This document shows, in pieces, positions 1-64,000 of a DNA stretch of 64,000 nucleotides. Numbering within the stretch: the first letter of the stretch is position 1; every line of letters starts with the position of its first letter. The position numbers were made by a program, and so were the translations under genes. This stretch comes from Pseudomonas sp. ML2-2023-3. GTDB taxonomy: Bacteria > Pseudomonadota > Gammaproteobacteria > Pseudomonadales > Pseudomonadaceae. The notes below the pieces were generated by a model. That model did no database searches, was not told where the DNA came from, and was given only the letters and a program-made list of their open reading frames with translations. The DNA is taken from NCBI RefSeq assembly GCF_037055275.1, contig NZ_CP146343.1:1770501-1834500 (forward strand). Reading direction: 5' to 3'.

Positions 1-195
1 CACGCCGGGGTTGAGCATCACGGCTTGCAGCCATTGCAGGCTGAAATCCATCTGCCCCAGTTGATCGCCGCCGACCTTGGTCGCAATCTGCCCGCTGCTT
101 TCGAGGGCAATTAACAGCGCCCACAGCACCACAGTTCCCAGACGTCCATGCAGCCAGCCGTTGTCTGCGATTTTCAGGGTTTCAGTGTTGTCCAT
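1..195 (-). CDS. SMR/EamA-like small membrane transporter subunit (partial, 3' end outside window)
   Basis: Only the first 65 codons are inside the window; the gene runs off the left edge. The product starts MDNTETLKIADNGW and then has a hydrophobic helix with an acidic residue in the sequence LWALLIALESSGQ. That residue sits where small multidrug resistance proteins carry the membrane-embedded Glu of helix 1. It lies 11 bp downstream of a second SMR-like gene, so the two probably form an obligate pair (heterodimer). The start has a GAAGAA-type purine stretch just upstream. Transport substrate is unknown; the family link is by motif only. Confidence 0.6.
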   Translation of the reverse strand, partial: MDNTETLKIADNGWLHGRLGTVVLWALLIALESSGQIATKVGGDQLGQMDFSLQWLQAVMLNPGV

Positions 196-206
196 TGTTC
201 TTCTCC

Positions 207-581
207 TCAAGCCCCGGCGATGCAGACCAGCATCACGCCAAGGGTAATCACCAGGGTGCCCAGCCAGCGCCGGCGGCTCACGTGTTCGCCCAGGAACACC
301 TTGCCGGCGAACACCGCGCCGCAGTACGCCAGTGCGGCAGCCGGGAACAGCACACTCAGGGGCGCCCGTGACAGGGCCTCCAACCAGACGAAAAACTCGA
401 TGACGTAAGCGCCGATCCCGACCCACAACATGGGGGCATTGAACACCTGGCCCCAGAATGCGTTGAGGCGAAAACCGCCTTCCAGTTCCGGCAGGCGGTC
501 CAGGCCGATCTTGAAACACAGTTGGCCCATGACATCGAGCACGATGGAAAACGCCACCAGGGCAATCACGGTCAAGGTCAC
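207..581 (-). CDS. SMR/EamA-like small membrane transporter subunit
   Basis: A 124-residue protein with four predicted hydrophobic helices, the size of a small multidrug resistance or ArnE/ArnF-type half transporter. Helix 1 contains Asp16 in SIVLDVMGQ, the position of the proton- and substrate-coupling acidic residue of SMR proteins. The ATG overlaps the stop of the upstream arginase-family gene by four bases (ATGA), so translation is probably coupled. The neighbouring partial gene is a paralogue, and together they look like a two-component exporter. Whether it moves the product or substrate of the arginase-like enzyme is inference. Confidence 0.7.
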   Translation of the reverse strand: MTLTVIALVAFSIVLDVMGQLCFKIGLDRLPELEGGFRLNAFWGQVFNAPMLWVGIGAYVIEFFVWLEALSRAPLSVLFPAAALAYCGAVFAGKVFLGEHVSRRRWLGTLVITLGVMLVCIAGA

Positions 582-1519
582 GGGAACAGTTCCTCAAACA
601 GAGCGATCAGCGCCTCATTGGTGGTTGAGTTGCGCAGCAAGTCGCTCTCGCTCCAGCGTTCAGGGGCTGGCTGATCGGACCTGGCCTCCCAGCGCTTGAG
701 CAGGTTGCGGTGCGGTGCCCTGGCGAATTCGCCGCACACATCGATGCCCAGCACCCGCTTGCTGGCGGCCAGGGCCCGGATGGCCTGGAGCAGGTGGGTC
801 AGGCGCATGCCGCCCTGATCCCAGTTGGTGGCGGCGTCTTCGCTGGCGAGAACATCCTTGTCCAGGGTGATCCAGATCGCGTCGGTGGGCAGGCTGCGGA
901 TCAGCTCGGCGAGAAAGGTTGGCCAGTCCTGATCGGCAAGATTGCGCCAGTGCAACAGGTTTTCGTGCTGCTCGTGCCCCGCGCCGTCGCCGATTCGGCC
1001 CCAGACTTTGGTGGGGGGATGCTGCCAGGGGAATAGCTGCAAATCACCACGGCGCAGGGCCCCGAGGTTGCCGCCCTTGAATTGCGGGTTTTGCAGGTCG
1101 TCGCTGCACGGGCCGAGGGTGACGATGCGTTTGATATTCGGCAGTTTCAGGGCGCGATTCACCCACGAACCGCAATGGCGACGGGGGGCAAAGCGTACCC
1201 AGTCAGGGTGGTTGTCGAAGTGGATCAGAGTGACAGGTTCGGGCAAGTCGGCGAGCAGGGCCGGGGTCAGGTGATGATAGTCGCCGGAGCCGATGAAGAA
1301 GATTTCAGGCCGCAGGGCCTGGCGTCTCGGCCTTTGCTGCAGGCGCTGGGCGAAACGCCGGTAATTGCGTTCGGTGGACCACAGGCGCAATTGCGGGCCC
1401 AGTTCGAGCAGGTCCAGGCGTGTAGCGCGACCATCGGTCAGACGCTGCATGATCGGTGTTTGTGAGGTCAGGCTGTGATCAAGATCGAGAATATTCAACG
1501 TGTCATTTACCCCATTCAA
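578..1519 (-). CDS. Arginase/ureohydrolase-family protein
   Basis: A 313-residue protein with the metal-binding signature of the ureohydrolase fold. HFDNHPD (about residues 100-106) matches the DxHxD motif and TLDKDV matches the DxD motif of the arginase/agmatinase family; GSGDYHH may supply the first metal-site His. It is divergent from arginase, agmatinase and formimidoylglutamase, and the SxDxDxxDP motif is incomplete, so the substrate cannot be named. It is the first gene of an apparent three-gene operon with two SMR-like transporter subunits. A guanidino compound is the reasonable guess for the substrate because both ureohydrolases and many SMR proteins handle guanidinium groups. Confidence 0.75.
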   Translation of the reverse strand: MNGVNDTLNILDLDHSLTSQTPIMQRLTDGRATRLDLLELGPQLRLWSTERNYRRFAQRLQQRPRRQALRPEIFFIGSGDYHHLTPALLADLPEPVTLIHFDNHPDWVRFAPRRHCGSWVNRALKLPNIKRIVTLGPCSDDLQNPQFKGGNLGALRRGDLQLFPWQHPPTKVWGRIGDGAGHEQHENLLHWRNLADQDWPTFLAELIRSLPTDAIWITLDKDVLASEDAATNWDQGGMRLTHLLQAIRALAASKRVLGIDVCGEFARAPHRNLLKRWEARSDQPAPERWSESDLLRNSTTNEALIALFEELFP

Positions 1520-1608
1520 TCGCCGCCGATCCAGGCAGGGCGGGCTTCAGGGGGTAAATGCAAGGGGCGGGCCAGCGGCGCGCTGATGATCTTTAGGTGG
1601 GAGCGGGC

Positions 1609-1944
1609 TCAGTGCAGGCGCACCCACACGCTGACCAGTACGGTGGCAGCCATCAGCCAGGCCACGGCGGCCAGCGCCAGTGACGCTTCAAGACGCATGC
1701 GGTCGACCAGTACGTACAGCGTTGCGAGGTAGACGAAGTAGGGAATGATCGACCACATGCCAAACACAATGGTGGTTTTCAGGTCGTCCACCGAGCGCCC
1801 TTTGCCGACGATGTAATGCGCAATCAGGGCAAAGGTCGGGAACAACGGGACCAGGCCCGCGATGTAGTAGTTTTTGGTCTTGGCCAGCATTGCCAGAATG
1901 ATGACCACTGCGGCACCCAGAGCCGCTTTGAGTATCAGATCCAT
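1609..1944 (-). CDS. glpM: GlpM family inner membrane protein
   Basis: A 111-residue, very hydrophobic protein with about four membrane helices and the conserved segment NYYIAGLVPLFPTFALIAHY typical of Pseudomonas GlpM. In P. aeruginosa GlpM is a membrane protein reported to influence alginate synthesis; its biochemical role is not known. The start codon overlaps the stop of the response-regulator gene by one base (TGATG), so it is the last gene of the aauS-aauR transcription unit here and not of the glp cluster 7 kb away. Confidence 0.8.
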   Translation of the reverse strand: MDLILKAALGAAVVIILAMLAKTKNYYIAGLVPLFPTFALIAHYIVGKGRSVDDLKTTIVFGMWSIIPYFVYLATLYVLVDRMRLEASLALAAVAWLMAATVLVSVWVRLH

Positions 1945-3269
1945 CAGTGCGCGAGCCCGTATTTTTTGACTTTATCGAAGAGGGTGGTCTTGGCCATGCC
2001 CAGTTCCTGGCTGGCCTGGGTCAGGTTGCCGCCGCTGCGCTGCAAGGCGTCACTGAGCAGGTTGCGCTCGAACGCCTCGACTGCCTCGGAAAAGCCCAGC
2101 CCCTGCGCCGCGTTGCTCCCGGATTTTTTGAAGGCAGGCAGACCCAGGGCGAAACGCTCGGCCACGTTGCGCAGTTCACGTACGTTGCCCGGCCAGTCAT
2201 GGCTCATGAGGCTGGACACGGTCTGGTTGTCCAGTTCAGGGGCGGCACGATCAAAACGCAGGGATGATTGCTGCAGGAAATATTCGAACAACTGCAGGAT
2301 GTCTTCGCGGCGTTCGCGCAAGGGCGGCAGTTCAAGTGTCACCACGTTCAGGCGGTAGTACAGGTCGCTGCGAAACTGGCTGGCCTTGCTCAGTTGATCA
2401 AGGTCGGACTTGGTGGCCGCGATGACCCGGCAATCAACGTCGATGCTCTGGTTGGAACCCAGGCGCTCCAGGGTGCGCTCCTGCAATACCCGCAGCAGTT
2501 TTATTTGCAGGTTGATCGGCATGCTCTCGACTTCGTCCAGAAACAGCGTGCCGCCATGGGCGTGTTCGATTTTACCGATGCGGCGTTTGCCAGCACCGGT
2601 GAAGGCGTTGGCTTCGTGGCCGAAAATCTCGCTTTCAAACAGGTTTTCCGGCAAGCCACCGCAGTTGAGGGCCACAAACTGCTGGGGATGGCGCCGGCTG
2701 AAGTCGTGCAGGCATCGGGCGACCAGCTCTTTGCCTGTGCCTGTCTCGCCTTCAATCAACACGTTCGCAGAGGTATCGGCGACGTTTGCGATCAATTCTC
2801 GCAAGTGCTGCATGGCCGGGGAACGCCCGATGATTCGCCCCTCGAGCGAGTCGCGTTCTGCCAACTGGCGACGCAGTGACCAGACCTCTCGGGCCAGGCT
2901 GCGTTGTTCCAGCGCACGGCGGGCCACATCCACCAGGCGCTCCGGGGAAAAGGGTTTTTCCATAAAGTCATAGGCGCCGTCACGCATGGCCCCCACCGCC
3001 ATGGAAATATCGCCATGCCCGGTGATCAGCACCACCGGCAGGCTGCGGTCGCGGGCCTTGAGGCGCTTGAGCAACTCCAGGCCATCGATTCCGGGCAGGC
3101 GAATGTCACTGATGACGATGCCCGGGAAATTGTCGCCCACCAACGCCAGTGCCTGTTCGGCACTGCTTACGCCTTCGCTGCGAATGTCTTCAAGTGCCAG
3201 CGCCTGCTGGCATCCGAGCAGGACATGGGGGTCGTCTTCAACAATCAGGACGGTCAGGTCGTTATTCAT
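1944..3269 (-). CDS. aauR: Sigma-54-dependent response regulator AauR (acidic amino acid utilisation)
   Basis: A 441-residue NtrC/DctD-type activator. The receiver domain carries the phospho-acceptor Asp55 (VISDIRLPG), the AAA+ domain has Walker A GETGTGK at 174-180 and Walker B GTLFLDEVE, and the C-terminus has a Fis-type helix-turn-helix (TQASQELGMAKTTLF). The sigma-54 contact loop reads NAFTGA instead of GAFTGA. It overlaps aauS by four bases. Its identity as AauR rests on position next to aatJQMP, as in P. putida, and on matching palindromes upstream of aatJ. It is expected to activate uptake and use of glutamate and aspartate. Confidence 0.88.
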   Translation of the reverse strand: MNNDLTVLIVEDDPHVLLGCQQALALEDIRSEGVSSAEQALALVGDNFPGIVISDIRLPGIDGLELLKRLKARDRSLPVVLITGHGDISMAVGAMRDGAYDFMEKPFSPERLVDVARRALEQRSLAREVWSLRRQLAERDSLEGRIIGRSPAMQHLRELIANVADTSANVLIEGETGTGKELVARCLHDFSRRHPQQFVALNCGGLPENLFESEIFGHEANAFTGAGKRRIGKIEHAHGGTLFLDEVESMPINLQIKLLRVLQERTLERLGSNQSIDVDCRVIAATKSDLDQLSKASQFRSDLYYRLNVVTLELPPLRERREDILQLFEYFLQQSSLRFDRAAPELDNQTVSSLMSHDWPGNVRELRNVAERFALGLPAFKKSGSNAAQGLGFSEAVEAFERNLLSDALQRSGGNLTQASQELGMAKTTLFDKVKKYGLAH

Positions 3270-5173
3270 AGGGGCTCGGTCCTGGCGGGTTGCACCAGCG
3301 GTAAAAGAAGGACAAATGCGACACCACCACTGGCCGGGAACTCGACGCTGAGGCTTCCACCAGCGGCGGCTGCCAGGCTGGCTGACAGGGTCAAGCCCAG
3401 GCCCAGGCCCTGTTCGCCGGGTTTGGTGGTGAAGAACGGTTCGAAGAGATGCTTGCGGGCTTCGGGGTCGATGCCGGGGCCGTTATCGCGCACCAGCAGG
3501 CGGTATTTGCTTTCGCTGACCTCGCCCTCCAGCCAAAGCTCTGGCGGTGTTGACTGGCCCTGCATGGCGTCCAGCGCGTTGCCGATCAGGTTGACCAGGA
3601 TTTGTTCCAGTCGGGTCTGATCAATCTTGAGCGCTACATCGCCGAGTGCTCGATGAAGTTGCACCCCGGACTCCTCCATGCGGCTGGCGAGCAATTGCAG
3701 GGCCGCATCGACGGCTTTGCCCAGGCTGGCCTGGCCCTGATCATCTCCACGGCGGGCAAACGAGCGCAGGTTGGCGGTGATGCGGCCCATGCGGTCGACC
3801 AGGTTGTTGATGGTACTGAGATTGTCGGCGGCGACCTTGAGGTCTCCGCGCTCAAGAAAACGCACGGTATTGCCCGACAGGGTGCGCAATGCGGCCAAGG
3901 GTTGATTCAGTTCATGGGCAATGCTGGTGGACATCTGCCCGATGGCGGCCAGTTTGCCCGCCTGTACCAGTTCATCCTGGGCACGGCGCAAGGTGTCTTC
4001 AGCCTGGCGTCGTTCACGGATCTGGCCTTTGAGTCGTTCGTTACTGGCCCGCAAGTGAGTGGTGCGCTCGGTGATCTTGCGCTCCAGCTGATTGTTGGCT
4101 TCTTGCAGGGCTTCGCGTGCCGCCAGCCGGGTGGCGATCACTTTGCGCCGTTCATTCCAGGCAATCAGCAGAAAGGCCAGCAAGGCAAATGCAACGGCGA
4201 CCAGCGTCCCCTGATTCGCCGCTTCACGGCGCAGGTCCTGCAGTGGCGTGAGCAGGGTGATGTCCCAGGGTGTGTCATTGAGCTTGCGGGTTTGCGCCAG
4301 ATAGCTGACTTCCTGCTGGTCGGTAACGATCTGGTTGTTATTGGCAAAGGTGACTTTTTCTACGCCGTCGGCCAGGTTTTCCCGTTCCAGCGGTACGAGT
4401 TCATTAAGCGGCCACCAGTAGTATTGAAGGCTGCGTGCCAGTCGCTCTTTGGTTTCGGCGCTGAGCGGGCGGATTGACTTGAGGCGTCTGGTGGGATCGC
4501 TGGACAGGATGATGATGCCGTTCTCGTCGCTCACATAGGCTTCGAGGCGAGCGCGCTGCCAGCGTTCTTCAAGGGCTTCGAGCCGGACCTTGATCACCGC
4601 TACGCCAATGATCTTGCCTTGTTCTTCGAGGCCGTGAGCCAGGTAATAGCCCGGTTCACCCGACGTGCTGCCGATCCCGTAGAAGCGCCCCGGTTGACCG
4701 CGCACGGCGTCCTGGAAGTAGGCGCGAAATGACAGGTCCTCACCCAGGTAGCTGTCGGTATCTCGCCAGTTGCTGGTGGCCATCACGCGGCCAGTGGGGT
4801 CGAGCACATAAATGGCCCGGCTGCGGCTGCGACGGTTAAGGCCTTCCAGATACTGGTTGACGGTGACCCGGTTCTGCACGCTTGGGTCGGCCAGCAACCT
4901 GGAAACACTGGACTCCAGTTCCAGCAGGCTGGGCAGGTAAGTGTATTTGCCCAGTTCGCTTTCGACGGTACGGGCGTGGAGTTCGAGCTGGCGTTCGCCG
5001 GTTTCGCTCAGGGTGCGAATACCGAAGTGTTCACTGATGCGATAGCCCGCGTAGCCCAGGCCGATCGTCAACAGGATGATCAGCAGAGGTAGCAGGAAGT
5101 GGCGCAGTAGACGAGGTTTCACGGCAAGTGAGGGCGGAGCACCGCGGTAAAGAGTGGGGTCGCATTTCATCAC
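3266..5173 (-). CDS. aauS: Sensor histidine kinase AauS
   Basis: A 635-residue membrane kinase. Helix 1 (about 26-44) and helix 2 (about 322-338) enclose a periplasmic sensor of roughly 275 residues, consistent with a double-Cache/PAS-like ligand domain as in DctB. A coiled-coil stretch follows, then HisKA with the phospho-acceptor His420 in SIAHELNQPL, and a HATPase domain with N-box NLIGNALDA and G-box GLGLGL. The gene overlaps aauR (ATGA). Known role of the family: sensing external acidic amino acids and phosphorylating AauR. ATG at 5170 is an equally possible start, one codon later. Confidence 0.88.
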   Translation of the reverse strand: MMKCDPTLYRGAPPSLAVKPRLLRHFLLPLLIILLTIGLGYAGYRISEHFGIRTLSETGERQLELHARTVESELGKYTYLPSLLELESSVSRLLADPSVQNRVTVNQYLEGLNRRSRSRAIYVLDPTGRVMATSNWRDTDSYLGEDLSFRAYFQDAVRGQPGRFYGIGSTSGEPGYYLAHGLEEQGKIIGVAVIKVRLEALEERWQRARLEAYVSDENGIIILSSDPTRRLKSIRPLSAETKERLARSLQYYWWPLNELVPLERENLADGVEKVTFANNNQIVTDQQEVSYLAQTRKLNDTPWDITLLTPLQDLRREAANQGTLVAVAFALLAFLLIAWNERRKVIATRLAAREALQEANNQLERKITERTTHLRASNERLKGQIRERRQAEDTLRRAQDELVQAGKLAAIGQMSTSIAHELNQPLAALRTLSGNTVRFLERGDLKVAADNLSTINNLVDRMGRITANLRSFARRGDDQGQASLGKAVDAALQLLASRMEESGVQLHRALGDVALKIDQTRLEQILVNLIGNALDAMQGQSTPPELWLEGEVSESKYRLLVRDNGPGIDPEARKHLFEPFFTTKPGEQGLGLGLTLSASLAAAAGGSLSVEFPASGGVAFVLLLPLVQPARTEPL

Positions 5174-5207
5174 AGATGCCTTGTCGCGATAAGAGGCACG
5201 CGAAAAC

Positions 5208-5298
5208 TGTAGTCGCTGCCGCAGGCTGCGAAGAATACCCTGTGGTATCCAGAAAACGGGGGCTTTGGCCCCCTTCGCAGCCTGCGGCAGCGACTACA
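5208..5298. repeat. REPIN (two inverted REP units)
   Basis: A perfect 26-base inverted repeat: the arm at 5208-5233 is the exact reverse complement of 5273-5298, with a 39-base spacer that contains small hairpins of its own. The first 24 bases of the arm are identical to those of the repeat at 59231-59323. It lies in the gap between aatP and aauS. The arrangement is that of Pseudomonas REP doublets (REPINs), non-autonomous elements mobilised by a RAYT transposase that is not in this window. Confidence 0.85.
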
Positions 5299-5319
5299 GG
5301 TATTTGGTTTGCACCAAAT

Positions 5320-6054
5320 TTAGTGCTGCAGGATCTTGGCGAGGAAGTGCTGCGCACGCTCGGAGCGGGCTGATACGTCACCGAAGAACTCTTCTTTCTC
5401 GCAGTCTTCGACGATTTTGCCCTGGTCCATAAAGATCACACGGTCGGCCACCTTGCGTGCAAAACCCATTTCGTGGGTTACGCACATCATGGTCATGCCC
5501 TCGTTGGCCAGTTGCACCATCACGTCGAGTACTTCGTTAACCATTTCCGGGTCGAGCGCAGAGGTCGGTTCGTCAAACAGCATGACGATCGGGTCCATGG
5601 CCAGGGCGCGGGCAATCGCCACACGCTGTTGCTGACCACCGGACAACTGGCCCGGGTGCTTGTGGGCATGGGCCGACAGACCAACGCGCTCCAGCAGTTC
5701 AAGGCCTTTTTTAGTGGCTTCGGCCTTGCTGCGACCCAATACCTTGACCTGCGCAATCGTCAGGTTTTCGGTGATGGTCATGTGCGGGAACAGTTCGAAA
5801 TGCTGGAACACCATGCCAACCCGCGAACGCAGTTTTGGCAGGTTGGTCTTCGGGTCGGCAATGGAAGTGCCGTCAACCGTAATGTCACCTTTCTGGAACG
5901 GTTCAAGGGCGTTGACGCACTTGATCAGGGTCGACTTGCCCGAGCCGGACGGGCCGCATACTACGACCACTTCGCCCTTTTTGACTTCAGTACTGCAATC
6001 GGTCAGTACCTGGAAGTCCCCGTACCACTTGTTGATGTTCTTGATCGAGATCAT
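5320..6054 (-). CDS. aatP: Glutamate/aspartate ABC transporter ATP-binding protein AatP (GltL)
   Basis: A 244-residue polar amino acid ABC ATPase with Walker [11 protein letters not shown]-loop [11 protein letters not shown], signature LSGGQQQR and Walker [13 protein letters not shown]. It powers uptake of acidic amino acids by AatQ and AatM. The start overlaps the aatM stop by four bases (ATGA), which supports the chosen ATG and tight stoichiometry. It is the last gene of the aatJQMP operon; a REPIN follows it. Confidence 0.93.
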
Positions 6055-6725
6055 ACGGCAAACCTTTTTTGCAGACGCTTGACCAGCAGCGAGGCGGAAA
6101 AGCTGATGATGAAATACACCAGACCGGCGAAGATCAGGAACTCATTGGAGCGGCCGATGATGTCGCCACTGGAGCGCGAGGCATTGAGGAAGTCAACCAG
6201 GCCTACGGTGTAAACCAGCGACGTGTCCTGGAACAGGATAATGCTCTGTTGCAGCAGCAAGGGGGTCATTTTGCGAAAGGCCTGGGGCAGGATGATCAGG
6301 CGCATGGCCTGGCCGTAACTCATGCCAAGTGCTTTGGCTGCACCCATCTGGCCTTTGGGAATGGCCTGCACGCCAGCTCGTACGATTTCGCAGAAGTAGG
6401 CGGCTTCAAACATCACGAAGGCCACCAGGCACGACTCGAAAGCGCCGATCGGGGTGTCTTTGCCGGTGATCCAGCGCAGCACGAAAGGTACGGCCAGATA
6501 GAACCAGGTAATGACCAGCAGGAGCGGGATCGAGCGGAAGTAGTTCACGTAAGCGCCGGCCAGATTGGCCATCCACTTGCTTGACGACAAACGCATCAAT
6601 GCCAGCACTGTGCCCAGGGCCACGCCACCCACGACGCCCATGACCATGAGCTTCAAGGTCATGACCATGCCGTTCCACAGGCCTGGCAGGGCAGGGACGA
6701 TGCCGCTGAAATCGAAGAAGTCCAT
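6051..6725 (-). CDS. aatM: Glutamate/aspartate ABC transporter permease AatM (GltK)
   Basis: A 224-residue inner membrane permease of the His/Glu/Gln/Arg/opine family, with about five helices and the cytoplasmic coupling motif [20 protein letters not shown] (EAA loop). Its ATG shares one base with the stop codon of aatQ, and its stop overlaps the aatP start. It forms the translocation pore with AatQ. Confidence 0.93.
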
Positions 6726-7471
6726 TATTTACCCCCCAGAGACATCAGGCCGGGCACTGCTACTTTTTTCTCGATCAGGCGCATCAGCAACATCAGGCTC
6801 ATGTTCAAGGTGAAGTAGATCAGGGTGGCCAGGGTGAAGGCTTCAAACAGGTTGGCGGAAAATTCAGCTGTCTGTTTGGTTTGTGCCAGCAGTTCCATCA
6901 AGCCGATCAACGAGGCCACGGAGGAGTTCTTGAACACGTTCAGGAACTCGGAGGTGAGCGGTGGAATGATGATCCGGTAGGCTTGCGGCAGCAGCACGTT
7001 CCAGTAGATCTGCGACATGCTGAAGCCCATGGCGCGGGCGGCAGCTTCCTGACCTCGTGGCAGTGCCTCGATACCGGTACGAACCTGTTCGCAAACCCGT
7101 GCAGCGGTAAACAGGCCCAGGCACACGACAACGCTCAGGTAAGCCGAGGTCGTCGGATTGAGGTCTTGCTTGTACCACTCCTGCAAATCAGGCGGCAGCA
7201 GGTCGGGTACCAGGAAGTACCAGATAAACAGCTGCACCAGCAGCGGCACGTTACGGAAGATTTCAACGTAAACCGTGGCGATGCCCGCGATGAAACGGTT
7301 CGGCAGTGTGCGCATGACACCCAGCAGCGAACCCAGGATCAAGGCGACAATCCAGGCGACAACAGCGATAGCGATGGTCCAGCCCAATCCGGAAATAAAC
7401 CAGTCGAGATACGTCTCGCTGCCTACGCCGGTGGACTTGAAGAACACGCTCCAGTCCCAGTTGTAATTCAT
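6725..7471 (-). CDS. aatQ: Glutamate/aspartate ABC transporter permease AatQ (GltJ)
   Basis: A 248-residue permease with the EAA-type loop CEQVRTGIEALPRGQEAAAR. An in-frame start exists 33 bases upstream (7504), but the ATG at 7471 is preceded by a good GGGGAGA ribosome binding site and gives the usual family N-terminus MNYNWDWSVF, so it is preferred. It is separated from aatJ by about 200 bp containing a stem-loop, while aatQ, aatM and aatP overlap each other. Confidence 0.92.
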   Translation of the reverse strand: MNYNWDWSVFFKSTGVGSETYLDWFISGLGWTIAIAVVAWIVALILGSLLGVMRTLPNRFIAGIATVYVEIFRNVPLLVQLFIWYFLVPDLLPPDLQEWYKQDLNPTTSAYLSVVVCLGLFTAARVCEQVRTGIEALPRGQEAAARAMGFSMSQIYWNVLLPQAYRIIIPPLTSEFLNVFKNSSVASLIGLMELLAQTKQTAEFSANLFEAFTLATLIYFTLNMSLMLLMRLIEKKVAVPGLMSLGGK

Positions 7472-7631
7472 GCAGGGTCTCCCCTCAGATGGGTCTATAA
7501 ACAAGCACTTGCTTCAGGGAATCCGTTCTCACCCGACAGGGTCGTCGGGCACACAAAACCCGCTCGATAACCAGCGGTTCGAGTGTTCTCTAATGCAATA
7601 AGAAGCTTAGTACAAAGGTGCTCGACAACTC

Positions 7632-7657
7632 CTCGAGCGTGATGACACACGCTCGGG
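7632..7657. promoter_or_regulatory. Stem-loop between aatJ and aatQ
   Basis: CGAGCGTG (7634-7641) pairs with CACGCTCG (7648-7655) around a six-base loop, with extra closing pairs outside. It lies about 20-45 nt after the aatJ stop in transcript direction and has no U-tract. Such hairpins after a binding-protein gene often protect the upstream message and limit read-through, which would give more AatJ than permease; that role is inferred. Confidence 0.5.
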
Positions 7658-7675
7658 AGTATCAAAGGTCAGAAA

Positions 7676-8605
7676 TCAGGATTTCTTTTCTTCTGCTGGC
7701 TTGTCGTCTGCTGCTTTGTCTGTCGGGTTGGCGATCAGTGCCTTGAGCTCATCGCTCATCGGGAACATCAGGTTCAGGCCTTTTGGTGGAATAGGCGATT
7801 GGAACCAGGTGTTGTAGGTGTCGTTGATTTTGCCCGACTTGTAGTAGGCAACGATGGCGTCATCCACTGCTTTTTTGAACTCAGGGTCGCCTTTACGAAC
7901 CATGCAGCCGTAAATTTCGTACGACTGTGGAGTACCGGTAACAGCCCAGTCAGTTGGCTTCTTGGCTTTAGCCATTTCGCCGGCCAGCAGGGCGTCGTCC
8001 ATCATGAAAGCAACAGCACGGCCCGACTCAAGCATGTTGAAGGCTTCGCCGTGGTCTTTTGCCGAGATCACGTTCATGCCCATCTGCTTGTCAGCGTTCA
8101 TCGCCTTGAGGATGCGCTCGGAGGTGGTGCCAGCCGTGGTTACGACGTTCTTGCCTTTCAGGTCAGCGAAGTCCTTGTAAGGCGAGTCCTTTTTGGACAG
8201 CAGGCGGGTACCGATTTCGAAGATGCCGACCGAAAAGTCGACTTGTTGCTGGCGTTCCACGTTGTTGGTGGTGGAGCCGCACTCAACGTCAACGGTGCCG
8301 TTCTGCACCAGCGGGATACGGGTCTGGGAAGTAACCAGGTTGTATTTGATTTTGAGGTCCGGCATGTCGAGCTGTTTTTTCAGCCCTTCAACGATTGCCA
8401 GCTGTACATCGTGGGAGTAACCAACCGGTTTGCCGGAAGCGTCCGCGATGTAGGAGAACGGAATGGAGGAGTCACGATGCCCAAGGGTGATGGTGCCGGA
8501 TTCTTTGATTTTCTTCAGTGTGCCGGTCAATTCGGCTGCAAAAACTGGAGTGCTAATCAGAGCTGCAGCAATTGCTGCGCCCAAAAGTTGCGGAACGATG
8601 CGCAT
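7676..8605 (-). CDS. aatJ: Glutamate/aspartate ABC transporter substrate-binding protein AatJ (GltI)
   Basis: A 309-residue periplasmic solute-binding protein (family 3). It has a Sec signal peptide ending VFAAELTG, the sequence GTITLGHRDSSIPFSY typical of the family, and a C-terminal Lys/Glu/Asp-rich tail. In P. putida AatJ binds glutamate and aspartate. It is the first gene of aatJQMP; upstream are a sigma-54 promoter at 8717-8732 and two AauR-type palindromes, so it should be induced through AauS-AauR. GAGGAAA at 8611-8617 is the ribosome binding site. Confidence 0.93.
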   Translation of the reverse strand: MRIVPQLLGAAIAAALISTPVFAAELTGTLKKIKESGTITLGHRDSSIPFSYIADASGKPVGYSHDVQLAIVEGLKKQLDMPDLKIKYNLVTSQTRIPLVQNGTVDVECGSTTNNVERQQQVDFSVGIFEIGTRLLSKKDSPYKDFADLKGKNVVTTAGTTSERILKAMNADKQMGMNVISAKDHGEAFNMLESGRAVAFMMDDALLAGEMAKAKKPTDWAVTGTPQSYEIYGCMVRKGDPEFKKAVDDAIVAYYKSGKINDTYNTWFQSPIPPKGLNLMFPMSDELKALIANPTDKAADDKPAEEKKS

Positions 8606-8621
8606 CGGTGTTTCCTCGACA

Positions 8622-8629
8622 TTGTTTTT
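8622..8629 (-). promoter_or_regulatory. Candidate Hfq/Crc CA motif in the aatJ leader
   Basis: On the coding strand the leader reads AAAAACAA, fitting the AAnAAnAA pattern bound by Hfq with Crc in Pseudomonas, and it lies directly upstream of the ribosome binding site (17-24 nt before the ATG). The stretch is A-rich, so a chance match is possible. Confidence 0.35.
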
Positions 8630-8716
8630 TTTATTGAGCCCGTTTGTGGGCCCTTTTGTACTTCGAATGTCTCAACAGACTAAACGCTCTGTTAAAGCAT
8701 TCGGTCCAGAGTGTAG

Positions 8717-8732
8717 AGCATGAGTCGTGCCA
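8717..8732 (-). promoter_or_regulatory. Sigma-54 (RpoN) promoter of aatJQMP
   Basis: On the minus strand the sequence is TGGCACGACTCATGCT. The invariant GG and GC dinucleotides are spaced exactly as in the TGGCAC-N5-TTGCA consensus. The expected start of transcription is near 8706, about 100 nt before the aatJ ATG. The nearby regulator AauR is a sigma-54 activator, which supports the call. Confidence 0.85.
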
Positions 8733-8809
8733 GACATTGAATTTATGTCTAATGCTTTGATTTATAAGGGATTTAAGTTGATTGATGGCGGGCTTTAAAA
8801 GCGGTCGCG

Positions 8810-8823
8810 CCCGGAAAGCCGAA
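8810..8823. promoter_or_regulatory. AauR-type upstream activating site 1 (imperfect)
   Basis: CCCGGAAAGCCGAA matches the palindrome TTCGG-N4-CCGAA at 8 of 10 defined positions. Its centre lies about 110 bp upstream of the predicted start of aatJ transcription and 31 bp (about three helical turns) from site 2. Confidence 0.65.
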
Positions 8824-8840
8824 TGATACAGGGGTGCGCG

Positions 8841-8854
8841 TTCGGAAAACCGAA
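8841..8854. promoter_or_regulatory. AauR-type upstream activating site 2 (perfect)
   Basis: TTCGGAAAACCGAA is a perfect match to TTCGG-N4-CCGAA, the element reported for AauR in P. putida. It lies about 140 bp upstream of the predicted aatJ transcription start, a usual distance for an enhancer-binding protein acting on a sigma-54 promoter. Confidence 0.75.
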
Positions 8855-8991
8855 TGAAAGATGGCGCAGGCAGTTCGCGATTCAGGTAGTCAGTGTTTTC
8901 TGGCAAACCGTTCCGATTTCATCGCGAGCAAGCGGGATCGTCATGCCCTCACCCCACAAGCAATTGAGACCTGTGGGGCGGGGGAGCAGGT
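8855..8991. other. Remaining intergenic DNA between the aat promoter region and glpD, with a REP-like fragment
   Basis: The whole gap is 8606-8991. Beyond the promoter elements, ATCGCGAGCAAGC near 8920-8935 resembles half of the REP unit at 56691-56780. No gene is supported here. Confidence 0.4.
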
Positions 8992-10530
8992 TTAAGCCGC
9001 TTCTACCTTGCGGTTTTTCAGATTCAGGGTGGCCATGTACTGGGACAGATGCGCCTGCTCTTCAGCGGTGGTAAACAGGCCCAGCTTGGTCCGGCGCCAC
9101 AGAATGTCCTGTGCATCCAGTGCCCATTCCTGGCTGCACAGGTAATCGACTTCACGGCTGTAGAGGCCACTGCCGATATGCTCGCCCATGTCGCTCAGGC
9201 CTTGTACGCCGTCCAGCAAGCGCCACGAGCGGTTGCCATAGGTGATTGCCCAGCGCTTGGCAATCGCGGCATCCAGCCAGCTGTGTTTGCTGATCAGGGC
9301 GGCGCTCAGGGCTTTTGGCGTGGTCATGTTTTCGCCGCCCGGCAATGTCGCGGTGGCGGTCCAGCTCGGCTTGATCTGGGTGAAGTAGGGCGTCAATTGG
9401 GCCATGGCCGACTCGGCCAGCTTGCGGTAAGTGGTCAGTTTGCCGCCGAACACTGACAGCAGCGGGGCTTCGCCCGGTGCGCCGGACAATGCCAGGGTGT
9501 AATCCCGGGTCACTGCTGAAGGGTTGTCGGACTCGTCGTTACACAGCGGGCGCACGCCGGAGTAAGTGCGCAGGATGTCGCTGCGGGTTACTTGTTGCTT
9601 GAAGTGGGCATTGACTACATTCAGCAGGTAGTCGGTTTCTTCTTCCGTGATGCTTACTTTGGCCGGATCGCCTGTGTATTCACGGTCGGTGGTGCCGATG
9701 ATAGTGAACTGATCCATGTAGGGAATGGTGAACACAATCCGCTGATCTTCGTTTTGCAGAATGAACGCATTGGGCGCGTCATACAGCTTGGGAACGATGA
9801 GGTGACTGCCCTGGATCAGGCGGATGCCGTAAGGCGAATCCAGCTTCAAGTCGTCTTTGATGAATTTGGCTACCCAAGGGCCAGCGGCATTGACCAAAGC
9901 TTTGCTGCGAATCGAAAACAGGCTGCCGTCAGCACGTTCCAGGTTCAATTCCCACAGCCCTTTGTTACGGCGCGCACCCACGCAGCGAGTCTGTGTATGG
10001 ACATGGGCACCTTTTTCCCGCGCGGCCATGGCGTTAAGTACTACCAGGCGAGCGTCATCGACCCAGCAGTCGGAGTACTCGAAGCCTTTGGTGATTTCTG
10101 CTTTCAACGGGCTGTCTGCACCAAACTTGAGGCTGGTGGAGCCCGCGAGTTTTTCGCGCTTGCCCAGATGGTCATACAGGAACAGCCCGGCACGGATCAT
10201 CCACGCCGGGCGCAGGTGCGGGCGATGGGGCAAGACAAAACGCATGGGTTTGACGATATGCGGTGCTTTGGACAGCAGCACTTCACGTTCAGCCAGTGCT
10301 TCTCGTACCAGGCGGAACTCGTAGTGTTCGAGGTAGCGCAAGCCGCCGTGGATCAGCTTGCTGCTGGCGGATGAGGTGTGGCTGGCCAGATCGTCTTTTT
10401 CGCAAAGGAACACAGACAAGCCGCGACCGGCTGCGTCTGCCGCAATCCCGACGCCATTGATCCCGCCGCCAATCACAGCAACGTCGTAAACCTCAGCGAG
10501 GGGGGTGGCAGGCAAGGTGGTCAGGGACAT
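8992..10530 (-). CDS. glpD: Aerobic glycerol-3-phosphate dehydrogenase GlpD
   Basis: A 512-residue FAD enzyme that oxidises sn-glycerol-3-phosphate to dihydroxyacetone phosphate at the inner membrane and feeds electrons to quinone. The N-terminus has the dinucleotide-binding GGGINGVGIA motif followed by LCEKDDLASHTSSAS. Length and domain order are normal for the family. It is the last gene of the glpF-glpK-glpR-glpD cluster and has its own promoter region with a GlpR-like site at 10573-10594. Confidence 0.96.
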   Translation of the reverse strand: MSLTTLPATPLAEVYDVAVIGGGINGVGIAADAAGRGLSVFLCEKDDLASHTSSASSKLIHGGLRYLEHYEFRLVREALAEREVLLSKAPHIVKPMRFVLPHRPHLRPAWMIRAGLFLYDHLGKREKLAGSTSLKFGADSPLKAEITKGFEYSDCWVDDARLVVLNAMAAREKGAHVHTQTRCVGARRNKGLWELNLERADGSLFSIRSKALVNAAGPWVAKFIKDDLKLDSPYGIRLIQGSHLIVPKLYDAPNAFILQNEDQRIVFTIPYMDQFTIIGTTDREYTGDPAKVSITEEETDYLLNVVNAHFKQQVTRSDILRTYSGVRPLCNDESDNPSAVTRDYTLALSGAPGEAPLLSVFGGKLTTYRKLAESAMAQLTPYFTQIKPSWTATATLPGGENMTTPKALSAALISKHSWLDAAIAKRWAITYGNRSWRLLDGVQGLSDMGEHIGSGLYSREVDYLCSQEWALDAQDILWRRTKLGLFTTAEEQAHLSQYMATLNLKNRKVEAA

Positions 10531-10572
10531 AAATGGGCCTCGCGTTCTTTACGCATATTTGAATGTGAACAC

Positions 10573-10594
10573 TAATGTTCATTTTCGAAAATAT
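10573..10594 (-). promoter_or_regulatory. Candidate GlpR operator upstream of glpD
   Basis: The plus-strand sequence TAATGTTCATTTTCGAAAAT(AT) is nearly the same as the one 14170-14193 upstream of glpF; both contain TAATRTTCA, a two-base variation and TTCGAAAA. A motif shared only by the two promoters of one regulon, next to glpR, is the expected picture for a DeoR-family repressor site. Confidence 0.55.
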
Positions 10595-10706
10595 TAGCGG
10601 ATAAAGGCGAGGGTAGCCAGCACCCTTCGATTGAAAAAACTCATCGAAGGGGGGTTAAAAGAAGAATATCGAACATTTTGGATGGGCAGATGAACCTGCG
10701 GGCCGG

Positions 10707-11462
10707 TTACACCACTTCCAGGCGGATCTTGTTTTGAGCCAGGAGTTGCGCGAGTTCGGGCACGGGCGGCTGGTCGGTGACCAGGCAATCAATCAGGGTG
10801 ATCGGGCCCAGCCGTACCATCGCATTGCGGCCGAACTTGCTGGAGTCGGCTGCCAGGATCGTTTGTCTGGCGTTGGCGATAATCGCCTGTGAGACGCGAA
10901 CTTCCTGATAGTCGAAGTCCAGCAGGCTACCGTCGGAGTCGATGCCGCTGATACCGACCAGTGCAAAGTCGAACTTGAACTGGTTGATGAAATCGACACT
11001 GGCCTGGCCAACGATACCGCCATCGCGGCGTACGTTGCCGCCTGCGATCAGGACTTCAAAGTCATCCTTGGCACTCAGGATTGAAGCCACGTGCAGGTTG
11101 TTGGTGATGATTTTCAGGTGGTTGTGATTGAGCAGCGCCCGTGCAATCGACTCGGTGGTGGTGCCGATATTGATGAAAATCGAGGCGTGATCAGGGATCT
11201 GGGCGGCAATGGCTTCGCCAATGCGGCGCTTTTCGTCGCGCATCTGGTCTGCGCGCATGGCGTAGGCAGTGTTTTCAACGCTGGAGTCATAGGCGGCTCC
11301 ACCGTGGTAACGGCGTAGCAGATCGGCTTCTGCCAGTTGATTGATGTCGCGGCGAATGGTCTGCGGTGTGACGATGAACAGCTGAGCCATTTCCTCGATG
11401 CTGACATAACCGCGCTCGCGTACGAGTTCGAGGATCTGCTGCTGGCGTGGAGGCAGATTCAT
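10707..11462 (-). CDS. glpR: DeoR-family glycerol-3-phosphate regulon repressor GlpR
   Basis: A 251-residue repressor. The N-terminal winged helix contains [19 protein letters not shown] and the C-terminal sensor domain has the DeoR-type GGNVRRDGG and AADSSKFG motifs. A start 36 bases upstream is open, but the ATG at 11462 follows AAGGAAA and gives the standard N-terminus [10 protein letters not shown]. It lies between glpK and glpD on the same strand and should repress both the glpFK and glpD promoters until glycerol-3-phosphate accumulates. Confidence 0.93.
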
Positions 11463-11554
11463 TGATTTTCCTTTGGGCGGCGAAGCAAATTCGCCCATGA
11501 TGCCGCAGGAAAGCGCCGCCTGCTACTCGCAGGTGCCATCAAATATTGAAGCGA

Positions 11555-11579
11555 CTGCGGGCGCCAATGGCGCCCGCAG
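11555..11579. terminator. GC-rich hairpin after glpK
   Basis: CTGCGGGCGCC and GGCGCCCGCAG form a perfect 11-bp stem with an AAT loop, about 20 nt after the glpK stop on the minus strand. The following bases are only moderately U-rich, so it may attenuate rather than fully terminate transcription into glpR. Confidence 0.5.
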
Positions 11580-11598
11580 CAGTTATTGCCCGGTAGGC

Positions 11599-14045
<2,447 letters not shown>

Positions 14046-14059
14046 CTGAAGCCTCGTTA

Positions 14060-14067
14060 TTGTTGTT
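14060..14067 (-). promoter_or_regulatory. Hfq/Crc CA motif in the glpF leader
   Basis: The coding strand reads AACAACAA, an exact AAnAAnAA motif, 15-22 nt upstream of the glpF ATG and next to the CGAGG ribosome binding site. In Pseudomonas such sites bind Hfq-Crc and block translation while preferred carbon sources are present. Confidence 0.6.
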
Positions 14068-14169
14068 TTTAGACGTTATCAATCAGGGTGGCGGCGCGCC
14101 TTGGTCTGATCGGGTAATTGCGTACCATTGATTTCAGCATGTAGGTAAAGTCGTACAAAAGTTGAATGC

Positions 14170-14193
14170 TAATATTCAGATTCGAAAAAATAT
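14170..14193 (-). promoter_or_regulatory. Candidate GlpR operator upstream of glpF
   Basis: TAATATTCAGATTCGAAAAA (continuing ATAT) on the plus strand matches the site upstream of glpD at most positions. Its place, 125-148 bp before glpF, suits a repressor of the glpFK promoter. Confidence 0.55.
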
Positions 14194-14426
14194 AGACAAG
14201 AAACGCTGCTGTCAAAGGTCGAAAGTGAACGGGTATTCACATTCTGACTTTAGAACGGGGGTGTAGTACTGGTTTTTCTGTAAGAAAACACTACGAATTG
14301 GTAGGTTGGCGTGTAACGTTTCAGCTAAATGCATGGCGCAAAGCCCCGTGCCAGCGCGTTTTTTACGGGCCAATAGCCTAAAATCGGCCATCAGTTTTCT
14401 TTTACTCATTCAAGACTGGAGCTGTC

Positions 14427-14897
14427 ATGACGCCTGCATTGGACCTGCTGAAAAAAGTTCGCGCCGAACATCGTGTGCATAGCTATGAACATGATCCAAA
14501 AGCGGCATCCTATGGGTTGGAGGCCGCAGAAAAGCTTGGCCTGGAACCTGCTCAGGTGTTCAAGACGTTGCTGGCCAGCAGTGAGAAGGGGGAGTTATTG
14601 GTCGCTGTGGTACCGGTCGTCGGAAGCCTTGATTTAAAAGCCCTCGCACACGCTGCCGGGGTCAAAAAAGTCGAAATGGCGGACCCGGCGGCAGCTCAGC
14701 GTTCAACAGGGTATTTGTTGGGAGGCATCAGTCCGCTGGGGCAGAAGAAGCGACTGCGCACCTTTATCGATAAAAGTGCTGAAGGTTTTGCGACTATTTT
14801 TGTCAGCGCCGGACGACGCGGGCTGGAAGTGGAACTGGCGCCTGGGGTGCTGGCAGAGCATACGCAGGCGCAGTTTGCAGAGGTAGGTCGGGTGTAA
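14427..14897 (+). CDS. ybaK: Cys-tRNA(Pro)/Cys-tRNA(Cys) deacylase YbaK
   Basis: A 156-residue YbaK/EbsC-family protein. It hydrolyses misacylated Cys-tRNA(Pro), preventing cysteine from being inserted at proline codons. The conserved Lys of the catalytic pocket lies in VFKTLL and the family GGISPLGQKK motif is present. The length is normal. It stands alone between the glycerol cluster and a convergent ABC ATPase gene. Confidence 0.92.
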   Translation: MTPALDLLKKVRAEHRVHSYEHDPKAASYGLEAAEKLGLEPAQVFKTLLASSEKGELLVAVVPVVGSLDLKALAHAAGVKKVEMADPAAAQRSTGYLLGGISPLGQKKRLRTFIDKSAEGFATIFVSAGRRGLEVELAPGVLAEHTQAQFAEVGRV

Positions 14898-14920
14898 GCG
14901 CAAATTGTTGTGGTAAGGGA

Positions 14921-16030
14921 TTACTGAGCGGTGCTGAAACGCCTTACACCTGATTCGGAGTGCGGGATTTGCGCAGCAACGCTGCCGCTGGTTTGAAACA
15001 TCACCAGATGCTCGGCTGCTACGCGAATGCCCACTTGCGCCCCAGGCAAGTGATCGGCGTGGCTCGGGAAAATCGATTCCAGCTGGCTTCCTGTAGGCAG
15101 TTGCAGGCGGTACAGGGTGGAGGCGCCGAGGAATGTCTTGCCAATAATCCGGGCTTTCAAATCGCTGTCCGGCGCGTAGACGATATCGTCCGGACGCAGC
15201 AACACATCGACTGCGCCGCCAGTCGGCCAGGTGTATGCGCGGTTGCCGCGTAAAACCCCCAGCTCGGTTTGCACCGACTCAGGGCTTAGTAACTGGCCCC
15301 GAATGAAGTAGCCCTGACCGATAAAACTCGCCACAAAAGGTGTCTGAGGTTCGTGGTACAGGTTGTAGGGCGTATCCCACTGTTCAAGGCGGCCTTCCTT
15401 GAAGACACCGACATGGTCGCTCACAGCGAAGGCTTCTTCCTGGTCATGTGTTACCAAAATCGCACTGGTGCCCCGTGCTTTCAGGATATCTCGCACTTCA
15501 TGGCTGAGTTTGCGTCGCAACTCGCCATCGAGGTTGGAAAACGGCTCATCCAGCAGGAGTAATTGAGGTTCGGGTGCCAATGCACGTGCAAGGGCGACAC
15601 GTTGCTGCTGGCCGCCGGAAAGCTCGTGGGGGAAGCGTTTGCCGAGCTGCTTGAGATTGACCAGTTCAAGCAGCTCTTCGGTCACGCGATCCTTGTTCGG
15701 ATGATTGCGAATCCCGAACGCAATGTTGTCGGCCACGCTCAGGTGCGGAAACAGGGCGTAGTCCTGAAACACCATGCCGATACGACGTTTCTCTGGGGCC
15801 AAGGTAAAGCCAGCACTTGAAATGACCTCCCCAGCCAGCCTGATTTCACCCTGATGCACCGGCTCAAAACCGGCAATAGCGCGCAGTGTGGTGGTTTTGC
15901 CACAGCCCGATGAGCCCAGCAAGCAGCCAATATCTCCAGCATTGAGGTGCAGGTTGAGGTTTTGTACGACGCTCTGGCCCTGATACCCACAGGCCAGATC
16001 GCTAAGGTTGAGCAATAACGGCTGACTCAT
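14921..16030 (-). CDS. ABC transporter ATP-binding protein (Fe3+/polyamine PotA-FbpC type)
   Basis: A 369-residue ATPase with Walker [10 protein letters not shown], signature LSGGQQQR and Walker [13 protein letters not shown], followed by a C-terminal TOBE-like regulatory domain from about residue 240. The domain order matches FbpC/PotA-type importers. No permease or binding-protein gene is adjacent, so the partner is elsewhere and the substrate (iron, thiamine, polyamine or sulfate) cannot be assigned. The ATG overlaps the argF stop by four bases, so it is co-transcribed with argF, as in other pseudomonads. Confidence 0.85.
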
Positions 16031-16947
16031 GCGGGTTGGTACGCCGGTTGGACAAGGAATTCGAGCAGCGCTTTTTGCGCATGCAGGCGGTTTTCAGCTT
16101 GATCCCATGCCACGGAGCGGGGGTCATCCAGCAAATCGAGGCTGATCTCTTCGCCACGGTGAGCGGGAAGGCAGTGCATGAACAGCACGTCGTCGGCAGC
16201 CAGGTCGAGCAGGGCCCGGTTGACCTGGTACGGAGCAAACAGTTGCAGGCGCTTGGCGGTTTCTTCTTCCTGGCCCATGGAGGTCCACACGTCAGTGCTG
16301 ACCAGATGGGCGCCAATCACGGCATCACGAGGATCGCGAACGATAGTCACGCGATCACCGGCTTGAGCCACGAACTGCGGGTTGGGCTCATAGCCTTCAG
16401 GGCAGGCAACACGCAGCTTGAAGTCAAACTGGATGGCCGCTTCTATATAGCTGTTGCACATGTTGTTGCCATCACCGATCCAGGCCACGGTTTTGCCTTT
16501 GATCGATCCGCGATGTTCCTGAAACGTTTGCATGTCGGCCAGCAACTGGCAAGGGTGCAGATCGTCTGACAGACCATTGATAACAGGTACGCGGGAGTTG
16601 GCCGAAAACTCGGTCAGGGTGCTGTGTGCGAAGGTGCGGATCATGACGGCGTCAAGCATGCGCGACATCACGATGGCGCAGTCACCGATTGGCTCGCCAC
16701 GGCCCAGTTGGGTGTCGCGAGGGGACAGAAAAATGGCCTGGCCACCCAGCTGGATCATGCCTGCTTCAAATGACAGACGGGTACGGGTCGATGATTTCTC
16801 GAAAATCATGCCCAGCACGCGACCTTTCAGAGGTTCGAAGAGAACGCCGCGTTGACGCAGGTCCTTCAGCTCGATACCGCGACGAATCACGCTGACTAGC
16901 TCTTCGGGCGTGCAATCCATCAGGGAGAGAAAGTGCCTTGCGCTCAT
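16027..16947 (-). CDS. argF: Ornithine carbamoyltransferase ArgF
   Basis: A 306-residue anabolic enzyme that makes citrulline from ornithine and carbamoyl phosphate. It contains the carbamoyl-phosphate motif SSTRTR, the ornithine loop and the HCLP active-site motif. Two adjacent ATGs are possible (16950 and 16947); the second gives the usual N-terminus [12 protein letters not shown] sigma-70 promoter and an ArgR-type operator lie at 17053-17089, so the gene should be repressed when arginine is abundant. Confidence 0.95.
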
Positions 16948-17333
16948 CATTAACTACCTTTTTTGCAACGACCGCAGATGCTCAAAGCCGGGGTTTTCGG
17001 AAAAACGGGCGAGACCTGCGGCGAAAGCCGCACGGGGCGACGAAATAGGGGAAGGCGCGATCTTATAAGGAAATGTCGCGTCTTGCCAATAAGGGTCACG
17101 TGTATAGAGGTTTGAGCGAGTCTTGCGCTGCACGAGCCACTCAGGTGGTATGCCTCACCTCAGCTGTCCATTTGTACACTGCCGTGGCGTTGCTTGGCAA
17201 TTGCGCGGGGCATTTGGAGAGGCGTGAGGGGCCGACTATTGTCTGTCGGGGAGACCGAGCGTCACGCTCGGCTTTCCGTTACAATGCGCCACCGTGCCGA
17301 CATCTGAGTCGGAAAGTTCAGCCGAGGTGCTCC
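16948..17333. other. Intergenic region argF-grxD
   Basis: A divergent gap of about 385 bp. It contains the argF promoter with its ArgR site and, towards grxD, an untranslated stretch with no supported gene. An in-frame upstream extension of grxD from 17073 lacks family likeness and is not taken as coding. Confidence 0.5.
17053..17089 (-). promoter_or_regulatory. ArgR operator overlapping the argF promoter
   Basis: The plus strand holds AGGCGC-N8-AA-N5-TGTCGC-N8-AA, with the two half-sites starting at 17053 and 17074, exactly 21 bp apart. This is the tandem TGTCGC-N8-AA arrangement known for Pseudomonas ArgR. The minus-strand promoter (-35 TTGGCA at 17084-17089, 16-bp spacer, -10 TATAAG at 17062-17067) lies fully inside the operator, consistent with repression. 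Confidence 0.7.
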
Positions 17334-17675
17334 ATGGATATCATCGAAACTATTAAAGACCAGATTGCGAACAACACCATTCTGCTCTACATGAAAGGCT
17401 CCCCGAATGCCCCGCAGTGCGGCTTTTCGGCCAAGGCTGCCCAGGCAGTCATGGGTTGTGGCGAGAAGTTCGCTTACGTGGACATCCTTCAGAACCCGGA
17501 AATCCGCGCCAATCTGCCGAAGTACGCTAACTGGCCAACTTTCCCGCAACTGTGGGTCGGTGGTGAGTTGGTGGGTGGTAGCGACATCATGGCTGAAATG
17601 GCCGCCGATGGTTCTTTGCAGGCTTTGATCAAAGAAGCTGTCGAGAAAGCTGCTGCAAACAAGACTGAAGCCTGA
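17334..17675 (+). CDS. grxD: Monothiol glutaredoxin GrxD
   Basis: A 113-residue CGFS-type glutaredoxin that carries and transfers [2Fe-2S] clusters. The active site CGFS and the glutathione-binding WPTFPQLW and GGSDIM segments are visible. The open frame extends 87 codons upstream, but the ATG at 17334 gives the standard start MDIIETIKDQI and length. It lies next to bacterioferritin genes, fitting a role in iron and cluster homeostasis. A strong terminator follows. Confidence 0.95.
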   Translation: MDIIETIKDQIANNTILLYMKGSPNAPQCGFSAKAAQAVMGCGEKFAYVDILQNPEIRANLPKYANWPTFPQLWVGGELVGGSDIMAEMAADGSLQALIKEAVEKAAANKTEA

Positions 17676-17713
17676 TGTCAGTCGCGTAGTTACAGTTGTT
17701 ATGTAACACGCAT

Positions 17714-17753
17714 AAAAAAGCCCCGCCCCGTGATAAACAGGGCGGGGCTTTTT
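17714..17753. terminator. Bidirectional terminator between grxD and bfr
   Basis: AAAAAGCCCCGCCC pairs with GGGCGGGGCTTTTT around an 11-base loop. Flanking A and T runs make it work for both convergent genes. Confidence 0.9.
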
Positions 17754-17765
17754 AATGGCTGTTAG

Positions 17766-18236
17766 TTACTCACCCATTTGAGATTGCAGGTAATTCTCAA
17801 TCCCTACTTTATCGATCAGGCCCAGTTGAGTTTCCAGCCAGTCGATATGTTCTTCTTCGGATTCCAGGATATCTTCCAGCATTTCGCGGCTGCCAAAGTC
17901 ACCGACAACTTCACAATGGGCGATAGCAGCTTTGAGGTCGGCGTGGCCGGTCTTCTCAATACGCAGGTCGCACTCGAGCATTTCCTTGGTGTGTTCGCCG
18001 ATGTGCAGCTTGCCCAGATCTTGTACGTTCGGCAGGCCTTCCAGGAACAGGATGCGCTTGATCAGCTTGTCCGCGTGCTTCATCTCGTCGATGGATTCGT
18101 GGTACTCGTGAGCACCCAACTTTTCCAGGCCCCAATCCTGATACATACGTGCATGCAGGAAGTATTGGTTGATAGCGACCAGTTCGTTGCCGAGAATTTT
18201 GTTGAGATGCTGGATAACTGAAATGTCGCCTTTCAT
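17766..18236 (-). CDS. bfrB: Bacterioferritin (haem-binding, ferroxidase-competent)
   Basis: A 156-residue 24-mer-forming iron store. Met52, the axial haem ligand shared between subunits, is present (DEMKHAD). All six di-iron ferroxidase ligands are in place: Glu18, Glu51, His54, Glu94, Glu127 and His130. This makes it the BfrB-type bacterioferritin, not a ferritin without haem. The gene stands beside bfd, whose product reduces and releases the stored iron, and near grxD. Confidence 0.94.
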
Positions 18237-18392
18237 GGCTGGGGCCTGCCTTAATTAACTGTATATACGGCAGAGTTTGATCCGCACGTTGCAGACTGTC
18301 AAACCTAAGTATTTGAATAATATATGAAAATTAATCGGAATAAGAATGTTTGTGTTCCGCGTCTCGGGGCTAACCACTTGAATTTTAGGCAT

Positions 18393-18421
18393 AAAAAAAC
18401 CGGACACTAAGTCCGGTTCTT
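18393..18421 (-). terminator. Terminator after bfd
   Basis: On the minus strand ACCGGAC and GTCCGGT form a stem around five bases, followed by seven Ts. It lies 15 nt after the bfd stop and separates bfd from bfrB. Confidence 0.85.
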
Positions 18422-18434
18422 TGAAATCTGTACA

Positions 18435-18653
18435 TTACGCAGCTGAAAATTCAACCGGGAAACTCATTGCGGCCTGACTGGTTTGCAGTGAAGCCAGGGT
18501 TTCGCGAACCACTTGCTTGGCCAGGCATGCACATTTACCGCATTGGCTAGCGACACCTGTTGCTTCGCGCACTTCGCGGTAGCTGCAGCAACCCTCGTAG
18601 ATTGCGTCGCGAATTTTTCCATCGGTGACGCCAGTGCAAAGGCAAACGTACAT
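18435..18653 (-). CDS. bfd: Bacterioferritin-associated ferredoxin Bfd
   Basis: A 72-residue [2Fe-2S] protein with ligands Cys4, Cys6, Cys38 and Cys41. It binds bacterioferritin and passes electrons to its haem so that stored ferric iron is reduced and released. The open frame starts 22 codons earlier, but MYVCLCTGVTDG at 18653 is the invariant family N-terminus. A Fur-box-like sequence lies 51-65 bp upstream, so expression should rise in iron starvation. Confidence 0.94.
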   Translation of the reverse strand: MYVCLCTGVTDGKIRDAIYEGCCSYREVREATGVASQCGKCACLAKQVVRETLASLQTSQAAMSFPVEFSAA

Positions 18654-18703
18654 AAATAAGAACCATCGCTGGTTGGGATTCAATTCAAGGATCTTAATGT
18701 TAA

Positions 18704-18718
18704 CGAGAATGATTGTCA
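18704..18718 (-). promoter_or_regulatory. Fur box upstream of bfd
   Basis: CGAGAATGATTGTCA matches the 7-1-7 Fur inverted repeat TGAGAATnATTCTCA at 12 of 14 defined positions. Its distance to bfd and the role of Bfd in iron release make iron repression the natural reading. Confidence 0.75.
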
Positions 18719-18935
18719 AAGTACCTTGAGTCTCAATTGAGGCTTGTGGGCGCTGTGCTGACGAACGGTCTCGATGATTCTGCCTTCAGGGCCTGAAAAA
18801 GGGTTAAGGCCCGTCCAGACGGGCGGTGTATGATGACCGGTCATTTTCACGCAGGAGCGGGTCGGCTGAGTACCATTAACCGATGGTGGCACCGACCGGA
18901 TCCTGTTTTTCACGCAGCACACCAGGAGATATCCA

Positions 18936-19538
18936 ATGAGCGTACTCGTAGGCAAACAAGCCCCTGACTTCACCGTCGCAGCCGTACTTGGCAATGGCGA
19001 AATCGTTGACAGCTTCACACTGTCCACCGCCATCAAAGGTAAATATGGCCTGGTGTTCTTCTACCCGCTGGACTTCACTTTCGTTTGCCCGTCCGAGCTG
19101 ATCGCTCTGGACCACCGCATCCCTGAGTTCCAGGCGCGTAACGTTGAAGTGGTTGCCGTGTCGATCGACTCCCATTTCACCCACAACGCATGGCGCAATA
19201 CTCCAGTGAACAATGGCGGCATCGGCCAGGTGAAATACACCATGGCTGCCGACATCAATCACGCAATCTGCAAGGCCTATGACGTTGAAAACGAAGGCGG
19301 CGTGGCACTGCGCGGCGCGTTCCTGATCGACGACAAGGGCGTTGTACGCTCCCAGATCGTCAACGACCTGCCACTGGGCCGTAACATGGACGAGCTGCTG
19401 CGTCTGGTTGACGCTCTGCAATTCCACGAAGAGCACGGCGAAGTTTGCCCTGCCAACTGGAAAAAAGGCGACAAAGGCATGACCGCTTCGACCGCAGGTG
19501 TTGCAGCGTACCTGACCGAGAATGCTGACCAGCTGTAA
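18936..19538 (+). CDS. Typical 2-Cys peroxiredoxin (AhpC/Tsa family)
   Basis: A 200-residue thiol peroxidase. The peroxidatic Cys51 lies in FTFVCPSEL and the resolving Cys171 in GEVCPANW, so it forms the inter-subunit disulfide of typical 2-Cys peroxiredoxins. It reduces hydrogen peroxide, alkyl peroxides and possibly peroxynitrite with thioredoxin or AhpF as electron donor; no ahpF is adjacent. The ribosome binding site AGGAGA precedes the ATG. A hairpin terminator follows. It lies next to the iron-storage genes, a common association. Confidence 0.93.
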   Translation: MSVLVGKQAPDFTVAAVLGNGEIVDSFTLSTAIKGKYGLVFFYPLDFTFVCPSELIALDHRIPEFQARNVEVVAVSIDSHFTHNAWRNTPVNNGGIGQVKYTMAADINHAICKAYDVENEGGVALRGAFLIDDKGVVRSQIVNDLPLGRNMDELLRLVDALQFHEEHGEVCPANWKKGDKGMTASTAGVAAYLTENADQL

Positions 19539-19555
19539 GCGTCAGTTTCAGGCAT

Positions 19556-19588
19556 AAAAAAACCGGACCCAGTGTCCGGTTTTTTTTA
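19556..19588. terminator. Terminator between the peroxiredoxin gene and rnt
   Basis: ACCGGAC-CCAGT-GTCCGGT flanked by seven As and eight Ts; usable from both sides for convergent genes. It is nearly the same as the bfd terminator at 18393-18421. Confidence 0.9.
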
Positions 19589-19616
19589 GGGCGCGATGAA
19601 AGCCTGAACGACAGGA

Positions 19617-20291
19617 TCAGTCGTTGAAGTCTTTCCAACCGCCCATTTGCTTCCAGCGGTTAACGATGCCACAGAACAGCTCAGCGGTTTTCTCGGTGTC
19701 ATAACGAGCCGAGTGCGCTTCACGCCCATCAAAATCGATATCAGCTGTCTGGCAGGCTTTGGCCAATACTGTCTGACCATACGCCAGGCCTGCGAGGGTA
19801 GCGGTGTCAAAGCTTGAGAACGGGTGAAACGGGTTGCGTTTCATGTCCAGGCGAGCGACAGCGGCGTTGAGGAAACCCAGGTCAAAGCTGCTGTTATGGC
19901 CCACCAGGATGGCACGCTTGCAACCGTTGGCTTTCAAGGCCTTGCGCACGCCACGGAAGATGTCGGTCAGGGCCGTCTCTTCGCTGACAGCCATGCGCAG
20001 TGGGTGGTCGAGCTTGATGCCTGTGAATTCCAGCGCTGCAGCTTCGATGTTGGCGCCTTCAAACGGCTCAACACGGTGGAAGTAGGTGTGCTCCGGGAAC
20101 ACAAAGCCTCTTTCGTCCATGCCGATCGTGACGGCTGCGATTTCCAGCAAGGCATCAGTAGCGCTATTAAAGCCACCGGTTTCAACATCGATTACGACCG
20201 GTAGATAGCCGCGAAAACGCTCGGCCATCGGGTGGCGCGATCCGCCGCCATGGCCGCCTTCGTGTTCGTCATCATAATGGTCGTCACTCAC
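19617..20291 (-). CDS. rnt: Ribonuclease T
   Basis: A 224-residue DEDD-family 3'-5' exonuclease that trims the 3' ends of tRNA and other stable RNAs. Exo I is [10 protein letters not shown] with the metal ligands Asp and Glu, and the later His and Asp motifs ([12 protein letters not shown]) are present. The N-terminal extension rich in His, Asp and Glu is common in Pseudomonas. The ATG overlaps the pyrC stop by four bases, giving a translationally coupled pyrC-rnt pair. Confidence 0.95.
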
Positions 20292-21334
20292 AGCTGTTCC
20301 TCCAGCAGGCGCCAGCGCAGTGTTTCACCGGCGCGCAGCGGAATTACGGTCAACTCGCCGAAAGGCAGGCTGTTTGGGGCGGTCCACTCCTGGCGAACCA
20401 GGGTGATGTGTTCGGTGCTGGCGGGCAATCCGTAGAAGCGCGGGCCGTTCAGGCTGGCAAAGGCTTCCAGCTTGTCCAGGGCATTGCGCTGCTCGAAAGC
20501 TTCGGCGTACATCTCGATGGCCGCATAAGCGGTGTAGCAACCGGCACAACCGCACGCCGCTTCTTTGGCGTGCTGGGCGTGGGGTGCAGAGTCTGTACCC
20601 AGGAAGAATTTCTCGCTGCCACTGGTGGCCGCATCCAGCAGAGCTTCCTGATGGGTGTTGCGCTTGAGAATCGGCAGGCAATAGAAGTGCGGGCGGATTC
20701 CGCCAACCAGCATGTGATTGCGGTTGTACAGCAGGTGATGAGCCGTAATGGTTGCGCCGACGTTGGCCGAGGCCTCGTTGACGAACTGCACCGCGTCAGC
20801 GGTGGTGATGTGCTCAAACACGACTTTGAGTGTCGGGAAGCGATCTACAACACGGCGCATATGCTCGTCGATGAAGATTTTTTCGCGATCAAAGACGTCC
20901 ACACCGGCGCGGGTGACTTCACCGTGGATCAGCAAGGGCATGCCAACTTCAGCCATGACCTCGAGGACCGGGAAGATCGCGTCGATGCTGGTAACACCTG
21001 AGTCGGAGTTGGTCGTTGCCCCAGCCGGATACAGCTTGGCTGCATGGACGAATCCGCTGGCCTTGGCCGTACGAATGTCTTCTGGCTGTGTTCGGTCAGT
21101 GAGGTAAAGCACCATCAGCGGCTCGAAACGGCTACCGGCCGGGCGAGCAGCCAGAATGCGCTGGCGATAGGCATCGGCTTCGGCAGCATTACGCACCGGA
21201 GGTACCAGGTTGGGCATGATGATGGCGCGGCCAAAAGTGCGCGCTACATCCGCAACCGTGTGAGGCAACACAGCACCATCGCGAAGATGTATATGCCAGT
21301 CGTCGGGACGCAGCAGGGTCAGGCGGTCAGACAT
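20288..21334 (-). CDS. pyrC: Dihydroorotase PyrC
   Basis: A 348-residue zinc amidohydrolase that closes carbamoyl-aspartate to dihydroorotate in pyrimidine synthesis. The metal motif is [10 protein letters not shown], and the typical FLGTDSAPH segment is present. The frame is open for 20 more codons upstream, but [13 protein letters not shown] is the standard start. It is the upstream partner of rnt. Confidence 0.95.
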
Positions 21335-21478
21335 TGGGAATTCCAGGCGGGTCAAACTGATGTGAATGCTACCGGAAAAGACTCTATCAGGCACTCGCTA
21401 TCAAGTTTTGTGATTGCTGACCGATATCTCATCAATCTGTGGACTGTTTTTTTGCAGTGCAAGCCTGTGGAGCCTCCC

Positions 21479-22384
21479 GTGCGCCAGCATTATTTCATCC
21501 TGCTCAGTATGTTTGCCAGCCTGCCTGCCATGGCTCTGACCTTTCAGACTCGGCTGGAGAATATCGAGTGGAAAGTGGAAGGCGACAAATTCGAGTGTCG
21601 GCTGATCCAGCCCATTACTGATTTCGGCTCCGGGGCCTTTGTGCGTCGAGCCGGGGAGCAGGCCGTTTTTCGTCTCAATGCCTACAACTCTATGCTGGGG
21701 GAGGGGTCTGCGAAGCTATTGGCCGCCGCCGCACCCTGGCAGCCGGGCCGCGGCGACATTGACCTGGGCTCGGTGCGAATTGGCCGTGGGCAGATATTGT
21801 TCAACAGTTCCCAGGCCCAGGCCGCCAGCTTGTTTCGTGGGCTGATTGAAGGGCGTAGCCCGTTGGTCAGGCACTACTCGCGCGATGGCAATGTTTCGGA
21901 GGTTCGCCTGTTACCGGCCAGATTTCGCCAGGCCTACGGGGATTACGAGGCGTGTACCACCAAGTTGTTGGCGAAGAACTTTGAGCAGGTCAGGCAAAGC
22001 CAGGTCGGCTTTCCTGGCGGGGGTACCGAGCTGGATGCGAAGGCTCGGATCAACTTGCAAGTCATGGTGGAGTACTTGAAGGCAGACCCTACGGTCAACC
22101 GCGTCATCCTGGACGGTTATTCCGATAATCAGGGCAATCGCTTGACCAACCGCGAGCTGTCACGGCGACGGGCATTGGCGGTGATGGACTTCTTCAAGGA
22201 GAAGGGGCTCCAGGAGTCTCAGATCACAGTCCGTTTTCATGGCGAACAATACCCCTTGGCACCCAACACGACCCGGGCAAATCGTGAGAGAAATCGTCGG
22301 GTCAGCGTGCGTTTGGAGCGTGTACCAGAGCCAGAAAAGTCTGTGCCTTCTGTAGGTGTCAGCAATTCTGCGGCGATTTCCTGA
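21479..22384 (+). CDS. motY: Flagellar motor stator-associated OmpA-like protein MotY
   Basis: A 301-residue exported protein. The N-terminal half matches the MotY family (FQTRLENIEW, FRLNAYNS) and the C-terminal half is an OmpA/MotB-type peptidoglycan-binding domain (ILDGYSDNQG, ELSRRRALAV). In Pseudomonas MotY anchors stators around the motor. The frame is open far upstream; the GTG at 21479 is chosen because GGAG stands 6 nt before it and it gives a clean signal peptide ending LPAMA. Position between pyrC and argG is the same as in P. aeruginosa. Confidence 0.88.
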   Translation: MRQHYFILLSMFASLPAMALTFQTRLENIEWKVEGDKFECRLIQPITDFGSGAFVRRAGEQAVFRLNAYNSMLGEGSAKLLAAAAPWQPGRGDIDLGSVRIGRGQILFNSSQAQAASLFRGLIEGRSPLVRHYSRDGNVSEVRLLPARFRQAYGDYEACTTKLLAKNFEQVRQSQVGFPGGGTELDAKARINLQVMVEYLKADPTVNRVILDGYSDNQGNRLTNRELSRRRALAVMDFFKEKGLQESQITVRFHGEQYPLAPNTTRANRERNRRVSVRLERVPEPEKSVPSVGVSNSAAIS

Positions 22385-22405
22385 CGTGACCGTCTGGTCG
22401 CTCCT

Positions 22406-22411
22406 TTGACA
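22406..22411 (+). promoter_or_regulatory. -35 element of the argG promoter
   Basis: A perfect TTGACA, about 100 bp upstream of argG. A -10 element about 18 bp later (TCTTAA) is weak and falls inside the ArgR operator. Confidence 0.5.
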
Positions 22412-22416
22412 TTATC

Positions 22417-22453
22417 TGTCGCTTTGTCGTCTTAAGCTGTCGCGCCTCTGTAA
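22417..22453 (+). promoter_or_regulatory. ArgR operator upstream of argG
   Basis: Two perfect TGTCGC half-sites at 22417 and 22438, exactly 21 bp apart; the second is followed by N8-AA as in the Pseudomonas ArgR consensus. The first is followed by CT instead of AA. The site lies just downstream of the TTGACA element and so would cover the -10 region. Confidence 0.72.
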
Positions 22454-22511
22454 ATTCATGGATATGGGCGGTAGACTGTTCGGCTTTTCGAACAACCCGT
22501 GGAGTGATGGC

Positions 22512-23729
22512 ATGGCGGACGTAAACAAGGTCGTTCTGGCTTATTCGGGCGGCCTGGACACTTCGGTGATCCTGAAGTGGCTGCAGGATACTTATAACTG
22601 TGAAGTCGTAACCTTTACCGCTGACCTGGGTCAGGGCGAAGAGGTCGAACCTGCACGTGCCAAGGCGCAAGCCATGGGCGTCAAGGAAATCTACATTGAT
22701 GACCTGCGTGAAGAGTTTGTTCGAGACTTCGTTTTCCCGATGTTCCGTGCCAACACCGTTTACGAAGGCGAGTACCTGCTGGGTACTTCCATTGCTCGTC
22801 CGCTGATCGCCAAACGCCTGATTGAAATCGCCAACGAAACAGGCGCAGACGCCATTTCCCACGGCGCAACGGGTAAAGGTAATGATCAGGTTCGTTTCGA
22901 ACTGGGTGCCTATGCCTTGAAGCCAGGGGTGAAAGTGATTGCTCCTTGGCGTGAGTGGGACTTGCTCTCCCGTGAAAAGCTGATGGATTACGCTGAAAAG
23001 CACAATATCCCGATCGAGCGTCACGGCAAGAAGAAGTCTCCGTACTCGATGGATGCCAACTTGCTGCACATCTCTTACGAGGGCGGTGTGCTGGAAGACA
23101 CGTGGACTGAGCACGAAGAAGACATGTGGCGTTGGACCAAGTCTCCAGAAGACGCGCCGAACACGCCGACTTATCTGGAATTGACTTACCGCAACGGCGA
23201 TATCGTCGCTCTGGACGGCGTCGAAATGACCCCGGCCACTGTGCTGGCAACACTCAACCGTATTGGCGGCGAGAACGGTATCGGTCGTCTCGATATCGTT
23301 GAAAACCGTTATGTCGGAATGAAGTCCCGTGGTTGCTACGAGACTCCGGGCGGCACCATCATGTTGCGTGCTCACCGTGCCATTGAGTCGATCACTCTGG
23401 ACCGTGAAGTTGCTCACCTCAAAGACGAGTTGATGCCCAAGTACGCGAGCCTGATCTACACCGGCTACTGGTGGAGCCCTGAGCGCATCATGCTGCAGCA
23501 GATGATCGATGCATCGCAGGCTCACGTTAACGGTGTTGTTCGCCTCAAATTGTACAAAGGCAATGTGATCGTTACGGGTCGCAAGTCAGACGAGTCTTTG
23601 TTTGATGCCAATATTGCAACGTTTGAAGAAGATGGCGGTGCTTACAATCAGGCAGATGCTGCCGGCTTCATCAAGTTGAATGCATTGCGTATGCGGATTG
23701 CTGCGAATAAAGGCCGCAAGTTGTTCTGA
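22512..23729 (+). CDS. argG: Argininosuccinate synthase ArgG
   Basis: A 405-residue ATP-dependent ligase joining citrulline and aspartate, the step after ArgF. The PP-loop [10 protein letters not shown] is at the N-terminus, with [10 protein letters not shown] and SPYSMDANL later. The start [14 protein letters not shown] is the conserved one; the frame is open 18 codons earlier. A GGAG lies upstream. A strong terminator follows the gene. Confidence 0.97.
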
Positions 23730-23741
23730 TGCGTGCCGCAT

Positions 23742-23774
23742 AAAAAGCCCCGGCCATGTGGTCGGGGCTTTTTT
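23742..23774 (+). terminator. argG terminator
   Basis: AAAAAGCCCCGGCC and GGTCGGGGCTTTTTT form a stem with a four-base loop and a T run. The A run on the other side lets it serve the convergent gene as well. Confidence 0.9.
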
Positions 23775-23793
23775 ATGTCTTGAATTCAATGTA

Positions 23794-24480
23794 TTACAGC
23801 GCTCTTAAAGTCAGTTGAATGGTTCCAGTACTGCCAGTGCCGGGGTGGTAAGTGATAAAAATTTTAGCACCGTAGGGAGACGTATTTTTATAACGTTCGA
23901 TATCCTGTTTTGACGTCTCTGGCGTGATATCTGGCGGAGTACTGGTCAGCAATAAAAGCATGTCGCTCTTGCGGTTGTTAATCTTGGACTTTCGCACGGA
24001 CGTCGAGCGGCTATTCAGTATTTCGTGCGCAGCGCTTTTGTATAAGCGTGGGTTTGGCGGGTTGTTCAGTTCAGGCGTTTCTTTCGTGTCAGAGTCATAA
24101 ATTCGGTGGCCTTGAGGCAGGAATGTGAAGTTTTGAGGAGGGAACGAACTGAGTGTTATACCGGGTTGGTATGGGGGCGTGGCAAGTGATGTGCCTGTGC
24201 GGTTATGAGGGTAGGTACGAGGCGTATAGGAAGTCATAGTTAAAGGCAACGCTGCCTTGGATAAATCAGCCGGGGTGTAGAGTGTTTTGTTGTTGAAGTT
24301 CAGGGTCAGGAAAAATAACGTAATCAGTAGTAAGGGGAAGATAATTAAAAACCAAACATACTCTTTCTGATGTGCACTGTCGATGTACGGCAATGATACC
24401 GCTGCCGATGCTTCGGTCAGCATCGAAAAAACAGCAATTATGGTCAGAGGGTTATTGATTTTTAAAGTGTTCTTTATCAT
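23794..24480 (-). CDS. Uncharacterised membrane protein
   Basis: A 228-residue protein of unknown function. The first 80 residues hold two hydrophobic helices: NPLTIIAVFSMLTEASAA and a second rich in Phe and Leu, followed by LNFNNKTLYTPADL. From memory, this module (NPxxxIAxF ... WFLxxFP ... LxFxxxxLYxPxDF) begins many unrelated uncharacterised bacterial proteins. The remainder is hydrophilic, rich in Pro, Thr and Ser, and ends in a basic stretch and a segment with FITYHPGTGSTG. The ATG at 24480 is preceded by AGAAAGG. Base composition is clearly more AT-rich than its neighbours, which suggests recent acquisition. Confidence 0.65.
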   Translation of the reverse strand: MIKNTLKINNPLTIIAVFSMLTEASAAVSLPYIDSAHQKEYVWFLIIFPLLLITLFFLTLNFNNKTLYTPADLSKAALPLTMTSYTPRTYPHNRTGTSLATPPYQPGITLSSFPPQNFTFLPQGHRIYDSDTKETPELNNPPNPRLYKSAAHEILNSRSTSVRKSKINNRKSDMLLLLTSTPPDITPETSKQDIERYKNTSPYGAKIFITYHPGTGSTGTIQLTLRAL

Positions 24481-25346
24481 GGGATAACCTTTCTGGAGGG
24501 TAGTTGAAGTAAGAGGCTGGCGCACAGCGCTGGGGGGGCTCCTGTAACGGAGGGAACTGATGCTTTGCTTTAGGGGCCTGTTTCTATAAATTTAGACACT
24601 GGATATTGAAGCTGCAAACCCAGTCCAGGTTTTGAGTGTGACCTCTATAAGGTGGATCTTTCGGTTTTTTAGTTTGCTTCAATTGTTTGTAGGAATGCTG
24701 CAGTTATCTATAGTGAATCCCATAGGTGTTGTTGTTTATCTGGCGTAATTACATGTAGGTTTTTTATCTTGAGTTTGAATAAGCTGTAAGATATAGCGCC
24801 AAATGATTTTTGTTGGGCTTTTTTAAACGGTTTTTTCGTTGTGTGTCTTTTTGGAAGGTAAGCAGGGTTTGGTATTCTTTTGATATGGATTCATATTTGG
24901 GTGGTTTCTGAATGATCTGTAGTCCTATTCTGTAAGTACAGATTTCTGATATTTTCTCCTGAAAACAATAGTAGATTCCATCGGGTGAGTATTTAGTAGG
25001 TTGGATTATTGTGTTTTATGGTTTTTGCGTGAGGGAGGATGTGTTGTTTTGATTGGTTTGGATAATGGTTGAGTGTTGGGCGGGCTTTACCAATGCTGGG
25101 TTTAAATTTTGGACTTAACTGAAGAATGTTGGCTGTGCAAAGGTGCTGCTAATATTTAATGTGTATGTGCTTTTAATGTGCCGGTGGGTGTTGCTGGTGA
25201 TGTGTGTGCATCTGGGTTTGCTTGGAATGTATTGATTGAATGTTTAATGTTTGAAGGCTATTTCTGTAGGTTAAATCTTCAATATTTGTAGGAAGTGTCT
25301 TTGGATGCGGATGCGTGAGGGGGCGCTATGCCCAGTTTGTTATGAC
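24481..25346. other. AT-rich non-coding accessory stretch
   Basis: About 866 bp with no plausible gene in any frame. It is AT-rich compared with the rest of the window and strongly skewed to G and T on the plus strand (for example 51 of 60 bases at 25021-25080). Stops are frequent in all plus frames. It separates the orphan membrane protein from the IS630 element. I see no tRNA, no CRISPR repeat and no long inverted repeat in it. Confidence 0.6.
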
Positions 25347-25348
25347 TA

Positions 25349-26529
25349 GTGTCTCGAGCGGTTAGTTCATTAGCTTATTCTTCATCACACTCAGCTTTGC
25401 CATATGTACCGAGCTGATGATGGCCGCTGCGGTCTTTGTCCACTTGAACGGCTTGGCTGAATGCTCGTTATGAGCAGTAATGAACTGGCGGATCGCGACT
25501 TTCAGATCAGTAACACTGGTGAAGACACCTCGATACAGTGCGCGTCTCTCCAGCTGTGAAAACCAGCCTTCCACCGCGTTTAGCCAGGACGCACTGGTCG
25601 GCGTGAAGTGCAGCTTGAAGCGCGGATGTTTTTCCAGCCAGGCCTTGATCGCTGGGGTTTTGTGGGTCGAACTGTTATCCAGGATCACATGGAGATCCAA
25701 CTCGGCAGGCGTGTTCTTATCAATCTGCCGGAGGAAATCCAGGAACTCCTTGGCCCGGTGCCGCTGGGTAATCCGGCCCATTACTTCACCGGTCATGATG
25801 TCGAACGCGGCGTACAAGCTCGCCGTGCCATGGCGCTTGTAATCATGGGTTCGCCGCTCGATCTGCCCAGGCCGAAGTTGCAGCATTGGCTGAGTACGAT
25901 CCAGCGCCTGGATCTGAGTTTTCTCGTCAACCGACAGCACCATGGCGTTGTCCGGAGGGCTCAGGTACAGCCCGACCACATCGATGACCTTCTCAGCGAA
26001 GTGCGGATCATTGCTGATCTTGAATGTCTTCAGTCGGTGCGGCTTGAGATCCGACGCAGCCCATATCTGCCGGACTTGCCAGGTGGTAACGCGAGCGTAC
26101 TTGGCCATCAACCGGACGCTCCAGTGCGTTGCTTCCTTGGGAACCCGGTGCGTTGTCAGGGTCAGGATTTCTTTGACTTTCTCAGCACCCAGCTTCAAAG
26201 GCTGACCGCTACGCGGCAGGTCGTTCAGGCCGTCGATGCCCGACGCCAGATAACGCTTTCGCCACTTGAACACGGTCGGTGTCGTGATCAGTAATTGCCC
26301 ACAGATGGCAATGGGCGTCACCCCTTCATTGAGCAAAAGCAGTATCCGCGCCCGCTGAGCAAGGCTCTGCTCCAGCGTACTCATGCGCAGCCAACCTTGA
26401 AGCGTAAGAACGTCGGCGGGCTGCAGTGCAAAGGGAGCAATTGGACGAGGCATGCCTGGAACCATCTCGGGGCGAGGGGTGCACAGTATATCGTGGTACG
26501 TTAGAAAATAAACTAACCGCTCACGACAC
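25349..26529 (-). mobile_element. IS630-family insertion sequence, complete
   Basis: A 1181-bp element. The left end GTGTCTCGAGCGGTTAGTT (25349 on) and the reverse complement of the right end, GTGTCGTGAGCGGTTAGTT, form imperfect terminal inverted repeats. A TA dinucleotide flanks each end (25347-25348 and 26530-26531), the target duplication of this family. One intact transposase gene fills the element, so it may still be active. Confidence 0.9.
25362..26465 (-). CDS. IS630-family transposase
   Basis: A 367-residue transposase in one frame. The N-terminal helix-turn-helix (TPIAICGQLLITTPTVFKW) binds the ends. The DDE catalytic residues are Asp in LSVDEKTQ, Asp in VILDNSSTHK and Glu in LNAVEGWF, the last two in the usual IS630 spacing. 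The stop codon (25362-25364) lies inside the left terminal repeat. An alternative ATG four codons later (26453) is possible; neither has a clear ribosome binding site, as is usual for low-level transposase expression. Confidence 0.93.
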   Translation of the reverse strand: MVPGMPRPIAPFALQPADVLTLQGWLRMSTLEQSLAQRARILLLLNEGVTPIAICGQLLITTPTVFKWRKRYLASGIDGLNDLPRSGQPLKLGAEKVKEILTLTTHRVPKEATHWSVRLMAKYARVTTWQVRQIWAASDLKPHRLKTFKISNDPHFAEKVIDVVGLYLSPPDNAMVLSVDEKTQIQALDRTQPMLQLRPGQIERRTHDYKRHGTASLYAAFDIMTGEVMGRITQRHRAKEFLDFLRQIDKNTPAELDLHVILDNSSTHKTPAIKAWLEKHPRFKLHFTPTSASWLNAVEGWFSQLERRALYRGVFTSVTDLKVAIRQFITAHNEHSAKPFKWTKTAAAIISSVHMAKLSVMKNKLMN

Positions 26530-26582
26530 TAGGCTATGGTGCTGGTTCTAAAAATTCGAACAGCGATAAATTGGAATTGCCC

Positions 26583-27209
26583 ATGAATAAAGTGCTGATC
26601 GTGGATGATCATCCTGTAATTCGTCTTGCTGTGCGTATGCTCATGGAACGACATGGCTATGAAGTCATCGCAGAGACGGACAATGGTGTGGATGCTTTGC
26701 AACTTGCGCGTGAACACGCGCCAGACATTGTGATTCTGGATATAGGAATACCTAAACTTGACGGGCTTGAAGTTATTGCGCGGCTGTCCACACCAGCAGT
26801 GCTTATCAAGGTGCTGGTGCTGACCTCGCAAGCTCCCGGTCATTTTTCCATGCGCTGCATGCAGGCAGGTGCAGCGGGTTATGTTTGCAAGCAGCAGGAC
26901 TTGACCGAGCTGTTGAGTGCAATCAAGGCTGTGCTGTCGGGTTATAGCTATTTCCCTAATCAGGCGCTGCACTCAGTGCGTTCAAGCCTGGGCAATGCGA
27001 GTGAGGCTGATATGGTCAATCGCCTTTCGGGTCGGGAGATGATGGTGCTGCAGCAGCTGGCATGGGGGAAAAGCAACAAGGAAATAGCCGATGGCATGTT
27101 CCTTAGCAACAAAACGGTGAGTACCTACAAAACCCGACTTCTCTTGAAACTCAATGCCCGCTCGCTGGTAGATTTGATCGAACTGGCCCAGCGTAATGGC
27201 TTGGTGTGA
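26583..27209 (+). CDS. NarL/LuxR-family response regulator
   Basis: A 208-residue regulator of the BvgA/EvgA type. The receiver domain has the acidic pair VDDHP, the phospho-acceptor Asp53 (ILDIGIPK) and conserved Thr and Lys (LVLTSQ, VCKQQD); the LuxR-type helix-turn-helix is SNKEIADGMFLSNKTVSTYK. There is no histidine kinase gene beside it, so it is an orphan whose partner is elsewhere. The IS630 end lies only 51 bp before the ATG, so the native promoter may have been replaced or moved. TTG at 26571 is open in frame but MNKVLIVDDHP is the family start. Confidence 0.9.
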   Translation: MNKVLIVDDHPVIRLAVRMLMERHGYEVIAETDNGVDALQLAREHAPDIVILDIGIPKLDGLEVIARLSTPAVLIKVLVLTSQAPGHFSMRCMQAGAAGYVCKQQDLTELLSAIKAVLSGYSYFPNQALHSVRSSLGNASEADMVNRLSGREMMVLQQLAWGKSNKEIADGMFLSNKTVSTYKTRLLLKLNARSLVDLIELAQRNGLV

Positions 27210-27249
27210 GGGGGAGGGAATAGGGAAGTGACACCCAAAGCCCCCCAAG

Positions 27250-27275
27250 AAAAGCCTCCGCTAAGGAGGCTTTTG
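27250..27275. terminator. Terminator between the response regulator and the PA3496-like gene
   Basis: AAAAGCCTCC-GCTAA-GGAGGCTTTT: a 10-bp symmetric stem with T and A runs on the two sides, serving two convergent genes. Confidence 0.88.
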
Positions 27276-27292
27276 ATATTGCGTGATGGAAG

Positions 27293-27475
27293 TTAAAGAT
27301 CGTATCCATAATCTTCGAGCTCTTTCCTGAGCCGTTTTTCTTCCAGAAGCGCGTCAATGGTACGGCGTTTGGCCAAATTGGTTTTTGCCACCTCGACGAC
27401 AGGCTCCACTGCATCGTCTGGATCGACGACTGCAAAATCTTCTTCTACTTCCAGTTCTTCTTTGCCAGTGCTCAT
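27293..27475 (-). CDS. PA3496-family small acidic protein
   Basis: A 60-residue protein, acidic in the first half and with a charged helix KRRTIDALLEEKRLRKELEDY at the end. It matches the Pseudomonas family named after PA3496, which databases describe as a putative envelope integrity protein; the function is not established. It has no signal peptide. It stands about 105 bp downstream of nth on the same strand, the same neighbour as in P. aeruginosa. Confidence 0.75.
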   Translation of the reverse strand: MSTGKEELEVEEDFAVVDPDDAVEPVVEVAKTNLAKRRTIDALLEEKRLRKELEDYGYDL

Positions 27476-27581
27476 TTAGTTCACTCCAGGCCAAGACAGT
27501 CAATGGCGCCCCTTATAGCGATAATCGCCGCTCGGGTAAAAAAGATTTTCTCAATCGATCAGCCCATAAAATATCTATTAC

Positions 27582-28220
27582 TCAATCATCAGAGGTTTTT
27601 TGCTTGAATTCGCACAGATCCTCTATGCGGCAGCTTCCACACCGGGGCTTGCGTGCCTGACACACATAGCGCCCATGCAAGATCAGCCAGTGGTGGGCGT
27701 CCAGCAAATACGGTTTGGGCACGTGCTTCATCAAGTTCTTTTCGACCTCGACCACGTTTTTGCCCGGCGCAATCCCGGTTCTGTTGCTGACCCTGAAAAT
27801 ATGGGTGTCTACGGCCATGGTCAGCTGCCTGAAGGCGGTGTTGAGCACTACATTTGCCGTTTTTCTACCCACCCCAGGCAGCGCTTCAAGCTCTTCTCGC
27901 GTCTGCGGAACCTGGCTGTCATGGCGTTCAATCAATAAACGGCAGGTCTCAATCACGTTTTTGGCCTTGCTGTTATACAGGCCAATGGTCTTTATGTACT
28001 GCGACAGTCCTTCTACTCCGAGAGCGTAGATGGCTTCTGGTGTGTTGGCGACTGGAAACAGTTTGGCCATCGCTTTGTTCACGCTCACATCTGTGGCCTG
28101 GGCGGACAGAATCACCGCAATCAGGAGTTCGAAAGGAGATGAATAGGCCAACTCGGTCTTTGGCTCAGGATTGTCTTCGTGAAATCGGCGGAATATTTCA
28201 AGGCGCTTTGCGGCGTTCAT
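27582..28220 (-). CDS. nth: Endonuclease III
   Basis: A 212-residue base-excision glycosylase/AP lyase that removes oxidised pyrimidines. The helix-hairpin-helix LPGVGRKTANVV with the catalytic Lys and the Asp in VDTHIFRVSNR are present. The C-terminal [4Fe-4S] loop has the spacing C-x6-C-x2-C-x5-C. Length is normal. It follows an rsxB-like gene on the same strand. Confidence 0.96.
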   Translation of the reverse strand: MNAAKRLEIFRRFHEDNPEPKTELAYSSPFELLIAVILSAQATDVSVNKAMAKLFPVANTPEAIYALGVEGLSQYIKTIGLYNSKAKNVIETCRLLIERHDSQVPQTREELEALPGVGRKTANVVLNTAFRQLTMAVDTHIFRVSNRTGIAPGKNVVEVEKNLMKHVPKPYLLDAHHWLILHGRYVCQARKPRCGSCRIEDLCEFKQKTSDD

Positions 28221-28287
28221 GGGTAAAACACTTCCTGGATAGCTGTCCGTTAAACGAAGAGGCGCTTGCTTGTGGTGGGAAAATCTA

Positions 28288-29280
28288 TCAGGCCTTGGCC
28301 GGCTCCAGCGCGTTGAGTGTTAATTCTGCCTGAGTGACAGCATCGGATAAAAGGTTCAACTGCGCGGTGGACTGCTCCTGGGTTATGGCCTTTTTAAGTT
28401 CGGCGCGGCGCATGGCCAGCTGGATTTTTGCGCGTTTGAGTTCTGCGGTATTTGCAGCGGGCACAGTCACTGACACCTCGGCAGCAGGCTCCAGTTGTGC
28501 CAGTGCGTGTTCGGCAGATTCAAACTGTTGCTGCAGGGTTACAAGCTGGGATTGCTGTTGTGCCGTTGGAGGGTGGCCGAACGCCTTGAGCGACTTGTTC
28601 AGTTGGGCGCGTGCCATGGCGAGTGTGACCTTGGCTTTTTTAAGCGCTGCGTCATTGAGGTTGGACAGTTCTGCCCCCGGGCTATCCGGGCGTGTGCCAC
28701 TGGCAGTTACTGCTGGTGGGCGCTGGGCCCGCGCGAGGCGTTCAGCCTGTCTGTGTTGCTCTTCGCGGCGCAGACGCTCGTCACGTACTTCATAGCGTCC
28801 GCGTGCATGGTCACGCTTTTGGTTGCGGGCGTTGTATTGCACTGAGTCGTGAGCGAGGCCACCGACAATCGGGATTACATTTGCAGGCAGGGGGCGCATT
28901 TCTATGCAGTCAACCGGGCAAGGGGCTACACAGAGGTCGCAGCCGGTGCATTCGTCGACAATGACGGTGTGCATGAGTTTGGCCGCGCCCAGTATGGCGT
29001 CAATCGGGCAGGCCTGAATGCACTTGGTGCAACCGATACATTCTGCTTCGCGAATGTAGGCCACTTGCGGTGGGGCTTCACCGCGATCGGTATCCAGTTG
29101 CAGCACAGGAATGCTGAGCAAGTGGGCCAGTGCGGCAATGGTTTCGGTTCCACCAGGGGGGCACTTGTTGATTGCCTCGCCTTGGGCAATGCCTTGCGCA
29201 TAAGGTTTGCAGCCGGGATGGCCGCACTTGCCGCATTGAGTTTGCGGTAATAAAGCATCAATACGTTGAATCAGGCTCAT
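28288..29280 (-). CDS. RnfB/RsxB-like iron-sulfur protein with long C-terminal extension
   Basis: A 330-residue protein. Residues 1-50 carry the N-terminal cluster motif of RnfB (CGKCGHPGC), and two ferredoxin-type [4Fe-4S] motifs follow ([12 protein letters not shown] and [12 protein letters not shown]). The membrane anchor of a full RnfB is not visible. From about residue 170 the protein is Ala/Lys/Gln-rich with two related helices ([16 protein letters not shown] and [16 protein letters not shown]). No rnfA, C, D, G or E lies nearby, so it is an orphan ferredoxin-like protein rather than part of a visible Rnf complex. It sits between metG and nth. Confidence 0.8.
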
Positions 29281-29424
29281 GGTGTGATCAGTCCAGCTAC
29301 AGCGGGTCGCATCTGGGCGACACTCAACATGCGCAGAAAAAATAAGGGCGTGCGGTCAAGGTCGGTCGGCTCAAGCGAATGCGGCTGATTATCCGACATG
29401 ACGGGGAGGGCGGCTACTGATGAT

Positions 29425-29458
29425 CAGCGTCTGGTGGCCTGCTGGCCACCAGACGCTG
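29425..29458. terminator. Hairpin downstream of metG
   Basis: A perfect 15-bp stem (29425-29439 with 29444-29458) and a four-base loop, beginning about 15 nt after the metG stop in transcript direction. There is no U tract, so it may protect the 3' end or act as a partial terminator. Confidence 0.55.
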
Positions 29459-29472
29459 CGAGGGGGGCGGTG

Positions 29473-31524
29473 TTACTTGATGCGTTGACCTGGTTTTGCG
29501 CCGCTATCCGGGCTCAGCAGGTAGATTTCTTCCCCGCCAGGGCCGGCAGCCATCACCATGCCTTCGGACATGCCGAAGCGCATTTTGCGTGGCTTGAGGT
29601 TGGCAATCATCATGGTCAGACGACCTTCGAGCTCGGCCGGATTCGGGTATGCACTTTTGATCCCCGAGAACACGTTGCGTTGCTCGTCACCAATATCCAG
29701 CGTCAGGCGCAGCAGTTTGTCGGCGCCTTCAACGGCCTCTGCCTTGAGGATCAGCGCCACGCGCAAGTCCACTGCGGCGAAGGTATCAAACTCGATCTCT
29801 GCGGCCAGCGGTTCCTTGACCAGTTCGCCGTTGCCCTGCGGGGCAGCGCTACCGGTGTCGGTCTGGCTTGCAATCAAATCTTCTTTCGAGGCATCTGTCA
29901 TGGCTTGAACCTTGACCGGATCGATGCGGGTCATCAGCGGCTTGAAGGCGTTTAGCTGATGATTGGCCAGCAACACGTTGTGATCGTTCCAGATCAAAGG
30001 CTCAACGTTCAGGAACGCCTCGGCATCGGCTGCGAGCACGGGCAATACCGGCTTGAGGAAGATGATCAGTTGGCGGAACAGGTTGATGCCCAGGGCACAG
30101 ACAGCCTGAACTTCATCTTGCTTGCCTTCGACCTTGGCCATTGCCCAAGGAGCCTTGTCGGCAATCCAGGCGTTGGCGCGGTCAGCAAGCGCCATGATTT
30201 CACGCATGGCGCGCGCAAAGTCGCGGGCTTCATACGCTTCGGCAATGCTGGGTGCGGCGGCCAGGAACGCTTCGGTCAGTTCGGGTGCAGCATTGCCCTC
30301 GACCATTACCCCGGCGTTGCCCTTGTGAATGAAACCTGCGCAACGGCTGGCAATGTTGACCACTTTGCCGACCAGGTCGGAGTTGACCTTCTGAACGAAG
30401 TCTTCCAGGTTCAGGTCCAGGTCATCGACGCCGCGGCCCAGTTTGGAGGCGTAGTAGTAACGCAGGTATTCCGGTGCCAGGTGGTCCAGATAGGTGCGGG
30501 CCTTGATAAAGGTGCCGCGGGATTTGGACATTTTCTGGCCGTTGACGGTCAGGTAACCGTGAACGTTGATGGCGGTTGGCTTGCGATAGCCTGCGCCTTC
30601 GAGCATTGCCGGCCAGAACAGGGCGTGGAAATTGACGATGTCCTTGCCGATGAAGTGGTACAGCTCGGCGGTGGAATCCTTGGCCCAGTACGCATCGAAA
30701 TCCAGTTCAGGACGGCGTGCGCAGAGGTTCTTGAAGCTGGCCATGTAGCCGATTGGCGCATCCAGCCATACGTAGAAGTATTTGCCTGGGGCGTCCGGAA
30801 TCTCGAAACCGAAGTACGGCGCATCACGGGAGATATCCCACTGTTGCAGGCCGGCATCCAGCCATTCGGCGATCTTGTTGGCTACTGCATCTTGCAGGGC
30901 GCCGCTACGGGTCCAGCTTTTGAGCATGGCATCGAAGTCGGGCAGCTTGAAGAAAAAGTGTTCGGAGTCCTTGAGCACCGGAGTGGCGCCAGAGATTGCC
31001 GATTTCGGGTTTTTCAGATCCGTGGGTGCATAGGTTGCGCCGCACTTTTCGCAGTTGTCGCCGTACTGATCATCCGTGCCGCATTTAGGGCATGTGCCCT
31101 TGATGAAGCGATCGGCCAGGAACATTTTCTTTTCCGGGTCGAAGTACTGGGTGATCGAACGGGTAGCGATATGCCCGGCTTCGCGCAGCTTGATGTAGAT
31201 CGCACTCGACAGCTCACGGTTTTCTTCGGCGTGGGTCGAATGGAAATTGTCGAAGTCAACGAGGAATTCGGCAAAGTCGGCGCTGTGTTCAGCCTGGACG
31301 TTGGCGATCAGTTGCTCGGGGGTGATGCCTTCTTTCTCGGCGCGCAACATGATGGCCGAGCCGTGGGCGTCGTCCGCGCAGACATAAGTGCATTGATTGC
31401 CGCGAAGTTTCTGGAAGCGCACCCACATATCGGTCTGGATGTACTCAAGCATATGGCCAAGGTGAATTGAACCATTGGCATAGGGCAGGGCGCTGGTGAC
31501 GAGGATCTTGCGTGGCTCGGACAT
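29473..31524 (-). CDS. metG: Methionyl-tRNA synthetase
   Basis: A 683-residue class I synthetase that charges tRNA(Met). The HIGH motif appears as HLGHM, the KMSKS loop as [10 protein letters not shown], and the zinc knuckle has two CxxC pairs (CPKCG, CEKCG). The C-terminal 110 residues are the dimerising tRNA-binding domain ([11 protein letters not shown] ... FSGIKS). Length is that of the enterobacterial type. It is divergent from apbC, sharing a 180-bp promoter gap. Confidence 0.97.
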
Positions 31525-31705
31525 GGGGCTCGGCTACTTGATGAGACGGTGGTCGGCCACTATAAAGCGCCGAGCGATATATTTCACCCCGTGGCGGTGT
31601 ATCTGATCGTTTACGCTGATTTTGACTGTTTCGAAAGCCTGCTTCCGTTGGTCTATTACAGGTACGATAGCGACCTGTTTTACTCAGTCTTTACGGGAGT
31701 TGCCC

Positions 31706-32800
31706 ATGAGCGCAGTCAATCGCGCAGCGGTGGAGGCCGTCCTTCGCCAATACACCGACCCTTATTTGAATCAGGACCCGGTCAGTGCCGGATGCATTCG
31801 TACCATCGAGATTCAGGGCGAGCGCGTCAGTGTTCAGCTTGAGCTGGGCTATGCCGCTGGCTTGTTCAAGAGCGGTTGGGCGCAAGTGTTGCAAACGGCT
31901 ATCGAGAATATGGATGGCGTTACCTCGGCCAAGGTCGATATCAGCTGTGTGATTTCGGCGCATAAGGCGCAGGCGCAAATCCCGGGTCTGGCCAATGTGA
32001 AGAACATTGTGGCAGTGGCCTCCGGTAAAGGCGGTGTGGGCAAATCCACGACCGCTGCCAATCTGGCTCTGGCGTTAGCGCGAGAAGGTGCGCGGGTGGG
32101 GATCCTGGATGCGGATATCTATGGTCCGAGCCAGGGAGTCATGTTCGGCATTGCCGAAGGTACTCGGCCAAAGATCCGTGATCAGAAGTGGTTTGTGCCC
32201 ATTGAGGCTCACGGTGTTGAAGTGATGTCGATGGCTTTTTTGACTGACGACAACACGCCGATGGTCTGGCGCGGCCCGATGGTGTCGGGTGCGCTGTTGC
32301 AGCTTGTGACGCAAACGGCCTGGAATGACCTCGATTACCTGGTCATTGATATGCCGCCGGGTACCGGCGATATCCAGCTGACGCTGGCGCAAAAAGTCCC
32401 AGTGACCGGTTCGGTGATCGTGACTACCCCGCAGGACCTGGCTTTGCTGGATGCACGCAAGGGTGTCGAGATGTTCCGCAAGGTGAACATTCCGGTGCTG
32501 GGCGTGGTGGAGAACATGGCGGTCCACATTTGCTCGAACTGTGGTCATGCAGAGCATCTGTTTGGCGAGGGCGGTGGCGAGAAGCTGGCGACGCAATACG
32601 GCGTTGAGGTATTGGCCTCGTTGCCGCTGTCGATGGAAATTCGCGAGCAGGCCGATAACGGCAAGCCAACAGCGGTTGCAGATCCCAATAGCCCGATTGC
32701 GTTGATCTATCAGGAATTGGCTCGCCAGGTAGGGGCGCGGATTGTTCTGCATGAAGCGGCTTCGCAGGCCATGCCGACCATTACTACCACTGACGACTGA
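31706..32800 (+). CDS. apbC: Mrp/ApbC iron-sulfur cluster carrier ATPase
   Basis: A 364-residue P-loop scaffold. An N-terminal MIP18 (DUF59) domain of about 90 residues is followed by the deviant Walker A GKGGVGKST and the CxxC cluster site CSNCGH. The family binds and transfers [4Fe-4S] clusters. The open frame extends 28 codons upstream, but MSAVNRAAVEAVL preceded by GGGAG is the standard start. It is divergent from metG and followed by a REPIN. Confidence 0.93.
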   Translation: MSAVNRAAVEAVLRQYTDPYLNQDPVSAGCIRTIEIQGERVSVQLELGYAAGLFKSGWAQVLQTAIENMDGVTSAKVDISCVISAHKAQAQIPGLANVKNIVAVASGKGGVGKSTTAANLALALAREGARVGILDADIYGPSQGVMFGIAEGTRPKIRDQKWFVPIEAHGVEVMSMAFLTDDNTPMVWRGPMVSGALLQLVTQTAWNDLDYLVIDMPPGTGDIQLTLAQKVPVTGSVIVTTPQDLALLDARKGVEMFRKVNIPVLGVVENMAVHICSNCGHAEHLFGEGGGEKLATQYGVEVLASLPLSMEIREQADNGKPTAVADPNSPIALIYQELARQVGARIVLHEAASQAMPTITTTDD

Positions 32801-32817
32801 GTTGTGACGCAATACCT

Positions 32818-32921
32818 GTAGTCGCTGACGAGGTACGAGGCTGCGATAAGGCCCGCAGGGCCTTCAAAAATGGGGGCCGATACGCAGCCCATCGCCGCCT
32901 CGTGCCTCGTCAGCGACTACA
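32818..32921. repeat. REPIN, diverged
   Basis: Arms 32818-32848 and 32891-32921 are inverted repeats of 31 bases with two mismatches. They begin with the same TGTAGTCGCTG as the repeats at 5208 and 59231. The interior contains GATAAGGCCCGCAGGGCCTT, which is shared with the repeat at 38279. Confidence 0.8.
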
Positions 32922-32948
32922 AAATCGTGCCCGGGTTTATTGCAGGCA

Positions 32949-32983
32949 TAAAAAAACCCCGCTTTTAAGGGCGGGGTTTTTTA
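32949..32983. terminator. Terminator between the REPIN and the cold-shock gene
   Basis: AAACCCCGC-TTTTAAGG-GCGGGGTTTT with A and T runs on the two sides; it ends transcription of the cold-shock gene and probably of apbC. Confidence 0.88.
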
Positions 32984-32998
32984 CTGGATCAGTACAAG

Positions 32999-33208
32999 TT
33001 AGATAACTTGAACTTCCTCAGCTTGCATGCCTTTCTGACCGCGGGTAGCGATGAAAGAAACCTGTTGGCCTTCTTTCAGGCTTTTGAAGCCGTCGGATTG
33101 GATTGCTTTGAAGTGAACAAACAGGTCGTCACCGGATTGTGGAGTGATGAAGCCGAAGCCTTTTTCATCGTTGAACCACTTAACGGTACCAGTTTGGCGA
33201 TTAGACAT
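32999..33208 (-). CDS. Cold-shock protein (CspA/CapB family)
   Basis: A 69-residue single cold-shock domain with RNP1 KGFGFI and RNP2 DLFVHF. It binds single-stranded nucleic acid and acts as an RNA chaperone. The ribosome binding site AAGGAG is 8 nt before the ATG. A long upstream region suggests the extended leader common to cold-shock mRNAs, but I cannot identify the regulatory fold. Which of the several Pseudomonas Csp paralogues it is cannot be told from sequence alone. Confidence 0.93.
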
Positions 33209-33560
33209 GGTGTAACTCCTTGAACAAAGATAACTGCGACGCAGGAAAAGCCCTGGCCGAGACTGAGTGCAAAGAGCAGGAAAAATTCTTGGAGATGGTT
33301 GGATCGAAATTCAACATATCGTGTAGAGATTCTCAGTGACACAAGCAGCACAGTGGCGCCACCTTAACGCTTTTTTCCGAACGTGCAAAGGGTCTTTGCG
33401 AAGGTTTCTCTAAAAACGTGACTGACGGTTGCCCTCACAGCCTGTATTCACGGCATCTACAGCTATTTTCGATATTTTTGCCCCAGACTTTTGAACCGGG
33501 CCCTAGGGGGCGGTAAGATGCCCGACAGAATTTTCTACCTCGCTATTCAGGACACCCGCC
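33209..33560. other. Intergenic region csp-dcd
   Basis: A 352-bp divergent gap. The half next to the cold-shock gene probably encodes its long leader; the half next to dcd carries its promoter. No additional gene is supported. Confidence 0.4.
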
Positions 33561-34127
33561 ATGAGCATCAAACCAGACAAGTGGATTCGCCGCATGGCGC
33601 AAGAGCACGGCATGATCGAACCTTTCGTCGAGCGTCAGGTGCGTGAAGAAGGCGAGAACCGTCTGATTTCCTACGGCGTATCGAGCTACGGCTACGACGT
33701 TCGTTGTGCAAACGAATTCAAAGTGTTCACCAATATCAACTCGGCGACCGTTGATCCGAAGAACTTCGACGCGGGCAGCTTTGTTGATGTCACCAGCGAC
33801 GTCTGCATCATTCCGCCCAACTCCTTCGCTCTGGCACGCACGGTTGAGTACTTCCGTATCCCGCGCAACGTGCTGACCATCTGCCTGGGTAAAAGCACCT
33901 ACGCTCGTTGCGGCATCATCGTTAACGTGACGCCGCTTGAGCCTGAGTGGGAAGGCCACGTAACGCTGGAGTTTTCGAACACCACGACATTGCCTGCCAA
34001 GATCTACGCCAACGAAGGCGTGGCACAAATGCTGTTCTTCGAGTCCGATGAAGAGTGCGAAGTGTCGTACAAGGACCGTGGCGGCAAATATCAGGGCCAG
34101 CGCGGCGTGACCTTGCCACGCACCTGA
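33561..34127 (+). CDS. dcd: dCTP deaminase
   Basis: A 188-residue trimeric enzyme converting dCTP to dUTP for thymidylate synthesis. It carries the family segments [13 protein letters not shown] and the catalytic Glu region [18 protein letters not shown]. Length is standard for the dUTP-releasing proteobacterial type. ATG follows a weak purine stretch. It is monocistronic or followed by the small gene at 34221. Confidence 0.96.
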
Positions 34128-34220
34128 CGAACAGAGGGAATTCTTGAGCGATAAAGCACTCTATTGAGTGTATTTCCGGTTACGCATCCAGCGAGCCGGA
34201 TCATCGCTCAGGAGTGCCTC

Positions 34221-34427
34221 ATGAAGATTGATCCGAGTATCCGCGCCCAACTGGCAAACCTTGAGCCTAATCAGGTAGGGGTGCTGGCGTGGTCTTTGCT
34301 TGCCTTCCCACAGTTGCATGCAGGTGGCATCCCCGGCCAGCCTGATCCCGATTCCCCGCAACCGATCGAACCCGAACCGGGCGTGCCAACGCTGCCTGAC
34401 GAGCCACCGCCTGCCCCGATTGCGTGA
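34221..34427 (+). CDS. Small proline-rich hypothetical protein
   Basis: A 68-residue protein preceded by a good AGGAG site 6 nt before its ATG. The first half is an amphipathic helix region (MKIDPSIRAQLANLEPNQVG); the second half is rich in Pro, Glu and Asp (PDPDSPQPIEPEPG). No signal peptide is convincing. I do not recognise a family. It lies 93 bp after dcd on the same strand. Confidence 0.5.
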   Translation: MKIDPSIRAQLANLEPNQVGVLAWSLLAFPQLHAGGIPGQPDPDSPQPIEPEPGVPTLPDEPPPAPIA

Positions 34428-34454
34428 ATATTGACTTGCCCTGAACCGGTCGGC

Positions 34455-35576
34455 TCAAGGCGAAAGCAGATAGCCGCTGCGGTAAGTGTCGCGGCCCGCC
34501 ACGTGGGCTATCACCATACCTGCAGTGGCCATTCGCCGAAGTGAACGGGCGTAGAGCAACCCCGGGTGGGTGCAGTAGACCGGTGTGAGCCGGTCGTTGA
34601 TCGGGTCAATGATTTCGGCAATCAACTGTCCAGCGCTCAGGTAGTCGCCTGGCTTGGCACTGAATACCAGCAAGCCGCCCACAGGTGTCGCCACGGGCTC
34701 CACACCGCCCAAGGGGGTTGCGGGGTAGAGCAGGGGCGGCAAAGGCCCGGGTTCGCCGTCAATCGCGCCAAAATCGATCATGTAGTCAATCAGTGCCTGA
34801 CAGTCGTGCTCTGCATGCGCGTGGCTGACGTCACCCAGGCCGCGCAACTCCAGGGTCACGGAGATGCTGCCCTGCGGAATCGCGAAGCAGTGCTCGAAGC
34901 GCTTCTGTAGTTGCCACCACAGCAGGGTGAAGCACTCGTCGAACGAGAGTCCGCCGGAGTCTGTCGCCAGCAAGCTGGCTTGAGCGCCGAGATAACGGGC
35001 CAGCGGTTCGAACTGCAACCAGGCCTCTGGCGTGGTGTAAAGGTGGGGCACCGCCTCATAGTCGCAGTGCAGATCCAGCACCACATCGGCATCGCAGGCC
35101 AGGGTCTGCAGAATCAGGCGTTGCGAGTGCAATTGCGTTATTGGCACCTGGGCCGCCAGCGACTTGCGCAAGTGACAACGAATCAGCTGCAGGTTATGTG
35201 CAGGGTCATTGGTTAACTGACCTTCAAGCTCGTCACCGATTTGCTCACTGAGATCGAGGAAGTTGCGGTTGAAGTTCTGCCCGCTTTGCAGCTCGTAACG
35301 GCCCAGCGGGATATCCATCAGCACTTGGTCCAGACCGGCCGGATTGGCCATCGGTACCAGCAAGATTTCACTGCGCAATCGTCCTGCTGCTTCCAGTTCA
35401 GCCAGGCGCTGCTTGAGGTGCCACGCAACCAGCATGCCGGGCAGTTCATCAGCATGCAGCGAGGCCTGGATATAGATCTTGCCCCGAGGGTGGGCGGGGC
35501 CGTAATGAAAACTGTGGATATGCCGTTCAGTGCCCGGAACAGGTGCCAGCAATGGGTGAATTTGATGTCGCTGCAT
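34455..35576 (-). CDS. Succinylglutamate desuccinylase/aspartoacylase-family deacylase
   Basis: A 373-residue zinc hydrolase of the AstE/AspA (M14-like) family. The metal ligands are in LHADELPG (HxxE) and DLHCDYEA (second His). It is not the AstE of the arginine succinyltransferase operon, since no ast genes are nearby. The substrate is likely an N-acylated amino acid or similar amide; this is inferred. Convergent with the small gene at 34221. Confidence 0.8.
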   Translation of the reverse strand: MQRHQIHPLLAPVPGTERHIHSFHYGPAHPRGKIYIQASLHADELPGMLVAWHLKQRLAELEAAGRLRSEILLVPMANPAGLDQVLMDIPLGRYELQSGQNFNRNFLDLSEQIGDELEGQLTNDPAHNLQLIRCHLRKSLAAQVPITQLHSQRLILQTLACDADVVLDLHCDYEAVPHLYTTPEAWLQFEPLARYLGAQASLLATDSGGLSFDECFTLLWWQLQKRFEHCFAIPQGSISVTLELRGLGDVSHAHAEHDCQALIDYMIDFGAIDGEPGPLPPLLYPATPLGGVEPVATPVGGLLVFSAKPGDYLSAGQLIAEIIDPINDRLTPVYCTHPGLLYARSLRRMATAGMVIAHVAGRDTYRSGYLLSP

Positions 35577-35696
35577 GGTGACGTCCTTGTAGACCGGGTG
35601 AGAAGGCCAGGCAGTAGCGTTGTGTCCCGTCAGTTCAATCCAAGCACATTCCAGCTGGCCTACAGATTATTTTTGCGCCTGTGCCATCAAGCATAA

Positions 35697-35725
35697 GCCC
35701 TCTCCAGCTGTGTGCAGGAGAGGGC
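35697..35725. terminator. Hairpin downstream of the penicillin-acylase gene
   Basis: GCCCTCTCC pairs with GGAGAGGGC around an 11-base loop, about 14 nt after the stop on the minus strand. The T content after it is low, so terminator activity is uncertain. Confidence 0.45.
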
Positions 35726-35738
35726 CGCTTCGCAGCAA

Positions 35739-38201
35739 TTACTTACCCGGAACCAGGGTAAGGCGGGTTTTACCGTAGGTTTTTTCGAAGTTCTGCGGTT
35801 GCATGGGGAAGCCGAGGTACTGGCCCTTTAGCCACGGGTCTATGCCGTCCGTGTAGTGCGCACTGGCCGGGTTACTGGATTGGCCCGTACTGTTTTGCCC
35901 CATCATCGGTTCGATTTGCCCGAAGTCGACGATCATGCGCATGGCAGGGATCAGCGTAACGTCGAAATTTGATCCGGCGACGCTGTAAGCCGCGGTGTTG
36001 AGCGTGGTGTGATCGCCCCCTGCCATGACCGGCCCGCGAACCGTCTGGCCACTGGCATTGCGCCACTGATATTGATGCAGCTTGCCCCACTGCCATGCCC
36101 TGCGATCGCTGCCCATCAGGCTGTCACCGGCGTTGATGGCGCCCACCAGGGTGCGGGCCAGAATGGCCGGCTTGTCTTCTTTTAGCGGGGTCCGAATATC
36201 GTCCCAGAAGGGGCTGTCTTCACGGCCCAGCAAGTGGTCTGCCACCGCCGAGTAGGACAGGTTGCTGTTGGCAATGAATGCCTTCCAGCTGGCGCTGCTC
36301 TCTGGCCCCAATTCATCAAGGAAGAGCTGGCGGGTACTTTCCTGCAAAAACAGTTCATACAGCGCCGCATCGGCCGAGGTCGGGCTGAGTTTGCCGTCAA
36401 AGGCCATCAGTCGGCCGAGGGCTTCGCGGGCCTTGGCCTGATCGGTCGCGGGCAACCCTGCGATCGCCTGCTTGAGTGGCAGCGCCATCCCGGGGGCGGT
36501 CAGCATGGTCTTCAGCTTGGTCGCGAACAGCGTGGTTTGGTCGTATTGCATCGCGATCATGCTGCGAGCGTCCTGTTTGCCGCTGCCTGCCAGTTGCGCA
36601 AGGCGCTCACTGCGTTCAGGTGACAGCCACGAGTTGGACAGTTGCATGCCGTAGCCATAGGCGGCAGTTCGCTGGTTGGCCGTACCCAGCCAGCCCTGGG
36701 CCGGGTCCTGGTCGTAGGGGTGCAGCATCGGGTCGGCGTAACCCTCCCAGTCGTAGCGGCTGTCCCAGCCCGGTGACGGGAACAGGCCAAGGCCCTCGCG
36801 TCGGTTCGGATAGAGACCGGTCACCTGCCAGCCAATGTGACTGGCGTCGGCGTACAACAAATTCAGGGCCACAGCGCGTATTTCGCGGCTGGCATCCGAG
36901 GCTTTTTCGCTGTTCTGGGCGCGGGACAGGTCAAAGAACGCATCCAGGGTTTTGTCACCCTTCAAGTCCGGGGTTTGCAGGGCAAGGCCAAGGCTGCTGT
37001 TCAGCGCATTGGGTGTGCCTACCGCGCTGTTGAGCAGCGGCCCGTGGCGGGTTTCGTAAATGACCTCGCGTACCGGGCGCTGGCCTTTGACGAAAAACGT
37101 TTCGTTGCGCACCGTCGCCGGCAGCCATTTGCCGTCAGCAAGGTAGTACAGGCTGCTGCCTTGGCGTTTGAGCTTCTCCAGGAACACGTCCTGGTTATCC
37201 CCCATCGCCATGCTCATGCCCCATGCCACTTTGCCATTGAAACCGGCAAACAGCGTAGGCAAACCCGCGATGGTTGCGCCCGCAGCCTGATATTTCGGAG
37301 CGCGAATCTGTACGTAGCTCCACGCCGAAGGGACGCCGATGGGCTGGTGAATATCGTTGGCCAGCAGGCTTTTGCCGCTGCGGCTGCGTTGCGGGCCAAT
37401 CGCCCAGCCACTCGACGCCGTGACGCCGGGCAGGCTCAGTTGGGTGATCTGCTCCAGAGTCTGGGTCAAGGGGCTCAAACCTTGCAGTTGGCTACCCAGG
37501 GCAAGGCCTTTGAGCTTGTCTGCTTCGCTGGTGGGCAGGGCTTCGTTGGGGTAGGTCGGCATCAGCCACGGGAGTTTGTCCGTGCCGACTTTTTGTGCAA
37601 GCGCCAGGGAGTTGAGTTCTTCTTGCAGATTGGTCGACATCCCGAAGTTCAGCAGGCTGAAAATCAGCGCCGAGTCTTCGGGTTTCCAGTACTCGACTTT
37701 ATAGCTGGCGTGCGCCAGATCGGCCGGGAGCTTGTCGCGATAGCGGAACAGATAGGCGTTGACCCCGCGGGCATACACCTCGAAAAACTGCTTAAGGCGC
37801 GGGGATGCACTCTTATAGAGTTCGTCAGCGTTCTTTTTCAGATTGATGGTGCGCATCAGCCGGTCGGTTTCCAGGGCGTCGGCACCGTTCAGCTCGGCCA
37901 GTCGACCCTGTGCCAGCAAGCGCAGGCGCACCATCTGGCTGATACGGTCACCGGCGTGCACATAACCCAGGGTGAACAGGGCGTCATGAAAGCTGCTGCT
38001 TTCGATCAGCGGCATGCCCTGGCTGTTGCGACGAACCGACACATTCTGCGCCAGCCCTTTGAGCGGCTGCATGCCAGAGGTAGGTACCAGGCTTTGAGTG
38101 GTCTGATTGTTAATCTGGCAACCGGTCAAGCCCAGCAGGCTGACCACTGCCGCGGCAACGCCGAACCGGGGTAGAAAATGAGTAAGGGCTGGCGAGGCCA
38201 T
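35739..38201 (-). CDS. Penicillin-acylase-family lipoprotein (Ntn hydrolase)
   Basis: An 820-residue Ntn-type amidase precursor. The N-terminus is a lipoprotein signal with lipobox LTGC. After an alpha domain and linker comes [16 protein letters not shown], aligned with the GSNNW-type cleavage site where Ser becomes the N-terminal nucleophile; here the preceding residue is Ala instead of Gly. LLANDIHQP follows as usual. Relatives include QuiP and PvdQ, which cleave acyl-homoserine lactones or siderophore precursors, but those are not lipoproteins. The substrate is unknown. The start at 38201 is chosen because it yields the signal peptide; the frame is open 23 codons earlier. Confidence 0.85.
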
Positions 38202-38278
38202 GGCAAAGCTCCTGCGGGGGGATGTGTCATCGAAAGCCGCTACGTTAGTGAGGCCGATGACACCGTGCAAGCGCTATC

Positions 38279-38371
38279 TGTAGCCGTTTCCGCAGGCTGC
38301 GATAAGGCCCGCAGGGCCTTCAAATTCATAGAGCCGCTGCGCGGTCCGTTGCAGCCTGCGCCAGCGGCTAT
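38279..38371. repeat. REPIN, degenerate
   Basis: TGTAGCCGTTTCCGCAGGCT at 38279 and its imperfect complement ending at 38371 flank an interior that contains GATAAGGCCCGCAGGGCCTT, as in the copy at 32818. The arms differ from each other at several positions, so this is probably an old copy. Confidence 0.7.
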
Positions 38372-38387
38372 GCAAAGCCTGATCGGG

Positions 38388-39029
38388 TTACTTGGGCGGG
38401 TTGATTTTATCCACCAGCGCGTAGGCCCGTTCAGTGGCCGGGCGTGCCTTGATGCGCTGGAACCACACCTTCAGGGCCGGGAAATCGTCCAGGTTCTGGC
38501 CTTGCCACTCATGGGGCACGATCCACGGGTAAATCGCCATGTCGGCAATGCTGTACTCGGCCCCGGCCACAAAGTCCCGACCCTCCAGCTGTTTGTTCAA
38601 GACACCGTACAGGCGGGCCGTTTCATCGGTGTAGCGCTTCATCGCGTACGGGATTTTTTCCGGTGCGAAACGATTGAAGTGATGATTTTGTCCGGCCATG
38701 GGGCCCAGGCCGCCCATTTGCCAGAAAAGCCATTGCAGGGCCATCTGCCGACCGCGCAGATCCTTGGGCAAAAATTCCCCGGTTTTTTCCGCGAGGTACA
38801 ACAAGATAGCGCCGGACTCGAACAGCGACAGCGGTTCGCCGCCGTCGGCCGGAGCCTGGTCGACAATGGCAGGGATGCGATTGTTTGGGGCGATCTTCAG
38901 GAAGTCCGGAGCGAACTGTTCATTTTTACCGATGTTGATCGGGTGAACCTTGTAGGGCAGGCCAGCTTCTTCAAGAAACAACGAGACTTTGTGGCCGTTG
39001 GGCGTGGTCCAGTAATAAAGATCGATCAT
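38388..39029 (-). CDS. Glutathione S-transferase (Ure2p/YfcG-YghU type)
   Basis: A 213-residue GST. The thioredoxin-fold N-domain carries TPNGHKVSLFLEE, the active-site motif of the nu-class disulfide-bond reductases YfcG and YghU, with ESGAILLYLAEKTG closing the domain; an all-helical C-domain follows. Such enzymes reduce disulfides or peroxides with glutathione. The ATG at 39029, preceded by GGAG, is chosen over an in-frame start 53 codons earlier. Confidence 0.88.
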   Translation of the reverse strand: MIDLYYWTTPNGHKVSLFLEEAGLPYKVHPINIGKNEQFAPDFLKIAPNNRIPAIVDQAPADGGEPLSLFESGAILLYLAEKTGEFLPKDLRGRQMALQWLFWQMGGLGPMAGQNHHFNRFAPEKIPYAMKRYTDETARLYGVLNKQLEGRDFVAGAEYSIADMAIYPWIVPHEWQGQNLDDFPALKVWFQRIKARPATERAYALVDKINPPK

Positions 39030-39230
39030 GAAGGGCTCCAAAAGGAAATAATCACGCAGCAAGCAATGGCCGTCAGAGGTGGCCGTTGGCTGTGGGTTGT
39101 CAGTTTTACTCCCAAAAGAGCGTCGGATGAAAGCCGGTGATGGATTCTTGATCTGAATTTTCATTGCGCAAAAACACAAACGCCGCACATGCCCAAGGCA
39201 GGTGCGGCGTTTGCAGAGCGCCCCGTGGGA

Positions 39231-39440
39231 TCAGGCGCCGTGGCACTTCTTGAATTTTTTGCTGCTGCCGCACGGGCAAGGGTCGTTGCGGCCAACGTCT
39301 TTCAGTTCGTTGCGCACAGGCTCTTGAGGTGCATGGCCGCAATGCGGGCCATGTACATGACCATTGTCGTGGTCATGGGTGTGGCCATGATCATGATCGT
39401 GGTTGCAGTCGGGGCCATGAACGTGGGGTTGTTGGGTCAT
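39231..39440 (-). CDS. Small His-rich SEC-C zinc-motif protein
   Basis: A 69-residue protein. The first 40 residues are rich in His and Asp ([12 protein letters not shown]), suited to binding metal. The end is a SEC-C motif, [19 protein letters not shown], with the CxC-x8-C/H zinc site found at the SecA C-terminus. It is too short for any enzyme; a metal-binding or SecB/ribosome-contacting role is possible but not shown. It lies 7 bp after a LEA-type lipoprotein gene on the same strand. Confidence 0.8.
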
Positions 39441-39447
39441 TGCTCAA

Positions 39448-39933
39448 TCACTCTGGAATAAAATCACCGGGGATTATCTCGCCTTTACGCGTCACGTGCA
39501 CGTCGTAACCGTAGAACAGGCCGGTTTCAAGTGTGCCCTCAAACCGGTAGGGGATGGGCCGGTCGGGTGTTTCGAGCAATTTGACCAGGGGACGCACCTG
39601 TGGCCAGAGGTTGGTGCGAACCGGGATCGTGAATTCCGCCTGGCTGTTGGGTTCCACGCTGAACCAGTGTTCTCGTTCACCTTCAGTGAGTTTTATCGTG
39701 CCCAGGTACACGGTATAGCTCAGGCCCCGCACGGTGAGTGTGGAGTCATTGGGGTTATCGATCATGAAATGCAGCTTGAAGCGTTGTTCCAGTAATTTGG
39801 CCTGAACCAGTTCAACCCTGACCAGGCGTACGTCCGGGTCCTTGTCTGCGGAGTCAAACCAGGAGACGCATCCCGACAGCATCAGGACCATCGCCAGGGC
39901 AGTTGCTTTTATTATTCGAGCCCGAGCATCCAT
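39448..39933 (-). CDS. LEA type 2 (WHy-domain) lipoprotein
   Basis: A 161-residue protein with a lipoprotein signal (lipobox LSGC, Cys22) and a single WHy/LEA14-like immunoglobulin-fold domain (LHFMIDNPNDSTLTVRGLSY). The family is associated with desiccation and stress tolerance; in bacteria the role is not defined. It probably sits in the outer membrane facing the periplasm. It is followed at 7 bp by the His-rich SEC-C gene. Confidence 0.85.
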   Translation of the reverse strand: MDARARIIKATALAMVLMLSGCVSWFDSADKDPDVRLVRVELVQAKLLEQRFKLHFMIDNPNDSTLTVRGLSYTVYLGTIKLTEGEREHWFSVEPNSQAEFTIPVRTNLWPQVRPLVKLLETPDRPIPYRFEGTLETGLFYGYDVHVTRKGEIIPGDFIPE

Positions 39934-39967
39934 TCCTTACCCCTCAAAGTGCCAGAATCCGGTCAGC

Positions 39968-40444
39968 CTATTGACTGAAAAAGCCGGCACAGCATTTTTT
40001 GAATTTAAGGCCGCTGGTGCATGGGCATGCATCGTTGCGCCCAACCTTCAGCGGTACCGTGGGGTCGATGAAATACCAGCGGCCACAGCTTTGTACAAAT
40101 GACGAGCGCTCGCGGTGGCTGTGCTCACCGTTGGCGTCATGCCAGCGTGCAGTAAAGGTCACAAATGCATGTTCAGGCTGACCGCCGAACACTTCGCTGC
40201 CTTCGACCGTCAGGCCCAGCCAGGTACTTTGCGCGCTCCAGTCGGCAATGGACAGCCGATCGAGCCCGGCCTGCTGCACGGGCAAGGTGGTCGCGACCAG
40301 ATAGTCGATCAGTCCCAGCACATAGGCGCTGTAACGCGAGCGCATCAGTGTTTCGGCGCTTGGGGCCGGATGACCGTCGTGATAGTGCCCGCAGCAGGCG
40401 TCCAGAAGGTTGCCGCTGCCACAGGGGCAAATGGATGTACTCAT
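39968..40444 (-). CDS. YchJ-family protein (UPF0225, SEC-C motifs)
   Basis: A 158-residue protein with two SEC-C zinc motifs, one at each end ([14 protein letters not shown] and [13 protein letters not shown]), around an NTF2-like central domain. It is conserved in gamma-proteobacteria; the function is unknown. The start [11 protein letters not shown] is conserved, while the frame is open 8 codons earlier. It overlaps no neighbour but is only 4 bp from the preceding gene. Confidence 0.88.
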
Positions 40445-40448
40445 CGGG

Positions 40449-40946
40449 TTACCACCAATACTTGCCAAAATTTTCCGGATTGGCCCAAAACCTGGCGTTG
40501 AGCCAGTCGGGTACTTGTTTGTACTCGCGCAGATCGTAAGTGAAAAGAGTCAGTACCTGCTCGTCACGCTGAAAGCGCTCATTACTTTGCAGGGCGAGTG
40601 CGAAAAAATCGGTTTCTTTCCAGTCGCAGGCCGTCAGGTCCACCAGCACGGCGATGCGGCTGGCATTGAGGTTGCGAATCCCTCCCAACAGCTCCAGACC
40701 TGTGCGTTTGGGCAGGTGTTCCAGGCAATCGATCACCAGGGCGAGGTCAAAGCGCTGTGCGCCAAGGTCCTGGGGCAGTGGGCCGGGCGCTGCGTGAGCG
40801 ACCAGTGCCTGAGGGTGCGCAGCCTGAAAAGCGGCCAGTGCCGGGAAGCTGCTGGCGCCGACCACGAGCAAGCGTTGCGGCGCATAACGATCAAGCAGTG
40901 CTGCCAGCGCTTGCTGGGGCGTGCGTGTAGAAATACCGAGCGTCAT
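40449..40946 (-). CDS. DUF6231-like, methyltransferase-fold hypothetical protein
   Basis: A 165-residue protein. [11 protein letters not shown] and [13 protein letters not shown] resemble motifs I and IV of class I SAM-dependent methyltransferases, but motif I is not a full GxGxG. The C-terminus is rich in Trp, Asn and Phe ([13 protein letters not shown]). It is a conserved Pseudomonas family without known function, and is the likely first gene of the YchJ-LEA-SEC-C run on this strand. Confidence 0.65.
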
Positions 40947-41092
40947 CGAAAGTCCTCACTTAGAGCGTCCAAGACTAGCCTGCGCGAGCCTTGCGGCCTA
41001 GGGGTGCTGTCACGATGCTGGCGCATACCCCAACCGAGGTCTTTACTTTGCGGTGCATCGGCCAGACGCCGACCCTCAGGAGTGATCCCCTT

Positions 41093-41785
41093 ATGAGCCT
41101 CATCAGAACAGCGTTACCTTTGGTTGTTCTCACCAGTGTTTTAACGGGCTGTGCCGGGTTGCAGAAAACCGATTGGCCCACCTGTGCCGCCGTCGGGGGT
41201 GTGGGCGGGGCGGCGTTGGGCGCGATAAACAGTTCAGCCTGGGCCGGGGGCGGTGCCCTGTTCGGCGCGGGCATGGCTGCCGCTTATTGCTGGGTTCACG
41301 GCGATGGCGATGCGGATGGCGATGGTGTACTGGATAGTCGCGACAAGTGCCCTGACACACCCAAGGGCGTGAAAGTCGATGACGTGGGCTGTCCGATTGT
41401 GGCCGTGGTTGTGGTGCAGGAAGTGGTCGTGGTCAAGGAAGAAGCGATTGTGGTGCGTGATGTGAATTTCGAATTCAACTCCGCCAAACTGACCGCGTCC
41501 GACAAGGACAAGCTCAATGTGATTGCTGCCCGCCTGAAAAAAGACGCAGCCAATGCGCAGCTCAAGGTCACCGGCTACACCGACAGCGTGGGTAATGAGG
41601 CATACAACCTCAAGCTGTCCAAACAGCGTGCGCAGTCAGTGGTCGAGTACTTGATCGAAAGCGGCGTGCCGCGCAGTCAGTTTGTCTCTGTGGCAGGTGC
41701 CGGCGAGGCGAACCCGATTGCCAGTAACCAGACCCCTGAAGGTCGGGCCCAAAACAGACGTACCGAGATCCTGATCGTTCGCTGA
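41093..41785 (+). CDS. OmpA-family lipoprotein
   Basis: A 230-residue protein. Lipobox LTGC at the N-terminus is followed by a Gly/Ala-rich glycine-zipper-like segment, a single calcium-binding thrombospondin type 3 motif (DGDADGDGVLDSRDKCPDTP), a Val-rich strand and a C-terminal OmpA peptidoglycan-binding domain (VTGYTDSVGN, LSKQRAQSV). It probably links outer membrane and cell wall. AGGAG lies upstream of the ATG; the frame is open 34 codons earlier. Confidence 0.88.
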   Translation: MSLIRTALPLVVLTSVLTGCAGLQKTDWPTCAAVGGVGGAALGAINSSAWAGGGALFGAGMAAAYCWVHGDGDADGDGVLDSRDKCPDTPKGVKVDDVGCPIVAVVVVQEVVVVKEEAIVVRDVNFEFNSAKLTASDKDKLNVIAARLKKDAANAQLKVTGYTDSVGNEAYNLKLSKQRAQSVVEYLIESGVPRSQFVSVAGAGEANPIASNQTPEGRAQNRRTEILIVR

Positions 41786-41923
41786 GCAGGCACCGGGTAC
41801 TGAGGTTCGCCGCAGGTTTGATCACCAGGGTCAATTCTGCGGCGAAACTTTTTGTAAAGGTATCTGGCGCCGTGCTCCTGCAAGCCGTTACTGTGCGTCC
41901 AAAGAAAATCTGAAGGCGGATGT

Positions 41924-42193
41924 ATGAAGATGCTTTGGGGGCTGGGTAAGGCATTGACGCTGGTGTTTTGGGGCGTGGTACTGATCAACCTGTACGATCC
42001 CTTGATCTACCCGTTCGATGTGTTGATTAACGCTGCTGGCAGTCTGTTGCTGCTGACCCACGCGCTTGAAATGCTGCTGTTCAAAGCCCGTCTGCAAGAC
42101 CGGCCCCATCCCTGGCGTGATCGCCTGCTGATTATTGTGCTTGGAATTTTCCACGCCTACACCCTTGCTGAGCGAGAGCCCCGTCATGCGTAA
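41924..42193 (+). CDS. DUF1145-family membrane protein
   Basis: An 89-residue protein with two to three membrane helices (TLVFWGVVLINLYDPLIYPF and a second around LLLLTHALEML). It belongs to the small DUF1145 family, whose function is unknown. Its stop overlaps the start of the collagen-like gene by 8 bases, so the two are co-translated. Confidence 0.8.
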   Translation: MKMLWGLGKALTLVFWGVVLINLYDPLIYPFDVLINAAGSLLLLTHALEMLLFKARLQDRPHPWRDRLLIIVLGIFHAYTLAEREPRHA

Positions 42194-42944
42194 GTTATGT
42201 TTGCTGGCTGTCCTGTGCAGCCCTTTTGCCCATGCTGACGTGGTACTGGTTGAAGCCAACTCGCTGATGCGCCTGCCCGCCAACGCCAGCGTGTTGCACC
42301 TGGAAAAACTCGACGTTGCAGATTACGGCACGTTATTGATTCCGGCCGGTGTCACTCAGGTCAACATCGACCAACTGCATTTGGGCCGCGAGGCGCGCAT
42401 CACCCTCGTGCCAGCCGAACGCGGCATAGAGCTGCGGGTGGTCCGTGCCGAACTGGGCGAAGGCAGCCAGATCAATGCCCGCGGTGCCGCAGGCACCTTC
42501 GAAAAGCCGGCACGGCCAGCACGGGACCTGAGCCTGCGCATCGAGTCACTGCAAGCGCCGCAACTGTCCATCGACGCCCGTGGTGGTACGGGGGCGCCGG
42601 GTTTTGTCGGGCTGGATGGCGGCAACGGTGAAAATCCGGGTTGTACCTGGGGTTCGGCGGGCTCAGGTGCCAATGGCGACAACGGTGGCAATGGCCAGCC
42701 GGGTGCAGCAGGGGGGCAGGTGCGGGTCGAACTGCCTCGTGACTACCCAGGCGAGCAGATCAGCGTGCGGGTAGACGGTGGTGCGGGTGGCAAGCCCGGG
42801 GAAGCCGGACGCCCGGGCTCAGGCGGTAAATCCAAGGGTTGCATCGTGTACCGCACGGACGGCGGCAAATCGGGCCGTCCCGGTCTGGCCGGGCAGCCGG
42901 GTGAAGCGGGTACAGCGGGCGCGGTGACTCTTCAGCGGCTGTAA
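42186..42944 (+). CDS. Secreted collagen-like protein
   Basis: A 252-residue exported protein with a signal peptide ending FAHA. Residues 20-130 look like a beta-rich head; from about 135 on, Gly-X-Y triplets dominate (for example GTGAPGFVGLDGGNGENPG and GKPGEAGRPGSGG). Two Cys residues interrupt the triplets. The function is unknown; adhesion or matrix interaction is a guess. The gene overlaps the DUF1145 gene by 8 bases, which also fixes the start at 42186. A hairpin follows. Confidence 0.75.
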   Translation: MRKLCLLAVLCSPFAHADVVLVEANSLMRLPANASVLHLEKLDVADYGTLLIPAGVTQVNIDQLHLGREARITLVPAERGIELRVVRAELGEGSQINARGAAGTFEKPARPARDLSLRIESLQAPQLSIDARGGTGAPGFVGLDGGNGENPGCTWGSAGSGANGDNGGNGQPGAAGGQVRVELPRDYPGEQISVRVDGGAGGKPGEAGRPGSGGKSKGCIVYRTDGGKSGRPGLAGQPGEAGTAGAVTLQRL

Positions 42945-42956
42945 TCCAGGCAGATT

Positions 42957-42978
42957 GTGGGAGCAAGCCTGCTCCCAC
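42957..42978. terminator. Hairpin (REP-like) after the collagen-like gene
   Basis: GTGGGAGCA-AGCC-TGCTCCCAC, a perfect 9-bp stem 12 nt after the stop codon. The same core occurs in Pseudomonas REP units, so this may be a single REP copy acting as a terminator between convergent genes. Confidence 0.55.
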
Positions 42979-43002
42979 ACACTTCGAAGTTAACCGTCAG
43001 AC

Positions 43003-43467
43003 TCAGAAACCCGGCCGTGCCGCCGCAATGGCCACCAGTGCCAGGCCCACAAGCAGGTTGCACCCCACCAGTCGCCGGATCCGGCCCATCACCGCTGCGC
43101 CTTCTGCCCACGCCTGGGTCTCTACGGCCTTGCGCAATTCAGGCAATTGCAGCGACTGGATCCGGATAAACAGCGCCACCATCACGATGTACAGCCCCAT
43201 CATGATCTGTACGTAGCGCGGAGCCGTTTCAAAACCGTTGAAGCGCATCTGCAGCAGGCCGACACCGCTGATCGGCAAAATCACCACCGCGACCCATACC
43301 CAGACAAAAAAACGTTGAAACACTTCAACCCACAGTTTTAACCGCGCAGGGCCTTCCAGGGCTGCGATTGCCGCCGGGCGCAGGATCATCCAGGCGAAAA
43401 ACATGCCGCCCACCCAGATCAGGGCGGCCAATACATGCAGGCTGTAGGCGAGGGCAAAGGCGGTCAT
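43003..43467 (-). CDS. CopD-family membrane protein
   Basis: A 154-residue protein with four hydrophobic helices and the pattern of the CopD/YcnJ-type copper-resistance membrane domain: an early His in YSLHVLAALIWVGGMFFAW and a central PISGVGLLQM. The family is proposed to move copper or haem electrons across the inner membrane. No copC is next to it, so copper import is not certain. Confidence 0.8.
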   Translation of the reverse strand: MTAFALAYSLHVLAALIWVGGMFFAWMILRPAAIAALEGPARLKLWVEVFQRFFVWVWVAVVILPISGVGLLQMRFNGFETAPRYVQIMMGLYIVMVALFIRIQSLQLPELRKAVETQAWAEGAAVMGRIRRLVGCNLLVGLALVAIAAARPGF

Positions 43468-43565
43468 TGGGGTACTCCGTTCGGCGCGGGATGAATTAGC
43501 GGGGTATGATAGCGGCCATTCGAACCACTGAAAATTTATCCAGCGTTTCTTGCGCCCGAAGAATC

Positions 43566-45710
43566 ATGATTAGTACCGAACTCAAAACCCAGATCCAGGG
43601 CGCTTATTCGCGTTTTCTCGAATCCAAAAGCCTTAAGCCCCGTTACGGCCAGCGTTTGATGATCGCTGAAGTGGCCAAGGTGCTGGGTGATATCGACACC
43701 GACGAAGAGAACCACCGCAGTGGCGATCCGGCTGTGGTCGCTGTAGAAGCGGGCACCGGCACCGGTAAAACCGTGGCCTATTGCCTGGCGGCCATTCCAG
43801 TGGCCAAGGCGGCAGGCAAGCGACTGGTAGTCGCCACCGCCACCGTCGCGCTGCAAGAGCAGATCGTCTACAAGGACCTGCCGGACCTGATGCGCAACAG
43901 CGGGCTGAATTTTACCTTCGCGCTGGCCAAGGGGCGTGGCCGCTACATGTGTCTGTCCAAACTCGACATGCTGCTGCAAGAGGGCCACGCGCAAACCGCG
44001 ACGGCGCAGCTGTTCGAAGAAGAAGGCTTCAAGATCGAAGTCGATGAGGCCAGCCAGAAGCTGTTCACCAGTATGATTGAAAAACTGGCCGGCAATAAAT
44101 GGGACGGCGACCGCGACAGCTGGCCCCAGGCGCTGGAAGACCAGGACTGGGCACGCCTGACCACCGATCACAGTCAATGCACCAACCGTCATTGCCCCAA
44201 CTTCGGACAGTGCGCCTTTTACAAGGCCCGCGAAGGCATGAGCAAGGTGGACGTCATTGTCACCAACCACGACATGGTCCTGGCTGACCTCGCCCTGGGT
44301 GGTGGCGCTGTATTGCCTGACCCCCGAGACACGGTCTACGTGTTCGACGAAGGTCATCACCTGCCAGACAAGGCTATTGGCCATTTCGCCCATTACACCC
44401 GTTTGCGTTCAACAGCCGACTGGCTGGAGCAAACCGCCAAAAACCTCACCAAACTGCTTGCCCAGCACCCATTGCCGGGCGACCTGGGCCGTTTGCTGGA
44501 GCAAGTGCCGGAGCTGGCCAAAGAGATCAAGGCCCAGCAACAGTTCATGTTCGCGGCGTGTGAGCAAATTGCGGACTTTAAAGTGGGTGAAGAGCCAGAG
44601 GGCCGCGAGCGTCCCCGCCACCGCTTTATCGGCGGGTTGATTCCCGATCACATGCGTGAAATGGGTATCGAACTGAAAAAAGGCTTCTCGCGCCTGACGG
44701 ATCTGTTCACCCGCCTGACCGAAATCCTCAAGGACGGCATGGACGGTGAGGTCAATATCGGCATCACCAGCAACCAGGCTGAAGAGTGGTATCCGCTGTT
44801 TGGCAGCTTGCTGTCCCGTGCCCAAGGCAACTGGGAATTGTGGACTGCCTTTACCGTCGAAGACCCTGAAGACAACCCGCCAATGGCGCGCTGGCTGACC
44901 CTGGCTGAAAGCGGTTCGCTGTTTGATATCGAGGTCAATGCCAGCCCCATCCTTGCCGCTGAAATGCTGCGTCGCAACCTGTGGAACGTGGCTTACGGCG
45001 TCCTGGTGACATCGGCCACCCTGACGGCACTGGGCACGTTCGACCGTTTCCGCATGCGCGCAGGCCTGCCGAAAGCCGCCGTTACCGCCGTGGTGCCAAG
45101 CCCCTTCCATCACGCGGATGCGGGCGTTTTGCGGGTGCCGGACCTTAAAGCCGATCCGCGTGACGCGACGGCCCATACGGCGGCGATCATTCGTGAGCTG
45201 CCGGCACTGGTCGAAGGTTCGCGGGGCACCCTGGTGCTGTTTTCATCGCGCAAGCAAATGCAGGACGTGTTCGACGGCCTGGAGCGGGACTGGCGCAAGC
45301 AAGTGTTTATCCAGGGCAACCTGTCCAAGCAGGAAACCCTCAATAAACACAAGGCCCGGGTCGACGGTGGAGATTCCAGCGTACTGTTTGGCCTGGCCAG
45401 CTTTGCCGAGGGTGTGGACTTGCCCGGCGCCTATTGCGAGCACGTGGTCATCGCCAAAATCCCGTTCTCCGTGCCCGATGATCCCGTCGAGGCGGCGCTG
45501 GCGGAGTGGATCGAAGCCCGTGGCGGTAATCCCTTCATGGAGATCTCGGTGCCCGACGCTTCGCTGAAGCTGGTGCAGGCTTGCGGGCGGCTGCTGCGAA
45601 CCGAACAAGATCGCGGCACGATCACTTTGCTGGACCGGCGACTGGTCACCCAGCGCTACGGCAAAGCCATCCTTAATGCATTGCCGCCTTTCAGGCGCGA
45701 AATTTCTTAA
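43566..45710 (+). CDS. dinG: ATP-dependent DNA helicase DinG
   Basis: A 714-residue XPD-like superfamily 2 helicase with 5'-3' polarity, active on R-loops and forked DNA. Walker A is EAGTGTGKT, Walker B is the DEGH box (VFDEGHHLPD), and the iron-sulfur cluster Cys residues are in MCLSK and CTNRHCPNFGQC. Motif VI is in VQACGRLLRT. The start MISTELKTQIQGAY is the family N-terminus; the frame is open 20 codons further up. Length is normal. Confidence 0.95.
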   Translation: MISTELKTQIQGAYSRFLESKSLKPRYGQRLMIAEVAKVLGDIDTDEENHRSGDPAVVAVEAGTGTGKTVAYCLAAIPVAKAAGKRLVVATATVALQEQIVYKDLPDLMRNSGLNFTFALAKGRGRYMCLSKLDMLLQEGHAQTATAQLFEEEGFKIEVDEASQKLFTSMIEKLAGNKWDGDRDSWPQALEDQDWARLTTDHSQCTNRHCPNFGQCAFYKAREGMSKVDVIVTNHDMVLADLALGGGAVLPDPRDTVYVFDEGHHLPDKAIGHFAHYTRLRSTADWLEQTAKNLTKLLAQHPLPGDLGRLLEQVPELAKEIKAQQQFMFAACEQIADFKVGEEPEGRERPRHRFIGGLIPDHMREMGIELKKGFSRLTDLFTRLTEILKDGMDGEVNIGITSNQAEEWYPLFGSLLSRAQGNWELWTAFTVEDPEDNPPMARWLTLAESGSLFDIEVNASPILAAEMLRRNLWNVAYGVLVTSATLTALGTFDRFRMRAGLPKAAVTAVVPSPFHHADAGVLRVPDLKADPRDATAHTAAIIRELPALVEGSRGTLVLFSSRKQMQDVFDGLERDWRKQVFIQGNLSKQETLNKHKARVDGGDSSVLFGLASFAEGVDLPGAYCEHVVIAKIPFSVPDDPVEAALAEWIEARGGNPFMEISVPDASLKLVQACGRLLRTEQDRGTITLLDRRLVTQRYGKAILNALPPFRREIS

Positions 45711-45805
45711 GTGCGAGTCGGCGTTATTGCCGACTTTGCTGTCTATGCTTTGACCTTCACCACCTCACAGGCCCGTTTTCGGCCGTTTGGGAGAGCCAGA
45801 TCCAT

Positions 45806-48169
45806 ATGATTCGCCGTTCGCTGTCTGCTGTTTTTGCGTTGCTGGTTACGACCCCGCTGTTGGCGGCGCCTGCCGGTCAACAAACCCTGTTCAATTTCGT
45901 TCGCCCGGCAGATGTGGTGCAAGTGGCGACTACGGATGCGAGCTTGCCGCAATACAATGCGGAGCAAACGGCGGAAGGCGAAGTGCTGCGCCGCGTGATC
46001 TTCAACCCGGCCGCCGCGCCGAGCCTGCGGTTGACCCCGCAAACCGGAGTATGGGACTGGTCCCAGTCGGGGATGATGACCCTGCGCATCCAGAATGCGA
46101 TGAACTGGGCGCTGACCCTGGACGTGACCGTGCAGAGCAGTAACGGCCAAACCCTGACCAGCCGTGTCGCACTGCCAGCAGGCCCGGCGCAGACTCTGCT
46201 GTTGCCATTGAAGGCCAATTCGCCTCGCAGCCAGGGCATGCGAGCCGGCCCGCCAATGCCGATGACAGTCGATGGCCAGCGCATCTTGCTGGCCGCCAGC
46301 ACGGGTGACATCGATCTGAGCCAAGTGGTCTCGGTGAGCCTGTCGATCCCGCAACCGGCTGCTGCGCAAAGCATTCTGCTGGAGCGCTTCGGGGTGCAGG
46401 ACGGTGAGGGCGTGATCAAAGCTGTTTATGGCTCGATCGTCGATGGCTACGGCCAGTCGACCCGTGCCAAATGGCCGGAGCGTGTGGCTAACGACGAGCA
46501 GCTCAAGGCGGCGGCAGCCAAGGAACAGCAACAACTCAAGGGCTGGCTGGCCGGACGTGCCGACCAGGATAAATATGGCGGCTGGCTCAAGGGACCAGGG
46601 TTTGAGGCGACCGGTTTTTTCCGCACCGAAAAACGTAACGGACGCTGGAACCTGATCACCCCCGAAGGTCATCCCTTTTACTCCCTGGGCCTGAACGCCG
46701 TGACGGCCAACGACAGCCAGACCTACGTCGCAGGCCGTGAGTGGATGTTCACCGACTTGCCCAAGGACGGCGCTGCGCTGGCCAGCTATTACGGTACCGC
46801 GGACAACAACAGCGGCAATGCGTCCACTCAGGGCAGGGGCTTCAACGCAGGTCGCTGGTACAACTTCTACGGTGCCAACCTGCAACGGATCTACGGCGAA
46901 CCTTGCCCACCGGTAAAAGCCGAGCTAAAAACCGAGCCGGGCAGCACACCCGCCATTCCTTGTGCGCCTGAGGCCTTCGATGCCAAGCGCTGGCAAACCC
47001 ATACCCTGGATCGACTGCAAGCCTGGGGGTTCAACACCATCGGCAACTGGAGCGACCCGCAGTTGGGCCTCAATGATCGCGTGCCGTATACCTTGCCGCT
47101 GTCGATTGTGGGTGACTACACCAGCATCAGTACCGGCGCCGACTGGTGGGGCGGCATGCCCGACCCGTTCGACCCGCGCTTTGCAATGGCCACCGAGCGC
47201 GCCGTGGCCATTGCTGCCCGTGACCATCGTGACGACCCGTGGTTGATCGGCTATTTCGCCGACAACGAACTGGCGTGGGCAGGCCCGGGTGATGATCCGA
47301 AATCCCGTTATGCGTTAGCCCTCGGCACGCTGCGCATGACCACCGACGCACCGGCCAAGCGCGCATTCCTCAAGCAATTGCGGGACAAGTACCGCAACCA
47401 GCAGGGCCTGTCCAAGGCCTGGGGTGTGGATATTCCGGCGTGGGAGCTCATGGAAGACCCGGGCTTCGAGGCGCCTTTGCCTAACGCCGAACACCCGGAA
47501 ATCGAAGCCGATTACCAGTATTTCCAGAAAGTCTTCGCCGACACCTACTTCAAGACCATTGCTGACTCGCTGAAATGGCATGCCCCCAATCACTTGCTGC
47601 TGGGCGGGCGTTTCGCCGTCAGCACGCCAGAGGCCGTGGCATCCTGCGCCAAGTACTGCGATGTGCTGAGTTTCAACCTCTACACCCTGCAACCGCAGGA
47701 CGGTTATGATTTTGCCAAGCTGCGCGAACTGGATAAACCGGTGATGATCACCGAGTTCAACTTTGGCTCCCGTGACCGCGGCCCGTTCTGGGGCGGCGTC
47801 ACCGAAGTGGCCAACGAAGAGGCTCGTGGTCCGGCCTACAGCAAGTTCCTCAAACAGGCCGTGGCCGAGCCATCGATTGTCGGTGTGCACTGGTTCCAGT
47901 ACCTGGACCAGCCGGTAACCGGTCGCCTGCTGGATGGCGAAAACGGTCACTTCGGCATGATCGGTATCACCGATTTGCCGTTTACCGGATTTGTCGACAG
48001 CGTACGCAAGTCCAACCTGCAAGCCCTCGACCAGTTGGGCCAGGAAGCGGCCAAAGCCCGGGCCGAGGAAGAAAAAGCCGCCAAGGCCCCCGTGCATGCA
48101 ACCGACGACGGCAGCGGCGGACGCTCTGGCACAGGGCATGCGGGCGGTCATTCCGGCAAAGGTCACTGA
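45806..48169 (+). CDS. Agarase-like glycoside hydrolase (exported)
   Basis: A 787-residue protein with a signal peptide (LLVTTPLLAAPAG). An N-terminal beta-sandwich of roughly 200 residues leads to a TIM-barrel with LITPEGHPFYSLGLNAV, TIGNWSD, YFADNELAW (probable acid/base Glu) and MITEFNFGSRDRG (probable nucleophile Glu), as in GH50/GH42-type beta-galactanases and agarases. The C-terminus is a low-complexity Ala/Glu then Gly/His tail. The real substrate is unknown; Pseudomonas is not known for agar use, so a polysaccharide of its own or of a host is more likely. Confidence 0.78.
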   Translation: MIRRSLSAVFALLVTTPLLAAPAGQQTLFNFVRPADVVQVATTDASLPQYNAEQTAEGEVLRRVIFNPAAAPSLRLTPQTGVWDWSQSGMMTLRIQNAMNWALTLDVTVQSSNGQTLTSRVALPAGPAQTLLLPLKANSPRSQGMRAGPPMPMTVDGQRILLAASTGDIDLSQVVSVSLSIPQPAAAQSILLERFGVQDGEGVIKAVYGSIVDGYGQSTRAKWPERVANDEQLKAAAAKEQQQLKGWLAGRADQDKYGGWLKGPGFEATGFFRTEKRNGRWNLITPEGHPFYSLGLNAVTANDSQTYVAGREWMFTDLPKDGAALASYYGTADNNSGNASTQGRGFNAGRWYNFYGANLQRIYGEPCPPVKAELKTEPGSTPAIPCAPEAFDAKRWQTHTLDRLQAWGFNTIGNWSDPQLGLNDRVPYTLPLSIVGDYTSISTGADWWGGMPDPFDPRFAMATERAVAIAARDHRDDPWLIGYFADNELAWAGPGDDPKSRYALALGTLRMTTDAPAKRAFLKQLRDKYRNQQGLSKAWGVDIPAWELMEDPGFEAPLPNAEHPEIEADYQYFQKVFADTYFKTIADSLKWHAPNHLLLGGRFAVSTPEAVASCAKYCDVLSFNLYTLQPQDGYDFAKLRELDKPVMITEFNFGSRDRGPFWGGVTEVANEEARGPAYSKFLKQAVAEPSIVGVHWFQYLDQPVTGRLLDGENGHFGMIGITDLPFTGFVDSVRKSNLQALDQLGQEAAKARAEEEKAAKAPVHATDDGSGGRSGTGHAGGHSGKGH

Positions 48170-48280
48170 GAGGTCAAACCCGATGGGCGGCGAAGTATTT
48201 CATCGCCCTGAAGGGTTTCTACCTGTTCAATTCCCACTTTAAAACTAAGGTCCTTCACTCAACTGAATGGAGTCTTGGTC

Positions 48281-49426
48281 ATGGAAGCTAAAGGGAAGTG
48301 TGCAAGTGGATTTGAGGCCGTTCAGCAAGCCTTCGAGGCGATCTTTGACGATCCGCAGGAACGTGGGGCAGGACTCTGTGTGCAGGTCGGTGGCGAGACG
48401 GTTGTCGATCTGTGGGCGGGTGTGGCGGACTTGGAGGGTCACAAGCCCTGGCGTCACGACACGCTGGTCAACACCTATTGCTGCATCAAGCCTTTCACCG
48501 CCATCGCGGCGCTGATGCTGGTCGAGGAGGGCAAGCTGGAGCTGGATCAGACGGTTGCCCACTATTGGCCGGAATTTTCCCAGGGCGGTAAAGGGCGCAT
48601 CACATTGCGCCAGGTGTTGTGTCATACCTCCGGCATCCCCGCGCTGCGTTTGCCTAACCGCACGCCCATCATGTACGACTGGGATGCCATGGCCGAGGTC
48701 GTGGCAGCGGAGCCGCTGTGGTGGGAGCCCGGGACCGATGTAGGCTACGGCGCTACCACGTATGGCTGGATCGTTGGCGAATTGATACGCCGGGCCGATG
48801 GGCGAGACCCCTGCAGGTTTATTCGTGAACGGATTTCTGAGCCCAATGCTTTGGAAGTGCATATGGGCGTTGATTCGGAGCACTTTCATCGCATTGCTGC
48901 TTTTGAACGCGCTGAAGGGAGAACGGGCGATAACTACGCGCAAGACCTTCGCACCGTGATGGTCAGCGAGCCCGAGCATGTCGCGACCCTTGCCTTTACT
49001 AACCCCTCCAATGCGTCGAGGCAAACGTCGGACCCCCGCTGGTGGGCTTATCGCCATCCCGGTGTGAATGGCCACGGCACCGCTCATGGCCTGGCCGGGT
49101 TTTACAGTGCGTTGATGGGCGGGCGGCTGGTGGGGCCTGAACTGCTTGAAGAGTTCACCCGCGAGCACAGTAACGATATAGACCGAACCCTGCTGCGGCC
49201 CATGCGCTATGGCCTGGGCTGCATGATGGAACAACCGGCCGATCCGGGAGCGTCACATCGCATGGGGCCAAAGGCTTTCGGCCATGTGGGGCTGGGTGGG
49301 CCGATATCCTTTGCCGACCCTGAGCGGGATGTAAGCTTTGGTTTCGTGACCACCACCATGGGCAGTCATGTGCTGATGGACCCGCGCGTGCAAAAACTGG
49401 CGCCTTTGGTCTACGCGGCACTTTAG
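48281..49426 (+). CDS. Class C beta-lactamase/esterase-like hydrolase with Cys at the nucleophile position
   Basis: A 381-residue member of the serine beta-lactamase/family VIII esterase fold. Where its tandem paralogue has SCTK (the SxxK nucleophile motif), this protein reads CCIK: the Ser codon is TGC. Other motifs are intact: YGATTYGWIVGELIRRADG and the HxG equivalent in FGHVGLGG. The ATG at 48281 has GGAG eight bases upstream; TTG at 48275 is less likely. The pair shows the same length and start region. Activity without Ser is doubtful unless Cys acts as nucleophile. Confidence 0.82.
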   Translation: MEAKGKCASGFEAVQQAFEAIFDDPQERGAGLCVQVGGETVVDLWAGVADLEGHKPWRHDTLVNTYCCIKPFTAIAALMLVEEGKLELDQTVAHYWPEFSQGGKGRITLRQVLCHTSGIPALRLPNRTPIMYDWDAMAEVVAAEPLWWEPGTDVGYGATTYGWIVGELIRRADGRDPCRFIRERISEPNALEVHMGVDSEHFHRIAAFERAEGRTGDNYAQDLRTVMVSEPEHVATLAFTNPSNASRQTSDPRWWAYRHPGVNGHGTAHGLAGFYSALMGGRLVGPELLEEFTREHSNDIDRTLLRPMRYGLGCMMEQPADPGASHRMGPKAFGHVGLGGPISFADPERDVSFGFVTTTMGSHVLMDPRVQKLAPLVYAAL

Positions 49427-49633
49427 GCCGGGTTGACGATGTGTAGCCTCTGCCTTCTGCAGTGGCTACAAGCGTTCTATTTCACAAAAAATCCACTTTG
49501 GCGCTGATACTTTCAGCGCCGATTCAATAACGCCCAAAAATTGTGCGTCCAGAGCGCGTTGCTCTGTTTCAAAATCCTACCGGTGCTGGAACAATGCACG
49601 CCTTGTAGAGCCATGCAGATCCAGGAGGTGCGG

Positions 49634-50779
49634 GTGCAGATTCAGGGTTTTCACGACCTTAAGTTCGAAGCAGTACGCGAGGCGTTTGCTGATCTTTTCA
49701 ATGATCCGCAAGAGCGCGGTGCGGCACTGTGCATCCAGATCGGTGGCGAAACGGTACTTGACGTGTGGGCCGGTACGGCTGACAAGGACGCAGAGCAACC
49801 GTGGCACACAGACACCATTGCCAATCTGTTTTCGTGCACCAAAACCTTTACGGCTGTCACCGCGCTGCAACTGGTGGAAGAGGGCAAGCTGGAACTTGAT
49901 GTGCCCGTTGCCCGTTACTGGCCTGAGTTTGCGGCAGCGGGTAAAGAATCCATCACGTTGCGCCAGCTACTGAGCCATCGGGCCGGTTTGCCGGCGTTGC
50001 GTGAATTGATGCCGCCAACGGCATTGTATGAATGGCAGACCATGGTCGATGCGCTGGCCGCTGAAGCGCCCTGGTGGACACCAGGCGAAGGCCACGGCTA
50101 TGCCGCGATCACCTATGGCTGGTTGGTGGGCGAGTTGATTCGCCGTGCCGACGGCCGCAGTGCGGGCCAGTCGATCATGGCACGAACGGCCAGGCCGCTT
50201 GGGCTGGACTTTCATGTCGGGCTGGCGGATGAAGAGTTTTACCGGGTGGCCCATATCGCCCGCAGCAAGGGGACGATGGGGGATGCGGCGGCGCAGCGTC
50301 TGCTGAAGGCGATGATGAACGAGCCCACCTCCATGAGCACACGGGCATTCACCAATCCGCCGTCGATCATGACCAGTACCAATAAGCCCGAATGGCGCCG
50401 GATGGAACAGCCTGCGGCCAATGGGCACGGTAACGCCCGTAGCCTGGCCGGGTTCTACAGTGGCTTGCTCGATGGCAGTCTGCTTGAAGCCGAAATGTTC
50501 GAGCAACTGACCCGCGAGCACAGCCTGGGCGAGGATAAAACCTTGCGCACCCAGACCCGTCTTGGATTGGGTTGCATGCTGGATCAGCCGAGCGTGCCTA
50601 ACGCGACCTTCGGTTTAGGGCCCAAAGCCTTTGGCCATCCAGGTGCTGGCGGGTCGGTTGGCTTTGCCGACCCGGATTGTGAAGTGGCCTTTGGTTTTGT
50701 GACCAACACCATGGGGCCTTATGTTTTGATGGACCCAAGGGCTCAAAAGCTGGTCAAAGCCCTGGCGACGTGTATCTAG
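49634..50779 (+). CDS. Class C beta-lactamase/family VIII esterase-like hydrolase
   Basis: A 381-residue hydrolase with the SxxK motif FSCTK, the tyrosine-motif region YAAITYGWLVGELIRRADG and the HxG-type motif FGHPGAGGSVGF. It is a tandem paralogue of the preceding gene, of identical length. The start is set at GTG 49634 because AGGAGG stands five bases before it and the N-terminus then lines up with the paralogue; ATG at 49613 lacks such a site. Substrates of the family are short-chain esters or beta-lactams; which applies is not visible. Confidence 0.88.
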   Translation: MQIQGFHDLKFEAVREAFADLFNDPQERGAALCIQIGGETVLDVWAGTADKDAEQPWHTDTIANLFSCTKTFTAVTALQLVEEGKLELDVPVARYWPEFAAAGKESITLRQLLSHRAGLPALRELMPPTALYEWQTMVDALAAEAPWWTPGEGHGYAAITYGWLVGELIRRADGRSAGQSIMARTARPLGLDFHVGLADEEFYRVAHIARSKGTMGDAAAQRLLKAMMNEPTSMSTRAFTNPPSIMTSTNKPEWRRMEQPAANGHGNARSLAGFYSGLLDGSLLEAEMFEQLTREHSLGEDKTLRTQTRLGLGCMLDQPSVPNATFGLGPKAFGHPGAGGSVGFADPDCEVAFGFVTNTMGPYVLMDPRAQKLVKALATCI

Positions 50780-50887
50780 TCGGGTATTTGTAGGCCGTAG
50801 GTCGGAACCCTGTAGCTTTTATGAGTGCAACGTTTTTTTATGTAGGCTTATTGCCTCTTTATTCCTAATTCATTGTGTGGATATTCA

Positions 50888-52057
50888 ATGTCATCTAATA
50901 AGACCCTAGCTCTGGCTCTCTGCCTGGCCATTACCGGTTGCGCACAAACTCCACAGAATGACGCCGAAGGTGGCCATAAGTGGTGGCAGTTGGGCTCATC
51001 CGACCAGGCGTCGACGCCTGCCGATAAAGGCACCAGTGCTGCGGCCAAACCGGCAGACGCCAAAGTAACGCCGCCCGTGGCCAAAGCTGCAGCTCCCGCT
51101 GCCAAGGCTCCGACGCCAGCACCGGCTGCCAAAACACCCGCTCCAGCTGCCGCTGCCGTTGCCCAAGACAGTGGCTCCAGCTGGTGGCCATTCGGTTCTG
51201 ACTCCGCCAAGAAAGACGCCCCGGTTGAAAAGGAAAAAGTGGCAGCCGTTGTCGCACCTGCTGGCGCGTCAACCTCTACCAAAAATTGGTGGTGGCCGTT
51301 CGGTGGCGATGACAAAGCGTCCAAAACTGCCCCGGTTGGCGTGATCCCGATGCCAGACCCGAAAATCACTCAAGCCTGGCTGGATGAATACGAGCCGCGC
51401 CTGCGTGTCGCGATCAAGGACACCAACCTGCAACTGGAACGCCGCGAAAACCTGCTGATCATCGTGGCTTCGGCTGACAGCTCGTTCAAGGCGACCCGTC
51501 CTGACTTGCTGATGCCGTCGATGCTGGGCCCGTTCACTCGCGTGGCCAAAGTCGTTGAAGGCGATCCAAAAACTGCCGTGTTGGTGTTGGGACATGCGGA
51601 CTCTGCAGGCGCTATGGCCGCCAATACCCGTTTGAGCCTGGATCGCGCCAAGTCAGTGGCCGCCATCTTCCGCATGAGCGGTTTGCAAGGTAACCGCCTG
51701 ACTTTGCGTGGCATGGGTTCTGTGATGCCGCGCGCAGCCAACGACAGTAATGAAGGTCGTGCGTTGAACCGTCGGGTTGAAATCCTGATGACGCCGCAAG
51801 CCACGATGGTCGCGCTGGTCAGCAAATACAGCCAGCCAGCCTTGTCGCCCGCTGAACTGGTTGCTGTGCAGCCTGCAGTTCCACCTTCTGTAGCCAAGAA
51901 GAACGCAGCGGCACCGGCCAAGAAAGGCGTTGTAGCCAAGAAGGCGGCACCGGCCAAAAAAGCAGTGAAGCCAGCGCCAGCCAAGAAGCCGGTCGTGGCT
52001 AAAGCCAAAGCGGCTGCGGACAAGAAAGTTGCCGCCAACGATCAGACCAAGAACTGA
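50888..52057 (+). CDS. OmpA-family lipoprotein with Ala/Pro linker and AlgP-like C-terminal tail
   Basis: A 389-residue lipoprotein (lipobox ITGC). After the anchor comes a low-complexity Ala/Lys/Pro linker containing two related WWPFG boxes (SSWWPFGSD and NWWWPFGGD), then an OmpA-like domain ([25 protein letters not shown]). The last 70 residues are Lys/Ala/Pro repeats like the histone-H1-like tail of AlgP. A basic tail on a cell-wall protein is unusual. Start at 50888 gives the signal peptide; the frame is open 5 codons earlier. Confidence 0.85.
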
Positions 52058-52080
52058 TTGATTCAGGGAAGGATTGCGGC

Positions 52081-52728
52081 ATGACTCAAGCATTGGCAGA
52101 TATGCGACGTGATTACACCCGTGACGGGCTGGCCGAGGCTCAAGCCCCGGCCGAGCCCTTCGCGCTGTTTCATCAGTGGTTCAACGACGCGGTCAAAACC
52201 GAACAGCCACCGGTCGAGGCGAATGCCATGACCCTGGCCACCGTCGATGCCGAGGGGCGTCCGCATTGCCGTGTGCTTTTGCTCAAAGGTCTGGATGACC
52301 AGGGGTTTACCTTTTTCACCAATTACACCAGCGCCAAAGGCCAGCAACTCGCTGAGCGTCCGTTCGCGGCCATGACTTTTTTCTGGCCAACCCTGGAGCG
52401 TCAGGTGCGCATCGAGGGGCAAGTGGTCAAGGTCACGCCCCAAGAGTCCGATGCCTATTATCAGGTTCGACCTATAGGCAGCCGGATCGGAGCCTGGGCT
52501 TCGCCGCAAAGCCAGGTGATTGCGGATCGTGACGAGCTGGTCGGTTTGCTCAAGGCCACCGAGGCGCGGTTCAGCGACACCCAGCCCCATTGCCCCGAGC
52601 ACTGGGGCGGCTACCGGTTGTTGCCCCAGCGCATTGAATTCTGGCAGGGGCGGCCAAGCCGTCTGCATGATCGCCTTAACTATCGGCGTGAAGGGACTGA
52701 GTGGACTCGAGAGCGCCTGGCGCCTTAA
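52081..52728 (+). CDS. pdxH: Pyridoxamine 5'-phosphate oxidase
   Basis: A 215-residue FMN enzyme forming pyridoxal 5'-phosphate. FMN contacts lie in [20 protein letters not shown] and [12 protein letters not shown], and the C-terminal [12 protein letters not shown] is the substrate-site signature. Length is normal. The ATG at 52081 follows AAGGA. It is only 23 bp after the OmpA lipoprotein gene and may be transcribed with it. Confidence 0.95.
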
Positions 52729-52921
52729 CGACGTTACTTGCGAGGGTGGCGCGCAATGCAAGATGATTATTTCGCGCTACTCTTTGCTGAAGTTTTGAAA
52801 CGGCGAAACGGTTCTGTTTTTACTGTACAGACGCTGAATAAAGCCTTTTTACCCGCGCTGTACCGTGACAGGTCCCCGGCTGCGGAGTTTAATGAATCCC
52901 TGATCTTTTGGAGTTGATCCT

Positions 52922-53386
52922 ATGCGTAAGTCTGTTCTGTTGGTTGCCGCTTTTTCTACCATGACTGTCTTGTTGGGCGGCTGCACCTCCAACCTGACCG
53001 GCGATACCTACTCCCGTGACGAAGCTCGACGTGTACAGACCGTTCGTATGGGCACCATCGTTGCCTTGCGTCCGGTGCAGATTGAAGGCACCAAGACTCC
53101 GATCGGCGCTGCAACCGGCGCTATCGTGGGCGGTGTGGGCGGCAGCGCCATCGGCGGTGGCCGTGGCAGCATCGTGACAGCTGTTATCGGCGCAGTAGCC
53201 GGTGGCCTGCTGGGTTCTGCGGCCGAATCGGGCCTGACCAAGACCCAGGGCGTAGAAATCACCGTACGTGAAGACGACGGCAGCACCCGTGCCTATGTGC
53301 AGCAGGTTGAGCCGAACCAGGTGTTCCGTACCGGTGAGCGAGTGCGCATCATGACCGTTGATGGCACCAGCCGCGTTACCCAGTAA
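52922..53386 (+). CDS. Glycine-zipper outer membrane lipoprotein (SlyB-like)
   Basis: A 154-residue lipoprotein with lipobox LGGC. The centre is a glycine-zipper 2TM domain (GAIVGGVGGSAIGGGRGS, then AVAGGLLGSAAES) and the end a small beta domain (VEITVREDDGSTRAYVQQ), as in SlyB/PcpL proteins that stabilise the outer membrane. It is monocistronic, with GGAG before the ATG and a strong terminator after the stop. Confidence 0.9.
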   Translation: MRKSVLLVAAFSTMTVLLGGCTSNLTGDTYSRDEARRVQTVRMGTIVALRPVQIEGTKTPIGAATGAIVGGVGGSAIGGGRGSIVTAVIGAVAGGLLGSAAESGLTKTQGVEITVREDDGSTRAYVQQVEPNQVFRTGERVRIMTVDGTSRVTQ

Positions 53387-53407
53387 ACCGGGCGGCAGCG
53401 CTAAAAC

Positions 53408-53442
53408 AAAACCCCGGCCAGTGCGAACTGGCCGGGGTTTTT
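53408..53442 (+). terminator. Terminator after the SlyB-like gene
   Basis: ACCCCGGCCAGT-GCGA-ACTGGCCGGGGT, a 12-bp stem followed by five more Ts and preceded by A-rich sequence; shared with the convergent PAP2-like gene. Confidence 0.92.
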
Positions 53443-53461
53443 TCATGTCCGCTGATTCAAC

Positions 53462-54061
53462 TCAGGACGAGTGCCTGAAGGCCTGGTCGGCCCCCGACAG
53501 CGTTATGGCGATGTGATCCAGCAAGCGTTCTGCCGTGTACTTGGGCATGGCGTCGAACGCCAGCACCACTGCCAGGCCCATCACCAGCGCTGGCCGTGGA
53601 ACCTTGCTGAGGTTGTATTGCTTGACGCTAAACAAAAACACACACGCGGCAACCGAACCTATCAGTGCGCCTGCGATAGCCTCCGGCAATGGGTGAATGG
53701 TATGGGCAACGTAATGGATGGCAAACCACCAGGTCGCCACTAAACCGGCTCCCAGTACTGGCCAGCGCAAACGTTGATCGAGCTGTTGGCACAGCAGATT
53801 CAGCATCACGGTGAAGACCAGGCAAGCGTTCATCGCGTGTCCGCTGAAGACGGCAATGCCCAGGTCATGCAGGCCAATGCCCCACCCCTTGAACAGGATC
53901 TTGCTCGCGCCCACGATGAAGTAGGCACACACCAGCACGCCCAACCATAGACACGCGATTTTTTTCGACGCACCAACCCATAACCAGGCAGCAATGACCA
54001 ACGCTGCCGGGAACATCACGGTGATGCCCGCGTATTGCACAATCTGAAATTTATCGACCAC
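53462..54061 (-). CDS. PAP2-like membrane protein with degenerate motifs
   Basis: A 199-residue protein with about six helices. SGHAMNACLVF recalls motif 2 (PSGH) and HYVAHTIHPLPEAIAGALIG recalls motif 3 of PAP2 lipid phosphatases. The KxxxxxxRP motif is incomplete, and in motif 3 the usual Arg is absent and the Asp is Glu. So phosphatase activity is uncertain. It is convergent with the SlyB-like gene. Confidence 0.7.
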   Translation of the reverse strand: MVDKFQIVQYAGITVMFPAALVIAAWLWVGASKKIACLWLGVLVCAYFIVGASKILFKGWGIGLHDLGIAVFSGHAMNACLVFTVMLNLLCQQLDQRLRWPVLGAGLVATWWFAIHYVAHTIHPLPEAIAGALIGSVAACVFLFSVKQYNLSKVPRPALVMGLAVVLAFDAMPKYTAERLLDHIAITLSGADQAFRHSS

Positions 54062-54090
54062 GTTTCCCTCTTTTGGCGGTTCAGTCGCGA

Positions 54091-54123
54091 CAAAGGCAAC
54101 GCAGATGATCTGCGTTGCCTTTG
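54091..54123. terminator. Perfect 15-bp hairpin downstream of nhaA
   Basis: The arm 54091-54105 is the exact complement of 54109-54123, with a three-base loop. It lies 34 nt after the nhaA stop and just before the PAP2-like gene. There is no U tract on the minus strand. Confidence 0.5.
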
Positions 54124-54156
54124 TCCGGGCCAGCCCGCTCCCGCATTAAAGCAGGG

Positions 54157-55338
54157 TCACGCTAATGATTGTTTGCGGCTGAAGAACAGTGTGACGCCAT
54201 AGCCGATCAGCGCCGCCAGGATGGAGCCGGTCAGGATGCCCATGCGGTCCATGCCCACATACTCGCTACTGCCTGCTACGAACGCCAGTGACCCCACGAA
54301 CAGGCTCATGGTGAAGCCGATGCCGCACAGGATGGCGACGCCCAGCACCTGGCCCCAGTTTGCCCCAGCGGGCAGGGATGCCATGCCGGTCTTGATGGCG
54401 ATCCAGGTCAAGCCGAACACGCCCACGGTCTTACCGATCAGCAAGCCCGCCGCAATGCCCATCGGCACGTGACTGACGAAACTGTGCAGGCTGACACCCG
54501 CCAGCGATACACCGGCATTGGCGAAGGCAAACAACGGCAGGATCGCGTAAGCCACCCACGGATGCAGTGCATGCTCAATGGTCATCAATGGTGACGGTTC
54601 TGAGTTCTTGGTCCGCAGCGGGATACAGAACGCCAGCGTTACACCCGCCAGCGTGGCATGCACACCACTTTTGAGCACGCACACCCAGAGGATCAGGCCG
54701 ATGATCATATAAGGCGCAACTTTGATCACGCCCATGCGGTTCATCGCAATCAGGGCAATCAGGCATGCCGCTGCCAGCAGCAGCGACAGGCCGGACAGTT
54801 CGCTGGAGTAGAACACCGCGATCACGATGATCGCCCCCAGATCGTCGATGATCGCCAGGGTCATCAGGAACAGCTTGAGAGACACCGGTACGCGTTTGCC
54901 GAGCAAGGCCAGCACGCCGAGGGCGAAGGCGATGTCAGTGGCCATGGGGATTGCCCAGCCGCCCAGCGCGTCGGGGTAGTCTTTGTTGATGTACCAGTAA
55001 ATCAGCGCAGGCACGACCATCCCGCCGATGGCCGCGGCCCCCGGCAGCACCACTTGCGAGGGCTTGGACAGCTGGCCTTCGAGCAGTTCGCGCTTGACCT
55101 CGAGGCCGATCAGCAGAAAGAACAAGGCCATCAGGCCATCGTTGATCCACAGCAGCGAAGGCTTGGCAATTTGCAGGGCGCCGATTTGTACCGCTACCGG
55201 CACGTCCAGAAAGGCCGTGTAGTAATGGGAAAGCGGTGAGTTATTGATGATCAAAGCCAGAGCGGCCGCGGCAATCAACAGCAGACCGCTGGCAGCTTCC
55301 AACTGAAAGAAACGAGTGAAAGTACTACGCAGAGGCAA
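54157..55338 (-). CDS. nhaA: Na+/H+ antiporter NhaA
   Basis: A 393-residue inner membrane antiporter exchanging Na+ for protons. The sequence [19 protein letters not shown] and the Asp pair of the ion site ([20 protein letters not shown]) are present. The start is set at TTG 55338 because GGAGAG is five bases upstream and the N-terminus then matches the family ([18 protein letters not shown]); GTG at 55374 would add 12 codons. It handles salt and pH stress. Confidence 0.93.
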
Positions 55339-55587
55339 GGTCGCTCTCCATCGATTAAGTAAAAGGTGCGACACCCTAACCTGTGGGGTTAGGGGTTAAA
55401 ACAAAAACTATATTCTTTTTTGTTATAAGCAGGGGTTTGCTCTCGCATCGCCAAAGAGCCTAGCAGTTGTGTGTCAAATTGAGACAGTTCTGTGCCTGTG
55501 GCGACTGTAGGAAATGTCTTAGGATTGGTCGTTGCACACCGCACGCACATGCTGTGCTTTCCCTTTTGCTATCACGAGCCACCCTCC

Positions 55588-56682
55588 ATGAACCAAGACC
55601 TCCAGTGGGCACGCGAAGCCATTCGTACGATTGAAGCAGACTTTCAGCGCTGTGCTGACACCCATCTGATTCCTGTGTCGCTGCCGGGTTTTGCGGGTAT
55701 CGAGTTGTACTTCAAGGACGAGTCAAGCCACCCGACGGGCAGCCTCAAGCACCGTTTGGCGAGGTCATTGTTTTTATATGCGTTGTGTAATGGCTGGCTA
55801 AAGGCCGGCTCACCGGTGATCGAAGCGTCCAGCGGTTCGACGGCAGTGTCTGAAGCCTATTTCGCCCGATTGCTGGGTTTGCCCTTTATTGCCGTGATGC
55901 CTGCCAGCACCTCGCCTGCCAAGATCGAGCAAATAGCCTTTTATGGTGGCCAAAGCCATTTGGTGGAAGACCCTACCCGGATACATGCCGAGTCCGAGCG
56001 GCTGGCCCGGGAAACCGGTGGCCATTTCATGGACCAGTTCACCTATGCAGAGCGGGCTACGGACTGGCGAGCGAACAACAACATCGCCGAGTCGATCTTC
56101 CAGCAACTGCGTTATGAGCGCCACCCGGAGCCGAGTTGGCTGATCTCCAGCCCGGGCACGGGCGGTACGACCGCAACTCTGGGGCGCTATGTCCGATATC
56201 GCCAGCACAACACCCGCGTGCTGTGTGCCGACGCCGAACGTTCGGTGTTCTTCGACTTTTACCTGAGCGGTGATGCCAGTTTGCGACTGGACTGCGGCTC
56301 GCGCATTGAGGGTATCGGCAGGCCCAGGGTCGAGGCCTCATTTTTGCCGAAGGTGATCGACGCGATGGTCAAGGTTCCGGATGCCTTGTCATTGGCGGCC
56401 ATGCACTACTTGGCGCAGCGCATGGGGCGACGGGTCGGAGGATCGAGCGGGACGAATCTGATTGGCGCATTGATCGCGGCGCAGCAGATGGTTGCCAACG
56501 GTGAAAGCGGCTCGATCGTTGCGATTTTGTGTGATGGCGGTGAGCGGTATGCCACGACCTACTACGATGCGCAGTGGCTCAAGGCTCAGGGTTATGAACT
56601 GGACGCGTTGATCGGTGCAGTCAAAGCCTGCGTGGAGCAGGGCGCTGCGTTGCCTGAAGGGGTGTTGCGGGCAGGCCTCTGA
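55588..56682 (+). CDS. PLP-dependent cysteine synthase-family protein (Cds1-like)
   Basis: A 364-residue fold type II PLP enzyme. The Lys that binds PLP is in TGSLKHRLA, the substrate loop is [14 protein letters not shown], and the phosphate-binding motif is [10 protein letters not shown]. It resembles the L-cysteine desulfhydrase Cds1 and other cysteine-synthase relatives, rather than CysK or CysM. No cys genes are near. The ATG at 55588 gives the normal N-terminus; the frame is open 32 codons earlier. Confidence 0.83.
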
Positions 56683-56690
56683 TGCGGGGT

Positions 56691-56780
56691 TTGTGGGAGG
56701 GGGCTTGCTCGCGATGCAGGCGCTGCGGTTTGTCAGGCAAACCGCAGTGATGCAATCGCGAGCAAGCTCGCTCCTGCTGC
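56691..56780. repeat. REP doublet, second sequence class
   Basis: GTGGGAGGGGGCTTGCTCGC near 56694 and its imperfect inverted copy ATCGCGAGCAAGCTCGCTCC near 56755-56774 flank an inner hairpin (GCGGTTTG / CAAACCGC). This is the common GTGGGAG...GCTTGCTCGCGAT repeat of fluorescent pseudomonads and differs from the four TGTAGTCGCTG copies. Confidence 0.75.
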
Positions 56781-56789
56781 GTCAAAAAC

Positions 56790-58400
56790 CTACGCTTCGA
56801 TACCCAGAATGTCGCGAGCGACAGCCTCGGCAATCCGGATGCCGTCGACACCGGCCGACAGAATGCCACCTGCATAGCCTGCGCCTTCGCCTGCCGGGAA
56901 CAGGCCCTTGACGTTGAGGCTTTGCATCGACGCATCACGGGTCATGCGCAGAGGCGACGAGGTACGGGTTTCGATCCCGGTCAGGATCGCATCATGCATC
57001 GAGAAACCCTTGATCTGTTTCTCGAACGCCGGCAAGGCTTCACGGATGGCTTCAATGGCGTAGTCCGGCAAGGCCAGGGCCAGATCACCCAGGGACACAC
57101 CCGGTTTGTAGGACGGCTCGACGCTGCCCAGGGCCGATGAAGGTTTACCCGCTATAAAGTCACCCACCAGTTGCGCCGGTGCCTCGTAATTGCTGCCACC
57201 CAACACGTAGGCGTGGGCTTCCAGGCGTTCTTGCAGTTCGATACCGGCCAATGGCCCACCTGGATAGTCCTCAGGTGTGATGCCGACCACGATGCCCGAG
57301 TTGGCGTTGCGTTCGTTACGTGAGTACTGGCTCATACCGTTGGTCACAACACGACCCGGCTCGCTGGTAGCCGCAACCACGGTGCCGCCTGGGCACATGC
57401 AGAAGCTGTAAACCGAACGGCCGTTTTTGGCGTGGTGAACCAGTTTGTAGTCGGCGGCGCCCAGTTTCGGGTGGCCCGCGTACTTGCCCAGGCGTGCGCT
57501 GTCGATCAACGACTGCGGGTGTTCGATCCGGAAACCTACCGAGAACGGTTTGGCTTCCATGTACACGCCACGACCGTGGAGCATGCGGAACGTGTCACGG
57601 GCGCTGTGGCCCAGGGCCAGGATCACGTGGCGCGAGTTCAGCTGTTCGCCGTCGGCCAGTACCACGCCGGTCAACTGGCCGTCGTCGATCAGGACGTCAG
57701 TCACACGCTGTTGAAAACGGACTTCACCGCCCAGCGCGATGATCTGCTGGCGCATGTTTTCGACGACACCGGTCAGACGGAACGTACCGATATGCGGCTT
57801 GCTGACGTAGAGGATCTCGTCCGGGGCACCGGCTTTGACAAACTCGTGCAGCACTTTACGGCCGTGGTGCTTGGGATCCTTGATCTGGCTGTAAAGCTTG
57901 CCGTCCGAGAACGTGCCTGCGCCGCCTTCACCAAACTGTACGTTGGACTCGGGGTTGAGTACGTTTTTACGCCACAGGCCCCAGGTGTCCTTGGTGCGCT
58001 GGCGAACTTCGGTGCCGCGCTCAAGAATGATCGGCTTGAAGCCCATTTGTGCCAGCAGCAAGCCGGCGAAAATACCGCACGGACCAAAACCCACCACAAT
58101 CGGGCGCTGGCTCAAGTCTTGTGGGGCCTGGCCGACGACTTTGTAGCTGACGTCTGGCGCTGGATTGACGTTACGGTCGTCCGCGAACTTGGCCAACAGC
58201 GGCGCTTCATCGCGCACACTCAGGTCGATGGTGTAGATAAAGCACAATTCGGACGATTTTTTACGCGCATCGTAGCTGCGCTTGAACAAGGTGAAATCGA
58301 GCAGGTCATCACTTTCGATGCCCAGGCGCTGCAGGATGGCAGGGCGCAGGTCTTCTTCGGGATGGTCGATCGGCAGCTTGAGTTCGGTAATTCGTAACAT
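56790..58400 (-). CDS. FAD-dependent oxidoreductase (NAD(P)/FAD family)
   Basis: A 536-residue flavoprotein. A short N-terminal domain of about 90 residues precedes the FAD-binding motif VGFGPCGIFAGLLLAQMG and IILERGTEVR; a later GRSVYSFCMCPGGTVV and a C-terminal GLFPAGEGAGYAGGI complete the fold. It matches a widespread uncharacterised dehydrogenase family. No electron-transfer partner is adjacent. The ATG at 58400 gives MLRITELKLPIDHPEE, the family N-terminus. Confidence 0.85.
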   Translation of the reverse strand: MLRITELKLPIDHPEEDLRPAILQRLGIESDDLLDFTLFKRSYDARKKSSELCFIYTIDLSVRDEAPLLAKFADDRNVNPAPDVSYKVVGQAPQDLSQRPIVVGFGPCGIFAGLLLAQMGFKPIILERGTEVRQRTKDTWGLWRKNVLNPESNVQFGEGGAGTFSDGKLYSQIKDPKHHGRKVLHEFVKAGAPDEILYVSKPHIGTFRLTGVVENMRQQIIALGGEVRFQQRVTDVLIDDGQLTGVVLADGEQLNSRHVILALGHSARDTFRMLHGRGVYMEAKPFSVGFRIEHPQSLIDSARLGKYAGHPKLGAADYKLVHHAKNGRSVYSFCMCPGGTVVAATSEPGRVVTNGMSQYSRNERNANSGIVVGITPEDYPGGPLAGIELQERLEAHAYVLGGSNYEAPAQLVGDFIAGKPSSALGSVEPSYKPGVSLGDLALALPDYAIEAIREALPAFEKQIKGFSMHDAILTGIETRTSSPLRMTRDASMQSLNVKGLFPAGEGAGYAGGILSAGVDGIRIAEAVARDILGIEA

Positions 58401-58490
58401 GACAGTGTCCAGTATCGGGGGGCCAGGTAAACCCTGGCAGAACCGCCAATTGTAAGCTGCTTCGGGGCACTATGCGGCAACAGTTGTCGG

Positions 58491-59162
58491 TTAGTCGTTG
58501 CGTGCGCCACCAAAATAGCCACAGCCGCGCTGGACCTGACCGTTGATCCGCAGCTCTGCACCCAGATGCTGCACGCTGCCGTCGACACTGTCAGTGCAAC
58601 GTTGTGGGGCAACCCACAGTTCTATGCGTTGATTGTTGGCTTCAGTGGACAGCGAAAAACGACCGTCACCGATCTGTTCTTCAACATAAGGCAGTGCCAG
58701 GTCCGGCTGACCTTCGCGTTTAAGCACCATGCCCTTGCCGCCGGCCTGTACTTCCCATGCCGGGCCATTGCCGTTGGCGTGTACGGTCAGTTGCTTGAAG
58801 TTAAGGTCCTGGCAGGCGTTGCTGTTGCGTTCCAGGCGATAGAGCTGTTGCACCTGGACTTCACCGTCCGCACCGGGGGTTTTGCTGGCGACAAAACTGC
58901 CGCGAATATCGGCGAACAACTTGCCCGGTTTATTGGGCATGTAAGAAGCGTCCTGCACCAGGGTGGTGTTGTCGCCGTCGCGCACTTCATAGCGCTGCTG
59001 GCCGACGCACGGTTGGAACACCAACTGATCACCGGATGAAACCAACTCACCTTGCAGGCGGGTCAGGCCGGCGGTGGTGTCAGCTGGCTTGCTGTTGAGC
59101 AGTTGGCAGCCCGCAAACAGGGGCAGCAGGGCAAACAAAACCAAGGGACGAACAGCACGCAT
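58491..59162 (-). CDS. COG3650-like lipoprotein
   Basis: A 223-residue protein with a lipoprotein signal (lipobox FAGC, Cys19). Two similar halves can be traced; the second ends with APQRCTDSVDGSVQHLGAEL and GCGYFGG, a small beta-barrel ending typical of the COG3650/META-like lipoproteins. Function is unknown. It stands alone with a REPIN downstream of its promoter side. Confidence 0.75.
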   Translation of the reverse strand: MRAVRPLVLFALLPLFAGCQLLNSKPADTTAGLTRLQGELVSSGDQLVFQPCVGQQRYEVRDGDNTTLVQDASYMPNKPGKLFADIRGSFVASKTPGADGEVQVQQLYRLERNSNACQDLNFKQLTVHANGNGPAWEVQAGGKGMVLKREGQPDLALPYVEEQIGDGRFSLSTEANNQRIELWVAPQRCTDSVDGSVQHLGAELRINGQVQRGCGYFGGARND

Positions 59163-59230
59163 CGTTGGGACTCCTGACTAGAGCCGCCACGTTACTCAGG
59201 CTGGCGGTGCATCACAAGAGGTTCACCTTC

Positions 59231-59323
59231 TGTAGTCGCTGCCGCAGGCTGCGATTGGAACTGTGGGTTCTTCAAGAAAACGGCTTGCTTCGCAACCCTT
59301 CGCAGCCTGCGGCAGCGACTACA
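59231..59323. repeat. REPIN (two inverted REP units)
   Basis: The 24-base arm at 59231-59254 is the exact reverse complement of 59300-59323. The arm is identical to the first 24 bases of the copy at 5208-5298, although the inner sequences differ. It sits between divergent-facing gene ends. Confidence 0.85.
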
Positions 59324-59332
59324 GAGCTCGGC

Positions 59333-59932
59333 TCAACCCACGATGTAGGTTTGCCCGGTTTGCAGGCCTTCGACACTTTTGGCGTAGGCCAGAGCCACGT
59401 CGGCGCCTGCCACCGGCTTGAAACCGCGGAAGTACGGCGCGTACTTGCCCATCGCCTCTTCCAGTACCGTAGGGCTCACCGAGTTAACCCGCAGCCCCCG
59501 TGGCAGCTCGATGGCAGCCGCTTTTACAAAGCCGTCGAGTGCTGCGTTGACCAGTGCCGCCGAACTGCCCGTGCGAATCGGTTCGCGATTGATGACACCG
59601 CTGGTGAAGGTGAACGAGGCGCCATCGTTGGCAAACTCGCGACCAATCAGCAGCAGATTGACTTGCCCCATCAACTTGTCCTGCAGGCCCAGGGCGAAGT
59701 CACTTTCGCTCATGTCTTCCAGTGCGGCGAACTTGACGTTGCCAGCGGCACAGACCAGCGCGTCGAAGCGTCCGGTCTGTTCGAACAGGTTGCGAATCGA
59801 TGAACAGTCGCTGATATCGACCTGAAAATCGCCGCTATTGCGGCCAATACGCACGATCTCGTGGCGCGACGACAGCTCGCGATCAATGGCTGAACCAATG
59901 GTGCCGTTAGCGCCGATCAACAGGATTTTCAT
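59333..59932 (-). CDS. Short-chain dehydrogenase-like protein lacking the YxxxK pair
   Basis: A 199-residue Rossmann-fold protein with the cofactor motif GANGTIGSAI and the central CAAGNV. The usual catalytic stretch YxxxK is replaced: the aligned segment reads SSAALVNAALDGFVKAA, with Ala and Asn where Tyr and Lys are expected. It resembles a known subgroup of short SDR-like proteins. It is divergent from a LysR-type gene 105 bp away, which probably controls it. Confidence 0.82.
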   Translation of the reverse strand: MKILLIGANGTIGSAIDRELSSRHEIVRIGRNSGDFQVDISDCSSIRNLFEQTGRFDALVCAAGNVKFAALEDMSESDFALGLQDKLMGQVNLLLIGREFANDGASFTFTSGVINREPIRTGSSAALVNAALDGFVKAAAIELPRGLRVNSVSPTVLEEAMGKYAPYFRGFKPVAGADVALAYAKSVEGLQTGQTYIVG

Positions 59933-60036
59933 GGGGTGTTCCTTGCAGGAAGAGGTGAGTGCTTAGTCTAGTGGTGGTTTTTTACCGGGATAAGCGCACT
60001 AATAGGCAACCTTTGGTTTTCATATGGAAACAATCC

Positions 60037-60945
60037 ATGAGCGAAATGGATGACTTGGCGGCGTTCGCGGTGTTGATCGACGCGGGGAGTTTTACCTTGG
60101 CCGCCCAGCAGCTGGGTTGCAGCAAAGGGCAATTGTCCAAACGCATCAGCCTCTTGGAGGCTCAGTTTGCGGTGGTGTTGCTGCACCGCACCACACGGCG
60201 TTTGAGCCTGACGGCTGCTGGCGCAGCGTTACTGCCCCAGGCCCGGGCATTGGTCGTGCAAGTGGAGCGGGCGCGTCAGGCATTAGCCCGACTCAAGGAC
60301 GATATGGTAGGCCCGGTGCGTATGACCGTGCCCGTATCCTTGGGCGAAACATTTTTTGATTCGCTGCTGATGGAATTTTCCCGCGAATACCCCCAGGTGC
60401 AGATCGAGCTGGAACTCAACAACAGCTACCGCGACATGGCACGGGAGGGCTTCGATCTGGCGATCCGTTCTCAGGTCGCCAATAACGAGCGACTGGTGGC
60501 AAAACTGGTGCTCAACTGGCAGGAGATCACCTGTGCGAGCCCGGCCTACCTTGAGCAATACGGCGAGCCAGTCACCCCGCAGCAACTGGTCGAGCACCGT
60601 TGCCTGCTCAACAGTCACTACAGCGGCCGCGAAGAGTGGCAGTACCACCTCCAGCACGAACTGCACCGTGTGCGGGTCTCGGGGCCGTTTGCCAGCAATC
60701 ACTACAGCTTGCTGAAAAAAGCCGCGGTGATCGGTGCCGGTATCGCCCGCCTGCCTTCATACATGCTCAATGCCGAACTGGCCGATGGACGATTGCGCGC
60801 GTTGCTGCGTGACTATCAGACACGCAGTAACCCCATGTACCTGGTTCACCCCTATCAGGGCGGTTTGCCGAAACGCACGCAGGTTTTGGCGGATTACCTT
60901 GCAGGCTGGTTCCGGCGCAGCGGTGAGGCCATTGACGCGCGGTAA
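60037..60945 (+). CDS. LysR-family transcriptional regulator
   Basis: A 302-residue regulator. The winged helix contains GSFTLAAQQLGCSKGQLSKRISLLE, and the periplasmic-binding-like effector domain follows from about residue 90. Divergent orientation to the SDR-like gene is the classic LysR arrangement and suggests that this is its target. The last 52 bases overlap the 3' end of the DoxX gene on the other strand. ATG at 60037 gives MSEMDDLAAFAVLIDAGSF; the frame is open 26 codons earlier. Confidence 0.9.
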   Translation: MSEMDDLAAFAVLIDAGSFTLAAQQLGCSKGQLSKRISLLEAQFAVVLLHRTTRRLSLTAAGAALLPQARALVVQVERARQALARLKDDMVGPVRMTVPVSLGETFFDSLLMEFSREYPQVQIELELNNSYRDMAREGFDLAIRSQVANNERLVAKLVLNWQEITCASPAYLEQYGEPVTPQQLVEHRCLLNSHYSGREEWQYHLQHELHRVRVSGPFASNHYSLLKKAAVIGAGIARLPSYMLNAELADGRLRALLRDYQTRSNPMYLVHPYQGGLPKRTQVLADYLAGWFRRSGEAIDAR

Positions 60946-61433
60946 CGAAAACGTCTGGCGATCAGGTGATCAATCGACAACGCACCGGGGCCTCTGGCCA
61001 TCAGGTACAACAGAATCGCGATCCATGTCCCATGAGTGGGGTAGGCGTCCGGGTACACGAATAACTGAATGGTCAGCGTCATCCCCAGCAGTGCCAGTGC
61101 CGAAAAACGGGTGGCAAGCCCCAGCAGGATCAGCAGCGGGAAGACGTGTTCACTGAAAGCTGCTGCGTACGCGGCAATGTCCGGGGGCAGCAGCGGGAGT
61201 TTGTATTCCGTACTGAACAAGTACACCGCAGAGTCGGCCAAGTGTGGGGCATTGAGTTCAAAGGTGCCGTTCACCAGGTCGATCGCCAGGCCCTCGACTT
61301 TGGTCTGGCCGGACTTCCAGAACACCGCAGCGATAGAAAACCGTGCGACAAAGGCTATCAGCGTGTGGGGGATACGTTGCATCAGTCCGATTAAACGGCG
61401 TATCTGGCATGTGGGCGTTGCATGGGTGTTCAT
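60894..61433 (-). CDS. DoxX-family membrane protein (bufferin operon, BufD-like)
   Basis: A 179-residue protein with about four membrane helices (LIAFVARFSIAAVFWKSGQTKVEG; HVFPLLILLGLATRFSALALLGM). DoxX proteins often accompany redox or thiol pathways. The ATG overlaps the stop of the DUF2063 gene by four bases (ATGA), so it is the last gene of the four-gene operon. Its 3' end overlaps the LysR gene by 52 bases on the opposite strand. Confidence 0.85.
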   Translation of the reverse strand: MNTHATPTCQIRRLIGLMQRIPHTLIAFVARFSIAAVFWKSGQTKVEGLAIDLVNGTFELNAPHLADSAVYLFSTEYKLPLLPPDIAAYAAAFSEHVFPLLILLGLATRFSALALLGMTLTIQLFVYPDAYPTHGTWIAILLYLMARGPGALSIDHLIARRFRYRASMASPLRRNQPAR

Positions 61434-62203
61434 GGCGAAACCTCTGCGGTGGGGTGTAGGCCGGTGATGGCGTCATGGGTGATCAGCAGCGCCAGGGCCT
61501 GGCCCAGATCAAAATCAGGGGCGGCTTCCAGAGCCTGGCAAGCGGCCAGTTCCAGGGGCCGGCCTTCCTTGAGCCCGTCCACGAACGCTGCACACCCGCA
61601 GCCGACCGCGAACACTTCCACCCGTAATCCGTTGCGCAGCACCACGGCGCTTTGTGGCTGATGCGGGTCTAGGCCCTGAATTTGGCCCTGGTGTTGATGT
61701 GCGGTCCATAGAGCGGCTATGGCGTAGGGTGAATTCAGGCTTGCGACGCCGGGATGCAGTTGCAGGCACAACTGGCCAAGCCTGCCGGGGTTGTTGAGCG
61801 CGCGGATCAATAAGTGCGGGTCCACTGCGCAGGCGTCTGCGGCGTGAAAGGCCTGGACGCACAAACGTTCCAATCGTGCGACATCCGCCAGGTAAGGCAC
61901 GCTGCTGGCAGGTGCGAAACCCTTGACAAAATCTGCGAACTGGACGCCATAGGTGCTCATTACAGGGCTTTTGGGCGGGAAATCTTGAATAAAAGCCCGC
62001 GCCATTGCCTGAAAGAAAACGTCGCCAACCAGCTGCGAAACGACCGGGTAGCTCGTGGCCAGTGCGTTGATCAGGCCACTGTGGACATTGTTGCGATAAA
62101 CCGCAAAACGACGCTCAATGTCGCCGTTATGGCAGGAAATACCTTGCGGGTAAGGCGTATCAGGATCGAGCAGCGCTGCGCTGAAAGCCTCTTGCATATT
62201 CAT
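61430..62203 (-). CDS. DUF2063-family protein (BufC-like partner)
   Basis: A 257-residue protein of the DUF2063 family, databases' putative DNA-binding fold. The N-terminus [14 protein letters not shown] leads to [23 protein letters not shown], the family signature; the second half is a separate domain. In bufferin/TglI-type pathways the DUF2063 protein partners the DUF692 enzyme, presenting the precursor peptide. ATG at 62203 overlaps the upstream stop (ATGA), which fixes the start although the frame is open 48 codons earlier. Confidence 0.86.
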
Positions 62204-63081
62204 GGTTGCACCTGTGTGCTGCTCAGGTAGTGCTCGGCAAGTCGTGCTTCCTTGACGAGTTCGGTGAGTGCAGGCAGATGGTTGTCGCGCTCGATCAGGG
62301 TGGCCATTGGGCCCGTTCGCTTCAGTGCTTGTCGGTACAGCGTCCACACGGCTTGATCGACGGGTGATCCGTGGTTGTCGATAAGCAGTCGCTCGCCAAG
62401 GCTGTCGGACTCTTCGGCAAAACCTGCCAGATGAATCTCTCCAACAGCCCGCAGCGGCAAAGCATCGAGGTAGGCCAGGGGATTACGGGCGTGGTTGATG
62501 CAGGACACGTACAGGTTGTTAACGTCCAGTAATAGGCCACAACCACTGCGGGTGATGACTTCGTGGATGAAGTCGGCCTCGTCGAAATGGGCCTCGTCGA
62601 ACTCAATATAGGTTGCGGGGTTTTCCAGCAGGATCTGGCGCTGCAACAGGTTCTGGACCTGATCAATGTGCGCGCATACCCGCGTCAGCGTGGCGGTGTC
62701 ATAACGCAAAGGCAGCAGGTCGTTCAAAAAATACGGCCCGTGGGAAGACCATGCCAGATGTTCGGAAAACATCTGGGGCCGGTAGCGGTCGAGCAATGTG
62801 CTCAAGCGTTGCAAATGTTCGGGATTGAGCGGGCTTTGGCCCCCGATCGACAGACCGACGCCGTGAATCGACAGGGGATACTGATCGCAAATCAGGCTCA
62901 GGTAGTGGTGGAACGGGCCTCCGGCAACCATGTAGTTTTCGGCGTGTACTTCAAAGAAGCCGACGTCAGGCCGGGTGGCGAGTACATCCTGGAAATGTTC
63001 GGCCTTGAGCCCCAGCCCCGCACGCGGCGGGAGCAGGGGCGCACGAGGCGCGATGAGCGAAGCAAGCGGGCTGTGCATCAT
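62200..63081 (-). CDS. DUF692 multinuclear iron enzyme (BufB-like)
   Basis: A 293-residue TIM-barrel of the MbnB/TglH/ChrH family (DUF692). The iron-binding motifs are visible in order: [49 protein letters not shown] and LIERDNH. Members use two or three iron ions to modify cysteines of a peptide precursor with oxygen. The precursor gene is 18 bp upstream and the DUF2063 partner overlaps downstream. Start is uncertain: ATG at 63081 or 63078, or GTG at 63087. Confidence 0.88.
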
Positions 63082-63099
63082 CAGCACTCAGTGTGCGAA

Positions 63100-63402
63100 T
63101 CAGGATTTGGCTTTGTAGGCAGCCATTTGGCCAAAGCCGGTAGGCGAGGTGCTGCTGGAGGTTGTTTCGCAGGTGCCTTTTGGTACGAGCTTCCAGGCAT
63201 TGGCCTGATTGTCTACCTTGGCGGTTCCTGCACAGGTAGTGCCTGCCCCTGCGGCGCAATCGTTATGGCCTTTCATGGCAACCCCGAAGCACTTCTCCAT
63301 ATCGCCAGCAGCCTGAGCGGGCAGGGCGGCGATGCTCAGGGCGGAACCCAGAGCAAGTGTCAGTGCAGCGGCGGACAGGGTGCGGGTAGTTTTGCTGTTC
63401 AT
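63100..63402 (-). CDS. DUF2282 exported peptide, bufferin-type RiPP precursor (BufA1-like)
   Basis: A 100-residue precursor. An N-terminal signal peptide of about 31 residues ends LPAQAAG, followed by a core with four Cys: [24 protein letters not shown] and KGTCETT. This is the DUF2282 pattern of bufferins, whose cysteines are oxidised by the DUF692 enzyme and which bind copper in the periplasm. It is the first gene of the operon with bufB-, bufC- and doxX-like genes. ATG at 63402 gives a normal signal peptide, preceded by GGAGAA; the frame is open 15 codons earlier. Confidence 0.86.
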
Positions 63403-63560
63403 GGTGATTCTCCAGATCCCGGTAGCGATTGCTGCCGGCTTACTCAACTAGAGAAACGAGGGGGGCAGTTATTACAACGCACCTGAATTATTTTTTGGTT
63501 TTAACTGCAACCTCCCCCGTTCCTACGGCAGCTGCTACAGAAAGCCCGGTAGGGGGCAAT

Positions 63561-63588
63561 AAAAAACGGCCCCGAAGGGCCGTTTTTT
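63561..63588 (-). terminator. Terminator after livF
   Basis: ACGGCCC-CGAA-GGGCCGT with six As before and six Ts after. It lies about 16 nt after the livF stop on the minus strand, separating it from the bufferin-type operon. Confidence 0.88.
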
Positions 63589-63603
63589 GTGTCGCAGGCA
63601 GCA

Positions 63604-64000
63604 TTAGCCACCCAGATAGGCGTCACGCACTTTTGGATCGTTGAGCAGTTGCTCGCCGGTGCCTTGCATGACCACCCGGCCGTTTTCCAGCACGTAGGCG
63701 CGGTCAGCGATTTTGAGCGCCTGGTTGGCGTTTTGCTCCACCAGAAACACCGTTACACCCTCATCACGCAGCTGTTCGATGATGTCGAAAATCTGTTGAA
63801 TGATGATCGGGGCCAATCCTAGCGATGGTTCATCCAGCAACAGCAGCTTGGGCTTGCTCATCAGCGCACGGCCAATGGCGAGCATTTGCTGCTCACCACC
63901 GGACATGGTGCCACCCCGTTGTGTGAAACGTTCTTTCAGGCGCGGGAACAAGTGCAGAACCTTATCCATTTGCTCTTCGTATTCCTGCTTCTCGGTAAAG
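63604..64000 (-). CDS. livF: Branched-chain amino acid ABC transporter ATP-binding protein LivF (partial)
   Basis: The 5' end lies beyond the right edge; an in-frame ATG at 63969 is internal, since codons continue upstream (FTEKQEYEEQ). The visible 132 residues carry the signature MSGGEQQM, Walker B KLLLLDEPSLGL and the His-less switch LVEQNANQAL, all as in LivF. It energises high-affinity uptake of leucine, isoleucine and valine together with LivG. Liv genes upstream are outside the window. Confidence 0.93.
   Translation of the reverse strand, partial: FTEKQEYEEQMDKVLHLFPRLKERFTQRGGTMSGGEQQMLAIGRALMSKPKLLLLDEPSLGLAPIIIQQIFDIIEQLRDEGVTVFLVEQNANQALKIADRAYVLENGRVVMQGTGEQLLNDPKVRDAYLGG

Follow-up and report, generated by a model that had tools for sequence, protein, structure and literature searches.

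Comparison of sequences makes it quite probable that a four-gene stretch of the Pseudomonas sp. ML2-2023-3 genome is a Buf1 copper-buffering operon, and that the factor which starts its transcription is an ECF sigma whose gene lies some 2.5 Mb from it. The operon, bufA-bufB-bufC-doxX, lies within the 64,000-nucleotide stretch of DNA that was analysed (the window). Taken alone, it belongs to the ordinary Buf1 bufferin clusters and is not new: the literature already has its gene list (DUF2282 peptide, DUF692, DUF2063, DoxX) under the name Pep1, from strains of P. fluorescens (PMC8719888), and a published tree includes a homologue from that species (PMC5413113). The new part is the control of Buf1 in Pseudomonas, of which we found no description in the open-access literature searched.

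Coordinates of the operon, its promoter boxes and the candidate sigma gene (window positions, except for the last line)
Feature	Position	Strand	Remarks
bufA, DUF2282 precursor	63402-63100	minus	100 aa
bufB, DUF692/MNIO bufferin maturase	63081-62200	minus	293 aa, ATG start
bufC, DUF2063 partner protein	62203-61430	minus	257 aa
doxX, DoxX family membrane protein	61433-60894	minus	179 aa
-35-like box TGTAAT	63476-63471	minus	TGTAAC in most relatives
-10-like box CTCTAG	63453-63448	minus	17 nt after the -35-like box
Candidate ECF sigma	G000:C1:4353574-4354182	minus	203 aa, ~2.5 Mb from the operon

The operon and its products

A preliminary description of this DNA had placed four minus-strand genes at 60894-63402, with an 18-bp gap and two ATGA overlaps, and it was exact to the base: the gap separates bufA from bufB, and the overlaps join bufB to bufC (62203-62200) and bufC to doxX (61433-61430). 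An alternative start for bufB is an in-frame GTG at 63087, which would give 295 aa. The families that it had proposed (DUF2282, DUF692, DUF2063 and DoxX) were all recovered in Pfam over the curated cut-offs, as DUF2282 for BufA (E 1.3e-24), MbnB_TglH_ChrH for BufB (1.2e-102), DUF2063 for BufC (PF09836, 1.2e-25) and DoxX for the last protein (1.8e-16). Profile searches of the whole genome returned one MNIO family match and one DUF2282 family match. Among the best 80 of 438 confirmed relatives no locus departs from this gene order and strand (80 of 80), and the grouping of the four genes is therefore not due to chance; livF stands upstream within the flank in 75 of these loci and a LysR gene downstream in 77, some of the absences being contig ends. 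BufB shares 100% identity with its counterpart in Pseudomonas sp. NKUCC02_KPG and 95% with the one in P. psychrophila.

BufA carries a hydrophobic stretch (residues 8-29) followed by AQA, as read from the sequence, which may be a Sec signal peptide. The four cysteines attributed to it earlier (Cys38, Cys49, Cys57 and Cys78) are invariant in 20 sequences, and four cysteines follow residue 20 in 75 of the 76 precursors that could be extracted by script, the exception being locus L009. BufB scores above the NCBIfam MNIO_BufB cut-off (378.2 vs 310 bits). Ten iron-ligand or base positions described for VcMbnB (PMC8888699) served as the reference for its active site: nine fall within the local alignment to 7dz9, all nine being identical in BufB, and the tenth corresponds to H75, which aligns with a histidine of 3bww and shows no variation across 12 sequences with identities down to 35%. 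The metal motifs are thus intact, as had been claimed, and alignment of BufB revealed no substitution of a metal ligand; such a substitution is what the preliminary description had named as grounds for abandoning its reading. The predicted model of BufC (pLDDT 86.4) matches TglI (8hci, E 2.7e-7) and the DUF2063 structure 3dee (NGO1945, E 4.1e-4). Sequence searches against the PDB gave nothing useful for either BufC or BufA, and the predicted model of BufA (mean pLDDT 64.8) was left unused.

Three features of a Buf1 cluster were found, namely a four-Cys DUF2282 precursor, an MNIO with intact iron ligands and a DUF2063-RRE partner; within NCBIfam, BufA matched no Buf1 model. Three other identities were considered and rejected. 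For a Buf2 bufferin, the precursor falls below the cut-off of the BufA2 model NF050166 (22.1 of 60 bits); for an oxazolin (HvfABC), BufA lacks EGKCG repeats and BufB reaches 238.5 of 360 bits with the HvfB model; and for a methanobactin, BufB reaches 39.5 of 325 bits with the MbnB model TIGR04159. BufC and DoxX score under the cut-offs of the HvfC (47.8 of 142) and HvfX (39.7 of 80) models. The bufferin-type reading is supported at the level of sequence, where the family assignments, the active site of the enzyme, the fold of its partner and the gene order all point the same way.

From relatives of this operon we infer that the peptide is modified, exported and able to bind metal. By analogy with those that have been characterised, BufC would present the precursor, recognised partly by its signal peptide, and BufB would use iron and O2 to oxidise Cys49 and Cys57 to 5-thiooxazoles, while Cys38 and Cys78 would form a disulphide; the product would then be exported by Sec and its thiooxazoles would buffer periplasmic copper. 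For Buf1, the central cysteines are described as modified and the outer two as joined in a disulphide (PMC12452194), and 5-thiooxazole has been assigned to several MNIO-PME1 products (PMC12668002). Of all parts of this explanation, what DoxX does is the least secure. Clusters of this type are labelled as bacteriocins by antiSMASH, and Pep1 had the strongest correlation with suppression of S. scabies (PMC8719888), so that the operon could be imagined to make a secreted antimicrobial peptide. We find this very hard to credit: the same report itself calls for further work on Pep1, the conserved block holds no export, protease or immunity gene, and the characterised Buf1 is a copper binder.

The two-box promoter and a distant ECF gene

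Judged by its letters, the bufA promoter is of a two-box, ECF-like kind. When 28 upstream regions were aligned, the islands TGTAAC and CTCTAG stood out, separated by 17 nt. All of the 80 loci mentioned above have the pattern TGTAA(C/T)-N17-CTC(T/A)A(G/A) in the 600 nt that precede bufB, and 71 of them have it exactly as TGTAAC-N17-CTCTAG, against 8.75e-5 matches per locus when single bases of the upstream regions were shuffled. A strict version (TGTAAC-N17-CTCTAGWG) gave 64 matches in 43 of 119 genomes of the genus, with 4 in the backward control. On inspection, all 64 precede precursor genes (35 Buf1, 26 Buf2 and 3 Met-rich), the peptide queries used for this sorting having come from such loci and one of the Met-rich matches being the query itself. 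In the family set there were 12 matches in 8 of 148 genomes, with none in the control, again all before Buf1, Buf2 or Met-rich genes; one promoter site is common to the two sets. The genome under study has no match to the strict pattern because its -35 box is TGTAAT. Relaxed to TGTAAY-N17-CTCTA, the pattern has two copies only in this genome (backward control 3), one before bufA and the other inside an ECF gene. Extra targets were sought there with TGTAAC-N17-STCYA, which gave 4 matches, none before a convincing target, vs 9 in the backward control.

This ECF gene, one of 30 sigma region-2 matches in the genome, is preceded by a FabH-like gene and overlaps a gene for a 75-aa anti-sigma factor, which scores over the zf-HC2 cut-off and has the arrangement C4-X25-H30-X3-C-X2-C, that is, the RpoE2-HrsE-type motif (C/H-X23-26-H-X3-C-X2-C) beside the ECF. 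By its gene order, this ECF may be the orthologue of PA3285 (ECF293). PA3285 is listed as ECF293 and without an anti-sigma factor (PMC8999054). All 29 homologues read (30 loci, L178 being left out) have the internal two-box site at one place, 108 nt from the end of the ECF gene and some 100 nt ahead of the start of the anti-sigma gene; being related genes, they are not 29 independent observations. At this site every homologue (29 of 29) spells Cys as TGT, a codon found for 12 of 58 Cys in the rest of these genes, and Asn as AAT, found for 60 of 116 in the rest; the Leu in the second box is likewise always CTC (29 of 29), with neighbouring Leu codons variable. Such unvarying synonymous codons suggest constraint at the level of DNA, most simply through an internal promoter for the anti-sigma gene. 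The ECF is present in 8 of the 8 motif-bearing genomes of the family set vs 67 of all 148, a co-occurrence confounded by kinship because 17 of the 19 same-genus genomes have it.

Comparison with other systems suggests how the pair might work. The 203-aa ECF would be the sigma factor for the bufA promoter, held by the 75-aa anti-sigma factor until it is freed by oxidants of thiols (for example hypochlorite) or by metals that bind thiols (for example copper). Once free, it would start transcription of bufA and also, from the internal site, of the gene for its own anti-sigma factor, closing a negative loop. An NrsF/SigF type of control was rejected, as NrsF (PF06532) has no match in the genome, the Caulobacter positive control having been found, and the NrsF-linked sigmas from genomes of the class bear only a general similarity to the ECFs of this one, none being close. 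The preliminary description had noted that no sigma or anti-sigma gene adjoins the operon and had supposed that control may be different. The absence stands, the neighbours being livF and a convergent LysR gene, and the supposition can be refined to an ECF-like promoter with a distant candidate pair of ECF and zinc-type anti-sigma factor.

The boxes could instead be read by another sigma or another oxidant- or metal-responsive regulator, with the bufferin reading intact and the ECF serving other genes. In favour of this, no boxes were seen before any of nine ECF gene starts inspected in this genome, that of the candidate included, further ECFs with anti-sigma genes exist there, and ECF16 promoters have an identical -35 box, with CGAA at -10 (PMC8315932, PMC3420878). 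We nevertheless think it improbable, since the sole other copy of the boxes in the genome sits inside this very ECF gene, where all the homologues read have kept it, and no ECF of this genome closely resembles the NrsF-linked sigmas. A related locus, L168, does have TGTAAC-N17-CTCTAC 47 nt before its ECF start, the sole upstream TGTAAC among 18 loci read.

Loci in other genomes and known systems

Twenty longer stretches around ECF homologues, chosen by us, included six with an MNIO gene within 7 kb of the ECF; the other 14 show none. L206, from outside the genus, reads bufA-bufB-bufC-doxX-ECF-zfHC2, with TGTAAC upstream of bufA and the second box missing. The remaining five (L201, L202, L214, L215 and L218, of which L214 and L215 are from the same genus) read FabH-like-ECF-zfHC2-EGKCG precursor-MNIO and have TGTAAC-N17-GTCTAG or GTCCAT before the precursor. 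In L207, which has no MNIO nearby, the ECF-zfHC2 pair is followed by a TGTAAC -35 box and then by MsrP. An MNIO search of 20 genomes gave 33 matches, and 30 loci were examined. TGTAAC stands upstream in eight of the eight Buf1 loci, seven with CTCTAG, and TGTAAC-N17-CTC(T/A)AG in eight of the 11 Buf2 loci, the other three lacking both boxes. Among EGKCG loci, those with an MNIO sharing 75% identity or more with the G263 enzyme have TGTAAC-N17-GTC upstream in five of five cases; two of these loci adjoin the ECF, two are no more than about 4 kb from it and one is far off. Both boxes together occur in none of the six EGKCG loci with a more distant MNIO (57-63%), one of which, L282, has an EF-hand precursor, and in the two genomes of the same genus that lack the ECF a locus of this distant type is the only one.

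Among known systems, Caulobacter Buf1 under SigF-NrsF (PMC12452194, PMC3511200) has a similar four-Cys DUF2282 precursor, MNIO, DUF2063 partner and DoxX, and its -35 element GTAACC is close to TGTAAC. There, however, the sigma factor and a membrane anti-sigma factor are linked to the cluster and the -10 element is CGAA, whereas the Pseudomonas operon has no NrsF, a distant candidate ECF with a small zinc-type anti-sigma factor, and CTCTAG at -10. In H. influenzae, a DoxX/COG3767/MNIO/DUF2063 operon depends for its induction by HOCl on RpoE2, whose anti-sigma factor is the zinc-motif protein HrsE (PMC7907618). This ECF with a small zinc-motif anti-sigma factor likewise acts in trans over genes for DoxX, a periplasmic peptide, an MNIO and a DUF2063 protein, but the precursor is of the COG3767/oxazolin kind, not DUF2282, and the sigmas are here compared by partner motif and targets. 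The Brucella BcrS regulon (ECF16) also has a TGTAAC promoter, ahead of HOCl-related genes as well as of a Met-rich peptide gene, but its anti-sigma factor is a DUF1109 membrane protein and its -10 element is GCGAA (PMC8315932).

Copper, oxidants and an exchanged peptide

The operon may be mainly a shield against oxidants such as hypochlorite, with copper binding secondary. In P. aeruginosa, NaOCl raises a set of DUF692 RiPP genes (PMC9023270), the Haemophilus operon answers HOCl through RpoE2, the gene behind the -35 box that follows the ECF-zfHC2 pair of L207 is MsrP, and in four genomes a Met-rich peptide takes the place of the operon. Caulobacter Buf1, on the other hand, is reported to chelate copper and to aid growth in copper excess (PMC12452194), and the GIG of Legionella reacts to copper as well as to gold (PMC5413113). 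We consider a mainly oxidant-directed function rather unlikely, although copper and oxidant roles are compatible and can both hold. If the proposed control by the ECF is true, copper buffering and oxidant defence would be linked in the Pseudomonas of soil and food, and an ECF group with control known by prediction only would gain a list of targets. Since the boxes mark, in the genomes searched, only bufferin-like or Met-rich precursor genes and the likely sigma gene, the regulon is directly testable.

In the four genomes with the Met-rich peptide, three of the same genus (G007, G089 and G096) and one of another (G392), the frame of the slot is kept (FAD protein-lipoprotein-SDR-LysR-livF), and tblastn of the stretch found no operon genes in it. 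The replacement gene encodes a Cys-free peptide of 82-86 aa with 14-15 Met and 16-17 Lys and has the same boxes upstream. Its start is identical to a BufA signal peptide at 19 of 34 positions (E 1e-7, a single comparison), which suggests common descent of this part, suggested rather than proved because signal peptides converge. We tentatively put forward, as a reading that is quite possible, that in Pseudomonas a single ECF, paired with a zinc-type sensor of redox state or of metal, governs a scattered regulon of exported shield peptides that can stand in for one another, with feedback on its anti-sigma factor through the internal promoter and with the peptide core swapped at one chromosomal slot. 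Most of the lineages seen would then use the thiooxazole bufferin with its enzymes, and others an unmodified, Cys-free peptide rich in Met, Lys and Asp, under the same promoter and with a similar signal peptide. Enzyme-made heterocycles and plain methionines would thus do the same periplasmic job, and the swap would amount to a natural experiment on whether methionines can replace costly cysteine chemistry.

Contents of the livF-LysR slot

In four related loci (L144, L145, L146 and L251), the bufferin operon is replaced between livF and the LysR gene by a gene for a Cys-free peptide rich in Met, Lys and Asp, which is preceded by the bufferin promoter and begins with a signal peptide resembling that of BufA; the one of the four peptides that was searched had no match in Pfam or NCBIfam. 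In Pseudomonas lundensis L1802 (L009), an in-frame loss at about 4700-4981 has cost BufA its first two Cys along with part of its signal peptide, although the promoter boxes, bufB, bufC and doxX are all still present.

Promoter boxes and the candidate ECF sigma factor

In L207 a TGTAAC box and then a gene for MsrP come after an ECF-zfHC2 gene pair, an arrangement that links this kind of ECF to methionine-sulphoxide repair. In L250 another copy of the two boxes lies inside the ECF gene itself, about 100 nt upstream of the anti-sigma start, with synonymous codons fixed, and occupies the same position in 29 ECF homologues (L160-L189, L178 left out). The TGTAAC box is absent from the 700 nt upstream of the MNIO match in three Buf2-type loci of the genus (L259, L266 and L267).

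Positions of the features within each stretch
Feature	Stretch	Position	Strand	Remarks
ECF-zfHC2 pair, then TGTAAC box and MsrP gene	L207	about 1982-3077	minus	
Met-rich peptide gene	L144	4591-4971	minus	
Met-rich peptide gene	L145	4549-4845	minus	
Met-rich peptide gene	L146	4842-5090	minus	
Met-rich peptide gene	L251	2917-3171	minus	
Two-box copy within ECF coding sequence	L250	3179-3151	minus	
LysR gene	window	59959-60945		convergent with doxX, 52-bp overlap at doxX end
SDR gene	window	59333-59932		divergent from LysR gene
Lipoprotein-like ORF	window	58491-59162		223 aa

Neighbours of the operon

The lipoprotein-like ORF, for which Pfam and NCBIfam returned no match, is kept in 79 of the 80 loci examined (the best 80 of 438 relatives). 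The LysR and SDR gene pair adjoins the operon in most loci.
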